Below are positions 1 to 64,000 of a stretch of DNA of 64,000 nucleotides, piece by piece (positions within the stretch are counted from its first letter, which is position 1; each line of letters opens with the position of its first letter). The position numbers were made by a program, and so were the translations under genes. The notes beneath the pieces are model-generated. The model was not told where the DNA came from. It saw only the letters and a list, made by a program, of their open reading frames with translations, and ran no database searches. This DNA is from Luteitalea sp. TBR-22 (GTDB lineage Bacteria > Acidobacteriota > Vicinamibacteria > Vicinamibacterales > Vicinamibacteraceae): the NCBI RefSeq assembly GCF_016865485.1, contig NZ_AP024452.1, positions 3,246,501 to 3,310,500 on the forward strand, written 5' to 3'.

Positions 1-1228
1 CGAGCATGCCCTCGTCCATGTTCACGTCGAGCACGTTGGCGCCGTTGCGCACCTGCTCGGTGGCCACGTCGACGGCGGCGGTGAAGTCGCCGGCCTTGAT
101 CAGGCGCGCGAACTTCGCCGATCCGGTCACGTTGGTCCGCTCGCCGATCATCTGGAAGATGCTGTCGGGGCGGATCTCGAGCGGCTCGAGGCCCGAGAAG
201 CGGCTGTAGCGCGGGATGTCGGTCGGCACCGCGCGCGGCGTCACGCCCTGGCAGGCCTTCACCATCGCCGCGATGTGGTCGGGCGTGGTGCCGCAGCAGC
301 CGCCGATGATGTTCAGCAACCCCTCGCGCGCGTACCCGGCGAGCACGCCCGCCATCTGCTCGGGCGTCTCGTCGTAGCCCCCGAAGGCATTGGGCAGCCC
401 GGCGTTCGGGTAGCACGAGACGAAGCAGTCGGCGATCGTCGCCAGGTCCTTCAGGTACGGACGCATGTCCTCGGCGCCCAGCGCGCAGTTCAGGCCGACG
501 CTGAACGGCCGGATGTGCGCAATCGAGATCCAGAACGCCTCGACGGTCTGGCCCGAGAGCGTGCGGCCGCTGCGATCGGTGACCGTCACCGAGATCATCA
601 CCGGGATCTCGACGTGCCGGCGGTCGAACACCCGACGAATCGCCATGGCCGCCGCCTTGGCGTTCAGCGTGTCGAAGATGGTCTCGACCAGCAGCACGTC
701 CACGCCGCCGTCCAGCAGGCCCTCCACCTGCACCTCGTAGGCGGCGACCACCTCGTCGAACGTCACGGCCCGGTAGGCCGGATCGTTGACGTCGGGCGAC
801 AGCGACAGCGTGCGGTTCAACGGCCCGATCGCGCCGGCGACGTAGCGGGGCTGCGCGGGCGTCTTCGCGGTGTACGCGTCGACGGCGGCGCGCGCCACCC
901 GGGCCGCCGCCACGTTCAGTTCATGCGCGAGATCGGCCAGGCCGTACTCGGCCTGCACGATCGCCGTCGCATTGAAGGTGTTGGTCTCGACGATATCGGC
1001 CCCGGCCGCCAGGTACTGCTCGTGGATGCCCTGGATGACGTCGGGCCGGGTCAGGACCAGCAGGTCGTTGTTGCCGCGCAGGTCGTCGGGGTGATCCTTG
1101 AAGCGCTCGCCGCGGTAGTCCGCCTCGGTGAGCTGGTGACGCTGCACCATCGTGCCCATCGCGCCGTCGATGAACAGCAGCCGGCGTCGACAGGCTTCCT
1201 TCAACTTCAGTGCAGTCGCATTGCTCAT
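1..1228 (-). CDS. metH: Cobalamin-dependent methionine synthase MetH, N-terminal part (cut by window edge)
   Basis: The visible 409 codons form the homocysteine S-methyltransferase module of MetH, which binds homocysteine through zinc and passes it the methyl group carried by cobalamin. The N-terminal DGAMGTM signature, the NCALGA motif and the GGCCGT pair of zinc cysteines are all readable, followed by the beginning of the methyltetrahydrofolate (pterin) domain at ERTNVTG. The remaining folate, B12 and SAM-reactivation domains lie beyond position 1. The ATG overlaps the stop of the upstream ArsR-methyltransferase gene as ATGA and has a GGGGAG ribosome site six bases upstream, so the two genes are co-transcribed and probably translationally coupled. 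Confidence 0.95.
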
Positions 1229-2208
1229 CGCACACTCCCCCGCGTCGCGTGACCGACGCTGCCGCGTCCCGCGCCCTTCGAGCCGCCGGCCTTGCGGCCG
1301 CTGGCGACGAGCACGGTGAACGGATCACCCTTCAACCGCGCGCCGACCTCGACGCGCACGTCCTCGAGCCCTGCCCGGAACATCCAGTCCTCGAGCGACT
1401 CGTCCCGGAAGCCCAGCCACCGGTCGCCGAGGCGCTCGCGCACCCAGTCCTGCCCATGCGCCCGCAGGTCGAGCACCAGCACGGTGCCGCCCGGCCTGAG
1501 GGCCCGCACCGCCTCGCACAGCGCCGCATCGGGCTTGGGCACGTGATGCAGGGCCTGCGACAGCAGCACCACGTCCACCGAGGCGTCCTCGAGCGGCAAC
1601 GCCTCGATCCGCCCTTCCTTCCAGGTGATGTTGGCGATGCCACGCTTGCGGGCCAGTTGCCGCGCCCGCTTGAGCACCTCGCGCGAACTGTCGATCGCGA
1701 CCACCTGCTCGGCCCAGCGCGCCGCCTCCATGGAGAGGTAGCCCTCACCGCAGCCGGCGTCGGCGACGACCAGGGGCGGGAGCAGGTGGCCGAGGGCCCG
1801 GCTCCACGCCGCCCAGCTACGGCCCGGCACCAGCTGTCCGGCGCTGCTGCCGTGCGCCGTGAAGTCCTCCTTGCGCAGGCGAAGCACCTCGAGCAGGCGC
1901 GCGTCGTCGGCCTTCAGCTCGTCGTCATCGTCGGCGGTCGGGAGCGATGCCTCGAGGGCCTCCCACATGGGCCGGGCCACCCCGGCGCCATCGGGGCGCA
2001 GCGAGTAGTAGGCGAACCCGCCCTCGCGCCGTTCCTCGACCAGGCCGCTCTTGCGGAGCAGGCCCAGATGGCGCGACACCCCCGACTGCGCGATGCCGAG
2101 AATCGCCGTCAGTTCCTTCACGTTGAGCTGTTCCTTGCCCAACAGGCGAATGAGCCGCAGGCGCACGTCGTCGCCCAACAACCGACAGAAGGCAGACAGG
2201 TCCTTCAC
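1225..2208 (-). CDS. ArsR-family regulator fused to a SAM-dependent methyltransferase domain (SahR-like)
   Basis: Residues about 1-85 form an ArsR winged helix (recognition region around [17 protein letters not shown]), followed from about residue 140 by a class I methyltransferase fold with motif I DAGCGEG near residue 150. Proteins with this architecture include SahR of Desulfovibrio, an S-adenosylhomocysteine-responsive regulator of the methionine cycle. The position directly upstream of metH, overlapping it by four bases, fits that role. I chose the GTG at 2208 (protein begins VKDLSAF). A TTG at 2244 would extend the frame, but it lies inside a palindrome that looks like the operator. No good Shine-Dalgarno sequence is visible before the GTG, so the transcript may be nearly leaderless. 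No cysteine pair typical of arsenic sensing stands out. Confidence 0.8.
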
Positions 2209-2223
2209 ATACGCGAATCTACA

Positions 2224-2243
2224 TGCATTGATGCAACAATGCA
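2224..2243. promoter_or_regulatory. Candidate ArsR/SahR operator (nested palindromes)
   Basis: The 20-base stretch carries the inverted repeat TGCATT-N8-AATGCA, and within it TGCAT-TG-ATGCA. It lies 16-35 bases upstream of the chosen GTG of the ArsR-methyltransferase gene and would place a dimeric winged-helix regulator over its own promoter. Autoregulation of the regulator-metH operon is inferred. Confidence 0.5.
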
Positions 2244-2322
2244 AACTGGACGTGGGTCGAGGTCACCCGCCGCCCCCCGGGGGCGGAAGGGGCGGACGGT
2301 CGAGGTCCAGACCTGTCTGGCA

Positions 2323-3068
2323 TCACCCCTGGCCCAGGGCCGCCTGCAGGCGCTGGTGGCCCGTGCGGCTCACGGGCAGGCGGGTGCCGTCGCGCAGGAT
2401 TGCCACACGGCGGTCCTTGGCCTCGAGTTCGACCCGGTCGAGGTGGGCCAGGTTGATGAGCCAGGACCGGTGGATCCTGACGAACCGGTCCGGGTCGAGC
2501 TGGGCCTCAAGACTACTGATCGGCTGCTCCTTCAGCAGGTTGCGGCCCTGTGCGTGGATCAGCACGTAGTCGTCCTGGGCCTGCACGTGCTCGACGGCGT
2601 CCACCGGCACGACGAACACCTTGGCGCCGTCACGCACCAGGACGCGGGTGATGCGCACCGCGCGCAACGCCGTGCGCAGCTGATCGGCGGGCTGGGCCGC
2701 TCGCGCGGCCAGGCGCTCGCGCGCCCGGTCGAGCGCGGCGACCAGTCGCGCCTCGCTGTACGGCTTGAGCAGGTAGTCGACCGCATGGACCTCGAACGCC
2801 TTCAGGGCGAACTCGTCGTGCGCCGTCGCGAAGATCACGGCCGGGCCGGGCCCGACCAGTTCCAGCACGTCGAATCCCGACAGCTTCGGCATCTGGACGT
2901 CGAGCAGGAGCACGTCCGGCATGGCGTCGCTGACGGCCTTGACCGCCTCGTACCCGTTGGCGCACTCGCCGGCGACCTCGACGTCGGCGCAACGCCCGAG
3001 GTACTCGACCGCCACCTGTCGGGCCAGCGCCTCATCGTCGACCACGAGGACCCGCAGCACGCGTCCGG

Positions 3069-3072
<4 letters not shown>
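2323..3072 (-). CDS. LytTR-family response regulator
   Basis: A 249-residue response regulator. The receiver domain (about 5-120) has the acidic pair VVDDEA, the phosphoacceptor in LLLDVQMPKLSG and the KPYSEAR lysine. A LytTR DNA-binding domain follows (about 145-245) with VEHVQAQDDYVLIH, the RIHRSWLINL segment and LPVSRTGHQRL. LytTR proteins bind short direct repeats in promoters. The gene overlaps the histidine kinase gene upstream by four bases (ATGA), so this is its cognate partner. No target promoter can be named from the window, though the membrane genes at 4140-5448 are the natural candidates for autoregulation. Confidence 0.92.
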
Positions 3073-4136
<1,064 letters not shown>

Positions 4137-4139
4137 GCG

Positions 4140-4829
4140 TCAGTTCCTGATCTCGACGCCGCCCATCAACGCGACGCCACGGATGACGAGACGCTTCTCG
4201 GTGGCCACCGCCGGGGCCCTCGTCTTGTCGACGAAGCCGGCCAACAACGGCACGCCCTGCAGGTCGACCGTCCAGTCCTCGGGCACCTTGATCTCGATCC
4301 CGCCCCACATGACGAACACGTCGATGCTCGCCGGCGCCCGCATCGACGCCGCCCGCAGGTCGAGTTCGCACCCACCCATCACGGCCGTGATGTCCCCGCC
4401 CCTGAACGCCTGTGCGTTGACGGAGCGCTCGAAACCCGACAGCAAGGCGAACGCCGAGATCCAGTCGGAGGAATCGGACCGCACTTCGGGCTCGGGCCGC
4501 CCGAACAGGCCACGCAGGATGAAGTGCAGGCCGATGCCGATGAAGATCAGCGCGACGACGTCGGCCGGCGACGGCGACCAGTAGCCGAGCGCCTTGGCGA
4601 GTTGGCTGCCGCCGACGATCGACAGCAGCACGCCGAGGCCCCTGTCGCCCCGGGACCCGCCGGCCAGCAGCTTCGCCATGCCGATCAGCAGCGGGATCGC
4701 GCCCCAGTAGCGCCAGTACTGGCGCATGTCGATGAGGTCGAGGTTGTGTGCGAAGAGCAGGCCTCCAGCCGCGAGCAGGCCCAGGCCGGCCAGCGCCTGC
4801 CCGGCCGAACGCGGGCGTTCGCGGGTCAT
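4140..4829 (-). CDS. LiaF-like membrane protein (DUF5668 plus LiaF C-terminal domain)
   Basis: The 229-residue protein has four hydrophobic helices in the first 120 residues (for example ALAGLGLLAAGGLLFAHNL), then a soluble C-terminal half with the repeated-strand pattern of LiaF/VraT proteins (GGDITAVMGGCELDLRAA, VMWGGIEIKVPEDW, GGVEIRN). LiaF-type proteins hold a LytS-like kinase inactive until envelope stress occurs. The gene lies between another membrane protein (ATGA overlap) and the kinase (3 bases), matching the liaF-liaS-liaR order of Firmicutes. The ATG at 4829 was chosen because it overlaps the upstream stop codon. Confidence 0.8.
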   Translation of the reverse strand: MTRERPRSAGQALAGLGLLAAGGLLFAHNLDLIDMRQYWRYWGAIPLLIGMAKLLAGGSRGDRGLGVLLSIVGGSQLAKALGYWSPSPADVVALIFIGIGLHFILRGLFGRPEPEVRSDSSDWISAFALLSGFERSVNAQAFRGGDITAVMGGCELDLRAASMRAPASIDVFVMWGGIEIKVPEDWTVDLQGVPLLAGFVDKTRAPAVATEKRLVIRGVALMGGVEIRN

Positions 4830-5179
4830 CGCAGGCTCCGGTTGCGCGTGACCGCCAGGTAAATCAGGCGACTGCCAGCCACGACCAGCAGCACCGGCGC
4901 CGCCGTGCGCGCCTGCCAGTGCACCCAGCCGAGGTTGCGCCCGAGCAGGGCCACGGCGAGCCCCAGCCAGGCGAGGCCGGCGACCAGGTGCCGTTCCGGC
5001 GGCGGCCCCATCAGCTTGTTGATCGCCGGGAAGACGAAGACGAGCGGCCAGTAGTCCCAGTACCGCTCCACGACCCACCAGCCACGCATCACGCCGAGCA
5101 GCGCGACGCCCGACATCAGGAACATCAGGCCGGTGACGATGGTCTGCCCGCGGGTCGAGCGGCACTCGTGCCGGCTCAT
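4826..5179 (-). CDS. Small DUF5668-type membrane protein
   Basis: 117 residues with four predicted membrane helices. The central ERYWDYWPLVFVFPAINKL motif resembles the RYWDYWPLxxI signature that also occurs in the neighbouring LiaF-like protein (RQYWRYWGAIPLLIG). It is therefore a shorter homologue of the LiaF membrane half without the soluble domain, comparable in position to LiaI. Both ends overlap neighbours by four bases, so it belongs to the two-component operon. The molecular function is unknown; a role in signalling with the kinase is inferred from context. Confidence 0.75.
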   Translation of the reverse strand: MSRHECRSTRGQTIVTGLMFLMSGVALLGVMRGWWVVERYWDYWPLVFVFPAINKLMGPPPERHLVAGLAWLGLAVALLGRNLGWVHWQARTAAPVLLVVAGSRLIYLAVTRNRSLR

Positions 5180-5448
5180 CGCGTTGCCCCCGTCGTACGG
5201 GCCCGCAGTCGGTCAAGCACCGTCACCGAACCCTCCACGACGACCATCGGTACGCCCCGCACGCCATGCCGCTCCAGCGTCGCCATGGTCGGCTCCGGCT
5301 GTGCGAGCAGCGCCACCAGCACGGCCACCGCGCTCCACAGGCACACCAGGCCCGCCAGCAGCGCCGCGACCACGCCTCCGTGCTCGAGGCTGCCGCGCCA
5401 CCGCCACCCACCGCCCATCGCCCTGCGTTCCAGCGCCATCGTCGTCAC
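5176..5448 (-). CDS. Hypothetical small membrane protein, first gene of the LiaF-LytS operon
   Basis: About 90 residues with one clear membrane helix (GVVAALLAGLVCLWSAVAVLV) and a short charged C-terminal tail. No family was recognised. The GTG at 5448 is preferred because GGAG lies seven bases upstream; an ATG nine bases downstream is the alternative. Its last codons overlap the next gene (ATGA). As the first cistron it may be the most directly regulated part of the operon. Confidence 0.6.
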   Translation of the reverse strand: MTTMALERRAMGGGWRWRGSLEHGGVVAALLAGLVCLWSAVAVLVALLAQPEPTMATLERHGVRGVPMVVVEGSVTVLDRLRARTTGATR

Positions 5449-5592
5449 GTCGTTGCTCCCACGGTGACGATACGAGGCGTGGAGACTGACCGCCATCCGG
5501 TTCCGGCGAGCGGCGGTCGCGCGTCGGCGAATGACGCGGGGCTCACCCCACGAGGGCCTTCGCGGCCACCTCAGGATCTGCCGGGCATCACT

Positions 5593-5618
5593 GACCGTCG
5601 ACCTGAAGGTCGACGGTC
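5593..5618. repeat. Perfect palindrome, 12-base arms
   Basis: GACCGTCGACCT and its exact complement flank a two-base GA loop. It lies in the 268-base gap between the threonine dehydrogenase 3' end and the small membrane protein gene, so it could act as a terminator-like hairpin, but no T-run follows on either strand. Confidence 0.7.
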
Positions 5619-5666
5619 ACGAAGAAGATCGACGGCCACGAGGCCATGCGGCCATGCCGTTCGTGG

Positions 5667-5688
5667 GCGTCGAGCTTCAGCTCGACGC
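5667..5688. repeat. Perfect palindrome, 10-base arms
   Basis: GCGTCGAGCT and its complement are separated by TC. It is similar in design to the palindrome 50 bases to the left (GTCGA core, two-base loop), suggesting one family of short intergenic palindromes. Confidence 0.7.
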
Positions 5689-5690
5689 AC

Positions 5691-5719
5691 GGCCGACGGC
5701 CGAATGACGACGGCCGTCA
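5691..5719 (-). repeat. 29-base palindromic repeat on a stop codon, copy 1
   Basis: Read on the minus strand it begins TGACGGCCG and holds an eight-base stem (GACGGCCG / CGGCCGTC) around an eight-base loop. The same 29 bases occur at 14242-14270. The TGA is the stop codon of the threonine dehydrogenase gene. Confidence 0.85.
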
Positions 5720-6748
5720 GGCGCCGCCGTCGGCGTAGCGGGCCTTGATGGCGGGCAGCAGGTACTCGTCGAAGGCGCGGTCGAAGTCGTAGGCCGGGGC
5801 GAAGCCCCAGTCGGCACGCGCCGCGGAGTCGTCGACGTCCTCGGGCCAGCTGTCGACGATGCCCTGCCGCTTGGTGTCGATCTCGAAGCCGATCTGCGCG
5901 TCGGGGAACGCGTGCAGGACGCGCGCCCGGATCTCCTCGGCCGACGGGTTGAAGGCACCGATGTTGTAGGCGGTGCGCGTCAGCTCCCAGCGCGGCGCCG
6001 CGGCCAGCTTGAGCAGCGCCTCCACGGCATCGGGCATCGCCATGAACGGGATGCGCGTGTCGGGCCGCACGAAGCAGTCGTAGGCCTCGCCGCGGGCCGC
6101 GGCATGCAGCATCTCCGGCGCGTAGTCCGACGTGCCTCCAGAGGGCAACGTCGCCGCCGAGATCAGTCCCGGGAAGCGGATGGCACGGAAGTCGACCCGA
6201 CTCGCGGCAGGCGCCGCGGAGAGCTGCTTGTAATGCCGGGCGTAGTACGTGCCGAGCAACTCGCAATACAGCTTGTTACAGCCGTACATCGTCGTCGGCG
6301 TCGTGTGCTGGTCCTCGTTGACGCGGCCGGCTGCCTTGCGTGTCTCGGCATCGGGCAACCCGTAGGCCGCAATGCTGGACGGATAGACGAACACCACCGG
6401 GCGGCCGTGCGACTCGCCTTCCTTCTGCGCGAACTCGAGCAGCGTCAGGGTGCCCTCGACATTCACCTGGTGCGCCATCACCGGCGTGAACTCGGAGCGC
6501 GTCGACAGCAACGCCGCGAGGTGGAAGACCAGGTCGATCTCGAACTCGGCCAGGATGCGCTCGAGCAGCGCCGTGTCGAGGATCGACCCGGTGAACTCCC
6601 GCGTCACCAGCCGGCCGATCTCCGGATCGAGTCGCGTCAGGTCGAGCGTGACGATGCGTTGACGGCCGGAAGCAGCGAGGCGGGTGATGAGGCCGTGGCC
6701 GATCTCACCGCCCGCGCCCGTGATGAGCACGACGGGTTTGCGCAACAT
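5717..6748 (-). CDS. L-threonine 3-dehydrogenase, SDR type
   Basis: A 343-residue extended short-chain dehydrogenase. The N-terminal NAD-binding motif is TGAGGEIG, the catalytic tyrosine and lysine are in YGCNK, and FRAIRFPGLIS, GGTSDYAPEMLHAA and DTRIPFMAMPDAVEALL are characteristic of the epimerase-like threonine dehydrogenases rather than of sugar epimerases. It would oxidise L-threonine to 2-amino-3-oxobutyrate in threonine breakdown to glycine. The usual partner, 2-amino-3-ketobutyrate CoA ligase, is not next to it. AAGGA lies just upstream of the ATG, and the oligoendopeptidase gene ends nine bases before it. The stop codon is formed by a palindromic repeat. Confidence 0.85.
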   Translation of the reverse strand: MLRKPVVLITGAGGEIGHGLITRLAASGRQRIVTLDLTRLDPEIGRLVTREFTGSILDTALLERILAEFEIDLVFHLAALLSTRSEFTPVMAHQVNVEGTLTLLEFAQKEGESHGRPVVFVYPSSIAAYGLPDAETRKAAGRVNEDQHTTPTTMYGCNKLYCELLGTYYARHYKQLSAAPAASRVDFRAIRFPGLISAATLPSGGTSDYAPEMLHAAARGEAYDCFVRPDTRIPFMAMPDAVEALLKLAAAPRWELTRTAYNIGAFNPSAEEIRARVLHAFPDAQIGFEIDTKRQGIVDSWPEDVDDSAARADWGFAPAYDFDRAFDEYLLPAIKARYADGGA

Positions 6749-6757
6749 GGATGTCCT

Positions 6758-8635
6758 TCAGAGGAGCCCGCGGGTCCCGAGGGCCTCCTCGAGCTGGTCG
6801 ACCAGCGTGTCGAGGAGGGTGGCGACGGCGCCGACGGTCGACGGCTCGGCGAGGTCGATCCCCGCCTGCTGCAACAACGCCATCGGGTAATCGCTGCCGC
6901 CGGCGGCCAGCAGCTCCAGGTAGCGGGCGATCGTCGCCTCGCGCACCGCCGGGTCGCCGTCGCGCAGGCCCACGAGCAGGCGCGCGCTCGTGGCGTAGCA
7001 GGTGGCGTACTGGTAGACGTAGTACGGCGAGCCGAAGAAGTGCGGGATGCGCGCCCAGGTCACGCGCGACAGCGCGTCGTAGTCGATGGCGTCACCGTGG
7101 TAGGCGCGCAGCGTCTGGTCGTACAGCGCGCTCAGCCCGTCGGCGGTCACCGGCTCGCCGGCTTCCACGAGACGATGCGCCTGCAGTTCCCAGTCGGCGA
7201 ACATCACCTGCGTGAAGAAGGTGCCGGTGATGCCGTCGATCGCATGCTGCAGCAGCACGATGCGCTCGAGCGGGTCGGTCGCGTGCGCGAGGCGGTAGTC
7301 GAGCAGCAACGCCTCGCTCAGCGTCGAGGGCACCTCGGCGACGAAGATCGTGTAGTCGGAGTACACGAAGGGCTGCCGCTCGTGCGACAGCACCGTGTGC
7401 ATCGAGTGTCCCATCTCGTGGGCCAGCGTGAACGCGGCGTCGAGCGTGTCGTTGTAGTTCATGAGCACGTACGGGTGCACGCCGTAGACCGGCGCCGAAT
7501 AGGCGCCCGAGCGCTTGCCGTCGTTCTCGTAGATGTCCACCCAGCGACGGGCGAAGCCGTCGGCGAGCCGCTGCTGGTAGGTCGGCCCGAGCGGCGCCAC
7601 CGACTCGACGATCCACGCGACCACCTGCTCGTACGGGTAGTGCTCGCGGAAGTCGACCAGCGGGATCGAGCCGTCGTACAGGTGGTACGTGTCGAGCTTC
7701 AGTGCGCGGCGGCGGAGCTTCTCGTAGCGCTGGAAGGCGCCGACGTTGGCGCGCGCCGAGGCGATCAGGTTCTCGACGACGGCCACCGGGATGTTGTCGC
7801 CGTGCAGCGCGGCCTCGAGGGTCGTCGCGTAGCCACGCGCCCGGGCCTGGTACCAGTCACGCTGCAGCACGCCGTTGTAGAGCGCCGCGTAGGTGTTGAT
7901 CGACGCCTCGAAGGCGCCGTGGTGCGCCTCGAACGCCCGCGCGCGGTCGGCCTGCACGCGGTTGGTCGCCAGCAGCGCGCGATAGCGCGGGTAGGTCACC
8001 TGCACCTGCTCGCCGGTGCTCAACTCGATCGTCGGGAAGCGCATGTCGGCCGTCGACAGCGCCTCGTAGGCGTCGTCGGGCACGCGCGTCAGCTGCGCCG
8101 CCAGCGACAGCAGGTGCTCGCCACGCTCGTCGAGGACGTGTTCCTGCTGCCGGAACAGGTTCTCGATCATGAAGCGGTAGACGGCCAGGCCGGCATCGGC
8201 GTCCATCCAGGCACGCAACGTGTCGAGTGGCACGGCCAGCAGTTCGGGGTTGAACCACGCCGTCGCCTGGCGCCACTGCGCGAACAGCAGCTGCACCTGT
8301 TGCCGGCGGGCCCCGACCGCGTTGTCGCGCTGATCCTCGTCGTGGGCCAGCGAGGCGAAATACCAGACCTTGTAGGCCAGCTGCCCCATCGTGTCGGACT
8401 CGCGCAGGGCCTCGAGCAGCGCACCCGGTCCCGAGGCCAACGTCCCCTTGCGCGTCGCATAGCCGCGGACGCGTCCCTCGAGGTCGTCGAAGGCGGCCTT
8501 CCAGGCCTCCCACGACGGGAAGATGTCGGCGAGGTTCCAGCGTTCCGCTTCGGGCACCTCCGCACGCGCCCGGGAGCCTCCGGGAGCCGAGGCGAACGTG
8601 GTATCGAGCGTGGGGTCCGGCACGAAGACAGTCAC
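6758..8635 (-). CDS. pepF: Oligoendopeptidase F (M3 family zinc metallopeptidase)
   Basis: 625 residues, the normal length for PepF. The zinc motif HEMGH lies near residue 405 in FTLAHEMGHSMHT, with the downstream glutamate in FVAEVPSTLSEALLL. The N-terminal WNLADIFPSWEAWKAAF is also typical of the family. It cleaves short peptides in the cytoplasm; no signal peptide is present. The first codon is GTG at 8635 with a weak GGA upstream. The gene ends nine bases before the threonine dehydrogenase gene, so both may be expressed from the 8.7 kb divergent region. Confidence 0.95.
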   Translation of the reverse strand: MTVFVPDPTLDTTFASAPGGSRARAEVPEAERWNLADIFPSWEAWKAAFDDLEGRVRGYATRKGTLASGPGALLEALRESDTMGQLAYKVWYFASLAHDEDQRDNAVGARRQQVQLLFAQWRQATAWFNPELLAVPLDTLRAWMDADAGLAVYRFMIENLFRQQEHVLDERGEHLLSLAAQLTRVPDDAYEALSTADMRFPTIELSTGEQVQVTYPRYRALLATNRVQADRARAFEAHHGAFEASINTYAALYNGVLQRDWYQARARGYATTLEAALHGDNIPVAVVENLIASARANVGAFQRYEKLRRRALKLDTYHLYDGSIPLVDFREHYPYEQVVAWIVESVAPLGPTYQQRLADGFARRWVDIYENDGKRSGAYSAPVYGVHPYVLMNYNDTLDAAFTLAHEMGHSMHTVLSHERQPFVYSDYTIFVAEVPSTLSEALLLDYRLAHATDPLERIVLLQHAIDGITGTFFTQVMFADWELQAHRLVEAGEPVTADGLSALYDQTLRAYHGDAIDYDALSRVTWARIPHFFGSPYYVYQYATCYATSARLLVGLRDGDPAVREATIARYLELLAAGGSDYPMALLQQAGIDLAEPSTVGAVATLLDTLVDQLEEALGTRGLL

Positions 8636-8770
8636 GGCGACGATCCTACCGGAAGGGCGTCTGGACGGGCTACACTGCCCCCGGCACGCGGAAGGCGGCG
8701 TGGGGCGCCGCGCGCGTCCGGTCTCCGACCGCCACCGCTGCCGGCACGTGACGAGTCACGGGAGGGCCGC

Positions 8771-9361
8771 GTGTGCCACGCGGCCGAGGCGAGGATCGAC
8801 GTGGATCGCAACGACTACATCCTGTTCAGCGGTGGGGCCCCGGGGGCCGAGGCGGAGTTCGGCGCGCAAGCGGAGCGGTTCGGCATCGAGGAGGTGAACT
8901 TCGGCTTCGAAGGACACATCGCCGTGCGCACGCGCGGCCTGCGCATGCTCAACCACGAGGAGCTCAAGGCCGGCGACGTGAGCCTCGCCTACGTGTCGCA
9001 GCTGATGAACCGGCGCTACACCGACACGCCGACCTTCCGCAAGGTGCTCCAGAGCATCTGGTATCAGGTCAACAGCGGGCAGGAGATCTACGTCGTCGGG
9101 ACGATCCTCCCCGACAACCACGTGAAGGGCGGCACCGGCTGGGGTGCGGAGTTCGCCAAGCTGTGCAACAAGCCGCTGCACGTCTTCGACCAGGAGAAGG
9201 AAGGCTGGTTCACCTGGGACGACCGGCAGTGGGTGGCACGCACCGGCGCCGACCTGCCGAAGATCGAGCACGTGCACTTCACCGGCACCGGCACCCGCAC
9301 CCTGACGCCGGCCGGCACGGCGGCGATTGCCGCGCTGTTCCAGCGGTCCTTCGCTCCGTGA
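8771..9361 (+). CDS. SLOG/Rossmann-like conserved hypothetical protein
   Basis: About 196 residues from the GTG at 8771 (GGAGG five bases upstream) or 186 from the GTG at 8801. The N-terminal LFSGGAPGAEAEFG resembles the glycine-rich nucleotide-binding loop of SLOG/DprA-like Rossmann proteins (SGGAxGAD), and YVVGTILPDNHVKGGTGWGAEFAK is a second glycine-rich segment. TRGLRMLNHEEL and LMNRRYTDTPTFRKVLQSIWYQ are strongly structured but I assign no activity to them. It overlaps the following secreted esterase by one base (TGATG), which suggests coupled translation despite the lack of an obvious functional link. Confidence 0.75.
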   Translation: MCHAAEARIDVDRNDYILFSGGAPGAEAEFGAQAERFGIEEVNFGFEGHIAVRTRGLRMLNHEELKAGDVSLAYVSQLMNRRYTDTPTFRKVLQSIWYQVNSGQEIYVVGTILPDNHVKGGTGWGAEFAKLCNKPLHVFDQEKEGWFTWDDRQWVARTGADLPKIEHVHFTGTGTRTLTPAGTAAIAALFQRSFAP

Positions 9362-10596
9362 TGCGGCGCGCCGTCGTGTGCGCCCTCGCGGCGCTGCTGC
9401 TCGCCGCCGCGTCGGCGTCGGCACAGACGGCGGTCGGCGACCTCACGCCGCAGGCGCTCGACGCCGCGCTGGCGGCGGGTCCCGCCGGCGCCGAGGCCGA
9501 GCGCCTCGCCGAACGCGTGCGCGCGTGGTTCGGCGGCCGCGAGGCGCTGCTGGCCGGCACGGCCGCTCCGAAGATCGACGGGCGACAGGTGGCATGGGCG
9601 CTGGAGGTGCCCGTGCCGCTGGCCGCCGACGCACCGGTGCCGATCGTCGAGTCCGACGGCGTCCACTTCACCAGGCGGCTCGTCCGCATCGGCACGACCG
9701 GGGTGCATGCGGTGGTGGCGACGCTGGCGCATGGCGATGCCTTCAGCTGGCACTTCGCCAATGGCACGCAGCGCCTCGGCGGCGGACAACTCGAGGTGTA
9801 CGAGGTCCACGCCGACAGCCTCGAGCACCCGGGCGTACCGCGCGGCGTCACGACGGCGCAAGCGCCCTGGTCCAGCACGATCTTCGCGGGCACGACGCGC
9901 GACTGGTGGGTGTACGTACCGGCGCAACATCGGCAGGACGTGCCGTCCGCGGTGATGGTGTTCCAGGACGGCGCCGGCGTGCGGACGTGGGTGCCTACCG
10001 TGCTCGACAATCTGATCGCCTCGGGCGACATGCCGGTCACCGTCGCGCTCTTCATCAACCCGGGCACCTTCGCCGACGGCAAGTCGAACCGCAGCGTCGA
10101 GTACGACACGCTGTCGGACCGCTACGCCCGCTTCCTCCTCGAGGAAATACTCCCTGAAGTCGAGAAGACGGTGACCCTCCGGCACGATGCGGCCGGTCGT
10201 GCGATCGTCGGCGCGAGTTCGGGGGGCATCTGCGCCTTCACGGTGGCGTGGGAGCGTCCCGACGCGTTCAGCAAGGTCGTGTCGTGGATCGGCAGCTTCA
10301 CCAACATCGCGAGCGGCGCCACCCTGCGGGAGGGCGGCCACAACTACCAGGCGCTGGTGCGCAAGACGCCGCGCAAGCCGATTCGCGTGTTCCTGCAGGA
10401 CGGCGCCAACGACCTCGACAACGTCCACGGCAGCTGGCCGCTGGCCAACCAGACGCTGGCCAGCTCACTGGCGTGGGCCGGCTACGACTACCGCTTCGAG
10501 TTCGGCAAGGGCTTCCACAACAACCGCCACGGCCGCGCGATCTTCCCCGACACGCTGCGGTGGCTCTGGCGCGACTGGCGTTCCACGCGGAGGTAG
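9361..10596 (+). CDS. Secreted esterase of the enterochelin-esterase (Fes/IroE) type
   Basis: 411 residues beginning with a signal peptide (RRAVVCALAALLLAAASASA). After an N-terminal beta-rich domain comes an alpha/beta-hydrolase domain from about residue 180: WWVYVPAQHR, the nucleophile serine in IVGASSGGICAF, the acid in FLQDGANDLDN and a C-terminal histidine in GKGFHNNRHG. This is the layout of the putative esterase family that hydrolyses ferric enterobactin-type trilactones, but many members act on other esters, and no siderophore gene is nearby. It starts within the stop codon of the SLOG-like gene. Its own stop codon (AGG TAG) is supplied by a palindromic repeat shared with the converging ubiD-type gene. 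Confidence 0.8.
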   Translation: MRRAVVCALAALLLAAASASAQTAVGDLTPQALDAALAAGPAGAEAERLAERVRAWFGGREALLAGTAAPKIDGRQVAWALEVPVPLAADAPVPIVESDGVHFTRRLVRIGTTGVHAVVATLAHGDAFSWHFANGTQRLGGGQLEVYEVHADSLEHPGVPRGVTTAQAPWSSTIFAGTTRDWWVYVPAQHRQDVPSAVMVFQDGAGVRTWVPTVLDNLIASGDMPVTVALFINPGTFADGKSNRSVEYDTLSDRYARFLLEEILPEVEKTVTLRHDAAGRAIVGASSGGICAFTVAWERPDAFSKVVSWIGSFTNIASGATLREGGHNYQALVRKTPRKPIRVFLQDGANDLDNVHGSWPLANQTLASSLAWAGYDYRFEFGKGFHNNRHGRAIFPDTLRWLWRDWRSTRR

Positions 10597-10657
10597 GGCG
10601 GGGTGTCCCACCCCGCCGTTGGCGGCTTGACGGCGCGGTCGGAGACCGCGCCCTACC
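10592..10657. repeat. Composite palindromic element holding two convergent stop codons
   Basis: Outer arms GGTAGGGCG (10592-10600) and CGCCCTACC (10649-10657) enclose two internal hairpins, GCGGGGTG/CACCCCGC and GGCGCGGTC/GACCGCGCC. The stop codons of the esterase (TAG, plus strand) and the UbiD protein (TAG, minus strand) both lie in the outer arms. Besides its repeat character it could act as a bidirectional terminator, although it lacks T-runs. Confidence 0.8.
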
Positions 10658-12470
10658 TGGAGGCTGGCGGGTCGAGATGCCCGCGGTGGCTATCGCCCAT
10701 CTCGATGCGGCGATGCGGGAAGTACTCCTTCCAACGTCGCTCGACGAGCGCTGCGGTGTCGGGATCGCACTCCACTTCCTTCGGGAACCACGGCTTCATG
10801 CGCGCGTCGATGAGGATCGGCGGCGCGTAGCTGACATGGTGGCGCACCACGCGCTGCGACGCGGCGTGGATGTCGGCCGCCGGCTCGAAGCGCGTGAACG
10901 TCGTCCACAGGAAGTTCATGTCGCTGGCAGTCGCGCGCAGCGGCTCGTCGCTCAGCACCACGAGCGGCCAGTCGGCAAAGGCCGGATGGGCCACGAGGCG
11001 CGCGGCCGCCTCGGGCTCGTCGGCATACGACGGCCCGTCGATCACGAGGCACCCAGGGCAGTAGACGCGTGCCGTCGTGACGCCCTGTGGCAACTCGGCG
11101 GAGTGGAACGCCTGCGGCAGGTCGCGCACCGGCGCGCCGAGGCCCATCAGCACGCCCTTGGAACCCTTGTTGACCATGGGGCCGGTGTAGTCGAGCGTGT
11201 CCATCGCCGTGTGGCTGAAGACGTAGAGGTCCGTCTCCGGTCGCGTGCGCGCCAGCACGTGGGTGAGCGTGGCCCGGAAGTCGCGCAGGTCCACGTCACC
11301 GTCGGTCAGCAACAGGAACTTCGTCAGGGCGAGTTGCCCCTCGCCCAGAATCCGGAACGCGCTGCCCAGCGCCTCGCGTCCGTAGCGCTCCCTGACCACC
11401 GCGGCGGCCAGGGAGTGGTAGCCCGTCTCGCCGTAGCTCCAGAGCTGTCGCACGGCCGGCATCACCAGGGGGAACAGCGGCGACAGCAGGTCCTGCAGCA
11501 GGTCGCCGATGAAGAAGTCCTCCTGGCGGGGCTTCCCCACCACCGTCGCCGGGTAGATGGCGTCGTGCCGGTGAGCGAGGCGGCGGACGCGGAACACCGG
11601 GTAGTCGTGCTGCAGCGAGTAGTACCCGTAATGATCGCCGAAGGGGCCCTCGGGGTGCCGCACGTGCGGGGCCACCTCGCCGATGAGCGCGAACTCGGCG
11701 TCGGCCACCAGCGGATGCGGCGCCGCGCCTTCGACCAGCGGCAGGCGCTTGCCGGCGATCAGCGAGGCCAGCAGCAGTTCCGGCACGTTCTCCGGCAGCG
11801 GCGCGATCGCCGAGAGGATCAGCGCCGGTGGCCCGCCCAGGAACACCGTGACCGACAAGGGCTGGTCGCGCTGCTCGGCCAGCTGGTAGTGGAACCCACC
11901 GCCCTTGCCGATCTGCCAGTGCATGCCGGTGTGCGAGGGCCCGTGCACGTGCATGCGGTACATGCCGAGGTTGTGGCCGTGCCCGTCGGGATGCTCGGTG
12001 TAGACGAGCGGCAGGGTCACGAACGGCCCGCCGTCCTCTGGCCACAACTGCAACGCCGGCAGTTGGTCGAGGCGCACCTCCGACGTCATCACCTCGGTGA
12101 CGGGGCCGCGCTCGACCCGCCGCAGCCCGACGCGCGCGGCGGCCGTCGCCAGATCGCGCGCCTGCCACAGCTTGGCCGGGGTCGGCGGCATGTCCTGCAC
12201 CAGCCGCACCAGGCCCTTGATGAAGGCCAGGGGGTGGTCGCCGAAGGCCTGCGCGGCCCGCGACGGGGTCCCGAACAGGTTGGTGACCAGCGGGAATGCC
12301 GCGCCCTTGACGCGCGTGAACAGCAGCGCCGGGCCGCCGGCCGCAATCACCCGCCGGTGGATTTCGGCGACTTCGAGACGGGCATCGACCGGGGCGTCGA
12401 CGACCACGAGGTCGCCGTCGCCCTTGAGCCGACGCAGGAAGCTGCGGAGATCGGGATGAGCTGAGGACAC
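10653..12470 (-). CDS. UbiD-family prenylated-FMN decarboxylase
   Basis: 605 residues with the features of UbiD proteins: GPALLFTRVKG and FPLVTNLFGTPSRAAQAFG at the N-terminus, HMHW-like MHWQIGKGGGFHY, and the EGPFGDHYGYY segment carrying the conserved catalytic glutamate region. Such enzymes use prenylated FMN, made by a UbiX protein, for reversible decarboxylation of aromatic or unsaturated acids. The length and sequence style fit the long UbiD members assigned to futalosine-pathway menaquinone synthesis, but no mqn gene is adjacent, so the substrate stays open. It starts with GTG two bases after the ECF sigma factor stop codon. Confidence 0.85.
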   Translation of the reverse strand: MSSAHPDLRSFLRRLKGDGDLVVVDAPVDARLEVAEIHRRVIAAGGPALLFTRVKGAAFPLVTNLFGTPSRAAQAFGDHPLAFIKGLVRLVQDMPPTPAKLWQARDLATAAARVGLRRVERGPVTEVMTSEVRLDQLPALQLWPEDGGPFVTLPLVYTEHPDGHGHNLGMYRMHVHGPSHTGMHWQIGKGGGFHYQLAEQRDQPLSVTVFLGGPPALILSAIAPLPENVPELLLASLIAGKRLPLVEGAAPHPLVADAEFALIGEVAPHVRHPEGPFGDHYGYYSLQHDYPVFRVRRLAHRHDAIYPATVVGKPRQEDFFIGDLLQDLLSPLFPLVMPAVRQLWSYGETGYHSLAAAVVRERYGREALGSAFRILGEGQLALTKFLLLTDGDVDLRDFRATLTHVLARTRPETDLYVFSHTAMDTLDYTGPMVNKGSKGVLMGLGAPVRDLPQAFHSAELPQGVTTARVYCPGCLVIDGPSYADEPEAAARLVAHPAFADWPLVVLSDEPLRATASDMNFLWTTFTRFEPAADIHAASQRVVRHHVSYAPPILIDARMKPWFPKEVECDPDTAALVERRWKEYFPHRRIEMGDSHRGHLDPPASR

Positions 12471-12472
12471 GC

Positions 12473-13111
12473 TTACCGGGGATCGGCGGGCGCCGATGGC
12501 TTGCCCATCTCCTGCGCCAGCTTCACCAGCGCCCGGGCCACGGCCATCCGCGCCGCATCAGGGGAACTCTTGCCGAGCGCCTGCGCCACCTCGGCGTAGG
12601 ACAACCCGAGCTCTACCCTTGCGACGATCGCCTGGCGGTCTTCGTCCCGGAGACGCGACAACGCGCCTTCGTAGCGCTCCACGGCCTGGGTGCCGATGGC
12701 CGACTCGAGCGGCGACGCGGTGTTGTCGGTGTGCTGGTCGGCCTCGAGCTCCTCGGGGGCCGGTCGCCGCTGCGCGCGCCGCACCTCGTCGCGGATACGG
12801 TTGATCACCGCCTGCCGGAGGTAGGCATGCAGCGCCCCGTCGTGCCGCATCTCGAAGCCCTTGAGGCGCCGGAAGGCGTGCACCAGTGTTTCCTGCACGA
12901 GATCCTCGGTTTCGAGCAGGTCGCGGGCGTACTGAGGCAGCCGCCCGCGCGCCCACCGTCGGAGGGGCGGCAGGTACCGGCTGAACAGCAGGTTGACCGC
13001 CTCCGCATCGCCCTGCTGGGCGCGATTGAGCAGTTCGACCGTGGCATCGAGCGCCGGGTCGTTGTCGAAGGCCTCGTCGTCGGTGGGAGGGATACCGGGC
13101 GCGTCAGTCAT
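12473..13111 (-). CDS. ECF-type RNA polymerase sigma factor
   Basis: 212 residues. Sigma region 2 is seen in ETEDLVQETLVHAFRRLKGF (core binding and -10 recognition) and region 4 as a helix-turn-helix in ELGLSYAEVAQALGKSSPDAARMAVARAL. The linker is short and no region 3 is present, as in the extracytoplasmic-function group. No anti-sigma factor or zinc-binding partner is adjacent: it lies between a GNAT gene (overlap of eight bases) and a UbiD gene. The acidic N-terminal 25 residues are unusual. The promoter it reads cannot be inferred here. Confidence 0.9.
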   Translation of the reverse strand: MTDAPGIPPTDDEAFDNDPALDATVELLNRAQQGDAEAVNLLFSRYLPPLRRWARGRLPQYARDLLETEDLVQETLVHAFRRLKGFEMRHDGALHAYLRQAVINRIRDEVRRAQRRPAPEELEADQHTDNTASPLESAIGTQAVERYEGALSRLRDEDRQAIVARVELGLSYAEVAQALGKSSPDAARMAVARALVKLAQEMGKPSAPADPR

Positions 13112-13808
13112 GGTGCGTGGGAGGGGGAACGGTGCTGGCGGCGAGGGCCCGAATGCCTTCTCGATCTAGACGGTAGGTCTGCCATTCGTCAAGGGGAATT
13201 GCCCCGAGTCGACGATAGAAGCCGATGGCCGGTTCGTTCCAGGTCAGCACGGCCCACTCGAGACGGCCACAGCCCCGGGCCTCGGCCAGTGCCGCCACCC
13301 GCGCCAGCAGCGCACGCCCGACGCCAGCCCCTCGCGCCTCGGGCACCACGAACAGGTCCTCGAGGTGGATGCCGGGGCGGGCCAGGAACGTGGAATACGT
13401 CTGGAAGAACAAGGCGAAGCCGACATCCTGCCCGTCGACGGTGGCGATGAGCACCTCGGCCGCCGGACGGGGCCCGAAGAGCGTGTCCCGCAACCCGTCG
13501 TCGGTGGCCAGCACTTCGTGCCGCAGGCGCTCGTAGTCGGCCAGTTGCTCGATGAAGCCGCGGATGACCGGCACGTCGTCGCTGGTGGCGACACGAATCA
13601 GGATCGAGACAGGGGTGGAGGACTCGGGCACGTCGGGTACGTCGGCAGGAGGAGGGTCGTAGCCCGCGCACTGCGACCGCGGCAGGGCCGGATACTTCGG
13701 GAAGCGCGCGTCGCGCTGCGAGCGCCGGCACAGGACGAACATCCCACCACGGGACGACCGCACGACCTGAGCCTGCAGGCACGTGCCGCATTCCCCTGCC
13801 GGCACCAT
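13104..13808 (-). CDS. GNAT acetyltransferase with fused Cys-rich N-terminal domain
   Basis: Residues about 70-230 are a GNAT domain (IRVATSDDVPVIRGF, acetyl-CoA loop PEARGAGVGRALL, then EWAVLTWNEPAIGFYRRLGA). The first 55 residues are a separate module: CGTCLQA, then SSRGGMFVLCRRS, RFPKYPALP and QCAGY, which gives a CxxC...C...C pattern with a conserved look, like small stand-alone zinc-ribbon proteins. A GTG at the start of VSILIRVATSDD could give the acetyltransferase alone, but the N-terminal frame is clearly coding. The substrate is unknown. It overlaps the ECF sigma gene by eight bases and is divergent from apaG. Confidence 0.75.
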   Translation of the reverse strand: MVPAGECGTCLQAQVVRSSRGGMFVLCRRSQRDARFPKYPALPRSQCAGYDPPPADVPDVPESSTPVSILIRVATSDDVPVIRGFIEQLADYERLRHEVLATDDGLRDTLFGPRPAAEVLIATVDGQDVGFALFFQTYSTFLARPGIHLEDLFVVPEARGAGVGRALLARVAALAEARGCGRLEWAVLTWNEPAIGFYRRLGAIPLDEWQTYRLDREGIRALAASTVPPPTHHD

Positions 13809-13854
13809 ACTACAATCGCTCCATGACAGCGGTCACCGTGCACCGGAGCTCCAG

Positions 13855-14244
13855 ATGAGCTCCTCGACGGCCACGACGCGAGGCATTCGCGTCAGCGTGG
13901 ACGCACGCTTCTCTCCCGAGCACTCGAATCCGGAACGTCAGCACTGGTTCTTCCTGTACACGATCCGCATCGAGAACACCGGCGATCTCACCGTCCAGTT
14001 GCAGAACCGCCACTGGATCATCACCGACGGAGACGGCCGTGTCGAGGAAGTTCGCGGCCCGGGCGTCGTCGGCGAGCAACCGGTGCTGATGCCGGGCGAG
14101 GCCTTCGAATACACCTCGGGCTGCCCGCTCGCGACCCCCCTCGGCTCGATGGTGGGCACCTATCAGATGGTGACGCCCACCGGCGAGACCTTCGACGTCG
14201 ACATCGCGAGGTTCGATCTCCGCGGGCCGTACACCGTTCACTGA
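13855..14244 (+). CDS. apaG: ApaG family protein
   Basis: 129 residues, the normal ApaG length, forming an immunoglobulin-like beta sandwich: RIENTGDLTVQLQNRHWIIT, VRGPGVVGEQPVLMPGE, FEYTSGCPLATPLGSMVGTY. The GxGxxG-like GPGVVG loop is the family's conserved feature. The biochemical role is unsettled (linked to Co2+ resistance and diadenosine tetraphosphate levels in enterobacteria). The ATG at 13855 has GGAG six bases upstream; a longer frame to 13783 would run into the divergent GNAT gene. The stop codon begins a 29-base palindromic repeat. Confidence 0.93.
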   Translation: MSSSTATTRGIRVSVDARFSPEHSNPERQHWFFLYTIRIENTGDLTVQLQNRHWIITDGDGRVEEVRGPGVVGEQPVLMPGEAFEYTSGCPLATPLGSMVGTYQMVTPTGETFDVDIARFDLRGPYTVH

Positions 14245-14270
14245 CGGCCGTCGTCATTCGGCCGTCGGCC
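14242..14270 (+). repeat. 29-base palindromic repeat on a stop codon, copy 2
   Basis: Exact copy of the element at 5691-5719, in the same orientation relative to the gene it follows. The first three bases are the TGA of apaG. It forms an eight-base-pair stem with an eight-base loop (TCGTCATT). Confidence 0.85.
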
Positions 14271-14348
14271 TTGCTCTTCGGGCCTGTCCTGTTGCGCCGT
14301 CGCCCTTCGACGTTCGGCTGACGGCATCGCGGCATTCGTGATGGCCGG

Positions 14349-14741
14349 TCAGCCGCCGAGCGGCTGGATCGCGATCACGTATTCCTCCACGACCCGCCCG
14401 CCGATCAGGTGCTCGTCGATGATCCGATCGAGCACCGGGGGATCGCAGGCACCGTACCAGGTGCCCTCGGGGTAGACCACGGCGATCGGACCGCCCAGGC
14501 AGATCCGCAGGCAGTTGGCCTTGGTGCGGGCCACGCCTCCCTGGTCGGCGAGGCCGAGCGCGAGCAGGCGCGCCTTGAGGTGGTCCCAGGCGACGATGGA
14601 CCGCTCACGGTCGCAGCACTTGGGCTTGGCCTGATCGCAGCAGAGCAGGATGTGCCGTCTGGTGGCCGGCAGACCGATGGCCTCGGCCTTCCGACGCTGG
14701 GCCTCGAGCACGTCAGCGGGCAACGCCCCACCGTGTGGCAT
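14349..14741 (-). CDS. Thioredoxin-like [2Fe-2S] ferredoxin domain protein
   Basis: 130 residues. The cysteine pattern [15 protein letters not shown] ... [13 protein letters not shown] matches the thioredoxin-like 2Fe-2S ferredoxins (as in NuoE C-terminal halves and cobalamin-operon ferredoxins). [18 protein letters not shown] is also typical of this family. It is likely a soluble electron carrier with no obvious partner. The start ATG overlaps the stop codon of the DUF4920 gene (TGATG), so the two are probably coupled. Confidence 0.8.
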
Positions 14742-15232
14742 CAGTAGAGGACCGCGCCGGTCACGCGCACCCAGTAGATCTTCTCGGCCGGGGTGGTCAC
14801 CGGCGGCTTGCCGCTGTTCTCGGCGGACCGGGCATGCTCGGCGTGCGCCTCCCGGACCGGCGAGGTCGCGATCTCCTCGAACGTGCCCTGCGCCGACACC
14901 TTGCGTCCCACCGCTTCCTTCGGGAACACGATCACGCCGTCCTTCGCCTTGAAGCGCACGCCCCGGCCGAGGGCAGGATCCCCGATCTCGATCCAGCACC
15001 CCATCGACTGGCAGACCTGCGTCACCACGCCATCCACGCGCACGGTCTTCCCCGTGTGCGCGGTCGGCTTGTCGAGCAACGCGGCAATGGGGACCGCCCG
15101 CTTGGCCGTCACGCCCTCCCCATACACCTTGCCGGCGTCCTCGGCGGCGCGCGTGGTCGGGGCTGCGAGCAGGCCGGCAGCCAACAGCAGGACGAGGGTG
15201 GCGAGGCGACGAGGGGACGAGGCTGGACGCAT
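14741..15232 (-). CDS. Secreted DUF4920-like protein
   Basis: 163 residues with a signal peptide ([19 protein letters not shown]) and a compact beta-barrel domain. [22 protein letters not shown] carries the CxxxGCW motif seen in this family, followed by [21 protein letters not shown] and the GTFEEI strand. The paired cysteines may bind a metal or form a disulfide in the periplasm. The function is unknown. The gene ends in a TGATG junction with the 2Fe-2S protein gene. Confidence 0.7.
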
Positions 15233-15382
15233 GCGTCGATTGTTGTGGCGAGGGAGCGCGGCGTCAACCGCCCCTGGCCACCCGCCGCGCAGGCCGACGT
15301 ACCGACGGCCCTGCCTGTCGGTTCAACGACACCTCGCGCAGGCTGTCAGGCGCTGGCGCCAGGACGGCCGCGCCCGCATCAC

Positions 15383-15415
15383 GGCCGATTCCTGCTGATA
15401 CGACGGGAATCGGCC
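15383..15415. promoter_or_regulatory. Ten-base perfect inverted repeat, possible enhancer-binding site
   Basis: GGCCGATTCC and GGAATCGGCC, 13 bases apart, lie about 35-70 bases upstream of the sigma-54-like promoter at 15451. Sigma-54 promoters need an upstream activator site, and dyad symmetry at this distance fits one. The activator is unknown. Confidence 0.4.
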
Positions 15416-15450
15416 CGCGGGCGAGCGGCATGAATGCGCTCTGCCGAGGC

Positions 15451-15466
15451 TGGCACCCGCTTTGCT
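15451..15466 (+). promoter_or_regulatory. Sigma-54-like promoter
   Basis: TGGCACCCGCTTTGCT matches TGGCACG-N4-TTGCT with the invariant GG and GC ten bases apart. It lies 53 bases before the ATG of the EF-hand gene. The 286-base gap 15233-15518 holds this site and the inverted repeat upstream and no gene that I can see. Confidence 0.6.
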
Positions 15467-15518
15467 CGATTGAGGGATCGAGCACGGGAGCCGGCGCTCC
15501 CGGGAGGCACAGGACACC

Positions 15519-16049
15519 ATGAGCACAGTGCAGGCCACGTCGGCGACCGCCGTCCAGGATCTGGCGCAGACGCTGATCAAGACCTTCGATGCCAACAGCG
15601 ATGGACAGCTCGGGCAGGACGAGTTCGGCTCGTTCCTCACGCAGTTGATGGGCGGCATCCAGACGGCCAACGGCACGCTGTCGGCCTCCTCGACGCAGGC
15701 CACCGGGCTGCAGACGCTGTCCAAGGGCGCGCTGCGTCGCGACCTGTTCGAGGGCTTCAACTTCGACCGCGAGCAGAACGTCGAGAAGTCCGCCAAGGAC
15801 GCCTTCGCAAGCCTGGCAAGCGCGGCAGGCGCCGTGCCGGCCACCAAGACCGAGGCCGAGAGCTGGTTCAACGCCAACATCAAGCAGGGCATGGAAGCCC
15901 TCGGTCACAAGATCGACTGGGTGAAGGGCGACAAGTTCCAGTTCAGCAACTGGCAGGGCACCTGGGAGGTCGATTTCGTGCGCGGCGCCGACGGTCCCAA
16001 CCCCGCCTTCACGTGGCTGGCCGACCCGGCCGGCGCCAGCCATACCTAG
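15519..16049 (+). CDS. EF-hand calcium-binding protein, single canonical loop
   Basis: 176 residues, no signal peptide or membrane helix. One EF-hand is clear at about residues 24-35 (DANSDGQLGQDE, with acidic ligands at loop positions 1, 3, 5 and 12). A second, degenerate loop may lie in FNFDREQNVEK. The C-terminal part (FQFSNWQGTWEVDFV) is rich in aromatics, and I did not recognise it. The gene is isolated, lies between the secreted DUF4920 gene and the chemotaxis operon, and has a sigma-54-like promoter, which in this window is otherwise linked to motility genes. A calcium-responsive accessory role in motility or attachment is speculation. Confidence 0.75.
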   Translation: MSTVQATSATAVQDLAQTLIKTFDANSDGQLGQDEFGSFLTQLMGGIQTANGTLSASSTQATGLQTLSKGALRRDLFEGFNFDREQNVEKSAKDAFASLASAAGAVPATKTEAESWFNANIKQGMEALGHKIDWVKGDKFQFSNWQGTWEVDFVRGADGPNPAFTWLADPAGASHT

Positions 16050-16427
16050 GCGACGACCCGAGGCTCAGGGTGCGGGGCGCTCGGCCCCCGTGGCCCTGGC
16101 CCTCGGCACGACTCGAGATCGGGAGCGGGGCACCCCAGGCCCCGACGTGCGGGACGATACGTGAGCATCGCCTGCAGGACGCGGCGATCGACTCCCCGGT
16201 GACCGCCAAGCCACTGGCCCGCGAGGCCCGCTCCCGAGCGCATCGCGCGACTCTCCCCCACCGCCCCGGCGCTCGTCGCCGCGGGCGGATTCTTTCTGCG
16301 GCGATCCGGCCGACACCTGTGTACGCCCCTGGCTCCCGGAGCGAGACCGCGGCACACCCGTGCGCAAACGACGAAGGGCGGCGCCTCGCGCCGCCCCCGG
16401 GTCCTGCCGCTCGTTCCGGTGCGCGGG
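16050..16427. other. 378-base intergenic region
   Basis: Lies between the 3' ends of the plus-strand EF-hand gene and the minus-strand cheX. Apart from the hairpin at 16376-16396, I see no coding signal, RNA gene or promoter match here. Confidence 0.6.
16376..16396 (-). terminator. Terminator-like hairpin after cheX
   Basis: GGGCGGCGC-CTC-GCGCCGCCC is a perfect nine-base-pair stem 32 bases beyond the cheX stop codon. On the minus strand it is followed by TTCGTCGTTTG, a weak T-rich stretch. It would end the chemotaxis operon. Confidence 0.6.
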
Positions 16428-16919
16428 CTAGGCGACCGAAGCCGAGCGCCGCTCGGCCGAGCGGTTGGCGTCGCTGCGGGCCAGCAGGCTCACCACGAAC
16501 GGCTCGCCGTCGATGTCGAAGGTCACCCGCGTCACGGCTTCGCTGCCAGGCACGCGAATCGAGTAGTCGCGGCCCTCGACGACCGCGGGCAGCGACAGCT
16601 GGCAATGCCCGTCGAGCAGCGCCTTGACGTTGCCACCGGTCATGTTGGTGAGTTCGCCCACCGCGTCCTGCATGTCCTCGAGCGAGGCCGAGGCCTCGGG
16701 CACCTCGAACATGACCGCCGCCGCCCGCCGCGCCACGTGCTCGGGCACCTGCAGCACGAGGGCGCCGGCCCACGCACCGGTGATGTTGATCACCCCGTCG
16801 AGCGTCCGCCCTCCGGGCATCGGCGTCACGGGCGTGTCGTGAGGCGTCGCCTCGAGGTTCAGGGTCGCACCCCAGATGTACTGCGTCAGGGAGATGATTT
16901 CCTGCTCCAGGTACTGCAT
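16428..16919 (-). CDS. cheX: CheX-type CheY-P phosphatase
   Basis: 163 residues with the CheC/CheX/FliY fold. The catalytic ExxN signature is intact in VGELTNMTGGNVKALL, and the substrate-facing strand region VVSLLA follows. CheX dephosphorylates CheY-P to end the signal, which fits a chemotaxis operon lacking cheZ. It is the last gene of the operon, 18 bases after cheR, with GGAG five bases before its ATG, and is followed by a strong hairpin. Confidence 0.9.
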   Translation of the reverse strand: MQYLEQEIISLTQYIWGATLNLEATPHDTPVTPMPGGRTLDGVINITGAWAGALVLQVPEHVARRAAAVMFEVPEASASLEDMQDAVGELTNMTGGNVKALLDGHCQLSLPAVVEGRDYSIRVPGSEAVTRVTFDIDGEPFVVSLLARSDANRSAERRSASVA

Positions 16920-16937
16920 GGCGTCTCCGTCCTCGGG

Positions 16938-17783
16938 CTAGGCCAGGGCGCGCAGCGCCGGCTGCGGCTCCGAAGAGATGCGGTAGCAACCGGTCTTGCT
17001 GTACGGCAGCCGCTCGAACCGGTCGTCGAGGTTGCGCGTCGTCTCGGCGGCGCCCAGGAAGAGGAAGCCGTCCTGGCGCATCGCCGTCCGGATCCTCGAG
17101 AGAATGGCGCTCTTGTCGACCGTGTCGAAGTAGATGAGCACGTTGCGGAGGAAGACGATGTCGGGCGCGGTCATGGCCGGCAGCGGCTTCATCAGGTTCA
17201 GGTACTCGAAGCGGACCATCGAGCGCAGCTTCTGGTTGATCTGCCACTCGAGGCCCTTCTTCTCGAAGTACTTCACCAGGTGCGTCGCGGGCAGTCCGCG
17301 GTTCACCTCGAGCTGCGAGTAGAGGCCGTTGCGGGCGCGCGTCAGCACGTCGGTCGAGATGTCGGTGGCCAGGATCTCGACCGTCCAGTTGGCCAGTTCC
17401 GGCATGTCGAGCAGCGTCATCGCGATCGAGTACGGCTCCTGTCCCGTCGAGGACGCGCCGCACCAGATGTGGAGTCGCCGGGTCGCGCGACGGGCTTCCA
17501 TCATCGCCGGCAGGACTTCCTTCCGCAGGACCTCGAAGGGCTCGATGTCACGGAAGAAGATGGTCTCGTTGGTCGTCATCGCCTCGACGACCTTGACGTG
17601 CAGCGGGCCCTTGGGACCGACCAGCTTCGCGATGAGTTCTGCCGACGAGGCGAACCCTTCGCGTCGGGCCAGCGGGCTGATGCGCGCCTCGACCAGGTAT
17701 TCCTTGCCCTGCTCGAGCACGATACCGGCTTCCGCGCGAATCAGGGTCCGGACGATGTCGAACTCTGCCTGGGTGATCGCCAT
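16938..17783 (-). CDS. cheR: Chemotaxis methyltransferase CheR
   Basis: 281 residues. An N-terminal helical CheR domain is followed by the SAM-binding fold: RRLHIWCGASSTGQEPYSIAM (motif I region), ILATDIS, LRNVLIYFD and FLFLGAAETT. CheR methylates glutamates of chemoreceptors. Both soluble MCPs of this operon are candidate substrates. The ATG is two bases after the cheB stop codon; a GTG six bases earlier is possible. There is no C-terminal pentapeptide-binding beta subdomain that I can identify. Confidence 0.96.
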   Translation of the reverse strand: MAITQAEFDIVRTLIRAEAGIVLEQGKEYLVEARISPLARREGFASSAELIAKLVGPKGPLHVKVVEAMTTNETIFFRDIEPFEVLRKEVLPAMMEARRATRRLHIWCGASSTGQEPYSIAMTLLDMPELANWTVEILATDISTDVLTRARNGLYSQLEVNRGLPATHLVKYFEKKGLEWQINQKLRSMVRFEYLNLMKPLPAMTAPDIVFLRNVLIYFDTVDKSAILSRIRTAMRQDGFLFLGAAETTRNLDDRFERLPYSKTGCYRISSEPQPALRALA

Positions 17784-17785
17784 GC

Positions 17786-18937
17786 TCACACCACTTCCGT
17801 GCGACGGCTGTCGCGGGGGATCACCGGCTGGGATGCGATCCAGCCGGTCGTCGTAGTCGCAGTCACGCGCCGCGTGATCTCTGCGGCGATGTCCGGCAGC
17901 GGCAGCACCTTGTCGGCGAGCCCCGCGCGGACGACGAATCCGGGCATGCCCCACACGACGCTGCTGGCCTCGTCCTGTGCCAGGACCTGCCCTCCGGCAT
18001 CGCGGATGCCCTCGCACCCGCGCAGCCCGTCCTGCCCCATGCCCGTGAGGATCACCCCCAGCGTGCGGTGGCCGTAGAGGGCCACCACCGACCGGAACAT
18101 GGGATCGACGGCGGGCCGGCAGGAGTTCTCCGGCGGGTCCTGGTTGAGTGCCACGCGCACCTCCGTGCCCTGGCGCTCGAGCACCATGTGGTAGTCGCCG
18201 GGCGCGATCGTCACCGTCCCCGGCGTCACGAGCATGCCGGGGGCGCCTTCGCGTACCTCGAGGGGCGATTGCTGGTTCAGTCGCTCGGCCAGCAGCCGCG
18301 TGAACATCGGCGGCATGTGCTGCGTGATCACCACCGGCACCCGCAGGTCGGCCGGCAGGGACGGGATGAGCGCCGCCAACGCGTTCGGCCCTCCCGTGGA
18401 CACGCCGATGGCGACGATCGACGGGCGCGCGTCGCCGAGATGCGACGGGCGAGCCGACGTGGCGGCGCCCCGGGGCGCCGGGGGAACGGGCGGCGCGGTC
18501 GGCCTTGCAGCCGCCACCGGCACCACGATCCGGCCCGCCAGCGTCTTGATGCGCGGGATCAGGTCCTCGCGGACGCGCTGCTGCGCGAGCGCCACGCTGC
18601 CGACGTTGGCCGGCTTGGTCACGTAGTCGGAGGCGCCCGCCGCGAGGGCATCGAGCGTCGCCGTGCCGCCACGCTCGGTGAGCGTGCTGAACATGATCAC
18701 CGGCAGCTTCGGGTACGTCGGCCGCAGCGCGCGGACGGTCTCGATGCCGTTGAGCTCCGGCATCTCCACATCCATCGTGACGACATCGGGATTGACCTGC
18801 GGGATCTTCTGCAGGGCGATGCGGCCGTTGGCCGCGGTGCCGACCACCTCGATCTCGGGATCGTCGGCCAGCGCATCGGAGACCAGTCGCCTCACGACGA
18901 CGGCATCGTCCACGATGAGCACACGGATGCGGGACAT
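17786..18937 (-). CDS. cheB: Chemotaxis response regulator methylesterase CheB
   Basis: 383 residues. The receiver domain has its phosphoacceptor Asp56 in VVTMDVEMPELNG and KPANVG after it. A proline/alanine-rich linker follows, then the CheB methylesterase domain with the serine in GVSTGGPNAL, the histidine in ITQHMPP and the aspartate in ILTGMGQDGL. It removes methyl groups from chemoreceptors when phosphorylated by CheA. It sits between cheY and cheR in the operon. Confidence 0.97.
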   Translation of the reverse strand: MSRIRVLIVDDAVVVRRLVSDALADDPEIEVVGTAANGRIALQKIPQVNPDVVTMDVEMPELNGIETVRALRPTYPKLPVIMFSTLTERGGTATLDALAAGASDYVTKPANVGSVALAQQRVREDLIPRIKTLAGRIVVPVAAARPTAPPVPPAPRGAATSARPSHLGDARPSIVAIGVSTGGPNALAALIPSLPADLRVPVVITQHMPPMFTRLLAERLNQQSPLEVREGAPGMLVTPGTVTIAPGDYHMVLERQGTEVRVALNQDPPENSCRPAVDPMFRSVVALYGHRTLGVILTGMGQDGLRGCEGIRDAGGQVLAQDEASSVVWGMPGFVVRAGLADKVLPLPDIAAEITRRVTATTTTGWIASQPVIPRDSRRTEVV

Positions 18938-18956
18938 GGCGGGAGGCTTTCGGGAT

Positions 18957-19325
18957 CTACTGGGTCAGTCCGAGCAGGCGCAGCTTGTCCGCGATCACGT
19001 CGCGCGTGAAGGGCTTCATCACGTACTCGTTGGCGCCGGCGCCGAGGGCGCGGGCCATCTGCGACATCTCGGTCTCGGTGGTCACCATCATCATGCGGAG
19101 GTTGGCAAACCGCGTGTCCTGCCGCACCGCCTCCACCAGCTCGAGCCCGTTCATCTCCGGCATGTTCCAGTCGACCAGCGCGAGATCGGTGTCCTCGTGC
19201 TGCTGCAGGTGGGTCAGGGCCTCGCGGCCATGCCCCGCCTGTGCGACCTCGAAGCCGAGGTCCTGCAGCATCCGGGACAGCATCAGGCGCATGGCCCGGG
19301 AATCATCAACGACGAGTGCTTTCAT
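18957..19325 (-). CDS. cheY: CheY-like single-domain response regulator
   Basis: 122 residues, receiver domain only. VVDDSR holds the acidic pocket, Asp52 in LALVDWNMPEMNG is the phosphoacceptor, TTE and KPF complete the active site. LVDWNMPxMNG and EMSQMARALGAGANEYVMKPF are typical of CheY proteins that bind the flagellar switch, which here comprises FliM and the FliY-like protein. The gene starts four bases after the hemA-like stop codon, so it shares its transcript with the globin receptor and the HemA paralogue. Confidence 0.93.
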   Translation of the reverse strand: MKALVVDDSRAMRLMLSRMLQDLGFEVAQAGHGREALTHLQQHEDTDLALVDWNMPEMNGLELVEAVRQDTRFANLRMMMVTTETEMSQMARALGAGANEYVMKPFTRDVIADKLRLLGLTQ

Positions 19326-19329
19326 AATC

Positions 19330-20577
19330 TCATCCCTGCACGGTGACGCGCGCGGCGGGGCCGCCGGGTGTCCCTGGATACCCTGCCGCCTTGGCGCGCA
19401 GGGCCACGACCTGTCGATGCAGCAACTGACGGCCCGCCCGCCGGAGGCGCGCGTCGAGGTGCACCTGCGCCCGGCCAGCCCGCCCCCACAGCCTCGCCGC
19501 CATCTCCTCGCGGCGGGCCCGTTCACGCGCGTACAGTCCGACGATGGCCGGCACGAGCGCGCGCTCCCTGTGCCAGGCGGTCCAGCCTTCCACCGCCGCG
19601 TCGACCAGGCGACGGGCCGCGGGCACGGCCGACTCGCGCGCCGTCAGGGCCGCGTCCTGCCGCGCCCGGATGTCGTCGATGGTGAAGACCCGCGCCTCGA
19701 TGTCGGCGTCGACGTTGCGCGGCACGCCGAGATCGCAGACCACCAGGCGCGATGGCCGGTGGCCCTGGCGTGCGGACGAGGCGCTTCCGGCGAGTGCGAG
19801 CATGGCGGAGGTCAGGACCGGCACCGAGGTACCGGTCGCGCCAATTACAACATCGGCATCGGCGAGCCAGTCCTCCAACTGCGGCACCACCGCGCCGCGG
19901 CCGCCGACGTGGGTGGCCAGCTCGGTGGCCCTGCCCCGATCCTTGCTGACGATCGTCAGGTCGTAGATGCCGCGCTTGGCCAGGTGGCGAGCCACGTCGG
20001 TCGCCACGGCGCCCGTCCCGATGATGCTCACCCGGCGGGCCAGCGGCGCCGCGTACGCGAGCTGGTGCGCGACACAGCCGCCGATGCTCACGTGCCCGCG
20101 ACCGAGCGCCGTCTCGCGCCGCACCCGCTTGGCCACGGCGAAGGCCTGCTGGAAGGCGCGATGCAGGACGGGCCCGAGCGTGCCGGCCTCGCGGGCCTGG
20201 TCGTAGGCGCGCTTGACCTGGCCATTGACGTGGGCATCGCCGAGGATGGCCGAGTCGAGTCCCGCCGCCACGGCGAAGAGATGGCCGGCGGCCGCCGCGT
20301 CGACGTGGCGCGTCAGCAGGCACGCCGGATCGGTCGCGCGTGCCGTCGGGCGGTCGCGCCGCAGCAGCTGCAGCCAACGCGCGGCGGCGTCCTGGTGGTC
20401 GACCACCAGGTAGAACTCCGTGCGGTTGCAGGTCGAGAGGATGGCGGCCTCGCGCAGCCCCTCGACTTCGCGGGCCCGCGCGAGCAGGGCGCGCGCCGCC
20501 GGCGCGTCGTAGGACAGGGCCACCCGGAGATCGAGGGCCGCCTGACGGAAGTCGACGCCGAGCAGGACGAGGGACAT
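19330..20577 (-). CDS. Divergent glutamyl-tRNA reductase (HemA) paralogue inside the chemotaxis operon
   Basis: 415 residues, the usual HemA length, with the three-domain order of glutamyl-tRNA reductase. The catalytic cysteine is Cys50 in LSTCNRTEFY, and HLFAVAAGLDS, AKRVRRETALGRGHVSIG and DLGVPRNVD are recognisable. Other hallmarks deviate: the N-terminal NHxxAP motif reads DFRQAA, GExQIxGQ reads GDAHVNGQ, and the NADPH loop is GTGAVA. HemA makes glutamate-1-semialdehyde, the first precursor of heme. No other heme or tRNA gene is nearby; it lies between a globin-MCP and cheY with short gaps (56 and 4 bases). It may be the cell's only HemA or a specialised copy. Whether it is active cannot be judged from sequence alone. 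Confidence 0.8.
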   Translation of the reverse strand: MSLVLLGVDFRQAALDLRVALSYDAPAARALLARAREVEGLREAAILSTCNRTEFYLVVDHQDAAARWLQLLRRDRPTARATDPACLLTRHVDAAAAGHLFAVAAGLDSAILGDAHVNGQVKRAYDQAREAGTLGPVLHRAFQQAFAVAKRVRRETALGRGHVSIGGCVAHQLAYAAPLARRVSIIGTGAVATDVARHLAKRGIYDLTIVSKDRGRATELATHVGGRGAVVPQLEDWLADADVVIGATGTSVPVLTSAMLALAGSASSARQGHRPSRLVVCDLGVPRNVDADIEARVFTIDDIRARQDAALTARESAVPAARRLVDAAVEGWTAWHRERALVPAIVGLYARERARREEMAARLWGRAGRAQVHLDARLRRAGRQLLHRQVVALRAKAAGYPGTPGGPAARVTVQG

Positions 20578-20633
20578 GACGGAGGCGGCTGGGGGAACCG
20601 GGGCGGCCGCTGGGGCCGCCCCGACGAGGGCGA

Positions 20634-22925
20634 TCAGTAGCGGAAGCGCGAGATGAGCTGCTGCAGCTCGGAGGCCATGCGCGCCAGGCCCGACGCCGCG
20701 TTCTGCGAGTCGGAGGCGCCGTCGCTCGTGCTGCGCGCCGCCTGGGCGACGCCTGTGATGTTCTGCGCGATCTCGGCGCTGCCGCGTGCGGCCTCGGTGA
20801 CGTTGCGGGCGATCTCGTTGGTGGTGGCCGTCTGCTCCTCCACCGCGCTGGCGATCGTGTTCGAGATGTCGTTGATCTGGTTGATGATCGCGCTGATCTC
20901 GGCAATCGCCTGCGTCGCCCCGCGCGTGTCGCCCTGAATCGCCTCGATCTTCTGGCTGATGTCCTCGGTCGCCTTGGCGGTCTCCTTGGCCAGCTCCTTG
21001 ACCTCGTTGGCGACTACCGCGAAGCCCTTGCCGGCCTCGCCGGCCCGCGCCGCCTCGATGGTGGCGTTGAGGGCCAGCAGGTTGGTCTGCTGCGCAATCG
21101 AGGTGATCACCTTGATCACCTTGCCGATCTCGGCGCTGCTCTCCCCGAGCTTGGCCACGGTGCTGTTGGTGGTCTCGGCCACGCGCACCGCCTGCGTCGC
21201 CACCTTGGCGGCGTCGTTGGCGTTCTTGGCGATCTCGCGGATGCTCGCGCCCATCTCCTCGGTGCCGGTGGCCACCGTCTGGACGTTGCGCGAGACTTCC
21301 TCGGAGGCCGCCGACACGACGTTGGCCTGCGCGGAGGTCTCCTCGGCGTTGGCGCCCATCTGCGTCGCGACCGCCGTGAGTTCCTCCGACGAGCTCGCCA
21401 GGGTCTGCGCGTTGTGGGCGATCGCCCCGACGCTGGCGCGCAGGTCGGCGAGGAACTTCTGCAGCCCCTCGCCCATCTGGCCGATGGCGTCGGCGCCGTG
21501 CACGGGCACCTCGCGCGTCAGGTCGCCGGCCGCCGCGGCATTGACCACGTCGAGGATCGCGTCGACCTTCTGCTGCAGCTCCTGCGCGGCCTGCCGCTCC
21601 CGCTCCCGCGACAGGCGGGCTTCCTCGGCCAGTCGCACGCTGTCGGTGATCACGGCCCAGCTGACCATCGTGCCGACGTACTCGCCCTTGTGGTCGCGGA
21701 CGGCGCTCACCTGCAGCTCGAGGGTCTCCTCGCCGAGGCGGATGTTGGCCTTGTGCGGCAGGTTGGTCGGGTCGGCGAGCATCCGGCGCTGGTGCGACGG
21801 GTTCTTGTGGAAGATGTCGATGTTCTGCCCGAGGATCTGGTCGGCCTTGATGGGCAGGAGGTGTTCGATGGTCTTGAGCGTCGCCTTCGAGGCGGCATTC
21901 ACGTAGCGGATGCAGAGGTCGCGATCCGCGTACATGATGTTGATGGGCGCGCTCTCCATCATGCTCATCACGCGCGCCATCTCGGCCTCGAGCTTCAGCT
22001 TCTCGGTCACGACCGCCCAGGTCGCCATCGCGCCGATGTAGGCGCCGGCGCGGTCGGTGACGGCGTGGACCTCGAGCTCGAGGGTCTCCGGACCGACGTG
22101 GATCTGCGCGTGGTACGGCAGGTTCTTCGGGTCGGCGAGCAGCCGCCGCTGGTGCGCGGGGTTCTTGTGGAAGACGTCGATCGACGTGCCGATCATGTCG
22201 TCGACCTTGACGGGCAGCAGGTGCTCGAGCGTCCTGAGCGTCTGCGTCGACGCCGGGTTCATGTAGCGGAGCGTCAGGTCGAGGTCCACGTACATGATGT
22301 TGATCGGCGCGAGATCGAGCATCGCCGTGTTGCGCGCCAGCTCGTCCTGGATCGTCGCGAGCTGCTCGCGGTACTTCGCGACCTCGCTCTCCCCCGCCAC
22401 TGCCTGCGCCGCCGAGATGTTCTCTTCGGCGACGGCCGCCATGACCCCGCCCTTGAACCGACCGTTGGCCATCGAGGACTCCTTCTTGCGGGAACGCGTC
22501 CCGCCCTGCGGGACCGGGCGCGGCGTCGTGGCCGCGGCCGTGGTGTTGACGACATCCGACTGCAGCGGCGCGACCGCCGCGATCACTTCGGCCACCAGTG
22601 GCGCCGGCACCCCGACCTCGGCGAGGGCGGCCGACAGGTGCGTGGCGACCCGCCCGAAGTCCTCTGCCGTGATCGCCAGGTGCGCGTGCGCCGTCTTCAT
22701 GTCGCGCCCCCGGTACACCTGCGGCCCGCCGAGCGCCTGGATGAAGAAGGCGTTCTGCCGGCCCTTGAGCCAGCGCATGTTGACGCCGGCGAAGTGGGGC
22801 GCGAGGGCCTCGTCGGCCAGGACGCGCACGTAGAACGCGTCGACGGCCGCCTTGATGGCCGGCACGCCGCCGAGGCGCTCGAACAGGGTGGTGAGCGGCA
22901 CGGCCGCCACGGTCGCAGTGGACAT
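20634..22925 (-). CDS. Soluble chemoreceptor: truncated hemoglobin (group I) - PAS - PAS - MCP signalling domain
   Basis: 763 residues with no membrane helix. Residues about 10-120 form a group I truncated hemoglobin close in sequence to mycobacterial GlbN: FYVRVLAD with the B10 tyrosine Tyr32, LKGRQNAFF with Gln57, ALGGPQVY, and the proximal histidine His80 in KTAHAHLAI. Two near-identical PAS units follow (about 201-310 and 321-430, period 120, each with APINIMY and FHKNP-HQRR), then a HAMP-like segment and an MCP domain whose hairpin tip reads [21 protein letters not shown]. Known globin chemoreceptors (HemAT type) use a classical globin-coupled-sensor fold, so this fusion is unusual. It probably senses O2 or NO. 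An internal ATG at 22472, with AAGGAG six bases before it, could yield a globin-free receptor of 612 residues. The chosen ATG has AAGGAG nine bases upstream. Confidence 0.9.
20653..21405 (-). repeat. Long repeat: MCP signalling-domain copy A
   Basis: The 3' part of the globin-receptor gene is almost identical in DNA sequence to 25967-26717 in the second receptor gene, with long runs of unbroken identity. This indicates duplication or ongoing gene conversion between the two receptor genes. Confidence 0.85.
22470..22483 (-). promoter_or_regulatory. Internal ribosome site and start codon within the globin-receptor gene
   Basis: On the minus strand AAGGAG is followed by six bases and ATG, giving a protein that begins MANGRFKGG right after the globin and its proline-rich linker. 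Spacing and strength equal those of real starts in this window. Confidence 0.55.
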
Positions 22926-22959
22926 CGGGGGGAGCTCCTTGTCGTCGGCCGCGGCCGCT

Positions 22960-23451
22960 CTAGTGGGCGCGCTCGCCCGCATCGCTGCCGTCGACGACGG
23001 CCGCGCGCTCCTCGTCGAGGAGCAGCAGCAGGCGGTCCTTCAGCTTGTACACGCCGCGCACCAGGTCGCGCGTCGGCCCGGCCAGCGTGTCCGGCGCCTG
23101 CTCGAACTGGGCCTCGGCAACCTCGACGACGTCGCCGATCTCGTCGACCAGCAGGCTGACGACGCCGTCGGACGTGCGGACCACCACGTTCATCGGCAAC
23201 GCGCCGTCCTTGCGGTCGGCGAGCCCGAGGCGGCGCCGCAACTCGATCGCGGTGACGATCTGGCCCCGCAGGTTGATCAACCCCTCGACGACGGGCGGCG
23301 CCAGCGGGATGCGGGTGAGCTCCTGGTACCGGATCACCTCCTGCACCTTGAGCACCTCGACGCCGAAGTACAGCTGGTCCAGCATGAACGTCGCGACCTG
23401 GCGCGGAGGGGTCCGCTGGTCGGTGGCATGGGCGAATTCACTGGGCGTCAT
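22960..23451 (-). CDS. cheW: Chemotaxis coupling protein CheW
   Basis: 163 residues forming the double five-stranded barrel of Che[67 protein letters not shown]. It links receptors to CheA. The ATG at 23451 has GAGG six bases upstream and overlaps no neighbour, though the frame begins just inside the end of cheA. It stands directly between cheA and the globin-receptor gene. Confidence 0.95.
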
Positions 23452-23459
23452 GACGGACC

Positions 23460-25691
23460 TCACGCGACCGCGGCTTCGAAGAGCCCGGCATCGGCGATGA
23501 CGGCATCGGCATCGAGCAGGTCGGTGACCTGCTGCTGCAGCACGGTCGACCCGATGATGCCGCGGCGGCGATGCCGCTGGTCGACCACCACCACCTGCTG
23601 CACGATGTCGACGATGCGCTCGACGATCAGCCCGACGTGCTGGTCGTGGAACGAGAAGACGATGACCTGCAGCGGGTCGACCTGAGCCTCCGGCCGGTGG
23701 AAGTAGCGCGCCAGCGAGACGAGCGGCAGGATCTCGCCGCGGTACTGCACCACGGTCCGGTCGCCCGACTGCTCGAGCAGGCTGCGCGGGAACTCCTCGA
23801 GGCGGGCGACCAGCGACAGCGGCAGCGCCATGCGGTCGCGCTCGGAGGCCTGGAAGACCAGCAGCGTGCGCGTGTCCTCCGAGGTCGACGCGGCGGCCTC
23901 GGAACTCGCGGCGGCGGCGTTGCCGGACGACCGTGTCTCGGAGACGACCTGCGCCATCTGGCCGAGGCCGAGCACGTCGAGGATCAGCGCCACCCGCCCG
24001 TCGCCCATGATCGTCGCGCCGGCGAAGGCGGTGAGGCCCTTGAGCTGCTTGCCGAGCGGCTTGACCACAATCTCCTCGGTGTCGTGCACCGTCTCGACCA
24101 CCAGCCCGAACTGCCGCTGGTCGGCCTTGAGCACCACGATGTTGACCGCATCGTCGGTCGTGTTGACCGGGTCGAGGCGCAGCGCCGAGTGCAGGTGGAC
24201 GAGCGGCAGGAGGTTGCCGCGCAGGCGATAGAACAGCGCCTTGCCGATCCGCTCGATGCCCGACGAGGCCTGCATGCCCTCGAGGCGCACCAGCTCGAGG
24301 AGGCTGACCTGCGGGATGGCGAAGCGCTCGCCGCCCGAGGAGACCATCAGCGCCGGGATGATGGCCAGGGTGAGCGGGATCTTGATCTTGAGCGTCGTGC
24401 CGCTGCCGGCCACGCTCTGGATGTCGACGGTGCCGCCGATCTTCTCGATGTTCGTCTTGACGACGTCCATCCCGACGCCACGGCCCGACACGTTGGTGAT
24501 CTTCTCGGCGGTCGAGAACCCCGGCAGGAAGATCAGCTTGATGACGTCGTGGTCCGAGAGGCGCTGCGACTGGTCGGTGGTGACCAGGCCGCGCTGCAGC
24601 GCGCGCTGCCGCACCTTCTCGGCGGCGATGCCGGCGCCGTCGTCACTGATCTCGATGTTGATCTGCCCACCCTCGTGGAAGGCCCGCAGCCGGATGGTGC
24701 CCTCGGCGCGCTTGCCGCGCGCGATGCGGTCGGCCGGCGACTCGATGCCGTGGTCCACCGAGTTGCGGATGATGTGGGTGAGCGGATCCTTGATCGCCTC
24801 GATGATCGTGCGATCGAGGTCGGTCTCCTTGCCCTCCATCTCGATGCGGACCTGCTTGCCGCACATCGAGGCGAGGTCGCGGACGACGCGCGGGAACTTG
24901 CTCCACACGTTGCCGATCGGCTGCATGCGCGTCTTCATGACGCCTTCCTGCAGCTCGGAGGTGACCAGGTTCAGGCGCTGCGTCGCGTTGACGAAGGAGG
25001 CGTCGTTCTGCGTGGTGGTGAACTGCAGGATCTGGTTGCGCGCCAGCACCAGCTCGCCGACCAGGTTCATCAGCTTGTCGACCAGGCCGACGTCGACCCG
25101 CAGCGAGCTGTCGGACACGGCGCCCTTGCGATCGTCGGTGGTCACCGGCTCGGCGTCCTCGGCATGCGCCACGACGGCCTCGGCCACCGGAGCCGGGGGC
25201 GGCGGGGCCGGTGCGGCCGGCGCGGCGGCGGACGGCACTTCGACGACGGCGGGCGCGGCGACGGGCGGCGCCGCGGGAGCGGCCACCGTCCTGGCGGCCT
25301 GGCCCTTCTGCTCGTTCAGTTCCTGCAGCCGCTGGATGACGGCGGTGTAGTCGGCATCGCCCTCGGCCCCCGTGCTCTCGATGGCCGCCAGGATCTCGCG
25401 GATGGCGTCCACCATGCCCAGCAGGCCCGTGGTGATGTCGGCATCGAGCACCATGTCGCCATCGCGCAGGCGGCTCAGGAGGCTCTCGCCCACGTGGCTC
25501 ACGCCCTCGAGCTTGGTGAAGCCGAGGAAGCCGCAGGTCCCCTTGATCGTGTGGATGGCCCGGAAGACGCTGCCGAGCGTCTCGCGGTTGCGCGGATCCT
25601 TCTCCAGCTCCACCAGGTCCTGATCGAGCCGATCCAGGCCCTCGTGGCTTTCGATCAGGAATTCTCGAATGAGATCGTCGGACTCGCTCAC
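23460..25691 (-). CDS. cheA: Chemotaxis histidine kinase CheA with two CheW-like domains
   Basis: 743 residues. The P1 phosphotransfer domain has His47 in RAIHTIKGTCGFLGF. An Ala/Pro-rich linker replaces a recognisable P2 domain. The dimerisation helix begins RVDVGLVDKLMNLVGELVLARNQ, the ATPase has LTHIIRNSVDHGIE, DDGAGI and SGRGVGMDVV, and a CheW-like P5 domain follows (FAIPQVSLLELVRL). After a Ser/Ala-rich stretch a second CheW-like domain closes the protein (LLVFQASERDRMALPLSLV through YFHRPEAQ). It phosphorylates CheY and CheB in response to the soluble receptors. Tandem CheW domains are known in some CheA proteins and may support unusual array contacts. Confidence 0.95.
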   Translation of the reverse strand: MSESDDLIREFLIESHEGLDRLDQDLVELEKDPRNRETLGSVFRAIHTIKGTCGFLGFTKLEGVSHVGESLLSRLRDGDMVLDADITTGLLGMVDAIREILAAIESTGAEGDADYTAVIQRLQELNEQKGQAARTVAAPAAPPVAAPAVVEVPSAAAPAAPAPPPPAPVAEAVVAHAEDAEPVTTDDRKGAVSDSSLRVDVGLVDKLMNLVGELVLARNQILQFTTTQNDASFVNATQRLNLVTSELQEGVMKTRMQPIGNVWSKFPRVVRDLASMCGKQVRIEMEGKETDLDRTIIEAIKDPLTHIIRNSVDHGIESPADRIARGKRAEGTIRLRAFHEGGQINIEISDDGAGIAAEKVRQRALQRGLVTTDQSQRLSDHDVIKLIFLPGFSTAEKITNVSGRGVGMDVVKTNIEKIGGTVDIQSVAGSGTTLKIKIPLTLAIIPALMVSSGGERFAIPQVSLLELVRLEGMQASSGIERIGKALFYRLRGNLLPLVHLHSALRLDPVNTTDDAVNIVVLKADQRQFGLVVETVHDTEEIVVKPLGKQLKGLTAFAGATIMGDGRVALILDVLGLGQMAQVVSETRSSGNAAAASSEAAASTSEDTRTLLVFQASERDRMALPLSLVARLEEFPRSLLEQSGDRTVVQYRGEILPLVSLARYFHRPEAQVDPLQVIVFSFHDQHVGLIVERIVDIVQQVVVVDQRHRRRGIIGSTVLQQQVTDLLDADAVIADAGLFEAAVA

Positions 25692-25906
25692 GGCGTTGCC
25701 TCCGCGCCAGGGTGCCGAAGGGCAGTCTGGCTACGCACAGGAATCGACTGTCGGATTGCAGTCTTGAATGTGACTGCCCCGCCGATGCCTGCGATGTCGG
25801 TGCTGAGCTTCAAGGGACGTGCCAGGCGGAACTGCACGGGTTCGGCCCGGATGGCTGAGGGAATCGCGGGGTCCAGCGGGCGGACTGCCGATGGTGCGTC
25901 GACCAT
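25688..25906 (-). CDS. Doubtful small ORF between receptor and cheA
   Basis: 72 codons with an ATGA overlap into cheA, which argues for translation, but only a weak GCGGA precedes the ATG. The composition is less G+C-rich than the neighbours, and no domain was recognised. It fills the 256-base gap between the receptor and cheA, which may instead be an untranslated spacer or a remnant of a lost gene. Confidence 0.3.
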   Translation of the reverse strand: MVDAPSAVRPLDPAIPSAIRAEPVQFRLARPLKLSTDIAGIGGAVTFKTAIRQSIPVRSQTALRHPGAEATP

Positions 25907-25947
25907 GACAGTCCGCCGACATGAACCTGCGATAGGTCCGCGGCGAC

Positions 25948-27942
25948 TTACGCCTTGAACCCGGACACGAGCTGCTGCAGCTCGCTGGCGAGCTTGGCCA
26001 GGCCGGCCGACGCGTTCTGCGAGTCGGAGGCGCCGTCGCTCGTGCTGCGCGCCGCCTGGGCGACGCCCGTGATGTTCTGGGCGATCTCCGCCGTGCCGCG
26101 CGCCGCCTCGGTGACGTTGCGCGAGATCTCGTTGGCGGTCGCCGTCTGTTCCTCCACCGCGCTGGCGATGGTGCCGGAGATGTCGTTGATCTGGTTGATG
26201 ATCGCGCTGATCTCGGCGATCGCCTGCGTCGCCCCGCGCGTGTCGCCCTGGATCGCCTCGATCTTCTGGCTGATGTCCTCGGTCGCCTTGGCGGTCTCCT
26301 TGGCCAGCTCCTTGACCTCGTTGGCGACCACCGCGAAGCCCTTGCCGGCCTCGCCGGCCCGCGCCGCCTCGATGGTGGCGTTGAGGGCCAGCAGGTTGGT
26401 CTGCTGCGCAATCGAGGTGATCACCTTGATCACCTTGCCGATCTCGGCGCTGCTCTCCCCGAGCTTGGTGACCGTGGCGTTGGTGGTGTCGGCGACGCGC
26501 ACCGCCTGCGACGCCACCTTGGCGGCGTCGGCGGCGTTCTTGGCGATCTCGCGGATGCTCGCGCCCATTTCCTCGGTGCCGGTGGCCACCGTCTGCACGT
26601 TGCGGCTCACCTGCTCGGAGGCCGCCGACACGACGTTGGCCTGCGCGGAGGTCTCCTCGGCGTTGGCGCCCATCTGGGTGCTCACCGCCGTGAGTTCCTC
26701 GGCCGAGCTCGCCAGGGTGTCGGCATGGGCCGAGATCTGCAGCAGCAGCTGCTTGAGGCGTTCCTGCTGCCGGACGCGCTCGGTGATGTCGGTGGCGTAC
26801 TTGACGACCTTGAACGGGGCGCCGTTCATGTCGAGGATCGGGTTGTACGAGGCCTGAATCCAGACCTCCTTGCCGCCCTTGCCCAGGCGCCTGTACTCGG
26901 CGGCCTGGTAGCGGCCGGCCCGGAGGTCGGCCCAGAACTGCTGGTACTCGCTGCTGGCCGCGTAGGCCGGCTCCACGAACATGCGGTGGTGCTTGCCCTG
27001 CACCTCGTCGAGACGGTAACCGAGCGTCGCGAGGAAGTTGTCGTTGGCGGTGCGGATGGTGCCGTCGAGATCGAACTCGATCACCGCCTGCGCCTTGCTG
27101 ATGGCTGCGAGCTGGCCTTCGAAGTCGGCGTTGCGGAGCTTGCTCGCCGTGATGTCGGTGGCGAACTTGACGACCTTGAACGGGCGGCCGTTGAGGTCGA
27201 AGATCGGGTTGTAGGAGGCCTGGATCCAGACTTCCTTCCCGCCCTTGCCGATGCGCTTGTACTCGGCGGCCTGGAACTTGCCGGCGCCGAGGTCGGCCCA
27301 GAACTGCTGATACTCGCGGCTCTGCGCGAACGCCGGCTCGACGAACATCCGGTGGTGCTTGCCCTGGATCTCGTCGAGGCGGTAGCCGAGCGTGGTGAGG
27401 AAGTTGTCGTTGGCGGTACGCACGGTGCCGTCGAGTTCGAACTCGATCACCGCCTGCGCCTTGCTGATGGCCGCGAGCTGGCCGGCATAGTCGGCGCTCT
27501 GCAGCTTGCTCTGGGTCGTGTCGGTGGCGTACTTGACGACCTTGAACGGCTTGCCGTCGGGTCCGATGATCGGGTTGTAGGAGGCCTGGATCCAGACTTC
27601 CTTGCCGTTCTTGCCGATCCGCTTGTACTCGGCGGCCTGGTACTTGCCGGCGCGCAGGTCCGACCAGAACTGCTGGTACTCACGACTGGCCGCGTAGGCG
27701 GGCTCAACGAACATGCGGTGGTGCTGCCCCTTGATCTCGTCGAGGCGGTAGCCGAGCGCATGCAGGAAGTTCTCGTTGGCGCTGATGATCGTGCCGTCCA
27801 TCTCGAACTCGATCACGGCCTGGCTCTTGTCGAGCGCGGCCAGCTGTCCCCGCAGGGTCAGGAGTTCGAAGTCGGCGTCGTGTGTCTGGTCGGTCTGTTG
27901 TGAACTCAGGGCCAATGCGCCCCGGTTCCTCGGCGTTCCCAT
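25948..27942 (-). CDS. Soluble chemoreceptor with three tandem PAS domains
   Basis: 664 residues, no membrane helix and no HAMP segment. Three PAS units repeat with a period of 122 residues ([10 protein letters not shown] at 41, [10 protein letters not shown] at 163, [10 protein letters not shown] at 285), each with [28 protein letters not shown] and [11 protein letters not shown]. These units resemble the PAS domains of cytoplasmic, cofactor-binding receptors, but the ligand is unknown. The MCP domain follows from about residue 400 with the same hairpin tip as the globin receptor. The ATG at 27942 has GGGGAGG nine to ten bases upstream. It is the first gene of the chemotaxis operon. Much longer readings upstream are a shadow frame. 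Confidence 0.93.
25967..26717 (-). repeat. Long repeat: MCP signalling-domain copy B
   Basis: Partner of 20653-21405. Identity falls off abruptly at both ends, where the receptor-specific sequences begin (HAMP-like in the globin receptor, a short linker here). Confidence 0.85.
26766..27864 (-). repeat. Three tandem 366-base PAS repeats
   Basis: The receptor gene contains three consecutive copies of a 366-base unit coding for the PAS domains, with long identical stretches between copies. They arose by in-frame tandem duplication and can recombine to change the PAS number. Confidence 0.8.
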
Positions 27943-28061
27943 GGTGGGCTTCCTCCCCGCGCCTCCCGCCCTTCCCTGGCGAGGGACGCAACGTGGTTGG
28001 GATGAACGCCCGGGCGGCGGTCGGCGTCGTGCTGGCGCGCAGCTCGTGGCGCACTGCTGGA

Positions 28062-28079
28062 CTTCAAGTCCGGTGCCAG
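28062..28079 (-). promoter_or_regulatory. Weak sigma-54-like site upstream of the chemotaxis operon
   Basis: On the minus strand TGGCACCGGACTTGAA has the -24 TGGCAC element and correct spacing, but GA where the -12 GC should be. It lies 120 bases before the receptor ATG in the 260-base gap 27943-28202, which otherwise shows no gene. Confidence 0.25.
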
Positions 28080-28202
28080 CGCGTGCCGGCACCAATTCCT
28101 CCACAAAAGCCGCGAATCCGTCGCGGCGGCCTCGCGCGTCCTGCCCTTGGTTATGTGTGTGCGGCGTCCGACACGGTCGAGCGTCCGACAAGGCAAGGCA
28201 TT

Positions 28203-29900
28203 TCAGAGCCCGATGGCGGTGCCACTGCCGGCCCGCTCGCGGAGCACGCCCTGCAGGTGCTGCTCCACGCGGCCGAACTCCGCGCACACGGCCTCGGCCA
28301 TCGTCGCCAGCGTGGCGGCCGGCGCGCCACTGTGGCCGGCCTGTTCGAGCCGGCTGGCCAGTTCCTGCAGGTACGAGGCGCCCAGGTTGCCCGCGCTGCC
28401 CTTGACCGAGTGCGCCACGCGGGCCACCGGCCCGGCCTCGAGCGGCCGGCCGCGCAAGTCGCGCAGGCGCTCGGGCGTGTCGCGCAGGAACAGCGACACG
28501 AGTTCGACCACCAGGTCGGGCTCTCCCGGTTCCTGGAGCGAGGCGAGCATCTCGAGCACTTCGGCATCGACGGGAGGTGGCAGGGGCTGGGGCATGTCCA
28601 TCGGGGTCGTCCTCGGGGCGGCGGCGGGTGCGGCCTGGGCTGTCGACGGCAGCCGGGGCGCGGGCACGGCGCGCAGCGTGGTCATGAAGCGGAGGTCCTG
28701 GGCCGGCGTCGCGTAGCACACCCGCATGCCGGGCGCGTCGCGATCTGCATCGCGGCCGATGCGGGCCACGACCGGGTCGCCGATCGACACCTCCTCCCCG
28801 CGCTGCCGGAGCGCGGTCTGGAGGCGGCTGCTGATGATCGTGGCCATCTCGCCCAGGGTGGCCGACACGTCCGCGTCGGTCACCACGTCGCCGGCCTGCA
28901 GGTACTGCGCGGTCATCCGCTCGCTCATGGCGCGCGGCGCGCAGATCAGGAACTCGAGGTCGCAATCCTCGCGGTCGAGCCGCAGCGCGACCCGCACGAG
29001 GTCGTCGCCGGGCGCGGGCGGCTGGCTGCTCGGCGTGGCGAGCACTTCGATGCCGAGCATCATCCCGAAGACCTGCTCGGTGGCCGAGATCATCTGCGGC
29101 CGCAGATCGGCCCGCGACGCAAGGGCGCGCTGCTCGGGAGGCTCCTCGACGACGAGCCGCGCGAACTGCTGCCGGAAGCTCTCGGCGACGAAGGTCCGCT
29201 GCAGCACGGCGTCGGCGTCGACGACCGGCTGGTTGACGTCGCCGGTCACCGCCGCGACGACGCGGACCGACGACAGTTCGGGCAGGCTGCGCAGCTTGCG
29301 CAGCAGCATCGGCGTGGCGATGGCCCCGAGGTCCTGCCCGACGATCACCAGCGACGGGCGCTGGTCGAGGCAGGTCCGCAACCCTTCGGCCCCGGCCGCC
29401 GCCTCGACGACGATGTAGTCACGCAGGCTCTCGCGGACCATGCGTCGGAAGTCGGCGTCGCCGTCGACGACCAGGACGCGCGAGCCCTTGGGCACGCCCG
29501 AGAGGCTGCGCGAGGGCTGGCCGGGCGACGCCTTGAGGCGCGCCAGGATCTCCTGGATGCGGTCGGCCACGTCCAGCGGCCGCAGCGGCTTGGCCAGGTA
29601 GGCCGAGATGCCGTGACGCACCAGTTGTCGCACCTTCGACTCGTCGCGAACCGACGAGAGCACGATGACCGGCAGGTGTCGCAGCGACGGCGTGCGCCTG
29701 ATGGCCTCCAGCGTCTCGATGCCGTCCATGAGCGGCATCATCACGTCGAGCACGACGAAGTCCACCTGCTGCCGGCCCAGCAGGTCGAGCGCCTCGAGGC
29801 CGTTGGTGGCTTCACTGACGGTGCAACCGGCTTTCCTGCGCAGGATCCGGGACAGGAGCAGGCGCACGTTCGGCTGGTCGTCGACGATCAGGGCCTTCAT
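28203..29900 (-). CDS. REC - pseudo-REC - CheX-like - Hpt signalling protein
   Basis: 565 residues in four modules. An active receiver comes first (1-125; Asp52 in [17 protein letters not shown]). A second receiver-like domain (about 135-250) has Gly-Gln in place of the phosphoacceptor ([10 protein letters not shown]). A CheX-like domain (about 265-410) begins [21 protein letters not shown], but its ExxN phosphatase signature reads EMAT. The C-terminal Hpt domain has its histidine in [13 protein letters not shown]. The paralogue at 30012-31307 lacks the Hpt but keeps ExxN. The protein could pass phosphate between its receiver and Hpt and bind CheY-P or the motor through the CheX part. A sigma-28-like promoter lies 58 bases upstream. 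Confidence 0.85.
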
Positions 29901-29957
29901 GATGGCCCCCGCTCGTCGGATCGAGGCCGGGGGTGCGCGCAGGACGTCACATGTGCG

Positions 29958-29985
29958 GAATCGGCACGAGGCGTGGCAGCCTTCA
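29958..29985 (-). promoter_or_regulatory. Sigma-28-like promoter of the REC-CheX-Hpt gene
   Basis: On the minus strand TGAA, 16 bases, then GCCGATTC. This resembles TAAA-N15-GCCGATAA with one extra spacer base and lies 58 bases before the ATG. The same TGAA-N16-GCCGATT form recurs at 33970-33997. Confidence 0.5.
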
Positions 29986-30011
29986 ACCCGGGACCGTCCC
30001 GACGGCGGGGC

Positions 30012-31307
30012 TCAGGACGCCGAGGCGCCAGCCGTCGTCGGCGCGTGGCGCGGCACCGGGCGCAGATAGGCCGTGAACCGGATGTCGCCCGCCGCGTTGT
30101 GGAAGCCGACGCCCGCCCAGGTGTCGGCCACGGCCAGCGTCTCGGCCAGCACCGACACCAACGGCAGGCCGATGGTCACCTCGTCGCCGCGGCCGCGCAG
30201 GGCGTTCTGGAGCCGTCCGCTGATGATGTTGGCCACCTCCTGCAGGGTCGATGCGACGTCCTCGTCGGTGACGACCTCGGCACCTTGCAGGAAGAGCGCC
30301 GTCATGCGCTCGCTCATCTCGCGGGCCGTCGCCACGCCGAACTCGAGGTCGCTGTCCTCGGCCGGCAGCGACAGCACCACGCAGGCGTGGTCGGCACCGG
30401 CGGCCGGCGGCGGCGGCTCGACGGCATCGGCGAAGACCTCGATGCCGAGCATCATCCCGAACACCTGCTCGGTCGCCGAGATCATCTGCGGGCGCAGTTC
30501 CGGGCGGGCCAGCAGCACCCGCTGCTCCGGCGAGCCGCCGGTGACCAGGCGGGCGAACTGCTTCTTGAACGCCTCGGGGACGAAGGTGCGCTGGATGATG
30601 GCGTCGGCATCGGCCAACGGGGCCTCGTTGCCGCGCGAGCCGGCGACCACCACGGGCACCGAGGCCAGGGTCGGCAGGCTGCGGAGCTTGCGCAGGAACA
30701 GCGGCGCCGGCACCGCGCCGAGATTCTGTCCGAGCAGGATGGCGGCGGGCCGACCGTCGAGGCAGGCCCGCAGGCCCTGCGCGCCGCCCTCCGCTTCGGC
30801 GATCACGTACTGGTGGCCGAGCGTCGACCGCACGAAGTGTCGGAAGTCGGCATCGCCGTCGACCACGAGGATCTGGGCGCCATCGGGCAGCCCGAGCAGC
30901 GTCCTCCCCTGCCCCTGCTGCGGCGCGTGCGTGCTCGCGCCGAGCGAGGCCACGAAGCGCTGCACGCGCGCCGACGCGTCCGAGGGACGGAGCGGCTTGG
31001 TCAGGTAGGCGCTGACGCCGAGCGACACCAGCTGGCGCACCTGCGCCTCGTCGCGCACCGCCGACAGCACCATGACGGGCAGGGTGCGCAGTTGCGGCGT
31101 GTTCCTGATCGCTTCGAGCGTCTCGATGCCGTCCATGATCGGCATCATGATGTCGATCACGACGAAATCGAAGTGGTGACGAGCCAGCAGGTCGAGGGCC
31201 TCGATGCCGTTGGTCGCCTCGGTGACCGCGCAATCGACCTCGCGCCTGAGGATGCGCGACAGGAGCAGGCGAACGGTCGGTTCGTCGTCAACGATCAGGG
31301 CTTTCAC
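30012..31307 (-). CDS. REC - pseudo-REC - CheX-like protein with intact phosphatase motif
   Basis: 431 residues, collinear with the first 400 of the 28203-29900 protein. The receiver has its phosphoacceptor in FVVIDIMMPIMDG and KPLRPS. The pseudo-receiver again has Gly-Gln (ILLGQNLGA) in place of aspartate. In the CheX-like domain the signature EVANIISG keeps ExxN, so CheY-P phosphatase activity is possible. The first codon is taken as the GTG at 31307 because the paralogue starts at the same residue (KALIVDD). No clear Shine-Dalgarno is visible, and a GTG at 31361 is the alternative. It is a duplicate of its neighbour with divided functions. Confidence 0.85.
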   Translation of the reverse strand: MKALIVDDEPTVRLLLSRILRREVDCAVTEATNGIEALDLLARHHFDFVVIDIMMPIMDGIETLEAIRNTPQLRTLPVMVLSAVRDEAQVRQLVSLGVSAYLTKPLRPSDASARVQRFVASLGASTHAPQQGQGRTLLGLPDGAQILVVDGDADFRHFVRSTLGHQYVIAEAEGGAQGLRACLDGRPAAILLGQNLGAVPAPLFLRKLRSLPTLASVPVVVAGSRGNEAPLADADAIIQRTFVPEAFKKQFARLVTGGSPEQRVLLARPELRPQMISATEQVFGMMLGIEVFADAVEPPPPAAGADHACVVLSLPAEDSDLEFGVATAREMSERMTALFLQGAEVVTDEDVASTLQEVANIISGRLQNALRGRGDEVTIGLPLVSVLAETLAVADTWAGVGFHNAAGDIRFTAYLRPVPRHAPTTAGASAS

Positions 31308-31424
31308 GGTGTGCGCGTCGGCGGCGTGGGGAGGTCGCGGCGCTCCGCGGGCGCCGGCCACGCGGCTCGAGGGTTACATTACCATCCTTCGATCCGACAG
31401 CGGCGGCTGGCGCGAGCGAGTGCG

Positions 31425-32348
31425 TCAGTGCCCGGGGCGCGTCGCCTCGGCCGGGTGCGCGGCCGGCGCGGACGCGTGCCCCTGAGGGGGCGCCGTCGTC
31501 GCGGCCGCATGCGCCTCCGGGGCGGCCGGCGAGGGATGTTCCGGCGCCACAGGCGCCTGGCCCGCGGCTTTCGCGATTCGCGGCACCTGGTCGTTCTGCA
31601 CGACGATCGAGACCCGACGGTTGCGCGGGTTCAGGGGCTCCTCGGGGGTGCGCAGGATCGTGTCGGCGAATCCCCGGATCGCCTTCACGTGCCTCGGCGG
31701 CAGCCCTGCGTCCTCCATGATGCGGCGCGCCGCGTTGGCGCGGTCGGCCGACAGCTCCCAGTTCGTGTACGAGTGGTCCCTGCCGAACGGCTGCGCGTCG
31801 GTGTGCCCCTCGATGGCGATCGCCTGTGGCAGCTGCGCGAGTTCCCGGGCGATGATCTGGAGCACCTCGCGGGTCTCGGACTTCACCTGCGAACTGCCCG
31901 AGTCGAAGAAGGTGGAGGTGCCGCCCTCCTGCAGCTCGATGCGCAGGCCCTCGGCCGTGACCTTGATCTCGATCAGGTCCTCGAGGTTCTTGAAGCCGGG
32001 GATGGCCTTGATGTTCTCCTTGATCCGCTCCGCCGCGCGCTGCAGCGCCGCGGTCGCCGCCGCGACGTCGGGCGTCGCGCTGCTGCCCGCCCCGTTGCCG
32101 ACGATGCCGGCGCCCGCGGCGATGGGCGACCTGCCGTGCTCGTACTCGAAGATGCCGGGATCCTGGAAGTAACCGGCCACCGCGTTCTTGACCGCAGGAC
32201 TCTGGTTGACCAGCCACATCACCAGGAAGAACGCCATCATGGCCGTCACGAAGTCGGCGTAGGCGACCTTCCACGCCCCGCCGTGGTGGCCGCCATGGCC
32301 CCCCTTCTTCTTCTTGATGATGATGACGGGCGCGTGCTGGGCTGCCAT
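31425..32348 (-). CDS. motB: Flagellar stator protein MotB (set 1)
   Basis: 307 residues. A basic cytoplasmic N-terminus (VIIIKKKKGGHGGHHGG) leads to one membrane helix with the ion-conducting aspartate Asp32 in YADFVTAMMAFFLVMWL. A periplasmic OmpA-like peptidoglycan-binding domain follows (IAIEGHTDAQPFG, NWELSADRANAARRIM, NPRNRRVSIVV). The C-terminal 50 residues are an Ala/Pro/His-rich tail beyond the usual end. The gene is nine bases downstream of motA set 1. Confidence 0.95.
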   Translation of the reverse strand: MAAQHAPVIIIKKKKGGHGGHHGGAWKVAYADFVTAMMAFFLVMWLVNQSPAVKNAVAGYFQDPGIFEYEHGRSPIAAGAGIVGNGAGSSATPDVAAATAALQRAAERIKENIKAIPGFKNLEDLIEIKVTAEGLRIELQEGGTSTFFDSGSSQVKSETREVLQIIARELAQLPQAIAIEGHTDAQPFGRDHSYTNWELSADRANAARRIMEDAGLPPRHVKAIRGFADTILRTPEEPLNPRNRRVSIVVQNDQVPRIAKAAGQAPVAPEHPSPAAPEAHAAATTAPPQGHASAPAAHPAEATRPGH

Positions 32349-32357
32349 CGTGCTGTC

Positions 32358-33230
32358 CTAGGCCGCGGCCGCGACGTCGGCCTTCTGTCCCTTGCAGGCC
32401 TGCTCGGTCTCGGTGAACGTGGGGCGGACGTCCTCGGGCAGCGTGCGTCGAGCGAACTCGACGGCGATCGCCGGCGGGAAGCCCTTGTAGACGGCCAGCA
32501 GGCCGGCCTTGATGCACGTGAGGTAGCGGCCTTCGGCCTCCACCTGGTGCTCCATCCCCACCGACATCGGCTGCACGAAGCCGTACGAGGCCAGGATGCC
32601 GAGGAAGGTACCGACCAGCGCCGCCGCGACGCTGTGGCCAATCTCCTCGGGCGGGCCGCCGATCTTCTGCATCGTGATGACGATGCCCAGCACGGCGGCG
32701 ACGATGCCGAGCCCGGGCAGCGCGTCGGCCACCTTGCCGAGCGTCTGCGCCGGCTTGAGCGCCTCGTGGTGGTGCACCTCGAGGTCCTCGTCCATCAGCG
32801 ACTCGAGGTCGTGCGGCGTGACGCCGCCGAGGATGATCACGCGCACCGAATCCGACAGGAACGACACCGCGTGGTGGTTGGCCAGGAACGTCGGGAACTT
32901 GCTGAAGATCGTGCTCTTCTCCGGCTCCTCGACATGGGCCTCGAGCGCCATGACGCCCGACTGCTGCGTCAGGCGATACAACTGGTACTGGAGCGCCAGG
33001 AGGTCGAGGTAGATGTCCTTGGTCGGCGGGGTCCGGAAGAACCCGCCGAATCGCGCCAGCAGGGCCTTGATGAGCGAGATCGGCGTGCCGATGACCAGCG
33101 CCCCGAGCGCCGCGCCGCCGATGATGATGAACTCGTTCAGCTGCCACAGCGCGCCGAGAACGCCGCCGTGCATGAGGAAGCCACCGGCGACCGAACCGAG
33201 CACGATCAGGGACCCGACGATGAGCAGCAT
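32358..33230 (-). CDS. motA: Flagellar stator protein MotA (set 1)
   Basis: 290 residues with four membrane helices. The first two are in LLIVGSLIVLGSVAGGFLM and EFIIIGGAALGALVIG; the last two surround the conserved PGLGIVAAVLGIVITM and VGTFLGILASYGFVQPM segments that line the ion channel. The charged cytoplasmic loop lies between them. This form (PGLGIVAAVLG, GTFLGI) is close to proton-type MotA of Proteobacteria. It follows the HD-GYP-like gene by 12 bases. Confidence 0.95.
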   Translation of the reverse strand: MLLIVGSLIVLGSVAGGFLMHGGVLGALWQLNEFIIIGGAALGALVIGTPISLIKALLARFGGFFRTPPTKDIYLDLLALQYQLYRLTQQSGVMALEAHVEEPEKSTIFSKFPTFLANHHAVSFLSDSVRVIILGGVTPHDLESLMDEDLEVHHHEALKPAQTLGKVADALPGLGIVAAVLGIVITMQKIGGPPEEIGHSVAAALVGTFLGILASYGFVQPMSVGMEHQVEAEGRYLTCIKAGLLAVYKGFPPAIAVEFARRTLPEDVRPTFTETEQACKGQKADVAAAA

Positions 33231-33242
33231 GTCAGGAATCCT

Positions 33243-33926
33243 CTAGGCGACGTCGGCCGCGACCTCGCGGTCGAGCACGCGCAGCCAGCTGTGGACCAGG
33301 GCAGGGTCGACGGTCTGTCCCGCCAGCGCAACCAGTTCCGCGCAGGCCCGGATGCCGACGGCAGCCGGCTGCCCGGGCCACCATCCGTGACTGGCCAGGT
33401 CGAAGTCGCGCACGAGGCGGGCGATGCGGGCAGCCAGCGGGATCTCGTCGCCGTGCAGGCCGAGCGGCAGGCCGTCGCCGTCGAACCGCTCGCTCACCGC
33501 GAGGGCCGCCGGCGCCAGGTGCGCCAGGGCCGGCACGGCCTGCAGCAGATCGTGCGCCGCGCGCCGGCGCTGCCATTCCAGCCAGGGGTTGTCGGCGCGA
33601 GCCACCACGGCCAGCGCGCCGATGTCGGCAAGCAGCGCCACGTCGTGCGCGACCTGCGTGGCCTGGTCGTCGAGTTCGATCGCCTCGGCCAACAGGCGCG
33701 CCCACTCGGCCGTCCGTCGGGCGCGGGCGGCGAGCGCCCGGTCGCGGCGGGCCAGGGCCGACAGCAAGAGAGAGGTCGGGGCCACGCCGGCCGCCGCTGC
33801 GGCGGTCAACAGGCCTTGCACGTGGGTCAGGACCCCGGTCGGGTCGGCGGCGGCCGACGCGCGCGGCGAGTCGGGGGGCGGCGACACCAGGGAGAGCAAC
33901 GAGGACGCGTCGAGAGAACCGTGCAT
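33243..33926 (-). CDS. Catalytically dead HD-GYP-domain protein
   Basis: 227 residues. The C-terminal three quarters align with HD-GYP c-di-GMP phosphodiesterases: ALLADIGALAV stands where ALLHDIGKIGI is expected, SERFDGDGLPLGLHGDEIPL stands for HHERYDGSGYPxGLxGEEIPL, then AARIARLVRDFD. The metal-binding histidines are gone (Ala100 for the HD histidine, and the HH pair before ERFDG is lost), so hydrolysis is not expected. The fold may still bind nucleotide or a partner. It is the first gene of the motA-motB operon behind a sigma-28-like promoter, so a role at the stator or motor is likely. Confidence 0.75.
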   Translation of the reverse strand: MHGSLDASSLLSLVSPPPDSPRASAAADPTGVLTHVQGLLTAAAAAGVAPTSLLLSALARRDRALAARARRTAEWARLLAEAIELDDQATQVAHDVALLADIGALAVVARADNPWLEWQRRRAAHDLLQAVPALAHLAPAALAVSERFDGDGLPLGLHGDEIPLAARIARLVRDFDLASHGWWPGQPAAVGIRACAELVALAGQTVDPALVHSWLRVLDREVAADVA

Positions 33927-33969
33927 GAGAGGCTCCGGAGAGCAGGACCGACCTGCCGCTCCGCACGGG

Positions 33970-33997
33970 CAATCGGCCCGAGCCGCGCCTCACTTCA
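33970..33997 (-). promoter_or_regulatory. Sigma-28-like promoter of the HD-GYP-motA-motB operon
   Basis: On the minus strand TGAA-N16-GCCGATTG ends about 44 bases before the ATG at 33926. Compared with the flagellin promoters the -35 is TGAAG instead of TAAAG. Confidence 0.5.
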
Positions 33998-34025
33998 ATG
34001 GCTGGACCTTCCCGCCCCCCTGCCC

Positions 34026-34049
34026 CCCGCCGGTAGGGGTTCCGGCGGG
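34026..34049 (-). terminator. Hairpin downstream of nadE
   Basis: CCCGCCGG and CCGGCGGG flank an eight-base loop 33 bases beyond the nadE stop codon. No T-run follows, so intrinsic termination is uncertain. Confidence 0.35.
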
Positions 34050-34081
34050 CCACCACTACCGTTGGTTGGCGTGGCGACGGC

Positions 34082-35710
34082 TCAGGCCCGCGCGATCGGC
34101 ATGCGCCACCCGGTGCCGAACGCGCGCGAGGTGACCTTGAGCACGGGCGCGGCCTGCTTGCGCTTGAACTCGGAGATCCGGACCAGGCGGAGCACCTGTC
34201 GCACCACCTCGCCGTCGAAGCCTTCCTCGACCAGCGCCGCGCCATCGAGGCACCGCTCGACGTGGCCCTCGAGAATGGCGTCGAGCACGTCGTACGGCGG
34301 CAGGCTGTCCTGATCGGTCTGGTTCGGCCGGAGCTCCGCCGACGGCGCCTTGGTGATCGTCGCCTCCGGAATGACGACGCCGCCGCGGTTCACCCAGCGC
34401 GCGACCCGGTAGACCAGCGTCTTGTAGACGTCGGCGATCACGGCCAGCGCCCCGTTCATGTCGCCGTACAGCGTGCAGTAGCCGGTCGCCAGTTCCGACT
34501 TGTTGCCGGTGGTGAGCAGCAGGGCGCCCGTCTTGTTGGACAGCGCCATCAGCAGGGCGCCGCGGATGCGCGCCTGCAGGTTCTCCTCGGTCACGTCCGG
34601 CGCCAGGCCGGCGAACGGTCCGGCCAGCACCCCGTCGTAGGCCGTCATGACCGGCGCGATCGGCAGCGTCTGCGTGCGGATGCCGAGCGTGGCGGCAAGG
34701 GTCTCGGCGTCGGCCACGCTGCCCTGGCTCGAGTACGGCGACGGCATCAGCACGCCGGTCACGTGCTCGCGTCCGAGGGCCTCGACGGCGATGACGGCCG
34801 TGAGCGCCGAGTCGATGCCTCCGGAGAGCCCCAGCAACGCGTCGCGGAACCCGCACTTGCGCGCGTAGTCGCGCACGCCGAGCACGAGCGCGGCGAACAC
34901 CTCGGCCTCCACGGGCGTCTCGTCAGGGACGACCGCACGCACCGGCGAGGACGTGTCGACGATGACGGTGTCCTCGGCAAACGCCGCGCCACGGGCGACA
35001 CAGGTGCCGTCGGGTGCGAAGGCCAGGGAGCGCCCGTCGAAGACGAGGTCGTCGTTGGCGCCGACCTGGTTGGCGTACAGCGCCCACACCCCGTACTTGC
35101 GCGCCAGGTGCGCCAGCAGCCGCTCCCGCTGCGCCAGCTTGCCCTGCGCGTACGGCGAGGCCGACATGTTGACCATGACCGGCGTCGCCAGGTCGCGCAG
35201 TGCCGCCACCGGGTCGCCGCCATAGCGACGCGTGGTCCAGACGTCGGGGTCGTTCCACACGTCCTCGCAGATGCTCACCGCGACGCGGCGCTCACCCACC
35301 GCGAGCGCCCCCACGGCGCGACCGGGCTCGAAATACCGGTCCTCGTCGAACACGTCGTAGGTGGGCAACAGCGTCTTGGCGAATGACTCCCCCACCGTGC
35401 CTGCCCGCAGGTGCACCGCAGCATTGAGCAGCGGCCGGCCGGCCTCGACGCCGGAGGGCACGGGCATCCCCAGCAGCACGCCCGGCGCGGTCGCGAGCGA
35501 CGCGGCAAGGCGATCGGCGACCTCACGGCAGCGCGCCACGAAGCCCGGCATCAAGAGGAGATCGCGCGGTGGATAGCCGGTCAGTGCCATCTCGGGCGTC
35601 ACGCACAGGTCGGCGCGGCTGCCGATGGCACGCACCGCCGCTTCGATGCGGGCGGCGTTGGCGTCGAGCGCCCCGACGGTGGGGTCGAGCTGGAGGAGCG
35701 CGATGCGCAT
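34082..35710 (-). CDS. nadE: Glutamine-dependent NAD+ synthetase
   Basis: 542 residues, two domains. The N-terminal nitrilase-type amidase (1-250) has its glutamate in TPEMALTGYPP, the lysine in KTLLPTY and the cysteine in VSICEDVWN. The C-terminal synthetase has the P-loop LGLSGGIDSALT, the TTGNKSE segment and the adenylation region. It converts nicotinate adenine dinucleotide to NAD+ using glutamine as ammonia source. The ATG at 35710 starts at the conserved MRIALLQL. It is a housekeeping gene lying between two motility operons, 87 bases after motB set 2. Confidence 0.97.
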   Translation of the reverse strand: MRIALLQLDPTVGALDANAARIEAAVRAIGSRADLCVTPEMALTGYPPRDLLLMPGFVARCREVADRLAASLATAPGVLLGMPVPSGVEAGRPLLNAAVHLRAGTVGESFAKTLLPTYDVFDEDRYFEPGRAVGALAVGERRVAVSICEDVWNDPDVWTTRRYGGDPVAALRDLATPVMVNMSASPYAQGKLAQRERLLAHLARKYGVWALYANQVGANDDLVFDGRSLAFAPDGTCVARGAAFAEDTVIVDTSSPVRAVVPDETPVEAEVFAALVLGVRDYARKCGFRDALLGLSGGIDSALTAVIAVEALGREHVTGVLMPSPYSSQGSVADAETLAATLGIRTQTLPIAPVMTAYDGVLAGPFAGLAPDVTEENLQARIRGALLMALSNKTGALLLTTGNKSELATGYCTLYGDMNGALAVIADVYKTLVYRVARWVNRGGVVIPEATITKAPSAELRPNQTDQDSLPPYDVLDAILEGHVERCLDGAALVEEGFDGEVVRQVLRLVRISEFKRKQAAPVLKVTSRAFGTGWRMPIARA

Positions 35711-35797
35711 GCGCGTCGCGATCTTAGCAGGGGGCCGCGCAGGCCGCCGCACCAAGCGAGGGCCTGTCGGCGGAACGCCGGCCGGGCGGCAGGAGAA

Positions 35798-36613
35798 TCA
35801 CTCCCCGGCGAAGACGCGACCGCTCGGGAGGTTCGAGGGGGCTGAACTGGCCGCGGCGCCGTTGGGCGATCCGGCGCGGCCGGGTTCCTCGGCCCGCGCG
35901 GTGCCCTCATTGAGGATGACGATGTCGACGCGCCGGTTGCGGGCGCGATCGGCCGGGGTGTCGTTGGGCACGCGAGGGTGGAACTCGCCGTACCCGGCCG
36001 CCGACAGGCGGGCTGGCAGGACGCCGACCTGCTCGACCAGGAACGTGACCACCGAGGTGGCGCGTGCCGTCGAGAGCTCCCAGTTCGACCGGAACCGACC
36101 GCCCTGGATCGGGACGTCGTCGGTATGCCCCTCGACGCGGAGCTTCGTGTCGGGGTCGCTGCCGATGGTGGCCGCCAGCCCGGCCAGGATCTCGCGCGCC
36201 TCGGGCGCGAGATCCGCGCTCCCGGTCGGGAAGCTGCCGGCCTCGCGCAGCGACACCACGATGCCCCGCCTGTCGATCTCGACGTCCACGGCCGTGCCCG
36301 CGAGACGCTCCCTGATGATCTGCGCCAGTCGTCGCTCCCGCTCCTCCGGGGAGGGGACGGCCCGCGTCTTGCCATCGGCCTTGCGCGCCGGCGCCGTGTC
36401 GGGCGACGGCACCGCGAGGCCACGCGAGTCGAAGGCTTCGTTCATCGACTCCACCATGGACGACAGCTTCCTGGCGTCGACGGTGGAGATGGCGTACATC
36501 GTCGTGAAGAACGCAAACAGCAGGGTGATGAAGTCGGCGTAGGAGACCAGCCAACGCTCGTGACTCGGTGCGTGCGCGACGCGCTTGCGGCGCCCGCGCC
36601 GGTCGGCCGTCAC
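35798..36613 (-). CDS. motB: Flagellar stator protein MotB (set 2)
   Basis: 271 residues. One membrane helix carries Asp27 in VSYADFITLLFAFFTTMYAIS, the form common in the MotB/MotD/PomB group, followed by a linker and an OmpA-like domain (LRVEGHTDDVPIQ, NWELSTARATSVVTFL, ARNRRVDIVI). It differs strongly from MotB set 1 at 31425, so the cell has two stator types, perhaps for different ions or loads. Overlaps motA set 2 by four bases. Confidence 0.93.
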   Translation of the reverse strand: MTADRRGRRKRVAHAPSHERWLVSYADFITLLFAFFTTMYAISTVDARKLSSMVESMNEAFDSRGLAVPSPDTAPARKADGKTRAVPSPEERERRLAQIIRERLAGTAVDVEIDRRGIVVSLREAGSFPTGSADLAPEAREILAGLAATIGSDPDTKLRVEGHTDDVPIQGGRFRSNWELSTARATSVVTFLVEQVGVLPARLSAAGYGEFHPRVPNDTPADRARNRRVDIVILNEGTARAEEPGRAGSPNGAAASSAPSNLPSGRVFAGE

Positions 36614-37422
36614 GCGGCCCTCCGCCTCGCCCCCGCCGGAGCTGCGGCTTCATCGGCGGCGAGCAGGCCGCGCAGCTTCTGGTCGATCATCCGCGGGTTC
36701 TGGCCTTCCTGGATCGCGAGCACGCCTTCGAGGATCACCTCGCGGCGCCGCGCCCGGCGCTGCGCCCGCCCGCGCAGCTTGGCCGCGATCGGCAACAGGA
36801 TCAGGTTGGCCGATCCGACGCCGTAGACCGTGGCCACGAACGCCACGGCGATGCCGGCGCCGAGCTTGCTCGGATCGCTGAGGTTCTCCATCACGTGGAT
36901 GAGCCCGAGCACCGCGCCGAGGATGCCGACCGTCGGAGCGTATCCGCCGGCCGCCTCGTACACACGCGCCGGACCTTCCTCGAACTCCTCGCGCCCGTCG
37001 TTCTCGGCTTCGAGCATGGCGCGGAGCGTCGTGGGGTTGGTGCCATCCACCGCCAGGCGCAGTCCGCGGCGCATGAAGGGATCGGGGATCGAGTCCAGTT
37101 CGTCCTCGAGCGAGAGGATGCCGTCCTTGCGGGCCTTGATCGCCAGGCGACCGATCACGTCGAGCACCTGGGTGGCCGGCGGGAGGTCGTCGACGAACAC
37201 GTCGCGAAGGCTGCGCCAGGCCTGCTTCACGTCACGCAGCGGATGGCTGAGCAGGACGGCGCCGAGCGTGCCGCCGAAGACGATGAGCGCGGCCGCGCCC
37301 TGCAGCAGCGAGGCGAGCTTCCCGCCCTCGGCCACGTGTCCGCCGACGATCATCGCCACGCCGAGTGGCAGCCCGATCAGCGACAGCGAATCCCAGGCGC
37401 GAGCGGGGGTCCTGGTGGCCAC
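36610..37422 (-). CDS. motA: Flagellar stator protein MotA (set 2)
   Basis: 270 residues, four membrane helices. The channel helices are recognised in GGYAPTVGILGAVLGLIHVM and GAGIAVAFVATVYGVGSANLILLPIA, the MotC/PomA style. The long cytoplasmic loop contains EDELDSIPDPFMRRGLRLAVDG, typical of the family. It lies directly after flbD (three bases), the gene order also found in spirochaetes and Firmicutes, and overlaps motB set 2. Confidence 0.93.
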   Translation of the reverse strand: MATRTPARAWDSLSLIGLPLGVAMIVGGHVAEGGKLASLLQGAAALIVFGGTLGAVLLSHPLRDVKQAWRSLRDVFVDDLPPATQVLDVIGRLAIKARKDGILSLEDELDSIPDPFMRRGLRLAVDGTNPTTLRAMLEAENDGREEFEEGPARVYEAAGGYAPTVGILGAVLGLIHVMENLSDPSKLGAGIAVAFVATVYGVGSANLILLPIAAKLRGRAQRRARRREVILEGVLAIQEGQNPRMIDQKLRGLLAADEAAAPAGARRRAA

Positions 37423-37425
37423 GCG

Positions 37426-37659
37426 CTACTCCACGGCGCGGAGCGCCGTGACCTCCCCACGACGCTCCCGCACCGGCGGCGCCAGCAACCCGCGCTTGTA
37501 CTCCTGGACCCGCGCGACGATGTCGTCGGGCGCATCACGGACGAGCAGCTTCTCGCCGTTGGCGAGCGCGATGACGGTGTCGGGGTTGAACTCGATCCAC
37601 GTGATCTGGTCGATGTTCACCAGCAACGCCGTGCCATCGAGGCGAGTGACGCGGATCAT
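37426..37659 (-). CDS. flbD: FlbD family flagellar protein
   Basis: 77 residues: MIRVTRLDGTALLVNIDQI begins exactly as in the small FlbD/SwrD proteins, then DTVIALANGEKLLVRDAPDDIVARV. In Bacillus the homologue SwrD raises flagellar power by supporting the stator, which fits the position three bases before motA set 2. The C-terminal 20 residues are an extension beyond the core. The ATG overlaps the upstream cytidylyltransferase stop codon by four bases. Confidence 0.92.
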   Translation of the reverse strand: MIRVTRLDGTALLVNIDQITWIEFNPDTVIALANGEKLLVRDAPDDIVARVQEYKRGLLAPPVRERRGEVTALRAVE

Positions 37660-38354
37660 GCGACCTCCGGGGCGGGCAGGCGGCGCGCCGCCGCGATGAC
37701 CCGCGACAGCGGCGCCGCACGCGGGTCGAGGCCGTCGGCCCACAGGGCATCGGCGAGGCAGCGGGCGAATGCGAGGTCGGCGGGCGTGTCCACGGTGAGA
37801 TGGAGGTCGGGCGCCCGGAGCGCGGGCGGCGCGGACGGGACCGTGCGCACGACGCCCTCGGCCCGGCGGACCCACGGCGTCACGTGCTCGCGATCGTAGG
37901 GCGTCGAGGCCTCGCGCTGCGCCTGCAGCAGGATGTCGCGACGCACGCCTTCCACGGCCGTCCCCACAGGCAGGCCCTCCTCGACGCCGTAATCGGCACC
38001 GTCGGCGAGCGCCTTGAGGATGCGCGCGGGCGCCTCGGAGTCCACGAACGGGTTGTCGGCGGTGGCCCTGAGGACGATCTCGGCGTCGGGATGGGCCTGC
38101 GCCACCAGCGCATAGCGCGCCAGCACGTCGTCTTCCGGCCCGGCGAAGGCCTGCGCGCCGAGCCGCTCGGCAGCCGCGACCACCTCCCGGTCCTCCGGAC
38201 GCGTCGTGGTGGCGACGACCACGGGACCGACCGCGGCCGCACGCAGCCGGGTGACGCAGTACTCGAGCAGCGGCCAGCGACCGATCGGGGCCAGCACCTT
38301 GCCGGGCAGCCGGTGCGACCCGAGCCGCGCCTGCAGGACGACCAGCGCCGTCAC
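37656..38354 (-). CDS. SpsF-like sugar-nucleotide (CMP-NulO type) transferase
   Basis: 232 residues of the nucleotidyltransferase fold: LQARLGSHRLPGKVLAPIG carries the NTP-binding loop, VVVATTTRPEDREVVAAAERLGA and ATADNPFVD are conserved in SpsF/acylneuraminate cytidylyltransferase relatives. In this neighbourhood it would activate a nonulosonic acid with CTP before transfer to flagellin. The GTG at 38354 has GGAGG six bases upstream and overlaps the ATP-grasp gene by four bases. Confidence 0.75.
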   Translation of the reverse strand: MTALVVLQARLGSHRLPGKVLAPIGRWPLLEYCVTRLRAAAVGPVVVATTTRPEDREVVAAAERLGAQAFAGPEDDVLARYALVAQAHPDAEIVLRATADNPFVDSEAPARILKALADGADYGVEEGLPVGTAVEGVRRDILLQAQREASTPYDREHVTPWVRRAEGVVRTVPSAPPALRAPDLHLTVDTPADLAFARCLADALWADGLDPRAAPLSRVIAAARRLPAPEVA

Positions 38355-39367
38355 GCGTTCCCTCCGGCCAGGCTGCGCATCCTCGGCGCGAGCACTTCGG
38401 CGTCGGCGTCGGTGAGGAAGAGCGAGGCCTCGTGGCTGCTCATCCGCAGGCCGTCGGTGAACTCGCCGATGCACGGGCGAAGTGCCTCACGGCGCCCCGC
38501 CCGGATCGTCCACTCCGCGAAGTCGGCGCCCGCCGCGAGGGTCAACTGGATGCCGCCGCTGAACCGCGGGTTGATCTCGAAGATGATCGGCGTGCCGTCG
38601 ACGACCCGGCACTGCACGTTGACGGCGCCGCGGAACTCGAGCACCTCGGCACACCGGACCGCCAGGTCCATCAGGACGGGACTCTTCACGGTGCGGCCGC
38701 GATCGCTCACGCCCGACCTGATCACCAGGCGCTGGCGAGGCACGACCGAGATCGGCCGGCCCTGAAGGTCGCAGAACATGTCGATCGTGTACTCCGGACC
38801 GTCGAGGTACTGCTGCACGACGGGGTCCTCGACGTACTCGAGGAAGAAGTCGAGGTGTGCCGGCGTCAGGGCCGGGAACGCGCCGACGCTGCCACGACCG
38901 CGCCGCGGCTTGACGAACAAGGGTGGCGGCAGGCCGCGCGCCCGCACCTCGTCGGGCGTCCACGTGTCGGCCACGGGGATGCCATGCGACTGCAGGTGCC
39001 TGGCCGTGCGCAGCTTGTCTCGGCAGATGTGCGCCGTCGCGGCACTCGGTGCCATGACCACGACGCCGGCGCGCGCGAAGCGGTCAGCGGCCTGCGCGAT
39101 GATCCCGAGTTCGTCGTCGATGGTCGGCACGAGCACGCCCACGTCGTGGGCGACGCACACGTCCAGCAGCGCGTCCACGTAGTCGGGCGCGTCGCTGCGC
39201 GGGACCGCGGCGGCCAGGTCGGCGACGTGCACGGCCGGCGAGAACGGGTCGATGTCGGTGGCGATGACGCGCCCGCGCGGCGTCAGCCGCCCCTGCGCCT
39301 GCTGCAGCGCGCGGACGAGCGCGACGCGACGCGACGCCGCCGTCACCAGCACGTCAGGCCGGATCAC
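38351..39367 (-). CDS. CarB-like ATP-grasp protein of the nonulosonate operon
   Basis: 338 residues. An N-terminal Rossmann-like pre-ATP-grasp domain (VLVTAASRRVALVRAL) is followed by an ATP-grasp domain with KPRRGRGSVGAF (phosphate loop) and VQCRVVDGTPIIFEINPRFSGG (metal ligands). Such proteins join a carboxylate to an amine or similar nucleophile. They recur in flagellin-glycan and polysaccharide clusters, where they may modify the sugar, but the substrate is not established. GGAGG lies five bases before the GTG. It overlaps neuB by 14 bases. Confidence 0.75.
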   Translation of the reverse strand: MIRPDVLVTAASRRVALVRALQQAQGRLTPRGRVIATDIDPFSPAVHVADLAAAVPRSDAPDYVDALLDVCVAHDVGVLVPTIDDELGIIAQAADRFARAGVVVMAPSAATAHICRDKLRTARHLQSHGIPVADTWTPDEVRARGLPPPLFVKPRRGRGSVGAFPALTPAHLDFFLEYVEDPVVQQYLDGPEYTIDMFCDLQGRPISVVPRQRLVIRSGVSDRGRTVKSPVLMDLAVRCAEVLEFRGAVNVQCRVVDGTPIIFEINPRFSGGIQLTLAAGADFAEWTIRAGRREALRPCIGEFTDGLRMSSHEASLFLTDADAEVLAPRMRSLAGGNA

Positions 39368-40424
39368 GGTGGCCTCCTCCGTCGGAGTGCGGGCCGAGAT
39401 CCGCGGGCTCGAACGCGGCACCCGCGGCAATGGCGCGCGGGGCACGCGCGCCGATGAGGGCGCGGGCGTACTCGGCGCCGAGCGCGCCCTGCGGTCGCAG
39501 GGCCGCGACGTCGGCCGCCTCGATGCGCGCCCCGGCCGCGATCGCCCGGCGCGCATACAGCCCACGCCGGCTGGGGACGATGTTGGCGACCTCGGCCGGC
39601 ATCGGGGCGCGGCGCCCCTCGCCCGTCGCGGCGTGCGCCCGCGCGAGACGGTCGACGATGTCCCGCAGCTGTTCGGGCGAGGACGACACGGGTGCGTCGA
39701 TCGCATCGGTGCCCGGCAGGTGGACGTGACGCTCGTACAACGTCGCCCCCTGCGCGTAGGCCAGCAACGCCGCGTCGCCGCCCATCCCGTGGTCGCTCAG
39801 GCCGGTGGGCAGCTTGTACTCGCCCGCCAGCGTGCCCACCGCACGCAGGTTCTGCTGCGCATCAGGCGTCGGGTACGCCGACACGCAGTGCAACAGCGCG
39901 AGCGACCGGGCTCCGGACCCGACCGCCCAGTCGATGGCGTTCCAGACGTCGCCCTCGTTGCTCATGCCGGTCGACAGCACCACCGGACGTCCGGTCCTGG
40001 CCACCTGCTCGATGAGCATCACGTGGGTCAGATCCCCGCTGGCCACCTTGAACGCGTCGATGCCGAGACCATCGAGCATCTCGACCGACCGGCTGTCGAA
40101 GGCGGTGGCGATGACAGCCAGCTGCCGATCGCGGGCGTGCTGGACCAGGTCCGCATAGGCCTCGTCGGCCAGTTCGAAGCGGCCGAAGAAGGCACGCAGC
40201 GAGGCCGCCTGGACGTGCACCGGCGCTGGCGCGTCGGCCACCAGCAGCTCGTCGGCATCGAAGACCTGCAGCTTGACCGCCCAGGCGCCGGCATCGGCAC
40301 AGGCGTCCACCAGGCGATGCGCCAGCGACGGGTCGCCATTGTGATTGAGGCCGATTTCGGCGATGACGCGCATCGGTGCGCCCGGCGCGATCGACTGCCC
40401 GGCAATCTCAGCAGGCACGGACAT
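39354..40424 (-). CDS. N-acetylneuraminate/pseudaminate synthase family protein (NeuB-like, with SAF domain)
   Basis: 356 residues. The TIM-barrel synthase has VIAEIGLNHNGDPSLAHRLV, KVASGDLTH, VVLSTGMS, LHCVSAYPTP and GLSDHGMGG, all NeuB hallmarks. A C-terminal antifreeze-like SAF domain follows (SRRGLYARRAIAAGARIEAADV). It would condense phosphoenolpyruvate with a six-carbon amino sugar to a nine-carbon nonulosonic acid. Which one (pseudaminic, legionaminic or other) cannot be read from the sequence. Confidence 0.9.
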   Translation of the reverse strand: MSVPAEIAGQSIAPGAPMRVIAEIGLNHNGDPSLAHRLVDACADAGAWAVKLQVFDADELLVADAPAPVHVQAASLRAFFGRFELADEAYADLVQHARDRQLAVIATAFDSRSVEMLDGLGIDAFKVASGDLTHVMLIEQVARTGRPVVLSTGMSNEGDVWNAIDWAVGSGARSLALLHCVSAYPTPDAQQNLRAVGTLAGEYKLPTGLSDHGMGGDAALLAYAQGATLYERHVHLPGTDAIDAPVSSSPEQLRDIVDRLARAHAATGEGRRAPMPAEVANIVPSRRGLYARRAIAAGARIEAADVAALRPQGALGAEYARALIGARAPRAIAAGAAFEPADLGPHSDGGGHRDPA

Positions 40425-41097
40425 GGCGATCCTCCAGCAAGCGTGCCACCAGGGGCGGCACGTCGGCGAGCGTGCGCGCGACGGCATCGGCCGGCGTCGT
40501 CGCGATCGCGGTGGCCCGATCCGGCAGCCAGATCGTACGCAGGCCGAGGGCCGCGGCGCCGGCGATGTCCTTCTGCGGATGGTCGCCCACGAAGACGGCG
40601 CGGCCCGCGTCGACGCCGAGGGCGCGGAGAGCCGCGACGAAGCATCCACGGGCGGGCTTGCCTTCCGGAGCGTGCTCCTGCGCGTACGTCACGACGTCGA
40701 CGTGCGCGGCCAGGCCGAGCGCGGCCACCTTGGCGCGCTGCGTGCCGGGCAGGCCGTTGGTCAGCACGCCCAGGCGACGCCCCTGCCCCCGCAACGCGGC
40801 GAGCACCTCGCGCGAGGTGCGTGGCAGCCGCAGCCGCGGCGCATGGGTCCTGATGATCTCGACGTACCTCGGCACCTCGGCGACCGGCAGGGCGTAGGCG
40901 GCGCAGAACGCCTGCAGGAGCCCCTCCCTGCCGTGACGCCGGAAGCGGCGCGCCAGGAACCGGAAGAGGACCCGGGCCGGCATCCCGGTCTCGTCGGCCA
41001 CGACCCGCGCCAGCGCCGCGTGGCCACTGAGCACGAACCGCCGCTCCCGGTAGAGCGTGTCGTCGAGGTCGAAGATGACCGCCACAGGCTCAGGCAC
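40408..41097 (-). CDS. HAD-superfamily phosphatase
   Basis: 229 residues. HAD motif I is VIFDLDDTLYRE, motif II is in LGVLTNG, motif III/IV lies in EGKPARGCF and FVGDHPQKDIAGAAALGL. The helical cap resembles that of the small-molecule phosphatases. In a NulO operon a phosphatase removes the 9-phosphate when the synthase uses a phosphorylated sugar, so this is a plausible but unproven role. The GTG start overlaps the PseG-like gene and the 3' end overlaps neuB by 17 bases. Confidence 0.8.
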   Translation of the reverse strand: MPEPVAVIFDLDDTLYRERRFVLSGHAALARVVADETGMPARVLFRFLARRFRRHGREGLLQAFCAAYALPVAEVPRYVEIIRTHAPRLRLPRTSREVLAALRGQGRRLGVLTNGLPGTQRAKVAALGLAAHVDVVTYAQEHAPEGKPARGCFVAALRALGVDAGRAVFVGDHPQKDIAGAAALGLRTIWLPDRATAIATTPADAVARTLADVPPLVARLLEDRHVRAC

Positions 41098-42019
41098 GAC
41101 CGCGTCCCTCCGCGAGGTCGCGGATCGCCCGCGCCACGCGATCCGCGCCGCGGCCGTCGATGAGGCGCGGTCCCTCGATCGCCACGCGACGTCGCCAGGG
41201 CGCGTCTGCAAGGAGCCTGGTCATGGCGCGACACACCGACGGGACGACATCGCGACCCCCGGCGGCCAGGCCGCCGTCGAGCGCAAGTCCTCGGGCCGCG
41301 AAGCCGCGGATGGTGGGCCGTTGGGCCGCCACCACGGCGACGCCGATGGCCGGCACGCCGCTGCCGACGGCTTCGTAGAGCGTCACGCCACCACCGACCA
41401 CCGCCACGTCGACCTGCGCCATCCAGGGCGACAGGCCCGCCGGCGCCGCGACCCACGCGAACCCATCGGCGGGCCCCGAGCCTCCCGTGGCAATCACGTC
41501 GAGCGACGGCCACCGACGCGTCAGCGTCGACGCGATGCGACGGGTCAGGGCGGCGCGCGGGCCGCCGCCCAGCGACACCAGCACGCGGCGCACCTGATCG
41601 CCGCGCCGCGCTGGCCGCGCGGCAACGGTTGCATATGCGGGGCCGCGCAGCACGCGCCTGGCCGGCAGCCGGCCGCGACAGACGATGCTGCCGTCGACCG
41701 CGAGGTCGGACGGGAGGGGTCCCAGACCGAGATCGTGCATCGAGACCACCGGCACCGACCGGCGTCGCGCCGCGACGCACCACGGGCGGCTGGCGCGCTC
41801 CCTCGGATCGTCGAGGACCAGCACGCGTGGCCGCACCGCATCGAGGATGGCGCCGGCGGCCCCGCCGGCAATGGTCGGGAGCGTGAGATCGGGCGCGCCG
41901 CGTCCGCGGATGCTCACGACGCACGGGCGGCCGAGCGCGCGCGCCAGCACCTCGGCGCGACGCAGGTGGCCGTGTCCGAGTCGAGGTCCGGCCGCGACGC
42001 GAAGGAGAGCGAAGGTCAC
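41090..42019 (-). CDS. PseG-like UDP-sugar hydrolase/glycosyltransferase-fold protein
   Basis: 309 residues of the GT-B fold, beginning VTFALLRVAAGPRLGHGHLRRA as PseG-type proteins do (GHxxR after a glycine loop). VLVSLGGG and VAVVGGGVTLYEAVGSGVPAI are the C-terminal nucleotide-binding motifs. PseG removes UDP from the altrose intermediate of pseudaminic acid synthesis. The neighbour DegT aminotransferase and NeuB support that reading. The GTG overlaps the aminotransferase stop codon (GTGA). Confidence 0.75.
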   Translation of the reverse strand: MTFALLRVAAGPRLGHGHLRRAEVLARALGRPCVVSIRGRGAPDLTLPTIAGGAAGAILDAVRPRVLVLDDPRERASRPWCVAARRRSVPVVSMHDLGLGPLPSDLAVDGSIVCRGRLPARRVLRGPAYATVAARPARRGDQVRRVLVSLGGGPRAALTRRIASTLTRRWPSLDVIATGGSGPADGFAWVAAPAGLSPWMAQVDVAVVGGGVTLYEAVGSGVPAIGVAVVAAQRPTIRGFAARGLALDGGLAAGGRDVVPSVCRAMTRLLADAPWRRRVAIEGPRLIDGRGADRVARAIRDLAEGRGRA

Positions 42020-43197
42020 GGGGCCGCCGCCAGCAGCCGGTCGAGCGTCTCGATCACGCGATCGACGTCGGCAAGGGGCATCCCGCTCCAGAACGGCAGG
42101 GACAAGGAGTGGTCGCTGTGGTACTCGGCGTTCGGGAACATGCCGCGCGCGAGCCCGAAGCGCTGCGCGTAATAGGTGTGCAGGTGCAGCGCGCGGAAAT
42201 GGACGCTCGTGCCGATCCCTTCCCGTGCGAGCGCAACCTGGAGGGCATCGCGCGTCCAGCCGCAGTGCGCGGGGTCCACCAGGACGGTATAGAGGTGGCG
42301 CGCATGGGTCCAGCCGGCGGGCAGCGGCGCGGGGCGGACCAGCGGCAGCCCCACGACCCCGGCTTCGTATCGCGCCCACAACGCCTCGCGATGGGCCTGC
42401 ATCTGCTCGAGGCGCGAGAGCTGCACCAGGCCGAGCGCCGCCTGCAGGTCCATCATGTTGTACTTGTAGCCGGGCATCTCCACGTCGTACTGCGCCGGCG
42501 CACCGGGAGCGTAGCGCGCCCAGGCGTTGCGCGACAGGCCGTGCAGCGCGGCGACCCGCATCCAGTCGGCATCCTCGGAGGAGGCCGTGGTGACCATCCC
42601 CCCTTCGCCGGTGGCGAGGTTCTTGGTCGAGTAGAAGCTGAAGGCGGTGAAGTCGGCGATGGTGCCGATGCGGCGGCCGTCGACGCGCGCATCGATGCAG
42701 TGCGCGGCGTCCTCCACCAGGCGGAGCCCTCGCGCGTCGGCCAGGGCGCGGAACGCCAGCGGGTCGGCAGGCCGCCCCGCGTAGTGGACCGGCAACAGCA
42801 CTCGGGTCCGCTCGGACACCGCCGCGGCCGTCGCGCCGGGATCCATCGTGCCGGTGTCCCGGTCGACGTCCACGAAGACCGGGGTCCCGCCGGCGTGGAG
42901 CACGGTGTTGGCCGTGGCGCAGAACGTCAGCGGCGAGGTAAGCACCTGGTCGCCCGGCCCGACCCCGCACGCCAGCAGCGAAAGGTGCAGCCCCGCCGTG
43001 CAGGAATTGAGGGCGACCGCTTCCGGTGCGCCGGTGAACTGCGCGAAGGCGGCCTCGAAGGCCTTCACCTTCGGCCCGGTCGTCAGCCAGCCGGACGCCA
43101 TGACCTCGGCGAGTGCCGACAACTCGGCGTCGCCCATGTCGGGGCGCGCGAGGGGCACGAAGGCGGGGCCGGTCTGGCCTCTGGGGCCGGTGGACAT
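42016..43197 (-). CDS. DegT/DnrJ/EryC1 aminotransferase (PseC-like)
   Basis: 393 residues of the PLP-dependent sugar aminotransferase family: SGWLTTGPKVKAFEAAFAQF, VALNSCTAGLHLSLLA, VHYAGRP, EDAAHCIDA, and the cofactor lysine in AFSFYSTKNLATGEGGM. It would transfer an amino group to a UDP-4-keto-6-deoxy hexosamine in nonulosonate synthesis. No PseB-type dehydratase occurs in the window, so the keto sugar must come from elsewhere. It follows the unknown gene 43227-43853 by 29 bases. Confidence 0.88.
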   Translation of the reverse strand: MSTGPRGQTGPAFVPLARPDMGDAELSALAEVMASGWLTTGPKVKAFEAAFAQFTGAPEAVALNSCTAGLHLSLLACGVGPGDQVLTSPLTFCATANTVLHAGGTPVFVDVDRDTGTMDPGATAAAVSERTRVLLPVHYAGRPADPLAFRALADARGLRLVEDAAHCIDARVDGRRIGTIADFTAFSFYSTKNLATGEGGMVTTASSEDADWMRVAALHGLSRNAWARYAPGAPAQYDVEMPGYKYNMMDLQAALGLVQLSRLEQMQAHREALWARYEAGVVGLPLVRPAPLPAGWTHARHLYTVLVDPAHCGWTRDALQVALAREGIGTSVHFRALHLHTYYAQRFGLARGMFPNAEYHSDHSLSLPFWSGMPLADVDRVIETLDRLLAAAP

Positions 43198-43226
43198 GGT
43201 CGCTCGTCGGCTCGAGTGGGTGGCCG

Positions 43227-43853
43227 TCAGGCCACCGGCGCCGACTGCAGGGCGTGCAGTTGCGCCCGGCCTTCGGCCAGCCTGACCTGCCAGGACGCGA
43301 GCGCCGTGGTCAGGTCGTGTTCCAGGGCGTCGGCGACGGCAACCCAATCCGCGCTCTCGGCCGCGCCCGTCAGGACGGCGGCCACCCGGTCGATCTCGGC
43401 CACATCGTCCCCCAACCAGTCGGTCGGTGCCAAGCCCGCCTGCCGCGCCCAGAGGTCTGCGGTATGGACCAGGGCGGCCAGCAGCGCGAGGTTGTCGGCC
43501 AGCGGCGCCAGTTGGGGACCGGCCTCCTGCGCACTGGCCCCACGCAGCGTCGTCGCGAGTCCGCGGGCTTCCTGCGACAGCTCGGGCAGGTACCGCAGGG
43601 CGTCACCGAGTGCCGAGGCAGCCATCTCCCCCGCCGGAGTGGTGTCCACGTCGAGGGCATCGGCGTCGTGCAGGACCCGCTCCAGCACCCCGGACTCGCG
43701 GAATGCCGGTTCGTCGACACCATTGATGCGGACGGCCGTCACTATGCGCTTGCCTTGCGCGAGCACCGGCTCGACGGCCGACAGCACCGCATCGACCGTA
43801 ATCGGCACGTTGACGCCGGGGATTAACGTGGAATCTACGCGAAGTGTGAGCAT
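43227..43853 (-). CDS. Unknown protein heading the glycan-stator operon
   Basis: 208 residues, mostly helical, no signal peptide or membrane helix. No family was recognised. The N-terminus (MLTLRVDSTLIPGVNVPITVD) is beta-rich, the rest is long amphipathic helices (LAPLADNLALLAALVHTADLW). The start with GGAG six bases upstream was chosen. It lies between the flagellin cluster (divergent) and degT, under a sigma-54-like promoter, so it is probably a flagellar accessory protein, for instance a chaperone or regulator of glycosylation. That is inference from position. Confidence 0.7.
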   Translation of the reverse strand: MLTLRVDSTLIPGVNVPITVDAVLSAVEPVLAQGKRIVTAVRINGVDEPAFRESGVLERVLHDADALDVDTTPAGEMAASALGDALRYLPELSQEARGLATTLRGASAQEAGPQLAPLADNLALLAALVHTADLWARQAGLAPTDWLGDDVAEIDRVAAVLTGAAESADWVAVADALEHDLTTALASWQVRLAEGRAQLHALQSAPVA

Positions 43854-43880
43854 CGAGGTCTCCATGCTGCTGCAGACAGG

Positions 43881-43897
43881 AGCAAACGGGAGGCCAG
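43881..43897 (-). promoter_or_regulatory. Sigma-54-like promoter of the glycan-stator operon
   Basis: On the minus strand CTGGCCTCCCGTTTGCT keeps the invariant GG and GC at ten-base distance and a full TTGCT, with CT instead of AC in the -24 element. It lies 28 bases before the ATG at 43853. Confidence 0.5.
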
Positions 43898-43988
43898 CCC
43901 CGAATCCGATCAGGAAACCGGCATGGATGTTGGATTGTCCCGGTGTGGCTGGTGAGAGGGCGGTGTGCGGCGCGTGTGCGCCTACCGC

Positions 43989-44015
43989 TCAAGCTGCGCA
44001 CACACCCGCCGATTT
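43989..44015 (+). promoter_or_regulatory. Sigma-28 promoter of flagellin gene 1
   Basis: TCAAGCTG, 11 bases, GCCGATTT. Spacing equals the FliA consensus TAAAGTTT-N11-GCCGATAA. The flagellin ATG is 44 bases further on, with GGAGGAG as ribosome site. Confidence 0.65.
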
Positions 44016-44058
44016 GCCCTTGTGAGCCCCTTAAGGCTCCGCACCCGGAGGAGTAGGC

Positions 44059-44874
44059 ATGGCATCGTTCTCGGTCGTCACCAATGTGTCTGCGGTCAAC
44101 GCGCAGGCCAACCTGTACCAGACCAACATCGGTCTGCGGCAGGCCCTGACCCGCGTGTCGAGCGGGTATCGCATCAACTACTCGGGCGACGATGCGGCCG
44201 GCCTGGCGGTCGCCAACCGGTATCGCTCCGACGTCGCCGTCCTGCAGCAGGGCGTGCGCAACGCCAACGACGGGCTGTCCGATCTGCAGATCAAGGACGG
44301 CGCCCTCGACAACATGTCCAAGCTGCTCGACCGTCTCGCCGTGCTGGCCACGCAGGCGGCCTCGGGCCAGACGACGACGGCCTCGCGCAACACGCTGAGC
44401 GCCGAGTTCCTCGACGTGCTCGGCGAAATCAGCCGCGAGTCGAACGTGGCGCGCCTGGACGTCGCCGGCACCTCGCAGGGCTTCTCCGTGTTCGTGAGCA
44501 GCAACGGCAGCAATGGCGTCGTGGCCGGCACCATCGGCGACGTCGACATCACGTCGCTCGGGCTGGTGGGGCTGGACATCTCCACGCAGGGCGGCGCCCA
44601 GACCGCGGTGTCCACGGTCACCACCGCCATCACCAACCTCGGCGCGGTCCAGGGCCAGGTGGGTCAGTTGCAGAACCGGCTCTCCTACGCGATCAACCTC
44701 GCGCAGAGCCAGATCGTCAACACCAAGGCCGCCGAGAGCCGCATCCGCGACGCCAACGTCGCCGAGGAGTCGGCCAACCTGACGCGCTACTCGATCCTGA
44801 ACCAGTCCGGCATCGCCGCCCTGGCGCAGGCCAACCAGTCCACGAGCGCCGTCCTCTCGCTGCTCCGCGGCTGA
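44059..44874 (+). CDS. fliC: Flagellin 1
   Basis: 271 residues, a short flagellin consisting of the D0 and D1 parts only. The N-terminal coil TNIGLRQALTRVSSGYRIN and DDAAGLAVANRYRSD, and the C-terminal AESRIRDANVAEESANLTRYSILNQ and LSLLRG are conserved; the variable D2/D3 domains are reduced to about 70 residues. It differs from the two near-identical flagellins that follow, for instance in the NVSAVNAQANLYQTN start, and so could be a minor or early filament protein. A hairpin at 44902-44933 may end its transcript. Confidence 0.97.
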   Translation: MASFSVVTNVSAVNAQANLYQTNIGLRQALTRVSSGYRINYSGDDAAGLAVANRYRSDVAVLQQGVRNANDGLSDLQIKDGALDNMSKLLDRLAVLATQAASGQTTTASRNTLSAEFLDVLGEISRESNVARLDVAGTSQGFSVFVSSNGSNGVVAGTIGDVDITSLGLVGLDISTQGGAQTAVSTVTTAITNLGAVQGQVGQLQNRLSYAINLAQSQIVNTKAAESRIRDANVAEESANLTRYSILNQSGIAALAQANQSTSAVLSLLRG

Positions 44875-44901
44875 CGCCCTCGAGACCTCCCCTCCGCGGA
44901 C

Positions 44902-44933
44902 AGGCCCGTCGTCGCCCTCGCGCCGGCGGGCCT
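44902..44933 (+). terminator. Weak hairpin after flagellin 1
   Basis: AGGCCCG and CGGGCCT flank an 18-base loop 28 bases after the stop codon. There is no T-run, so termination may be partial. Confidence 0.3.
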
Positions 44934-44990
44934 CGTCGTCTCGGCGCGCGGCCCGCCCCTGGCGATCCGCGATCGGCGATCCCCGGCCGT

Positions 44991-45017
44991 TAAAGGTCGG
45001 GCCAGGCCAGTCGATTA
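44991..45017 (+). promoter_or_regulatory. Sigma-28 promoter of flagellin gene 2
   Basis: TAAAGGTC-N11-GTCGATTA, exact FliA spacing. The expected transcript start leaves a leader of about 70 bases that contains the hairpin at 45030-45045. Confidence 0.75.
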
Positions 45018-45029
45018 CCTTCCCGAACG

Positions 45030-45045
45030 GCACCAAGGATGGTGC
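45030..45045 (+). promoter_or_regulatory. Leader hairpin with AAGGAT loop, candidate CsrA site
   Basis: GCACC-AAGGAT-GGTGC. The six-base loop is the ARGGAU form that CsrA prefers, presented on a five-base-pair stem in the flagellin 2 leader. A second GGA lies in the ribosome site AAGGAGGA, so one CsrA dimer could bridge both. Confidence 0.6.
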
Positions 45046-45074
45046 TCTCGGAGCCCGCCCCCAGCGGGGTCCAA

Positions 45075-45898
45075 CGGTCAAGGAGGATCGTCATGGCAAG
45101 TTTCTCGGTCATCACCAACGTCGCCGCCAACAACGCCCAGGCCAACCTGTACTCGACCAACATCGGTCTGCGTACGGCCCTCACGCGCGTCAGCAGCGGC
45201 TTCCGCATCAACAACTCCGGTGATGACGCGGCCGGCCTCGCGGTCGCCAACGGCTACCGCTCCACCGTCGCGGTGCTCAACCAGGGCGTCCGCAACGCCA
45301 ACGATGGCCTGTCGGACCTGCAGATCAAGGACGGCGCGCTCGACAACGTCTCCAAGCTGCTCGACCGCCTCTCGACGCTCGCCACGCAGGCGGCCTCGGG
45401 CCAGACCACCAGCACCTCGCGCACCACGCTCGATGCCGAGTTCGACGACGTGCTCAACGAGATCAACCGTGAGACCAACGTGGCCGGCCTGGCCACGGCG
45501 CAGGGCTTCTCGGTGTTCGTGAGCAACAACAGCACCAACGGCAAGGTCGGCGGCAGCATCAACGCCGTCACCACCACCTCGCTCGGCATCGCCACCGGCG
45601 ACCTGACGACGCAGGCAGCCGCGCAGACCGCGGTGGCCTCCATCGCGTCGGCCGTGACCTCGCTGGGCACCGTGCAGGGCCAGGTCGGTCAGTTGCAGAA
45701 CCGCCTCAGCTACGCCATCAGCCTGGCGCAGAACCAGATCGTCAACAACAAGGCCGCCGAGAGCCGCATCCGCGACGCCAACATCGCGGAAGAGTCGGCC
45801 AACCTCACCCGCTTCTCCATCCTGAACCAGTCCGGCATCGCCGCCCTGGCCCAGGCCAACGGCCAGACCTCCGCGGTCCTCTCGCTGCTCCGCGGCTA
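45075..45898 (+). repeat. Flagellin duplication, copy 1
   Basis: From 18 bases before the ATG to the second base of the stop codon this stretch is nearly identical to 46104-46927. Only scattered substitutions separate them, nearly all silent. The flanking leaders and terminators are unrelated. Confidence 0.9.
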
Positions 45899-45899
45899 G
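45093..45899 (+). CDS. fliC: Flagellin 2
   Basis: 268 residues, D0/D1 only. NVAANNAQANLYSTNIGLRTALTRVSSG starts the N-terminal coil and LTRFSILNQSGIAALAQANG and LSLLRG close the C-terminal coil. It differs from flagellin 3 by a single residue (Thr for Ser in IATGDL). The ATG at 45093 has AGGAGG eight bases upstream. An in-frame ATG at 45039 lies inside the leader hairpin and is not the start. Confidence 0.97.
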   Translation: MASFSVITNVAANNAQANLYSTNIGLRTALTRVSSGFRINNSGDDAAGLAVANGYRSTVAVLNQGVRNANDGLSDLQIKDGALDNVSKLLDRLSTLATQAASGQTTSTSRTTLDAEFDDVLNEINRETNVAGLATAQGFSVFVSNNSTNGKVGGSINAVTTTSLGIATGDLTTQAAAQTAVASIASAVTSLGTVQGQVGQLQNRLSYAISLAQNQIVNNKAAESRIRDANIAEESANLTRFSILNQSGIAALAQANGQTSAVLSLLRG

Positions 45900-45929
45900 C
45901 CCCCCGTCAGGCACGCCTGACGACACCCC

Positions 45930-45965
45930 GACAGGCCGTCCGGACGCAAGTCCGGACGGCCTGTC
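45930..45965 (+). terminator. Strong hairpin after flagellin 2
   Basis: A perfect 16-base-pair stem (begins GACAGGCCGTCCGGAC) with a GCAA tetraloop, preceded by a smaller GTCAGGC-AC-GCCTGAC stem at 45906-45921. The following bases CGTCTTGT are only mildly T-rich. It separates flagellin 2 from the promoter of flagellin 3. Confidence 0.7.
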
Positions 45966-46016
45966 CGTCTTGTGGCCGTGCCGTCACCCCGCACAACATC
46001 TCGCGGATCTCGGCAC

Positions 46017-46043
46017 TAAAGCCGCGCCAGCGAGGGCCGATTA
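46017..46043 (+). promoter_or_regulatory. Sigma-28 promoter of flagellin gene 3
   Basis: TAAAGCCG-N11-GCCGATTA, the best FliA match of the window (one base from GCCGATAA). Confidence 0.8.
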
Positions 46044-46056
46044 CCACCCCGACAAC

Positions 46057-46074
46057 GGCACCGCGGACGGTGCC
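46057..46074 (+). promoter_or_regulatory. Leader hairpin with GCGGAC loop, candidate CsrA site
   Basis: GGCACC-GCGGAC-GGTGCC: a six-base-pair stem presenting GGA in a six-base loop about ten bases after the expected transcript start of flagellin 3. Confidence 0.55.
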
Positions 46075-46077
46075 ACC

Positions 46078-46099
46078 GGGTTCGCAGGGACGCGAACCC
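46078..46099 (+). promoter_or_regulatory. Second leader hairpin with AGGGAC loop, candidate CsrA site
   Basis: GGGTTCGC-AGGGAC-GCGAACCC: an eight-base-pair stem with GGGA in a six-base loop, 22 bases before the ATG. With the preceding hairpin and the AAGGAGGA ribosome site it gives three GGA positions in one leader. Confidence 0.6.
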
Positions 46100-46103
46100 G
46101 ACT

Positions 46104-46927
46104 CGGTCAAGGAGGATCGTCATGGCAAGTTTCTCGGTCATCACCAACGTCGCCGCCAACAACGCCCAGGCCAACCTGTACTCGACCAACATCGGTCTGC
46201 GTACGGCCCTCACGCGCGTCAGCAGCGGCTTCCGCATCAACAACTCCGGTGACGATGCGGCCGGCCTCGCGGTCGCCAACGGCTACCGTTCCACCGTCGC
46301 GGTGCTCAACCAGGGCGTCCGCAACGCCAACGATGGCCTGTCGGACCTGCAGATCAAGGACGGCGCGCTCGACAACGTCTCCAAGCTGCTCGACCGCCTC
46401 TCGACGCTCGCCACGCAGGCGGCCTCGGGCCAGACCACCAGCACCTCGCGCACCACGCTCGATGCCGAGTTCGACGACGTGCTCAACGAGATCAACCGTG
46501 AGACCAACGTGGCCGGCCTGGCCACGGCGCAGGGCTTCTCGGTGTTCGTGAGCAACAACAGCACCAACGGCAAGGTCGGCGGCAGCATCAACGCCGTCAC
46601 CACCACCTCGCTCGGCATCGCCTCGGGCGATCTGACGACGCAGGCAGCCGCGCAGACCGCGGTGGCCTCCATCGCGTCGGCCGTGACCTCGCTGGGCACC
46701 GTGCAGGGCCAGGTCGGTCAGCTGCAGAACCGCCTCAGCTACGCCATCAGCCTGGCGCAGAACCAGATCGTCAACAACAAGGCCGCCGAGAGCCGCATCC
46801 GCGACGCCAACATCGCGGAAGAGTCGGCCAACCTCACCCGGTTCTCCATCCTGAACCAGTCCGGCATCGCCGCCCTGGCCCAGGCCAACGGCCAGACCTC
46901 CGCGGTCCTCTCGCTGCTCCGCGGCTA
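46104..46927 (+). repeat. Flagellin duplication, copy 2
   Basis: Partner of 45075-45898. Identity begins at CGGTCAAGGAGG and ends at the penultimate base of the stop codon (TAA here, TAG in copy 1). Confidence 0.9.
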
Positions 46928-46928
46928 A
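46122..46928 (+). CDS. fliC: Flagellin 3
   Basis: 268 residues, identical to flagellin 2 except for IASGDL. It has its own promoter, a different leader with two GGA hairpins and its own T-run terminator, so expression of two identical subunits can be set separately. The doubling probably raises dosage of the main filament protein. Confidence 0.97.
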   Translation: MASFSVITNVAANNAQANLYSTNIGLRTALTRVSSGFRINNSGDDAAGLAVANGYRSTVAVLNQGVRNANDGLSDLQIKDGALDNVSKLLDRLSTLATQAASGQTTSTSRTTLDAEFDDVLNEINRETNVAGLATAQGFSVFVSNNSTNGKVGGSINAVTTTSLGIASGDLTTQAAAQTAVASIASAVTSLGTVQGQVGQLQNRLSYAISLAQNQIVNNKAAESRIRDANIAEESANLTRFSILNQSGIAALAQANGQTSAVLSLLRG

Positions 46929-46942
46929 GGACTCGCACCCTA

Positions 46943-46981
46943 GCGCCGGTCGGGCACCTCCGGGCCCGGCCGGCGCCTTTT
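46943..46981 (+). terminator. Intrinsic terminator after flagellin 3
   Basis: GCGCCGG and CCGGCGC arms enclose a GC-rich loop and are followed by CTTTT, the clearest T-run terminator in this window. Confidence 0.75.
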
Positions 46982-47027
46982 CCCTGCCCCCACGCCCAGC
47001 CCCCAGCCCCGCAGCACTCGCCGCCCC

Positions 47028-47054
47028 TACAGCTTCCCGCTAGACTGCCGATTG
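47028..47054 (+). promoter_or_regulatory. Sigma-28 promoter of fliD
   Basis: TACAGCTT-N11-GCCGATTG with exact FliA spacing, 42 bases before the fliD ATG. Confidence 0.65.
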
Positions 47055-47096
47055 AGGGAGTAGACGCCCGGGATCGGACGTCGGAGGCGTGTGTCC

Positions 47097-48434
47097 ATGA
47101 GCAGTCCCATTACGCTGAGCGGCTTCAACAACATCGACTTCAACAGCATCGTCGAGGCCCTGTACCAGCAGGAGCGCCAGCCCGTGCTGCAGTTGCAGAC
47201 GCAGCAGGCGCAGCTCGAGAAACAGAAGACAGCCTTCGGCACCCTCGCGACACGCCTGAGCGCGCTCGAGTCGGCAGCCAGCGACCTGGCGTCCTCGAGG
47301 GCCTTCAGCGGGACCACGGCGTCGGTCAGCAAGGAGTCGGCAGTCAGGGCGTCGAGCGCCAGCGGCGCCGCCACGGGGAGCTACTCGCTCACCGTCAGCG
47401 CCCTCGCCCAGGCGCAGGTCACCGCCACCAACGGCACCACGCCGGACGCCGACACGACGGTGGTCGCCAGCGGCGGCTCGCTGGTCATCGGCGGCAAGAC
47501 CGTCACCGTGACCGGGGACGTGACGATGAACGGCCTGGCCGCCGCGATCAACGAGACGGCCGACATCGGGGTCACGGCCTCGGTCGTGCGATCGACCGGC
47601 GGCGCGTACCAGCTGGTGCTGACCGGCAAGGAGACGGGCGCCGACAAGGCGTTCACCGTCACCAACAACCTCACCGGTGGCGGCGGCGTGAGCTTCCCCG
47701 GCACCAACGCGCAGGCCGCGCAGGATGCGGTCCTGTCGATCAACAACGTGACGGTCACCAGCAGTTCCAACACCGTCGAGAACGCCATCCCTGGCGTCAC
47801 CCTGACGCTGCAGGAGCAGATCGCGGCGCCCGTGGTGATCACCATCACGGCAGACACGTCGTCGGTCGAGGAACTGGTGAAGAAGTTCACCAGCGCCTAC
47901 AACGAGCTGCAGACCTTCCTCGAGCAGCAGACCAAGGCCTTCGCCAACAAGGAGCGCGACAACATCGGCGGCGACCCGCTGGTGCGGCAGCTGCGCAACA
48001 GCCTGAGTCGCGTCGCCTCGGGGGAGATTCCCACCGGCGACACGTACACCTCGCTCGCGCAGGTCGGCCTCTCGTTCAACCGCACGGGCCAGCTCGAGTT
48101 CCGCAACGCCGACCTGCAGGCGGCCATCAAGGCCGACCGGACGGCGGTGATGAGCCTGTTCCAGGGCGGCTCGGGCTTCGATGGCGCCTTCGACAAGATG
48201 AAGACCGCCGTCAGCAACTACACCAGCAGCGGCGGCCTCATCCCGACGGCGCGCACGCGCCTCGACGACCAGCTGACCAAGCTCGGTGAGCGCATCAGCG
48301 AGATGGAGCGGCGGCTGGCGATCCGCAAGGAAGCATTGCAGAAGGAGTACGTTGCGGCCGATTTGGCGATCGCGCAGCTGAACTCCTCCAAGAGCCAGCT
48401 GGGATCGTTCTCCTCATCGCTCAGCAGCCTCTGA
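47097..48434 (+). CDS. fliD: Flagellar filament cap protein FliD
   Basis: 445 residues. The N-terminal FNNIDFNSIVEALYQQERQPVLQLQTQ coiled segment and SAVRASSASGAATGSYSLTVSALAQ are the FliD N-terminal domain; the C-terminal domain (EELVKKFTSAYNELQTFLEQQT to ISEMERRLAIRKEALQKEY) completes the HAP2 structure. It caps the filament and folds incoming flagellin. GGAGG lies nine bases before the ATG; a GTG six bases earlier is less likely. It is followed closely by fliS and a chaperone gene, forming a late operon. Confidence 0.96.
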   Translation: MSSPITLSGFNNIDFNSIVEALYQQERQPVLQLQTQQAQLEKQKTAFGTLATRLSALESAASDLASSRAFSGTTASVSKESAVRASSASGAATGSYSLTVSALAQAQVTATNGTTPDADTTVVASGGSLVIGGKTVTVTGDVTMNGLAAAINETADIGVTASVVRSTGGAYQLVLTGKETGADKAFTVTNNLTGGGGVSFPGTNAQAAQDAVLSINNVTVTSSSNTVENAIPGVTLTLQEQIAAPVVITITADTSSVEELVKKFTSAYNELQTFLEQQTKAFANKERDNIGGDPLVRQLRNSLSRVASGEIPTGDTYTSLAQVGLSFNRTGQLEFRNADLQAAIKADRTAVMSLFQGGSGFDGAFDKMKTAVSNYTSSGGLIPTARTRLDDQLTKLGERISEMERRLAIRKEALQKEYVAADLAIAQLNSSKSQLGSFSSSLSSL

Positions 48435-48457
48435 GGCACACGGAAACACCATCGCCC

Positions 48458-48889
48458 ATGTCGACTCTTCTGGCGTACGCCGCTCCCCACAGCCCGAATC
48501 CAGCCATGTACAACAAGGGTGCCCAGGCCTACCTGCAGACCCAGGTGCAGTCACGCACGCCGGTCGAGCTCGTCGTGATGCTGTACGACGGGGCCATCAA
48601 GTTCCTCGGCCAGGCCCGCGAGGCGATGGCACGCCGCGACCTGATCGCCAAGCGGCACGCGCTGTCGCGCGGGCTGGCCATCGTGCAGGAACTGCAGAAC
48701 ATGCTGAACATGGAGGCGGGAGGCGAGGTTGCCGAGCGCCTCGACGGCCTCTACACTTACATCCTCGGCCGGTGCTACGAGGCCAACACGCAGCTGGATC
48801 CGGCGGGTCTGGACGAAGCCATCAAGCTGCTGACGCCGCTGCGCGATGCCTGGGCCGCCGTGGCCCAGAATCCGGCGCAAGCCGGCTGA
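48458..48889 (+). CDS. fliS: Flagellin chaperone FliS
   Basis: 143 residues, helical. YLQTQVQSRTPVELVVMLYDGAIKFLGQA is the FliS signature and YTYILGRCYEANTQLDPAGLDEAIKLL the C-terminal helices. It binds the C-terminal coil of flagellin before export, and in other bacteria also interacts with FliW. The N-terminal 18 residues are slightly longer than usual. Confidence 0.95.
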   Translation: MSTLLAYAAPHSPNPAMYNKGAQAYLQTQVQSRTPVELVVMLYDGAIKFLGQAREAMARRDLIAKRHALSRGLAIVQELQNMLNMEAGGEVAERLDGLYTYILGRCYEANTQLDPAGLDEAIKLLTPLRDAWAAVAQNPAQAG

Positions 48890-48919
48890 GCGGCCCGCAC
48901 CGCCGGGAGACCGGTTCCC

Positions 48920-49390
48920 ATGACTGCTGATCTCGCCACGGTGCTCGCCGACTACCGGACCGGCCTCGACGCCGAGCTGGCCCTGCTGGCGCAACTGCAC
49001 GACGTGGCGAGGCGGCAGCACGCCCTCCCCGCCTCCCCCACCCCGGAAGCCCTCACCGCCCTCGCCCTCGAACGCGAACACCTGCTCGCCACCCTCGCCG
49101 GGCTGGAACAGCAGGTCCTGCCGCTCCGCACCCAACTGGCCGCCCAGGTGCACGCCGTGCGGCAGATGCCCGGGTACGCCGGCGTGGCCGAGCGTCACCA
49201 GCGCGCGACCGCCCTGGTCAACGACATCACGCAACTCGACGACGAGAGCCTGCAGGTGCTCCAGCGCGCCGACGCGGACCGTCGCGCAGCCACGCAGAGC
49301 CTCGAAGCGGGCGAAGCCACGCTGGCGGCCTACCGCCGCATCCTGCAGCAGCCACAGGCGCCGGCAGGCCTGTTCACGCAGCGGGGCTGA
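48920..49390 (+). CDS. FlgN/FliT-like flagellar export chaperone
   Basis: 156 residues, almost entirely amphipathic helix. The arrangement of a long N-terminal helix (LADYRTGLDAELALLAQLHDVARRQ), LEREHLLATLAGLEQQ and a C-terminal helical hairpin fits FlgN/FliT-type chaperones, but similarity is structural rather than by motif. Third gene of the fliD operon, where fliT normally stands. It ends 100 bases before the converging GNAT gene. Confidence 0.65.
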   Translation: MTADLATVLADYRTGLDAELALLAQLHDVARRQHALPASPTPEALTALALEREHLLATLAGLEQQVLPLRTQLAAQVHAVRQMPGYAGVAERHQRATALVNDITQLDDESLQVLQRADADRRAATQSLEAGEATLAAYRRILQQPQAPAGLFTQRG

Positions 49391-49391
49391 A

Positions 49392-49409
49392 CCTCGAGCA
49401 GGCTCGAGG
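49392..49409. terminator. Palindromic hairpin between converging operons
   Basis: CCTCGAGC-AG-GCTCGAGG is a perfect eight-base-pair stem one base after the stop codon of the FliT-like gene. No T-run is present. Confidence 0.35.
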
Positions 49410-49490
49410 CGCTGGGCAGGGCTCAGGGATCAGGGAGCTTCACCTGGAGATGGCGCGGCGCGCCGCAGGTTCGAGCTTCTCAACCGCGGG

Positions 49491-50438
49491 TCACGCGCTG
49501 GCCGCGGCGGCGGGCGTGAGGACGCGTCGGCCGAGCGGACGCTCGGCGTGCAGGAAGTAGCCGGTGGGGACGAACCCACGCACGTCGTACAGGGCGCGCG
49601 CATGGGCGTTGTCTTCGCTCACCAGGAGCGTCGCCACGGCCCGGTCGTGCGAGACGCCCCACGACAGCATGCCGTCGAGCAGGCGGCTGGCCAGGTGCTG
49701 CCGACGCGCGAGCGGATCGACGACGATCTGCGCGAGGTGGAGCGTGCGCGCCGACAACGCGGTCACGATGGCCGCGCCGTTCAACTGCCCGGCGAGCGCG
49801 CCGGGCAGGACCAGGCTGGCGTCGGGCACGAAGCGGCCGAGCGCGGCACCGCGCGTCAGCTGCCCCAGGTACTGCGCCCACTCCTCGAGGCGCCCGTGCG
49901 GCGCGAAGCAGCGCGCTCCGGGCACGCCGGCATACGCCCGGGAGAACAGGCGGACGAGATCGGGGCCATCCTCCTCGGCCAGCGGGCGCAACGCCGGATC
50001 GATCGGCCCCTGGCAGCTGCGGTCCAGCGTCCGACGCAGATACCAGTAGCGGGTCACCGCGAACCGTCGGCGCTGCAGGGCGCTCTCGCAGGCCGGGCTG
50101 TCGGGGAACACGAACAGCAGGATGTCGTGCGCCAGCGACGCCTCGGGCGCCTTGAAGATCGCGTCGAGCAGCAACCGCACGCCGTCGGCCGTCCTGGCCT
50201 GCAACGCGCCGACCTGCAGCACGCCGTGCTGCACGAGGAAGTATGTCCAGCCGACGATGCTCTGCCCCGGTCCGCGCACCACCAGGCCCGGCAGGGTGCC
50301 GTCGGCGCGAGCGTGCTCGAGAATCTGGAGCGACGGCTCGAGATCCCACTGCAGGCCCGTCGACCAGCGGGCCTTCTCCGCCTCGTAGACCGGGCGCATG
50401 GCCTCGGCCGGCAGGTTCCGCCAGTCGTCGAGCCTCAT
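49491..50438 (-). CDS. GNAT-family N-acetyltransferase coupled to csrA
   Basis: 315 residues. The C-terminal half is a GNAT domain (AQIVVDPLARRQHLASRLLDGML, then LLVSEDNAHARALYDVRGF), the N-terminal half has a second, weaker GNAT-like fold (GLVVRGPGQSIVGWTYFLVQHG). Its ATG overlaps the csrA stop codon (ATGA), so it is the last gene of the flgM-csrA operon. Possible targets are flagellin, a glycan sugar or CsrA itself; none can be chosen from sequence. It is too long and different from PseH to be assigned to pseudaminate synthesis. Confidence 0.75.
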   Translation of the reverse strand: MRLDDWRNLPAEAMRPVYEAEKARWSTGLQWDLEPSLQILEHARADGTLPGLVVRGPGQSIVGWTYFLVQHGVLQVGALQARTADGVRLLLDAIFKAPEASLAHDILLFVFPDSPACESALQRRRFAVTRYWYLRRTLDRSCQGPIDPALRPLAEEDGPDLVRLFSRAYAGVPGARCFAPHGRLEEWAQYLGQLTRGAALGRFVPDASLVLPGALAGQLNGAAIVTALSARTLHLAQIVVDPLARRQHLASRLLDGMLSWGVSHDRAVATLLVSEDNAHARALYDVRGFVPTGYFLHAERPLGRRVLTPAAAASA

Positions 50439-50674
50439 GACGCGCCGCCGGCGGCCTTGGTGAGCTGCGAGAGCGCGGCCGGCAGCCCGGTGGGCGTGGC
50501 GGCCCGACGGTTCTCCTCGCGGATCTGGTCGTAGACCTCCTGCCGGTGCACCGGCACGTCGGCCGGCGCCGTCACTCCGAGGCGCACGGCGTCCTTGCTG
50601 ACCCGGAGCACCCGGATCTCGATGCCATCGGCCACGATGATCGCTTCGTTGCGGCGGCGCGTGAAGACGAGCAC
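50435..50674 (-). CDS. csrA: Carbon storage regulator CsrA
   Basis: 79 residues. MLVFTRRRNEAIIVADGIEIRVLRVSKDAVRLGVTAP is the standard CsrA core with the RNA-binding Arg and Leu at the N-terminus, then VPVHRQEVYDQIREENRRA. A 20-residue Ala-rich tail follows. CsrA binds GGA in hairpin loops of leaders and blocks translation; the flagellin leaders at 45.0 and 46.1 kb carry such sites. It lies 16 bases after fliW, the usual pair. Confidence 0.97.
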   Translation of the reverse strand: MLVFTRRRNEAIIVADGIEIRVLRVSKDAVRLGVTAPADVPVHRQEVYDQIREENRRAATPTGLPAALSQLTKAAGGAS

Positions 50675-50690
50675 GACGGGGCGTCCTTGC

Positions 50691-51143
50691 TCAGTAGAGC
50701 TGCGTGAGTTCGAACCGCAGCGGATAGAGGCTGTTGGAGGGCATCAGCTGGTAGCCCAGCATCCGCGCGGGATTGACGACGATCGGCGCGCGCAGGTTGA
50801 CGACGGTCTGCTCGGCCTGGACGGTGACGACAGCGAGCCACACGAGGGCGTCCTCGTCGGGATCACCGAGCCGCGCGCGGTCGACGTCCGAGAGCACGCA
50901 TCGGTAGTCGGGGAAGACCCGCCGCGGGTCCACGGCCAGGAACGAGGCCGACGGCCCCTCGACCGACTGGAGGCACTTGAAGGGGTCGAGCTCGCGCGAC
51001 GAGAGCACCACGAACTGGCGGCACTCCTCGAAGCCCGGGAGGCCGGCAGGAAACGAGACGACGTCGGCCGGCGCCACCTCGAAGGTGCCGAAGGCGGTGT
51101 CGAGGCGGATGGCGTCGGACGGCAACTGCTCGGGTGCGGTCAT
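50691..51143 (-). CDS. fliW: Flagellar assembly factor FliW
   Basis: 150 residues: FGTFEVAPADVVSFPAGLPGFEECRQFVVLS and VWLAVVTVQAEQTVVNLRAPIVVNPARMLGYQL are the FliW motifs. FliW binds CsrA as an antagonist and is itself titrated by cytoplasmic flagellin, giving feedback on filament subunit synthesis. The ATG at 51143 overlaps the flgL stop codon (TGATG). Confidence 0.96.
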   Translation of the reverse strand: MTAPEQLPSDAIRLDTAFGTFEVAPADVVSFPAGLPGFEECRQFVVLSSRELDPFKCLQSVEGPSASFLAVDPRRVFPDYRCVLSDVDRARLGDPDEDALVWLAVVTVQAEQTVVNLRAPIVVNPARMLGYQLMPSNSLYPLRFELTQLY

Positions 51144-52033
51144 CACAGGTAGTCCATGAGCGAGCGCTTCTGGTTCTGGCCCGCGGCAGCGATGGCGGCC
51201 TGCTGGGCCTGCTGGGCGCGCGTCATCTCGGAGATGGCTTCGGCGAGGCTGATCTCCTCGGCCTGCGATCGGCGCGTGTCGCTGGCCCGCCGCAGTTCGT
51301 CGAGGCGGAGTTTCTCGGCCGGCAGCGCGCTCAGGGTGGCGCCGACCTTGCCCTGCGCGGCCGTCACACTGTCGAACGTGGCCTGCAGGTCCTGCAGGCC
51401 ACCGTCGATGCCCGACATGTTGCCGGCGCGGACGGCGGCCGCCAGCGCGTCAAGCGTCTGGAACACGTTGCCGCCACCGCCCTGCAGCAGGCTGCCGCCG
51501 TCGACGGTCACCGCCGCCGACGAGGTGCGGGAGACGTCGACCTGCACGACGGTGCTGTCGCCCTGGTACGCCGAGACGGTGGTGCCCGCCTTGGTGTAGG
51601 GCGCCGACGAGGTGTCGGCACCGGCGAACAGGTAGATGCCGCGGTAGCTGGTGTTGATGGCCGTGAAGATGGCTTCCTTGGCGCCCTCGATCTCGAGCGC
51701 CACGGCCTCGCGCTGCGCCGGCGTCAGGATGGTGGTGCGTCCCTGCGCCGCCTTGGTCTGGGCGGTGGTGATGCTCGAGATGATGTCGGAGAGCACCGAG
51801 TCGGTGACGCGGAGGCGCGAGTCGACCGAGTCGTTGGCGTCGCGATACCGATCGGTGGCGCGGATCTCGGCGCGCTCGCGCAGCCCGGCGGCGGCCGCCG
51901 ACGGGTCGTCGCTGGCCTGCTGGATGCGGCGCCCCGACGACACCTGCTGCTGGGCGCGGGCGAAGGCCTCGGCCGTCGACTGGATGTCGTTGAGCGAGTT
52001 GCGGAAGATCGTGTTGTTGGTGACGCGGTACAT
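51143..52033 (-). CDS. flgL: Flagellar hook-filament junction protein FlgL
   Basis: 296 residues of the flagellin-like FlgL/HAP3 family: MYRVTNNTIFRNSLNDIQSTAEAFARAQQQVSSGRRIQ at the N-terminus (read in two parts: MYRVTNNTIFRN and QQQVSSGRRIQQASDDPS) and LSLAEAISEMTRAQQAQ near the C-terminus. It joins the hook to the filament. The order flgK-flgL-fliW-csrA is typical. Confidence 0.95.
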   Translation of the reverse strand: MYRVTNNTIFRNSLNDIQSTAEAFARAQQQVSSGRRIQQASDDPSAAAAGLRERAEIRATDRYRDANDSVDSRLRVTDSVLSDIISSITTAQTKAAQGRTTILTPAQREAVALEIEGAKEAIFTAINTSYRGIYLFAGADTSSAPYTKAGTTVSAYQGDSTVVQVDVSRTSSAAVTVDGGSLLQGGGGNVFQTLDALAAAVRAGNMSGIDGGLQDLQATFDSVTAAQGKVGATLSALPAEKLRLDELRRASDTRRSQAEEISLAEAISEMTRAQQAQQAAIAAAGQNQKRSLMDYL

Positions 52034-52045
52034 GGCAACCTCGCG

Positions 52046-53413
52046 CTAACGCTTCAGGGACAGCAACGTCTCGATGGTCTGGTCGATCACCGAGAAGAAC
52101 CGCGCATTGGCCTCGTAGGCGCGCTGGTAGCGCAGCATCATCGCGGCCTCCTCGTCGATCGACACGCCCGACACGCTGTCGCGCAGCTGCTCGATCTGGT
52201 TGACGATCTCCTGGCGGCTCGCCTGCTCGGCCTCGGCGCGGCTGACGTCGCTGCCGACGTCGTACACCAGCGCCGTCCACGCCTCGGCCGGGGTGTCGCC
52301 GTTGACGATCGAGGCATCGCGCAGGTCGGCCAGCTTGCGCGCCACCTGGTTGTCACCCGACGACGGGATGCCCGCCGCCGCCACCAGCGACGGGTTGGCC
52401 ATCAGCGTCGCGTCCATCCTGAGGGCCGCCGCCGCGCCGGCCACGCCGGTCGGCGGCGTGAAGAAGTTGCCGCCCGGGTTGCCGTTCAGGTCGTAGCCCG
52501 TCGCGTGCAGGGTGTTGACCTCGGTGGCCACCGCGTAGGCCAGCTCGTCGAGCTGCGCCTGATAGCCTGGGATGTCGGTGTCGCGGACGTGCAGTTCACC
52601 ACCGAGGTGGCCGTCGGTCAGTTCGAGCGTGATGTCGGTCCCGTCGGCCGCCTGCACGCGCGCGTAGCCCGACGGCATGCCCGCGACGGCGGCCAGCGCG
52701 TAGCTGTCGGCGCCGACCACGAGGGGCCGGCCGCTGCGCGTCGAGATCTGCACGGTCCCGTCGGCCAGTTCGAGCACCTGTGTCCCCAGGATGCCCGACA
52801 GCTCCTTGATGGCCTCGGTCTGCTCGTCGCGCAGGTGCAGCGTCTGCGACGAGGGCGACGAGCCGATCGACTTGTTCAGGGCGGCGATGCGGGTGGTGAG
52901 CTCGTTGATGCTCTCGACGTCCTCGATGACGCGCTGGTCGGTGGCCTTGGCCGCATCGGTCAGGCGGCTGGCCATGCCATTGAACGCGCGCGCCAGCGCC
53001 TCGCCTTCCGACAGGACCTGCTGGCGGGCGGTGGCCGACGTGGGCGCCTCGGCGAGTTCCGCGAACGCGTCGAAGAAGTCTTCCAGATCGGCATCGACCG
53101 AGCTTCCCGGCTTGCCGAGGGCGACCTCGACCAGTCCCAGGGACTCGGCCATCGCCGACTGCTGCTGTTCGAGCGGTGACTCGTCGTACAGGCGCTGGTC
53201 GTACAGCCGATCGCGCATCGAGCGCACGCCGAGCACCTCGACGCCGATGCCGGCCGAGAACCGGTCGGGAGGCGGCACCGCGCCGAAGTCGGCGACGCGC
53301 TTGGTGTAACCGGGCGTGTTGACGTTGGCCAGGTTGTTCCCCGTCACGTCCAGCCCGAAGCGCTGGGCGTCGAGGGCCTTGGACGTCATCCCGAGCATGC
53401 CGAACAGCGACAT
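52046..53413 (-). CDS. flgK: Flagellar hook-associated protein FlgK
   Basis: 455 residues. The rod-type N-terminus reads FGLDVTGNNLANVNTPGYTKR and the C-terminus YQRAYEANARFFSVIDQTIETLLSLKR, both FlgK hallmarks. It is the first junction protein next to the hook. The ATG overlaps the stop codon of the FlgN-like gene (TGATG). Confidence 0.97.
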   Translation of the reverse strand: MSLFGMLGMTSKALDAQRFGLDVTGNNLANVNTPGYTKRVADFGAVPPPDRFSAGIGVEVLGVRSMRDRLYDQRLYDESPLEQQQSAMAESLGLVEVALGKPGSSVDADLEDFFDAFAELAEAPTSATARQQVLSEGEALARAFNGMASRLTDAAKATDQRVIEDVESINELTTRIAALNKSIGSSPSSQTLHLRDEQTEAIKELSGILGTQVLELADGTVQISTRSGRPLVVGADSYALAAVAGMPSGYARVQAADGTDITLELTDGHLGGELHVRDTDIPGYQAQLDELAYAVATEVNTLHATGYDLNGNPGGNFFTPPTGVAGAAAALRMDATLMANPSLVAAAGIPSSGDNQVARKLADLRDASIVNGDTPAEAWTALVYDVGSDVSRAEAEQASRQEIVNQIEQLRDSVSGVSIDEEAAMMLRYQRAYEANARFFSVIDQTIETLLSLKR

Positions 53414-53775
53414 CAGCCTCTCGCAGTCAGGAAGGCGCCCCCACCGGGGGTCGTGAGGGGGCGTCCCACGGGCGTGTAGCCGCGCGGGGCGTCGGCGACG
53501 ACGGGTTGGTGTCCCGTCAGGAGCGACAGCGAGAAGCCCAGGCGACGACAACGCGCCAGGGCGGCGGTGACCGCCATCGCCTGTTCGGGCGCCAGCGTGT
53601 CGCCGGTCCGGATGGCCTCGGCCGCGGCCTGCGTGAAGGCCCGTGCCCGCGCCTCGATCTGGTGTTCGCTGGCCTCGATCGCCTCCGGGCGAACCTGCGC
53701 CAGCGCGTCGGCCAGCGCCTCGAGGGCGAGCCCCAGAGCCTGCGCCGTCGTGCTCAGTCGGGATGTCTCAGTCAC
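53413..53775 (-). CDS. FlgN-like chaperone for FlgK/FlgL
   Basis: 120 residues, helical (LGLALEALADALAQVRPEAIEASEHQIEARA...), with a Gly/Pro-rich C-terminal tail that includes APRGYTPVGRPLTTPGG. Assignment rests on the position between flgM and flgK, where flgN stands in many bacteria, and on helical character; no diagnostic motif is visible. Confidence 0.6.
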   Translation of the reverse strand: MTETSRLSTTAQALGLALEALADALAQVRPEAIEASEHQIEARARAFTQAAAEAIRTGDTLAPEQAMAVTAALARCRRLGFSLSLLTGHQPVVADAPRGYTPVGRPLTTPGGGAFLTARG

Positions 53776-53817
53776 ACCCCACGCTCCGCGTTCCGGCCGG
53801 GGGGTGGCCCCCCGACC

Positions 53818-54114
53818 CTATTTCGACAGCAGACTGTCGATCAGGCGGTCCGCGAGTCGGCCGGCATCGTTGCCGACCTGCCCGGCCGCCAGCTTGGCCT
53901 TGGCACGGTCAACGACGTCCTGCCGAATCTCCGGGGCCTTGTTGGCGGCATCCACCGCCTTGCCGAGCAGGCGTGCATCAGCCGAGACCTCTACCCGGTC
54001 CCCGCCCTCCGCCTTGCCGCGAGCGTCCTGCGCCCGCTGCGGCGCAGCCTTCTGGACCTGCTGGGTCTGGCCTGCGTCCTGTGCGCCCGAGGGGCGATCG
54101 CCCTGAATCTTCAT
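53818..54114 (-). CDS. flgM: Anti-sigma-28 factor FlgM
   Basis: 98 residues. The N-terminal half is unstructured and Gln/Ala-rich; the C-terminal half RVEVSADARLL, APEIRQDVVDRAKAKLAAG and LADRLIDSLL is the sigma-28-binding helical region. FlgM holds FliA inactive until it is exported through the finished hook. Its own gene has a perfect sigma-28 promoter, giving negative feedback. Confidence 0.9.
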   Translation of the reverse strand: MKIQGDRPSGAQDAGQTQQVQKAAPQRAQDARGKAEGGDRVEVSADARLLGKAVDAANKAPEIRQDVVDRAKAKLAAGQVGNDAGRLADRLIDSLLSK

Positions 54115-54160
54115 CGTCTACTCCTGTGGCGCACGGCGGGACAGCCGGCGCTTGTACCAG

Positions 54161-54187
54161 GAATCGGCAGCCGTTCACTGACCTTTA
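54161..54187 (-). promoter_or_regulatory. Sigma-28 promoter of flgM
   Basis: On the minus strand TAAAGGTC-N11-GCCGATTC, exact FliA spacing, 47 bases before the flgM ATG. It overlaps the last codons of flgJ, so flgM-flgN-flgK-flgL-fliW-csrA-GNAT can be read as a late operon inside the larger flagellar operon. Confidence 0.8.
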
Positions 54188-55095
54188 ATGTCACTCGTCA
54201 AATTCCTGACGAACTGCTCCGGGTCCACCCGGCGCCCTGCCTGCGTCACCTCGAAATGCAGGTGCGGCCCGGTCGACCGGCCGGTGCTGCCGACCCGTCC
54301 GACCTGCTGCCCCTGCGCCACGGTGTCCCCCGCCTTGACGTCCAGCGAGGAGAGGTGCGCGTACCGTGACTCGAATCCATTGGCGTGCCTGACGACGACC
54401 GTCAGGCCGTAGCCGCCCTGTTCCTGGGCCGTGACCACCGTGCCGGCCGCAGCGGCGGGCACGTCGGTGCCATACCTCGCTGCAAGGTCGATGCCGCCGT
54501 GGAACTTCGACTGTCCCTTGAACGGATCGGCGCGCCAGCCGTAACCGGAGCTCACCCGCCCGGACATTTCGAGCGAAAGCTCGCTCGACACGTCACCCAT
54601 GGCCGATGCTGTCGACCCGGGCATGGGTCGGACAACCGACACCGCGGCAGGCGTTGCGGTCAGGTTGCCGGCACGGCCACCGGTGGTCGTCGCCGGCGCG
54701 GTCAACGACGGAGCCCCCTGGCCGGACACGGGCAGGCCCTCGGTTCGCGGCAGCACCGTGCCGGGCGCGACCGCCGCCTGCTGTCGCTCCCACGCCTGCA
54801 CCAGCATCGGCGTGAGGCCCATGCCGCCGGCCCTGGCCAGGTGCATCGCCAGTTCGCTGTCGATCGTCGAGCTGTAGGTCTCGTTGCCGAGGCCCTCACC
54901 CTGGCCTTCCTCGTCGAGCAGCGACTTGCGCATCTGCTTGATCATCTCGAGCATCAGCATCGACTCGAACTGCGCGGCGAGCTCGGACAGCTTCTCCCGC
55001 TCGGCCGCCGGCGTCGCCTGGCCATCGAGCGCCGTGAGGCGATCGGGCCCGGGCGCGGGCAGCGTGAGCGACGGGGTGCGGGTGTCGACGGCCAT
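54175..55095 (-). CDS. FlgJ-type rod-binding protein fused to an M23 peptidase
   Basis: 306 residues. Residues about 30-110 are the FlgJ N-terminal rod-binding domain (LSELAAQFESMLMLEMIKQMRKSLL, SELAMHLARAGGMGLT). A low-complexity linker leads to a LytM/M23 endopeptidase (about 190-300) with HGGIDLAARYGTDV and HLHFEV, the zinc ligands. Enterobacterial FlgJ carries a glucosaminidase instead. The enzyme would open peptidoglycan crosslinks for the rod. The last codons overlap the flgM promoter. Confidence 0.9.
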   Translation of the reverse strand: MAVDTRTPSLTLPAPGPDRLTALDGQATPAAEREKLSELAAQFESMLMLEMIKQMRKSLLDEEGQGEGLGNETYSSTIDSELAMHLARAGGMGLTPMLVQAWERQQAAVAPGTVLPRTEGLPVSGQGAPSLTAPATTTGGRAGNLTATPAAVSVVRPMPGSTASAMGDVSSELSLEMSGRVSSGYGWRADPFKGQSKFHGGIDLAARYGTDVPAAAAGTVVTAQEQGGYGLTVVVRHANGFESRYAHLSSLDVKAGDTVAQGQQVGRVGSTGRSTGPHLHFEVTQAGRRVDPEQFVRNLTSDIKGQ

Positions 55096-55119
55096 GGCGG
55101 GACCTGGGCGCGCGGGGCG

Positions 55120-56244
55120 CTAGATGACGACGATCTCCGCGCGCAGCGAGCCGGCGGCCTTGAGCGCCTGGACGATGGCGATGATGTCGCGCGGGGTCAC
55201 GCCGAGCGAGTTGAGGGCGCGCACGACCGCGTCGAGCGTCACGCCTTCCTCGAGCGCGATCAGGCGCGTCTCGCGCTCCTTGACGTCCACCTGCTGATTG
55301 GGCACGACGACGGTCTGCCCGCGACTCGGGCCCCACGACGGGTTGGGCTGCGACACGTCGAACTGCGTCGAGATGCGCACCGCCAGCGAACCATGGGCCA
55401 CCGCCGCGGCGCCCAGCGTCACCTGCGCGCCGACGACGACCGTGCCGGTCCGTTCGTTGATGACGACCCGGGCCGGCGCGTCCGACTCCACGGGCAACGG
55501 CTCGATGCGCGCCATCAACTCCGGGATGTTGCCCTTGTAGTGCGCCGGCACGGTGATGGTCACGGTGGCCGGGTCGATGGCCCGGGCCGAGCCGGTGCCC
55601 AGTGCCTGGTCGACGACGGCGGCCAGCCGCGAGGCCGTCGAGAAATCCGGCGCGTTGAGCGCGAGCATCACCTGATCGCCGTCGGGCACCGCGCCCCGTG
55701 GCTGCACCTGGACGAGGCCGCCGCCGGGCACCCGGCCGGCCGTCAGGTGATTCACCTGGACGCCGTTGGCGGCGTTGCCGGCGCCGAACCCGCCGAGGGT
55801 GAGCGGACCCTGCGCCAGCGCCACCACCTGGCCGTCGGTGCCGCGCAGCGGCGTCGGCACCAGCGTGCCGCCCTGCAGGCTGCGGGCGTCGCCGATCGAC
55901 GACACCGTGATGTCGAGGCGCACGCCGGGCCGCGCAAACGGCGGCAACTCGGCGCTCACCAGCACCGCCGCGACGTTCTCGACCTTCATCATCTCGGGTG
56001 TCACGACCACGCCGAAGCGCTCGAGGGTGTTGGCCAGCGACAGGTTCGAGAACAGCGTCTGGCGCTTGTCGCCGGTCCGGTTCAGGCCGATCACCAGGCC
56101 GTATCCGATGAGCGGCGTCGGCCTGACGCCGACCAGGGAGGCGACGTCCTTGATCCGCATGGTGTTGGCGCTGCGCGCACCGAGGGGGACCGCGCCCGCC
56201 ACCAGCATCGCCACCATCACGCCCACTGCCATCATCCGCGTCAT
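55120..56244 (-). CDS. flgI: Flagellar P-ring protein FlgI
   Basis: 374 residues with a signal peptide (MMAVGVMVAMLVAGAVPLGARS). RIKDVASLVGVRPTPLIGYGLVIGLNRTGDK is the family signature, then NVAAVLVSAELPPFARPGVRLDITVSSIGDA and, near the C-terminus, GVTLDAVVRALNSLGVTPRDIIAI. It forms the peptidoglycan ring round the rod, which with FlgH implies a Gram-negative envelope. Confidence 0.97.
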   Translation of the reverse strand: MTRMMAVGVMVAMLVAGAVPLGARSANTMRIKDVASLVGVRPTPLIGYGLVIGLNRTGDKRQTLFSNLSLANTLERFGVVVTPEMMKVENVAAVLVSAELPPFARPGVRLDITVSSIGDARSLQGGTLVPTPLRGTDGQVVALAQGPLTLGGFGAGNAANGVQVNHLTAGRVPGGGLVQVQPRGAVPDGDQVMLALNAPDFSTASRLAAVVDQALGTGSARAIDPATVTITVPAHYKGNIPELMARIEPLPVESDAPARVVINERTGTVVVGAQVTLGAAAVAHGSLAVRISTQFDVSQPNPSWGPSRGQTVVVPNQQVDVKERETRLIALEEGVTLDAVVRALNSLGVTPRDIIAIVQALKAAGSLRAEIVVI

Positions 56245-56332
56245 CGTCGTTCTCCGTGTGCGTCGTTGGCCGTCGTGCGTCCCGCCTCGTGCCCTTCGAA
56301 GGCCCGAGGCCGGATGACGAAGGCCGGCCTGC

Positions 56333-57049
56333 CTAGAAGATCTTGTTCATGATCCGGACCAGCCAGCCCGGCTTCAGGTTGTCCTTCATCAGCCCGCGCC
56401 CGTAGTACTGGATGCGCAGGTTGGCGATCTGGGTGGACTGCACCTGGTTGTTGCGACGCAGGTCCTGGGCGCGCACCACGCCGGTCAGGACGACGACCTG
56501 TCGCTCGCCGTTGAGGTCGAGTTCCTTGACGCTCTCGAGCATCAGGTCGCCATTGGGGAGCACCTCGCTGACGCGCGCCGTCATCGTCGCCGTGAGCATG
56601 CTGGTGCGCGTCGTCGTGCCGCTGCCCTTGAACGACGTCTCGCTGTTGGTGCTCATCAGGTTCGCGGGGTCCACCGACGAGGGGAACTTGGTCTCGAGGC
56701 CGAACAGGGTCGGGACGCCCGCGGTGCCCCGGCCCTCCTTGTCGAGCGCCGAATCGGCCGTTGCCGACGACTCGATGTTCTCGATGACCCGGATGGTGAT
56801 CAGGTCGTTGACGCGCGAGGCGCGACGGTCCGAGGTGAGGCCGCTGATCCAGTCGATCGAGGCCTCGTCGCTGGCCGGCGACACCGTGGCGCGCGCCAGC
56901 ATCCTGGCCGTCTCGAGGTGACGGGCGACGGCCGCGTCGTACGCGTTGTTGGACGGCTTGGTCGGCAGGGGCGTCTGCGTCTGTGCGGCGGCGCCGCTGG
57001 CCAGGACGACACTGGCGCACAGGGCGAGGACGAAGGAGCTACGAGGCAT
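56333..57049 (-). CDS. flgH: Flagellar L-ring protein FlgH
   Basis: 238 residues. Signal peptide SSFVLALCASVVLASGAAAQ, without an obvious lipobox cysteine after it (Cys9 lies in the hydrophobic core), unlike the lipoprotein FlgH of enterobacteria. DRRASRVNDLITIRVIEN, FKGSGTTTRTSMLTATMTARV, LPNGDLMLESVKELDLNGE and VRAQDLRRNNQVQSTQIANLRI are family motifs. It builds the outer-membrane ring. GGAGG lies six bases before the ATG at 57049, inside the end of flgA. Confidence 0.93.
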   Translation of the reverse strand: MPRSSFVLALCASVVLASGAAAQTQTPLPTKPSNNAYDAAVARHLETARMLARATVSPASDEASIDWISGLTSDRRASRVNDLITIRVIENIESSATADSALDKEGRGTAGVPTLFGLETKFPSSVDPANLMSTNSETSFKGSGTTTRTSMLTATMTARVSEVLPNGDLMLESVKELDLNGERQVVVLTGVVRAQDLRRNNQVQSTQIANLRIQYYGRGLMKDNLKPGWLVRIMNKIF

Positions 57050-57767
57050 GGAGGACCTCCACGAGCGCCTCGGCCACGACACGGCCGCGCAGGCGCTTCT
57101 TGCTGTCCGGGTTGACCACGATCACGGTCTGCCCCAGGGTGCCGGACTGCGCCGCGATGGCGCGTCCGCGAACTTCGAGCGCGCCGACACGCGCGATGGT
57201 GACGACCTCGTCGCCGGAGTTGACCAGCGCCGGCACCACGGCGGCGAGGCGCGTCACCACCTCGCCGGCCTGCAGTGCCTTGCGCGTCGTGAGGCCGCGC
57301 ACCGCCTCGAGCGTGGGCAGCGGCGAGAGCGGCTGCCGACCGACGTCATCGCGCACGCCTTCCAGCGCATCTGCGGTCAGCGCCTCGCCGGCCGCGACCT
57401 TCTGCCGGGCCCGCACGTGCGGCGCCACCACATGCACCACCGCGCCGAGTCGTCCGACCCGCGCCGGCGTGGCGTGCTCGTCGCCGAACAGCACGAAGCG
57501 GACCGGGCCGCCGGTGCGGCTGGCCGGTTCGGGGACCGCTCGCACGATCGGCCCGGCGCCCGGCGCCAGCGTCAGCACCGGCGCGGTGATCGTCACCTCC
57601 GCCTCGCCGCCGAACGCCTCGCGCACCGCCTGCGTCGCAGCCGCGACGGCGGCCTCGAGGTCGCCGGCGGGCTGCGCGCCGAGCGGCGCGGCCAGCGACA
57701 GGACCGCGAGGACGACGGCGGCCATGGGCGCCAACCGCGTGCGAGGCGAACGAGGGTCAGCGGGCAA
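57039..57767 (-). CDS. flgA: P-ring assembly chaperone FlgA
   Basis: 242 residues from the TTG at 57767, overlapping the flgG end, or 228 from the ATG at 57725. The hydrophobic stretch MAAVVLAVLSLAAPLGAQ is a signal peptide whose arginine-rich n-region (RSPRTRL) is only included with the TTG, so I prefer that start. The SAF-like C-terminal part (VVHVVAPHVRARQKVAAGEALTADAL, LQAGEVVTRLAAV, VVNPDSKKRLRGRVV) is typical of FlgA. Confidence 0.85.
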   Translation of the reverse strand: MPADPRSPRTRLAPMAAVVLAVLSLAAPLGAQPAGDLEAAVAAATQAVREAFGGEAEVTITAPVLTLAPGAGPIVRAVPEPASRTGGPVRFVLFGDEHATPARVGRLGAVVHVVAPHVRARQKVAAGEALTADALEGVRDDVGRQPLSPLPTLEAVRGLTTRKALQAGEVVTRLAAVVPALVNSGDEVVTIARVGALEVRGRAIAAQSGTLGQTVIVVNPDSKKRLRGRVVAEALVEVLHAS

Positions 57768-58545
57768 GGTTGTTCACCTGGGAGAGCATCTCGTCGGCGG
57801 TGCGAATCACCTTCGAGTTGGCCTCGTAGGCACGCTGGCCGAGGATCATGTTGACCATCTCCTCGACGATGCTGACGTTGGATTCCTCGAGGAACCCCTG
57901 CTGCAGCGTGCCGAGGCCGTCGGTGCCCGGCAGGCCGGTGATCGCGTCGCCCGACGCCGTGGTGACCGTGAACAGGTTGGCGCCCATGGCGTGCAGGCCG
58001 GCCGGGTTCTGGAACGCCGCGATCTGGATGGTGCCCACCTGCTGCGGCGCGCTCTCGCCGGCCAGGGTGGCCGACACGATGCCGTCCTTCGAGATGGTCA
58101 CCGAGACCGCGTTCGACGGGATGGTGATCGAGGGCTCGAGCATGTAGCCTTCGCTGGTCACCAGCGAACCCTCCTGGTTCATGTGGAGGTTGCCCGAGCG
58201 CGTGTAGGCCGTCTGCCCGTCCGGCAGGGTCACCTGCAGGAAGCCGCGGCCCTCGATGGCCACGTCGTAGGGCGAGTTGGTCGCGCGCAGGTTGCCCGAC
58301 GCGAAGTCACGGGCGATGGCCACGGGCTTGGCGCCGAGTCCGAGCTCGATGCCGACCGGGGCCTCGGCGGTGGCGTTGGTCGCGGCGCCGGGGGCGTTCA
58401 CCTGCTGGTACACCAGGTCCTCGAACTCGACGCGGCTCTTCTTGAACCCCGACGTGTTCACGTTGGCCAGGTTGTGCGCGATGTTGTCGATGTTGGCCTG
58501 CTGCGCATTCATGCCACTCGCGGCGGTGTACATCGCTCGAATCAT
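57757..58545 (-). CDS. flgG: Flagellar distal rod protein FlgG
   Basis: 262 residues, the normal length. MIRAMYTAASGMNAQQANIDNIAHNLANVNTSGFKKSR begins as every FlgG (here MIRAMYTAASGM and NLANVNTSGFKKSR), and MNMILGQRAYEANSKVIRTADEM-type sequence ends it (MVNMILGQRAYEANSK). Distal rod subunit linking to the hook. Its ATG is separated from flgF by a 134-base spacer with heptad repeats, the longest gap in this part of the operon. Confidence 0.97.
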   Translation of the reverse strand: MIRAMYTAASGMNAQQANIDNIAHNLANVNTSGFKKSRVEFEDLVYQQVNAPGAATNATAEAPVGIELGLGAKPVAIARDFASGNLRATNSPYDVAIEGRGFLQVTLPDGQTAYTRSGNLHMNQEGSLVTSEGYMLEPSITIPSNAVSVTISKDGIVSATLAGESAPQQVGTIQIAAFQNPAGLHAMGANLFTVTTASGDAITGLPGTDGLGTLQQGFLEESNVSIVEEMVNMILGQRAYEANSKVIRTADEMLSQVNNLAR

Positions 58546-58598
58546 GTTGGTCCTCTTCCTGCCGATTACCGGTGTGCCGAAGTGCGGGCTCACCCTTC

Positions 58599-58684
58599 GG
58601 CCTTGGGCCTTGGGCCTTTGGGCCTTGGGCCTTGGGCCTTCGCGTTATGCGTCAAGCGTTAGGCGTTAAACGTTAAACGTCACC
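58599..58684. repeat. Two adjacent heptamer repeat tracts between flgG and flgF
   Basis: 58599-58640 consists of GGCCTTG heptads (six copies, one with an inserted T), and 58643-58684 of CGTTATG/CGTCAAG/CGTTAGG/CGTTAAA/CGTTAAA/CGTCACC heptads. The flgF stop codon lies inside the second tract. Confidence 0.85.
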
Positions 58685-59408
58685 GTCGCCCCAACTCCGT
58701 GATGGCGCGGCCGTCGAGTTCCGTGCTGAGGATGTTCAGCCCCCGCTGCAACGCCTCGAAGCCGCGGGCGACCTCGGTGAGGGCGACCATCCGGTCGACC
58801 ACCGAGACGTTGGAGGCCTCGAGCACGCCCGACCGCACCGAGACGTCGGCGTCGGTGGGCTGCGCCGAGGCCGGCGCGCGGAAGCGCCCGAGTTCCTCAC
58901 GCTGGAGTTCCGAGTAGTCGCCGAAGTCCACGACGCGGAACTTCCCCACTGTCTGCGTCCCGACGCTCACGGTGCCATCGTCGGAGACACTCACCGGTCC
59001 ACTGGCGCCCCTGGCGACCTTGAGCGGCCCGTTGGCGGTCTGCACCGGATGGCCGTCGGCGGTGGTCACCGTGCCGTCGGCGGCGAGCTGGAAGTTGCCG
59101 TTGCGGGTGTAGCGCGCGCCCTGCGGGGTGTCGACGACGAAGAAGCCCTTGCCCTCGATCGCGAAATCGAGGTCCCGTCCGGTCTTCTCCATCGAGCCGG
59201 GGCGGAAGTCGAGGTGCCCCGGTCCCGGCGTCACGTCGATGGCGGCCTGCAGGGCCTTGCCGAACGAGGGGCGTTCGGCGGCGTTCGTGGTGACCCGCTC
59301 GGACTTGTATCCGGCGGTCTTGGCGTTGGCGATGTCCGCGGCGAGCCGATCGAGCTGCTCCATCCGCGTCTGCAATCCACTCAGCGCTGCGTAAGTGCCA
59401 CCTGCCAT
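58680..59408 (-). CDS. flgF: Flagellar proximal rod protein FlgF
   Basis: 242 residues. TYAALSGLQTRMEQLDRLAADIANAKTAGYKSER is the rod N-terminus (ADIANAKTAGYKSER), DLDFAIEGKGFFVVDTPQGARYTRNGNFQL the central fold and NVSVVDRMVALTEVARGFEALQR the C-terminal coil. Proximal rod subunit. The start overlaps the MshEN gene by 28 bases. Confidence 0.95.
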   Translation of the reverse strand: MAGGTYAALSGLQTRMEQLDRLAADIANAKTAGYKSERVTTNAAERPSFGKALQAAIDVTPGPGHLDFRPGSMEKTGRDLDFAIEGKGFFVVDTPQGARYTRNGNFQLAADGTVTTADGHPVQTANGPLKVARGASGPVSVSDDGTVSVGTQTVGKFRVVDFGDYSELQREELGRFRAPASAQPTDADVSVRSGVLEASNVSVVDRMVALTEVARGFEALQRGLNILSTELDGRAITELGRR

Positions 59409-60199
59409 GTCTGCTCCGTCACCGACGGCGCCACGATCAGGTCTTCAGGGCCTGATGCACCGTCGAGACGTACCCATGCAAATCCCGGTCCCCACGTGTG
59501 CTGCCATGAAACCGCGCGTCCTGCGAGCGCAGCGTCGGCAATCCGTCGAGCGGCCTGGGCGGCTGACAGACGGCCGACACCCGACGGCCTGGCGGGTGCG
59601 GCATCGGTCCCGTAGGCCTCGAGCAACGCACGGAGCACGGCGTCGCTCACCAGGTACGGGCGCACGCGCAGGCCGGTCCCCGATTGCAGGGCGGCGATGG
59701 CCATCCGCGGGAGGGGCGCGCCCACGGCGATCCGCAGGGTTCCGTCACGTTCGAGTTCGAGCGGCACGACCCCGAGCGCGTGCACGACGGTGCGCGACAG
59801 GTTGGCGACCGGCTTGCGCACGGAGGTGGGATTGACCGATGTCAGGAATCCGACGCCCGACTGGCGAGCCAGGGCGTGCGTGATGGTGGGTTCGTCGACG
59901 GCGCCCATGGCGAGCAGTTGCGCGCCGAGGCGCAGGCCGCTGCTCGCCTGTCCGCCGAGCGCGCGTTCGAGTGTCTCGGCGGTGATGCTGCGCGAGGCGA
60001 CCAGGGTGGTGCCGAGTCGCACCGGCGGCATGGTCGGCACGCGGGCGATGACCGGCGGCCGCAGGGCCTCGAGGCGGCGCGCCGTCGCGTCGGCGAGGCA
60101 GCCGGGGCTGCAGAACCACTCGCCGTCGAAGGTCAGGCCGCGGCGCAGCCAGAGCGCCACGCGCCAGGTGCGGCACTGCTCATGCGCGCAGCGAGCCAC
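59381..60199 (-). CDS. Zinc-ribbon plus MshEN domain protein, candidate c-di-GMP receptor of the flagellar operon
   Basis: 272 residues, starting at the GTG at 60199 with GGAGG six bases upstream. Cys4, Cys9, Cys30 and Cys34 form a treble-clef-like site. The MshEN domain then has two 24-residue motifs, Arg61-Gln84 (RLGTTLV...LERALGGQ) and Arg90-Gln113 (RLGAQLL...ITHALARQ), separated by five residues, which is the published arrangement for c-di-GMP binding by MshE-type ATPase N-domains. No ATPase follows. Placed between the DUF6115-like gene and flgF, it could couple c-di-GMP to rod assembly or motor control, similar in role to YcgR but unrelated in fold. Confidence 0.8.
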   Translation of the reverse strand: MARCAHEQCRTWRVALWLRRGLTFDGEWFCSPGCLADATARRLEALRPPVIARVPTMPPVRLGTTLVASRSITAETLERALGGQASSGLRLGAQLLAMGAVDEPTITHALARQSGVGFLTSVNPTSVRKPVANLSRTVVHALGVVPLELERDGTLRIAVGAPLPRMAIAALQSGTGLRVRPYLVSDAVLRALLEAYGTDAAPARPSGVGRLSAAQAARRIADAALAGRAVSWQHTWGPGFAWVRLDGASGPEDLIVAPSVTEQTWQVALTQR

Positions 60200-60614
60200 G
60201 GGCAGCCTCCATCTTGCGGGTGCGCCCCGACGCGCTCGCGTCGGCCAGGGAGAGGCGCAGCCGGACCTCGCCCTCCGAGACCTGCTCGGCGGCGGCAATC
60301 TCCTTCACGGAGCGCCCGCGGCGGGTGGCAGCGCGCAGGCGCGCCGCGGTCGGTCGGACGGCCGGCGCGGGGGTCGGCTGATGCACGACGGGCTGCCCGC
60401 CCGGGGCCGCGAGGCGCTCGAGTTCGGTGGCCACCTGGCGGAAGCCGGTCTCGGTGGTATCGGTCAGCAGGTTGAGGCCTTCCTGCAGGCGCGCCACGCG
60501 CTGTTCCAGTTCCACGGTGTGGCGGAGGGCACGCACCAGGCGGGCCGCGACCAGCAGGATCACGCCGGTGGAGAGCGCCAGCAGCGACATCAGGACCAAC
60601 ATCGGGATCGTCAT
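60180..60614 (-). CDS. DUF6115/SwrB-like membrane protein
   Basis: 144 residues: one N-terminal membrane helix (LVLMSLLALSTGVILLVAARL), a coiled coil (VELEQRVARLQEGLNLL), a Pro-rich linker, and a small C-terminal helix-turn-helix-like motif (GRSVKEIAAAEQVSEGEVRLRLSL) as in the DUF6115 family, to which Bacillus SwrB belongs. SwrB promotes assembly of the flagellar switch and export apparatus. The second of two adjacent ATGs is seven bases from GGAG. Its 3' end overlaps the MshEN gene by 20 bases. Confidence 0.75.
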   Translation of the reverse strand: MTIPMLVLMSLLALSTGVILLVAARLVRALRHTVELEQRVARLQEGLNLLTDTTETGFRQVATELERLAAPGGQPVVHQPTPAPAVRPTAARLRAATRRGRSVKEIAAAEQVSEGEVRLRLSLADASASGRTRKMEAARGSLRA

Positions 60615-60625
60615 CATCAGGCTCC

Positions 60626-61426
60626 CTACATCTGCAGGCTGCGGAGGCGGTCGGCGGGGCTGACCACCTCGTTGACGCGCACGCCGTAGCATCCCGACAC
60701 CACCACGACCTGTCCGCGAGCCACGAGGTGGCCGTTGACCAGGAGGTCGACCGGATCGTCGGGAGAACGTGCGAGGTCGATCATCGACCCCGGCCCGAGG
60801 CGGGCCAGGTTCTCGAGCGTCATCTGCGTCTCGCCGAAACGCACCGTGATCGGCAGTTCGATGTCGAGCACGACGTCGAGGTTGCGCGGCGGCGGCATGG
60901 CGGCGGCCACCGGGACCGGTGCCGGCGGCGCCGCCGGCGGCGCGGGCATCGCCGCTGCCGCGGGGCGCGCCGGCTCCGGGGCCAGGCCGGCGATGGTGCG
61001 GCCCCAGGCCACCAGGCGGATCGGGTCGGCCGCCCCGACCATCAGGTCGTAGTACTGGGCGTCGGGCATCAGCGGCGTCGCGCCCGGCCCGGGTGCGTCG
61101 ACCGTGAGGGTGAGCCCCTTGCCCTCGCCGTGCACGTGCGCCCCGGCCGCCTGGCCGAGGAGCTCCTTGAGCGTGTCGACGATGTCGGCGTCGGTGACCA
61201 GGCTGGGATCGCCCAGGATGGCGGCGACCAGTTGCGTGGCGCCGTCCTGGCTCAGCCCGACCCACACGGTGCCGACGGCGCTGCCGCCGACCTGCACCGG
61301 CACCTGCCAGTCGACGGTCGCCCCGCCGACCGTCGGCATGGTGCGCACCGCCGTGCCGGTCATCGCGCCGAGCGACTCGCCGAGGTTGGTGGCGAGGGCG
61401 TCGAGGAGGGACTTGGTGTCACCCAT
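60626..61426 (-). CDS. FliN/FliY-like flagellar switch protein with degenerate CheC-like half
   Basis: 266 residues. The C-terminal 90 residues are a SpoA/FliN domain (LDVVLDIELPITVRFGETQMTLENLARLGPGSMIDL through VARGQVVVVSGCYGVRV). The N-terminal half resembles CheC/FliY phosphatases, but the ExxN signature reads KELLGQ, so phosphatase activity is unlikely. An Ala/Pro-rich linker joins them. Together with FliM it makes the rotor C-ring. Overlaps fliM by eight bases. Confidence 0.88.
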   Translation of the reverse strand: MGDTKSLLDALATNLGESLGAMTGTAVRTMPTVGGATVDWQVPVQVGGSAVGTVWVGLSQDGATQLVAAILGDPSLVTDADIVDTLKELLGQAAGAHVHGEGKGLTLTVDAPGPGATPLMPDAQYYDLMVGAADPIRLVAWGRTIAGLAPEPARPAAAAMPAPPAAPPAPVPVAAAMPPPRNLDVVLDIELPITVRFGETQMTLENLARLGPGSMIDLARSPDDPVDLLVNGHLVARGQVVVVSGCYGVRVNEVVSPADRLRSLQM

Positions 61427-62411
61427 TGACGGCCTCCGGGTGGGTCGCGCTGGACACCTGGTGCAGCAGCCGGACGCCGGCGTGGCCGTTGTCCTGCATC
61501 GGGAAGGCCTCGAACTTCACGGTGTCGCACACCCGGACCTGCAGCGGATCGCCAAGGCGATGGCCGAGGGCGATGACGTCGCCGGGCTCGAGGTCGAGCA
61601 CGTCGCGGGCCGGCAGGGTCGTCTCCACGGTGGCCGAGACGTCCACCGGCAGGTGGCCCAGCGTGCGCCAGAACTGCTGCCGGTCGTCCATGGTCGGCTC
61701 GCGGTGGGTGCGGTACCAGGTGTGGGTGAACGAGTCGCCGACGGTCTCGATGGCGGTGGCCGGCAGGCAGAAATTCAACATTCCGCGGGCGTCGCCGATC
61801 TTGATGTCGAAGCCGATGAGGACGACGACTTCATTCGGGGCCGCCACCTGCAGCATCTGGGGACGGGTGTCCCGACCATTGACCCGGAAGCGGACGTCGA
61901 CGATGTTGCGCCACGTCTCGGTGAGGTGCTCGAGCACCAGCTTGACCACGCCGTCGATCACGTTGTGTTCGATCTCGGTCAATCCGCGCGTCGGCGCCAT
62001 ACCCTTCCCCGATCCGCCGAGCATCCGGTCGATCATCGAGAAGGCCACCGACGGATTGAGCTCCAGCGCCCCGAGCCCCTCGAGGGGGGTCAGGGAGATG
62101 GCATAGAACGCCGTGGGATCGGGCAGCGACATCAGGAACTCGGAGTACGTGAACTGCTCCACCGAGGTGACGTTGACGTCGGTGACGGTGCGCAGGTACG
62201 CCGAGAGCGACGTCGAGATGTTGCGCGCGAAGCGGTCGTGCAGGAAGTGGAGCGACCGGATCTGTTCCTTGTTGACCCGGTCGGGGCGGCGGAAGTTGTA
62301 GACGATGACCGACTCGCCCTCGAGGGGCAGGTCGTTGACCGCCGCCTTCTCCAGGTCCGCGGCCGACGTCAACAGCGCGTCGATCTCGTCCTGGGAAAGG
62401 ATCTTGCTCAC
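61419..62411 (-). CDS. fliM: Flagellar motor switch protein FliM
   Basis: 330 residues. The N-terminal ILSQDEIDALL is the CheY-binding peptide; LHFLHDRFARNISTSLSAYLRT, GLGALELNPSVAFSMIDRMLGGSGKG and LTEIEHNVI form the CheC-like middle domain, and the SpoA domain closes (VETTLPARDVLDLEPGDVIAL). It changes rotation direction when it binds CheY-P. The GTG at 62411 overlaps the fliA stop codon. Confidence 0.97.
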   Translation of the reverse strand: MSKILSQDEIDALLTSAADLEKAAVNDLPLEGESVIVYNFRRPDRVNKEQIRSLHFLHDRFARNISTSLSAYLRTVTDVNVTSVEQFTYSEFLMSLPDPTAFYAISLTPLEGLGALELNPSVAFSMIDRMLGGSGKGMAPTRGLTEIEHNVIDGVVKLVLEHLTETWRNIVDVRFRVNGRDTRPQMLQVAAPNEVVVLIGFDIKIGDARGMLNFCLPATAIETVGDSFTHTWYRTHREPTMDDRQQFWRTLGHLPVDVSATVETTLPARDVLDLEPGDVIALGHRLGDPLQVRVCDTVKFEAFPMQDNGHAGVRLLHQVSSATHPEAVNG

Positions 62412-63196
62412 GCCTGCGCCTCGGGTTTCTGCAGCCGGGCCTTCAGGCTGCTGCGCAGCCGCGACAGCGCCAGCGAACGGAGCTGCGACACGCGCGACTC
62501 GCACACGCCGATGACCGCGCCGATCTCGGCCATGGTCATCTCCTCCTCGTAGTACAGCGCCAGGATCTGCCGCTCGCGCTCGGGCAGGTCCATGATCGCC
62601 TGCGCGAGGAGCATCCGCAGTTCCTTGCGTTCGAGCTGGGCGTCGGGGCCCTCGTCGACGTCGATGCACAGCTCGAGGAGCGGCTGCCCGTCCTCGCCGG
62701 TGGCGTCGAGCTGACGGATGGCGCCGACCTCGAGGGTCCGCACCTGGTCGATCGCCTTGTCGTACTCGGCCGGCGACATCTGCATCTGGCCGGCGACCTC
62801 GTCCTCGGTCGGCTCGCGCTTCAACTCGGCGCGCAGCTTGGCGACCGCGCCATCGAGCTCGCGGCGCATGCGGCGCAGCGAGCGCGGCGCCCAGTCGAGG
62901 TCACGCAGCGCGTCGAGCATCGCGCCCTGCACGCGACGGCGGGCGAAGGCGTCGAACGGCACGCCCATCGAGGCCTTGTACCGGCCCGCGGCGTCGATCA
63001 GCCCCATGACCCCGACGCTGATCAGGTCGGTCATCTCGACCTGCGCCGGGAGGCGCTGAGCGAGGCGATGGGCCATCGCCTTGACGAGACCGACATGGGC
63101 GATCACGAGCTGATCGCGGTCCACATAGCTCGCCTGATGGGACATAACCGACACGGCCTCTTCTCCTGTCCGGCGCTTTCGCGCGGGGGCGTTCAT
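62408..63196 (-). CDS. fliA: RNA polymerase sigma factor FliA (sigma-28)
   Basis: 262 residues, FliA/WhiG group with regions 2, 3 and 4: MTDLISVGVMGLIDAAGRYKASMGVPFDAFARRRVQGAMLD in region 2, LKREPTEDEVAGQMQMSP in region 3, and the C-terminal helix-turn-helix MTMAEIGAVIGVCESRVSQLRSLAL. It should read the seven GCCGAT-type promoters in this window. The ATG at 63196 overlaps flhF; a later GTG or ATG (VSVMSHQ) would shorten it. Confidence 0.95.
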   Translation of the reverse strand: MNAPARKRRTGEEAVSVMSHQASYVDRDQLVIAHVGLVKAMAHRLAQRLPAQVEMTDLISVGVMGLIDAAGRYKASMGVPFDAFARRRVQGAMLDALRDLDWAPRSLRRMRRELDGAVAKLRAELKREPTEDEVAGQMQMSPAEYDKAIDQVRTLEVGAIRQLDATGEDGQPLLELCIDVDEGPDAQLERKELRMLLAQAIMDLPERERQILALYYEEEMTMAEIGAVIGVCESRVSQLRSLALSRLRSSLKARLQKPEAQA

Positions 63197-64000
63197 GCGT
63201 GCACCACGGGCACCTGCCCGAGCAGGCACGCGGCGAGACTTTCTGGATCCGCTTCGACCAGGTCCTCGGGGACTCGCTGGCCCAGGCCGATGAGCGAGAC
63301 CGGCAGCGCGCGCTGGCGGAGGGCGCGCACCAGCGGCATCACGGTCTCGGCCTCGTCGACCTTCGACATCACGACGCGATCGGCACCGGCCATGGCGAAC
63401 CGGTCCCAGATCCGCTCGAAGTCGCGCGGCGTGGTGCTGCCGGGCACGACCAGGTGCGTGTGCACGCCGGGCAGGGCCGACAGCGCCTCGAAGAAGGCCG
63501 CCGCCTCCTCGTTGGCCGGCGACAGGCCGGGCGTGTCCACCAGCACCGGCAGCTTGCTGCTGGCCACCGCGGCCCCGACTTCCTCGGGCGTGCGCGCCAC
63601 CACGAACGGGCTGCCGATGATATCCGCGTAGAGCCGCAGTTGCTCCACGGCGCCGACCCGATACCCGTCGGCCGCCACCAGCCGGAACCGGCGCTCGCCG
63701 CGGGCCCGTGCCTGCGCCGCGATCTTGGCGATGGTCGTCGTCTTGCCGACGCCCGGGGGGCCGATGAAGACGTTGACGTCGCCGAGCGCCAGGCCGCGAC
63801 TGGCCACCGGCGCCAGCGAGGCCGCCAGGGCCTGCCGCAACTGGCCCTGCGAGATGTCGCGACGCCGCGCCTGCGGAATGGCCTCCACGACGTCCTCGGC
63901 CAGGTCGCGATCGAGGCCGGTCGCAATCAGGCGCGCCACCAGGCTGTCGGTGACCGGCGGCTGGGCGCCGCGGGCGTGTGCGGGGTGTGCGGTTTCGGAC
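63193..64000 (-). CDS. flhF: Flagellar biosynthesis GTPase FlhF (cut by window edge)
   Basis: The C-terminal 268 codons are visible: SRP-type GTPase with P-loop IGPPGVGKTTTIAKIA, DTPGLS, SKVDEAE and the guanine-binding end LIGLGQRVPEDLVEADPE. FlhF places the flagellum, often at the cell pole. The frame remains open through position 64000. It heads the visible part of the flagellar operon. Confidence 0.95.
   Translation of the reverse strand, partial: SETAHPAHARGAQPPVTDSLVARLIATGLDRDLAEDVVEAIPQARRRDISQGQLRQALAASLAPVASRGLALGDVNVFIGPPGVGKTTTIAKIAAQARARGERRFRLVAADGYRVGAVEQLRLYADIIGSPFVVARTPEEVGAAVASSKLPVLVDTPGLSPANEEAAAFFEALSALPGVHTHLVVPGSTTPRDFERIWDRFAMAGADRVVMSKVDEAETVMPLVRALRQRALPVSLIGLGQRVPEDLVEADPESLAACLLGQVPVVHA

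Follow-up and report, generated by a model that had tools for sequence, protein, structure and literature searches.

An HbN-like truncated globin joined to two Aer2-type PAS units in a chemoreceptor of Luteitalea sp. TBR-22

Introduction

Which part of a chemoreceptor would sense gas when a truncated globin, two PAS units and an MCP signalling domain occur in the same chain? The question is raised by a gene of Luteitalea sp. TBR-22 that lies in a stretch of 64,000 nucleotides, referred to here as the window. The initial annotation had proposed that its product carries an N-terminal group I truncated globin and represents an invention separate from HemAT and its relatives. An in silico survey of 8,075 genomes had found the combination of Bac_globin, PAS and MCPsignal in seven proteins, and aerotaxis was proposed for Corallococcus coralloides Cc_4972 (Sharma, Parales and Singer 2018; PMC6194562). 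The window protein is a further member of this architecture, which has been in print since 2018; the initial interpretation is thus partly supported, the separate invention being well founded with regard to HemAT. Fusions of truncated globins with other domains, among them nitrate reductase and a protein kinase, have been described as well (PMC7082302); the accessible part of that article names no chemoreceptor or CheA among the multidomain truncated hemoglobins, whereas the window globin belongs to a chemoreceptor.

Results

The receptor is encoded in a single open frame

The receptor gene (20634..22925, minus strand, including the stop codon) encodes 763 residues, confirming that a chemoreceptor with an N-terminal group I truncated globin is located here. 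Its ATG, at 22925, is preceded by AAGGAG 9 bases upstream, and its stop codon ends at 20634; an earlier in-frame ATG, at 22982, falls within cheW. Numbered from this earlier ATG (782 residues), the Pfam matches were Bac_globin at 32-145 (E 4e-22), PAS_4 at 222-328, PAS_10 at 340-441, a weak HAMP at 474-515 and MCPsignal (PF00015) at 586-749 (E 6e-34). In the 763-residue protein, the globin covers approximately residues 13-128 (22542..22889; all parts are on the minus strand) and is followed by a linker (residues 131-174, 22404..22535), PAS1 (21993..22337), PAS2 (21633..21977), a single HAMP match that is below the cut-off (21438..21563, E 0.0012), and the core of the MCP signalling domain (20736..21227). 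The Pfam and structure matches thus bear out the proposed series of a globin, two PAS units and an MCP domain.

A frameshift between the globin and MCP parts, or an assembly artefact, was considered and rejected: the frame has no internal stop, and an assembly error is unlikely because a genome of the same genus (G362) carries the same fusion. In G362, the fusion (L043/L106) follows CheA and CheW at one contig end, and HemA, CheY, CheB, CheR and CheX (L157) stand at another contig end, apparently one operon split in two. No other Bac_globin match occurs in the genome that contains the window, a single contig of 6.47 Mb.

The AlphaFold model of the receptor, obtained with a 24-row alignment, had a mean pLDDT of 79.5, and its pTM of 0.33 means that the arrangement of the domains is not predicted. 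The pLDDT was 86-96 for the globin (residues 11-120), mostly 86-94 for the two PAS units and below 50 for residues 131-174, which are therefore predicted to be disordered. Residues 480-762 form one long helical region, and the MCP part matched the E. coli array chain 8c5v_I in VIA-align (Z 16.7, rmsd 2.3, 272 residues). This signalling hairpin, together with CheA, CheW, CheB and CheR as operon partners, identifies the protein as a methyl-accepting chemotaxis protein.

The globin resembles M. tuberculosis HbN and not the globin of HemAT

Structure prediction gave a globin fold, and the residues highlighted in the initial annotation, Tyr32, Leu53, Gln57 and His80, are present and align with B10, E7, E11 and F8 of M. 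tuberculosis HbN (trHbN). The sequence matched HbN 1idr with E 4e-29, and the model matched HbN 1s56 with Z 22.6 (VIA-align, rmsd 1.6, 122 residues). Against group I chains of M. tuberculosis, Tetrahymena, Paramecium and Shewanella, the model reached Z 20-22.6, compared with 13.8-20.4 for globins of Chlamydomonas and 14.8-17.9 for chains of groups II and III, as is appropriate for the 2-on-2 truncated fold. The residue set of group I was also found (Phe B9-Tyr B10, Phe CD1, Gln E11, His F8 and the Gly motifs). With 1idr_A, the window globin shares 45% identity (rmsd 0.7 over 115 columns) and the same residues at B10, E7, E11, E14, E15 and F8; HbN, however, stands alone, whereas the window globin is fused within a receptor.

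The pocket is conserved in related receptors. Among 13 scored N-terminal MCP-fused globins (the window included; this was the first set of fusions, without the later-found L155, L156 and L159), His F8 is present in all, and Tyr B10 and Gln E11 in 12 each, L010 being the sole exception for both. Matches with E >1e-8 were left out of this alignment and of the tree described below.

Bac_globin was the only globin family matched in the receptor (E up to 0.01), with no Pfam match to Protoglobin, and a search of the whole genome with Protoglobin PF11563 was also negative, while 10 of 14 control genomes, including that of B. subtilis, were positive. Membership of HemAT or of the other globin-coupled sensors was therefore rejected, since the sensor globin is not of the Protoglobin family, and a recruitment separate from that of HemAT is well founded. 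The receptor shares with these sensors an N-terminal globin, a C-terminal MCP output and a predicted gas-sensing role; it differs from HemAT, whose globin is a Protoglobin (PMC6194562), in that its globin is a Bac_globin and is separated from the MCP part by a linker predicted to be flexible and by two PAS units.

Both PAS units are of the Aer2 type

When PAS1 was used to search the PDB (E up to 1), only three matches were obtained, all of them heme PAS domains of Aer2 (6ceq, 5e-16; 4hi4, 5e-14; 3vol, 8e-13). The model of PAS2 matched V. cholerae Aer2 6ceq with Z 16.1 (VIA-align, rmsd 1.5, 101 residues) and 4hi4 with Z 14.6. By hand count along the alignments, Trp303 (PAS1) and Trp423 (PAS2) fall on Aer2 residue 283, a Trp with a role in Aer2, and His253 (PAS1) and His373 (PAS2) fall on residue 234. 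In Aer2, His234 is the heme ligand and the PAS domains sense O2, according to a 2026 review (PMC13401364). Among 141 PAS rows, selected with a model built from the two PAS units of the window and with these counted twice, the His is kept in 132 and the Trp in 139.

Both PAS units of the receptor are thus Aer2-type, and as this subfamily is known to sense O2 by means of heme, O2 sensing need not reside in the globin. Because both retain the heme-ligand His and the Trp, the receptor likely has three heme sites, as judged from sequence: the globin and the two PAS units. Aer2 receptors share with it this PAS subfamily, the ligand His and the MCP output; they have been described in P. aeruginosa, in V. 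cholerae with two PAS domains, and in V. vulnificus and L. interrogans with three (PMC13401364). P. aeruginosa Aer2 has five HAMP domains, whereas the window receptor has one weak match, and the accessible part of the same review describes no globin in Aer2, in contrast to the window receptor.

The receptor is part of a che operon with a second hemA

The proposed che operon with CheA, CheW, CheY, CheB, CheR and CheX was recovered by Pfam. On the minus strand, the order is a second MCP with three PAS_3 domains (25948..27942), CheA (23460..25691), in which no globin was found, CheW (22960..23463), the receptor, HemA (19330..20577), CheY (18957..19325), CheB (17786..18937), CheR (16938..17783) and CheX (16428..16919). 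Two REC proteins and a MotB-like gene are found further upstream. HemA, a glutamyl-tRNA reductase missing from the gene list of the initial annotation, is one of two in the genome, and the two copies are 40% identical. This enzyme carries out the first committed step of heme synthesis from glutamyl-tRNA.

Many of the 80 best receptor loci, on which the following counts are based, are cut by contig ends. HemA was detected in nine of them, and the receptors at these nine have two Aer2-type PAS units in seven cases and one in two (L026, L030). It is also present in G362 (L157) and beside L159, and is absent between the receptor and CheY in L004, L018, L155 and L156. A link between HemA and the globin was rejected, the gene being found at 4 of 16 loci with a globin vs 5 of 64 without. 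Cc_4972-type receptors likewise combine the three Pfam families in one protein within a che cluster, but the Cc_4972 cluster has ABC1 and ABM genes where that of the window has hemA and cheY (PMC6194562).

MCP-fused globins occur in several phyla

A search for a truncated globin and an MCP domain in one chain, as the initial annotation had suggested, yielded 15 other fused proteins. In a whole-protein scan of genome contigs, the best 80 of 553 confirmed loci were taken, and in 12 of these a single frame places a globin ahead of PAS and MCP (L002, L004, L010, L017, L018, L019, L023, L024, L026, L030, L043 and L065; L023 and L043 are cut, and L043, from the genus of the window, is the same contig match as G362). 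Other arrangements among the best 80 were a globin C-terminal of the MCP domain (one case, L070), a separate globin frame of 125 codons that overlaps an MCP frame with three PAS domains at its end (L022, L031) and a globin inside CheA (one case, L058).

Genome samples were also searched with PF01152. Only long frames were fetched, so that the numbers of MCP fusions are lower bounds, and each sample was centred on a genome selected for its fusion, so that the counts are not unbiased rates. In the phylum of the window, PF01152 was found in at least 85 of 396 genomes, and, among the long frames fetched, no genome but the window's own and G362 showed the MCP fusion. The corresponding values were at least 71 of 245 genomes for the phylum of L018 (Nitrospirales; fusions in G398, G910 and G979), at least 45 of 240 for that of L019 (Verrucomicrobia; G404), at least 62 of 148 for the class of L023 (G411 and G1354) and, among the matches listed, at least 202 of 311 for the phylum of L010 (Polyangia; G401). 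In this last phylum, another nine long frames were fetched; eight gave a globin match, and no MCP fusion was seen in any of the nine. Bac_globin is also found in long frames lacking a chemotaxis partner, with ankyrin (L113, L114) or with no other Pfam match at 1e-5 (L115, L126, L137); no MCP or CheA match was obtained in the long Bac_globin frames L158, L160-L167 and L169, and L116 (G357) and L168 did not match our own globin profile.

For the tree, eight rows were dropped beforehand (two fragments and six group II rows) and the duplicates L106 and L140 were skipped. In this tree, whose bootstrap had not settled, the window globin groups with L043 (100/99) and L002 (99/89), and the globins of CheA, CheW, L070, L065 and Nitrospinaceae, with five others, are placed apart from the acidobacterial MCP-fused globins (99/94). 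When a single origin of the MCP-fused globins was considered, the starred branches forced at least two changes, with the same reservation about the bootstrap.

Related globins are found inside CheA and CheW

In the class of L058 (Alphaproteobacteria), PF01152 was found in at least 106 of 337 genomes among the matches listed. At least 14 of the 337 encode a CheA in which Pfam places the globin after Hpt and before H-kinase_dim, that is, between P1 and P3 (G396, G397, G449, G471, G493, G499, G503, G507, G576, G607, G619, G673, G709 and G715; frames of at least 450 residues were fetched, in addition to L058 and L065). In E. coli CheA, this is the site of P2. The CheA proteins of G397 (L111) and G607 (L128) end after the dimerisation domain at contig ends. 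A second CheA of G397 (L112) has a globin according to our own profile (2e-13) and, weakly, to the PF01152 search, but not to Pfam at 1e-5, and in L123 and L124 a second globin lies within the CheW-like domain. The model of L058 (mean pLDDT 66) matched HbN-type structures at rmsd 1.5.

His F8 is present in 9 of 15 CheA globins vs 13 of the 13 scored MCP-fused globins; of the other six, L112, L133 and L135 have a different residue, and L130, L132 and L134 have a gap. The existence of globin-bearing CheA kinases suggests that the kinase itself can house a domain that binds gas. We recognised no report of a CheA with a truncated globin in the open-access literature searched, nor of the CheW, C-terminal and separate-gene arrangements, nor of the Aer2 assignment, internal start or hemA link of such receptors. 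The accessible part of PMC6194562 gives no Aer2 assignment for the PAS domains, describes neither an internal start nor a CheA globin, and has no Acidobacteriota among its seven proteins.

The linker contains a putative internal start

Within the linker, the hexamer AAGGAG (22479..22484, minus strand) is followed, after six bases, by an in-frame ATG at 22472 (Met152, MANGRFKGG). Translation from this codon would yield a PAS-PAS-HAMP-MCP product of 612 residues devoid of the globin (20634..22472, minus strand). The full hexamer with the 6-base spacing is present in 6 of 16 fused proteins (window, L002, L004, L017, L018, from Nitrospirales, and L026, in which GTG replaces ATG); the other ten, including the later-found L155, L156 and L159, lack it in the linker, L019, L024 and L155 have 5-base forms, and L030 and L065 have no internal start signal at all.

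In the 16 N-terminal fusions (13 plus L155, L156 and L159), the full hexamer with a start was found at 6 of 50 linker ATG/GTG codons vs 6 of 709 elsewhere (Fisher p 4e-5, a value that overstates independence because the sequences are related). The six outside the linker comprise the start of the window gene itself, one site in the body of L002, and four sites in L024, L026 and L156 that lie towards the N terminus and could be the starts of those genes. A first run with 13 proteins had given 9 of 41 vs 22 of 451. The 5-base criterion was rejected as a clean test because it was also positive in 4 of 15 control CheA linkers, all with GTG (Fisher p 0.004, compared with 1.4e-4 for the MCP linkers), whereas the six-base hexamer occurred in none of the 15; only the 6-base criterion is thus specific, and it was used instead. 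These data suggest that a second, globin-less receptor of 612 residues is probably produced beside the one of 763 residues.

Discussion

On balance, we lean towards a cytoplasmic three-heme gas chemoreceptor with PAS O2 sensors, a tethered globin, two gene starts and a heme supply aided by hemA. The two tandem Aer2-type PAS units would carry heme, and their O2 signal would pass through HAMP to the MCP hairpin, the element that would control CheA/CheW and hence CheY and the flagellar motor. Attached by a flexible tether of about 45 residues, the HbN-like globin would add a second response, either to very low O2 or to NO through its reaction with bound O2; this input is suggested by analogy, from the HbN-like pocket and the chemistry of HbN. 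The globin would exert its effect through gas chemistry in its vicinity or by touching the PAS/HAMP part, and not through a rigid helix. If the gene is read from two starts, as is probable, receptors with and without the globin would coexist in one array, and the extra hemA of the operon may help to supply heme. Such a receptor would probably help the cells to steer by oxygen or nitric oxide. Several observations weigh against this reading: the linker is predicted to be disordered and the arrangement of the domains is not predicted, the 5-base form of the start signal also occurs in control CheA linkers, the six hexamer-bearing sequences are related and ten of the 16 fused proteins lack the hexamer, the HAMP match is weak, and HemA is not specific to globin loci.

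The position of the globin in the chain, with the MCP at the other end, is that of HemAT, and its pocket residues are intact, so the globin could be the main O2 sensor driving the MCP while the PAS units merely relay. We consider this improbable. The linker before PAS1 is predicted to be disordered, which makes a HemAT-like direct coupling of globin to MCP doubtful; the heme His and Trp of Aer2 are kept in both PAS units; and 32 of the 64 globin-less loci among the best 80 have a related receptor beside at least three kinds of che gene. As the linker is predicted to be disordered and the position of the globin is free, the data suggest a tethered gas module and not a rigid HemAT-like sensor. 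A tethered globin could also be an enzyme or buffer that destroys NO or holds O2 near the PAS hemes, leaving signalling to the PAS units alone. HbN turns over NO as an NO dioxygenase, and the same Tyr B10, Leu E7 and Gln E11 form the pocket here. The predicted flexible linker agrees with such a role, as does the variety of positions of related globins (N-terminal, C-terminal in L070, in CheA, in CheW, and as a separate frame after the MCP in L022 and L031), which have no common geometry. NO dioxygenation requires an electron donor, however, and a scan of the nine proteins surrounding the gene detected no flavin or ferredoxin reductase; moreover, 6 of the 15 globin-like domains of CheA have been kept despite the absence of the heme-ligand His (three gaps), so that a structural or signalling role fits better there than an enzyme. 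An enzyme or buffer role appears possible, though rather unlikely.

The absence of the ligand His from those six CheA relatives would also be in line with a window globin that is decaying and no longer binds heme, but we regard this as highly improbable, because the window globin and that of L043 retain Tyr B10, Gln E11 and His F8, as do 12 of the 13 scored MCP-fused globins. As for the internal start, it could be a relic of gene fusion, with only the 763-residue form being made. The MANGRFK that follows the internal Met resembles the start region of the unfused L076 (MAVSNGRFK), the sole unfused receptor listed with this motif, and the linkers of L030 and L065 lack any signal; nevertheless, the hexamer and its spacing are common to the window, L002, L004, L017, L018 and L026, and L026 retains the hexamer even with GTG in place of ATG. 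We therefore view a relic as somewhat unlikely, and two products as the probable outcome.

The receptor shows that chemotaxis has recruited a globin family other than that of HemAT, here joined in one chain with a known type of heme-PAS sensor, and it leads to predictions that can be tested: three hemes, two translation products and a dedicated heme-synthesis gene.

A broader scheme can be put forward tentatively, and we would not yet expect it to hold in full. The HbN-like globin may be a portable module of the chemosensory array, placed at either end of MCPs, between P1 and P3 of CheA, in CheW or in a neighbouring gene, that tunes signalling through local O2/NO chemistry beside Aer2-type receptors. 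The internal start would give forms with and without the globin, the operon would bring its own heme enzyme, and some CheA globins may have lost heme and become protein-contact domains.

A hemA gene inside the chemotaxis operon

The chemotaxis operon also contains hemA, the genome's second gene for glutamyl-tRNA reductase (window 19330-20577, minus strand). Among the best 80 of the 553 confirmed whole-receptor matches, predicted heme-PAS receptors with HemA alongside were present at 9 loci, and the same arrangement was found at L157, which belongs to a genome of the window's genus, and at L159, a fusion found later. Upstream of the che operon, two neighbouring REC proteins are encoded on the minus strand (window 28203-29900 and 30012-31361); an Hpt domain terminates one of them, and the other includes a CheX-like part.

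Truncated globins in other frames

In several CheA kinases, including those of loci L058 (1188-4187), L125 (4198-7314) and L129 (3116-6154), a truncated globin sits between the Hpt and the dimerisation domains. The alignment of 15 CheA-borne truncated globins revealed that 6 of them have no His in the heme-ligand column. The CheA proteins of L123 (2-2620, minus strand) and L124 (2354-5953, plus strand) carry two truncated globins each, the second one within the CheW-like domain.

In Nitrospinaceae, a stand-alone truncated globin frame (7935-8309 in both L022 and L031) overlaps the last part of an MCP frame that contains three PAS domains. Long frames ending C-terminally in a truncated globin occur at L126 (3477-5267, minus strand), L137 (2078-3067, plus strand) and L160 (3795-5891, plus strand); in the first two, no Pfam match at E up to 1e-5 was obtained outside the globin. 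One acidobacteriotal genome, G368, encodes two fusions of ankyrin repeats to a truncated globin (L113 1582-3081 and L114 1784-3397, both minus strand). Additionally, three truncated globin domains stand in tandem within a single frame in genomes from the phylum of L010, titled Polyangia (L162 97-2142 and L165 4093-5496, plus strand; L166 4100-5539, minus strand).
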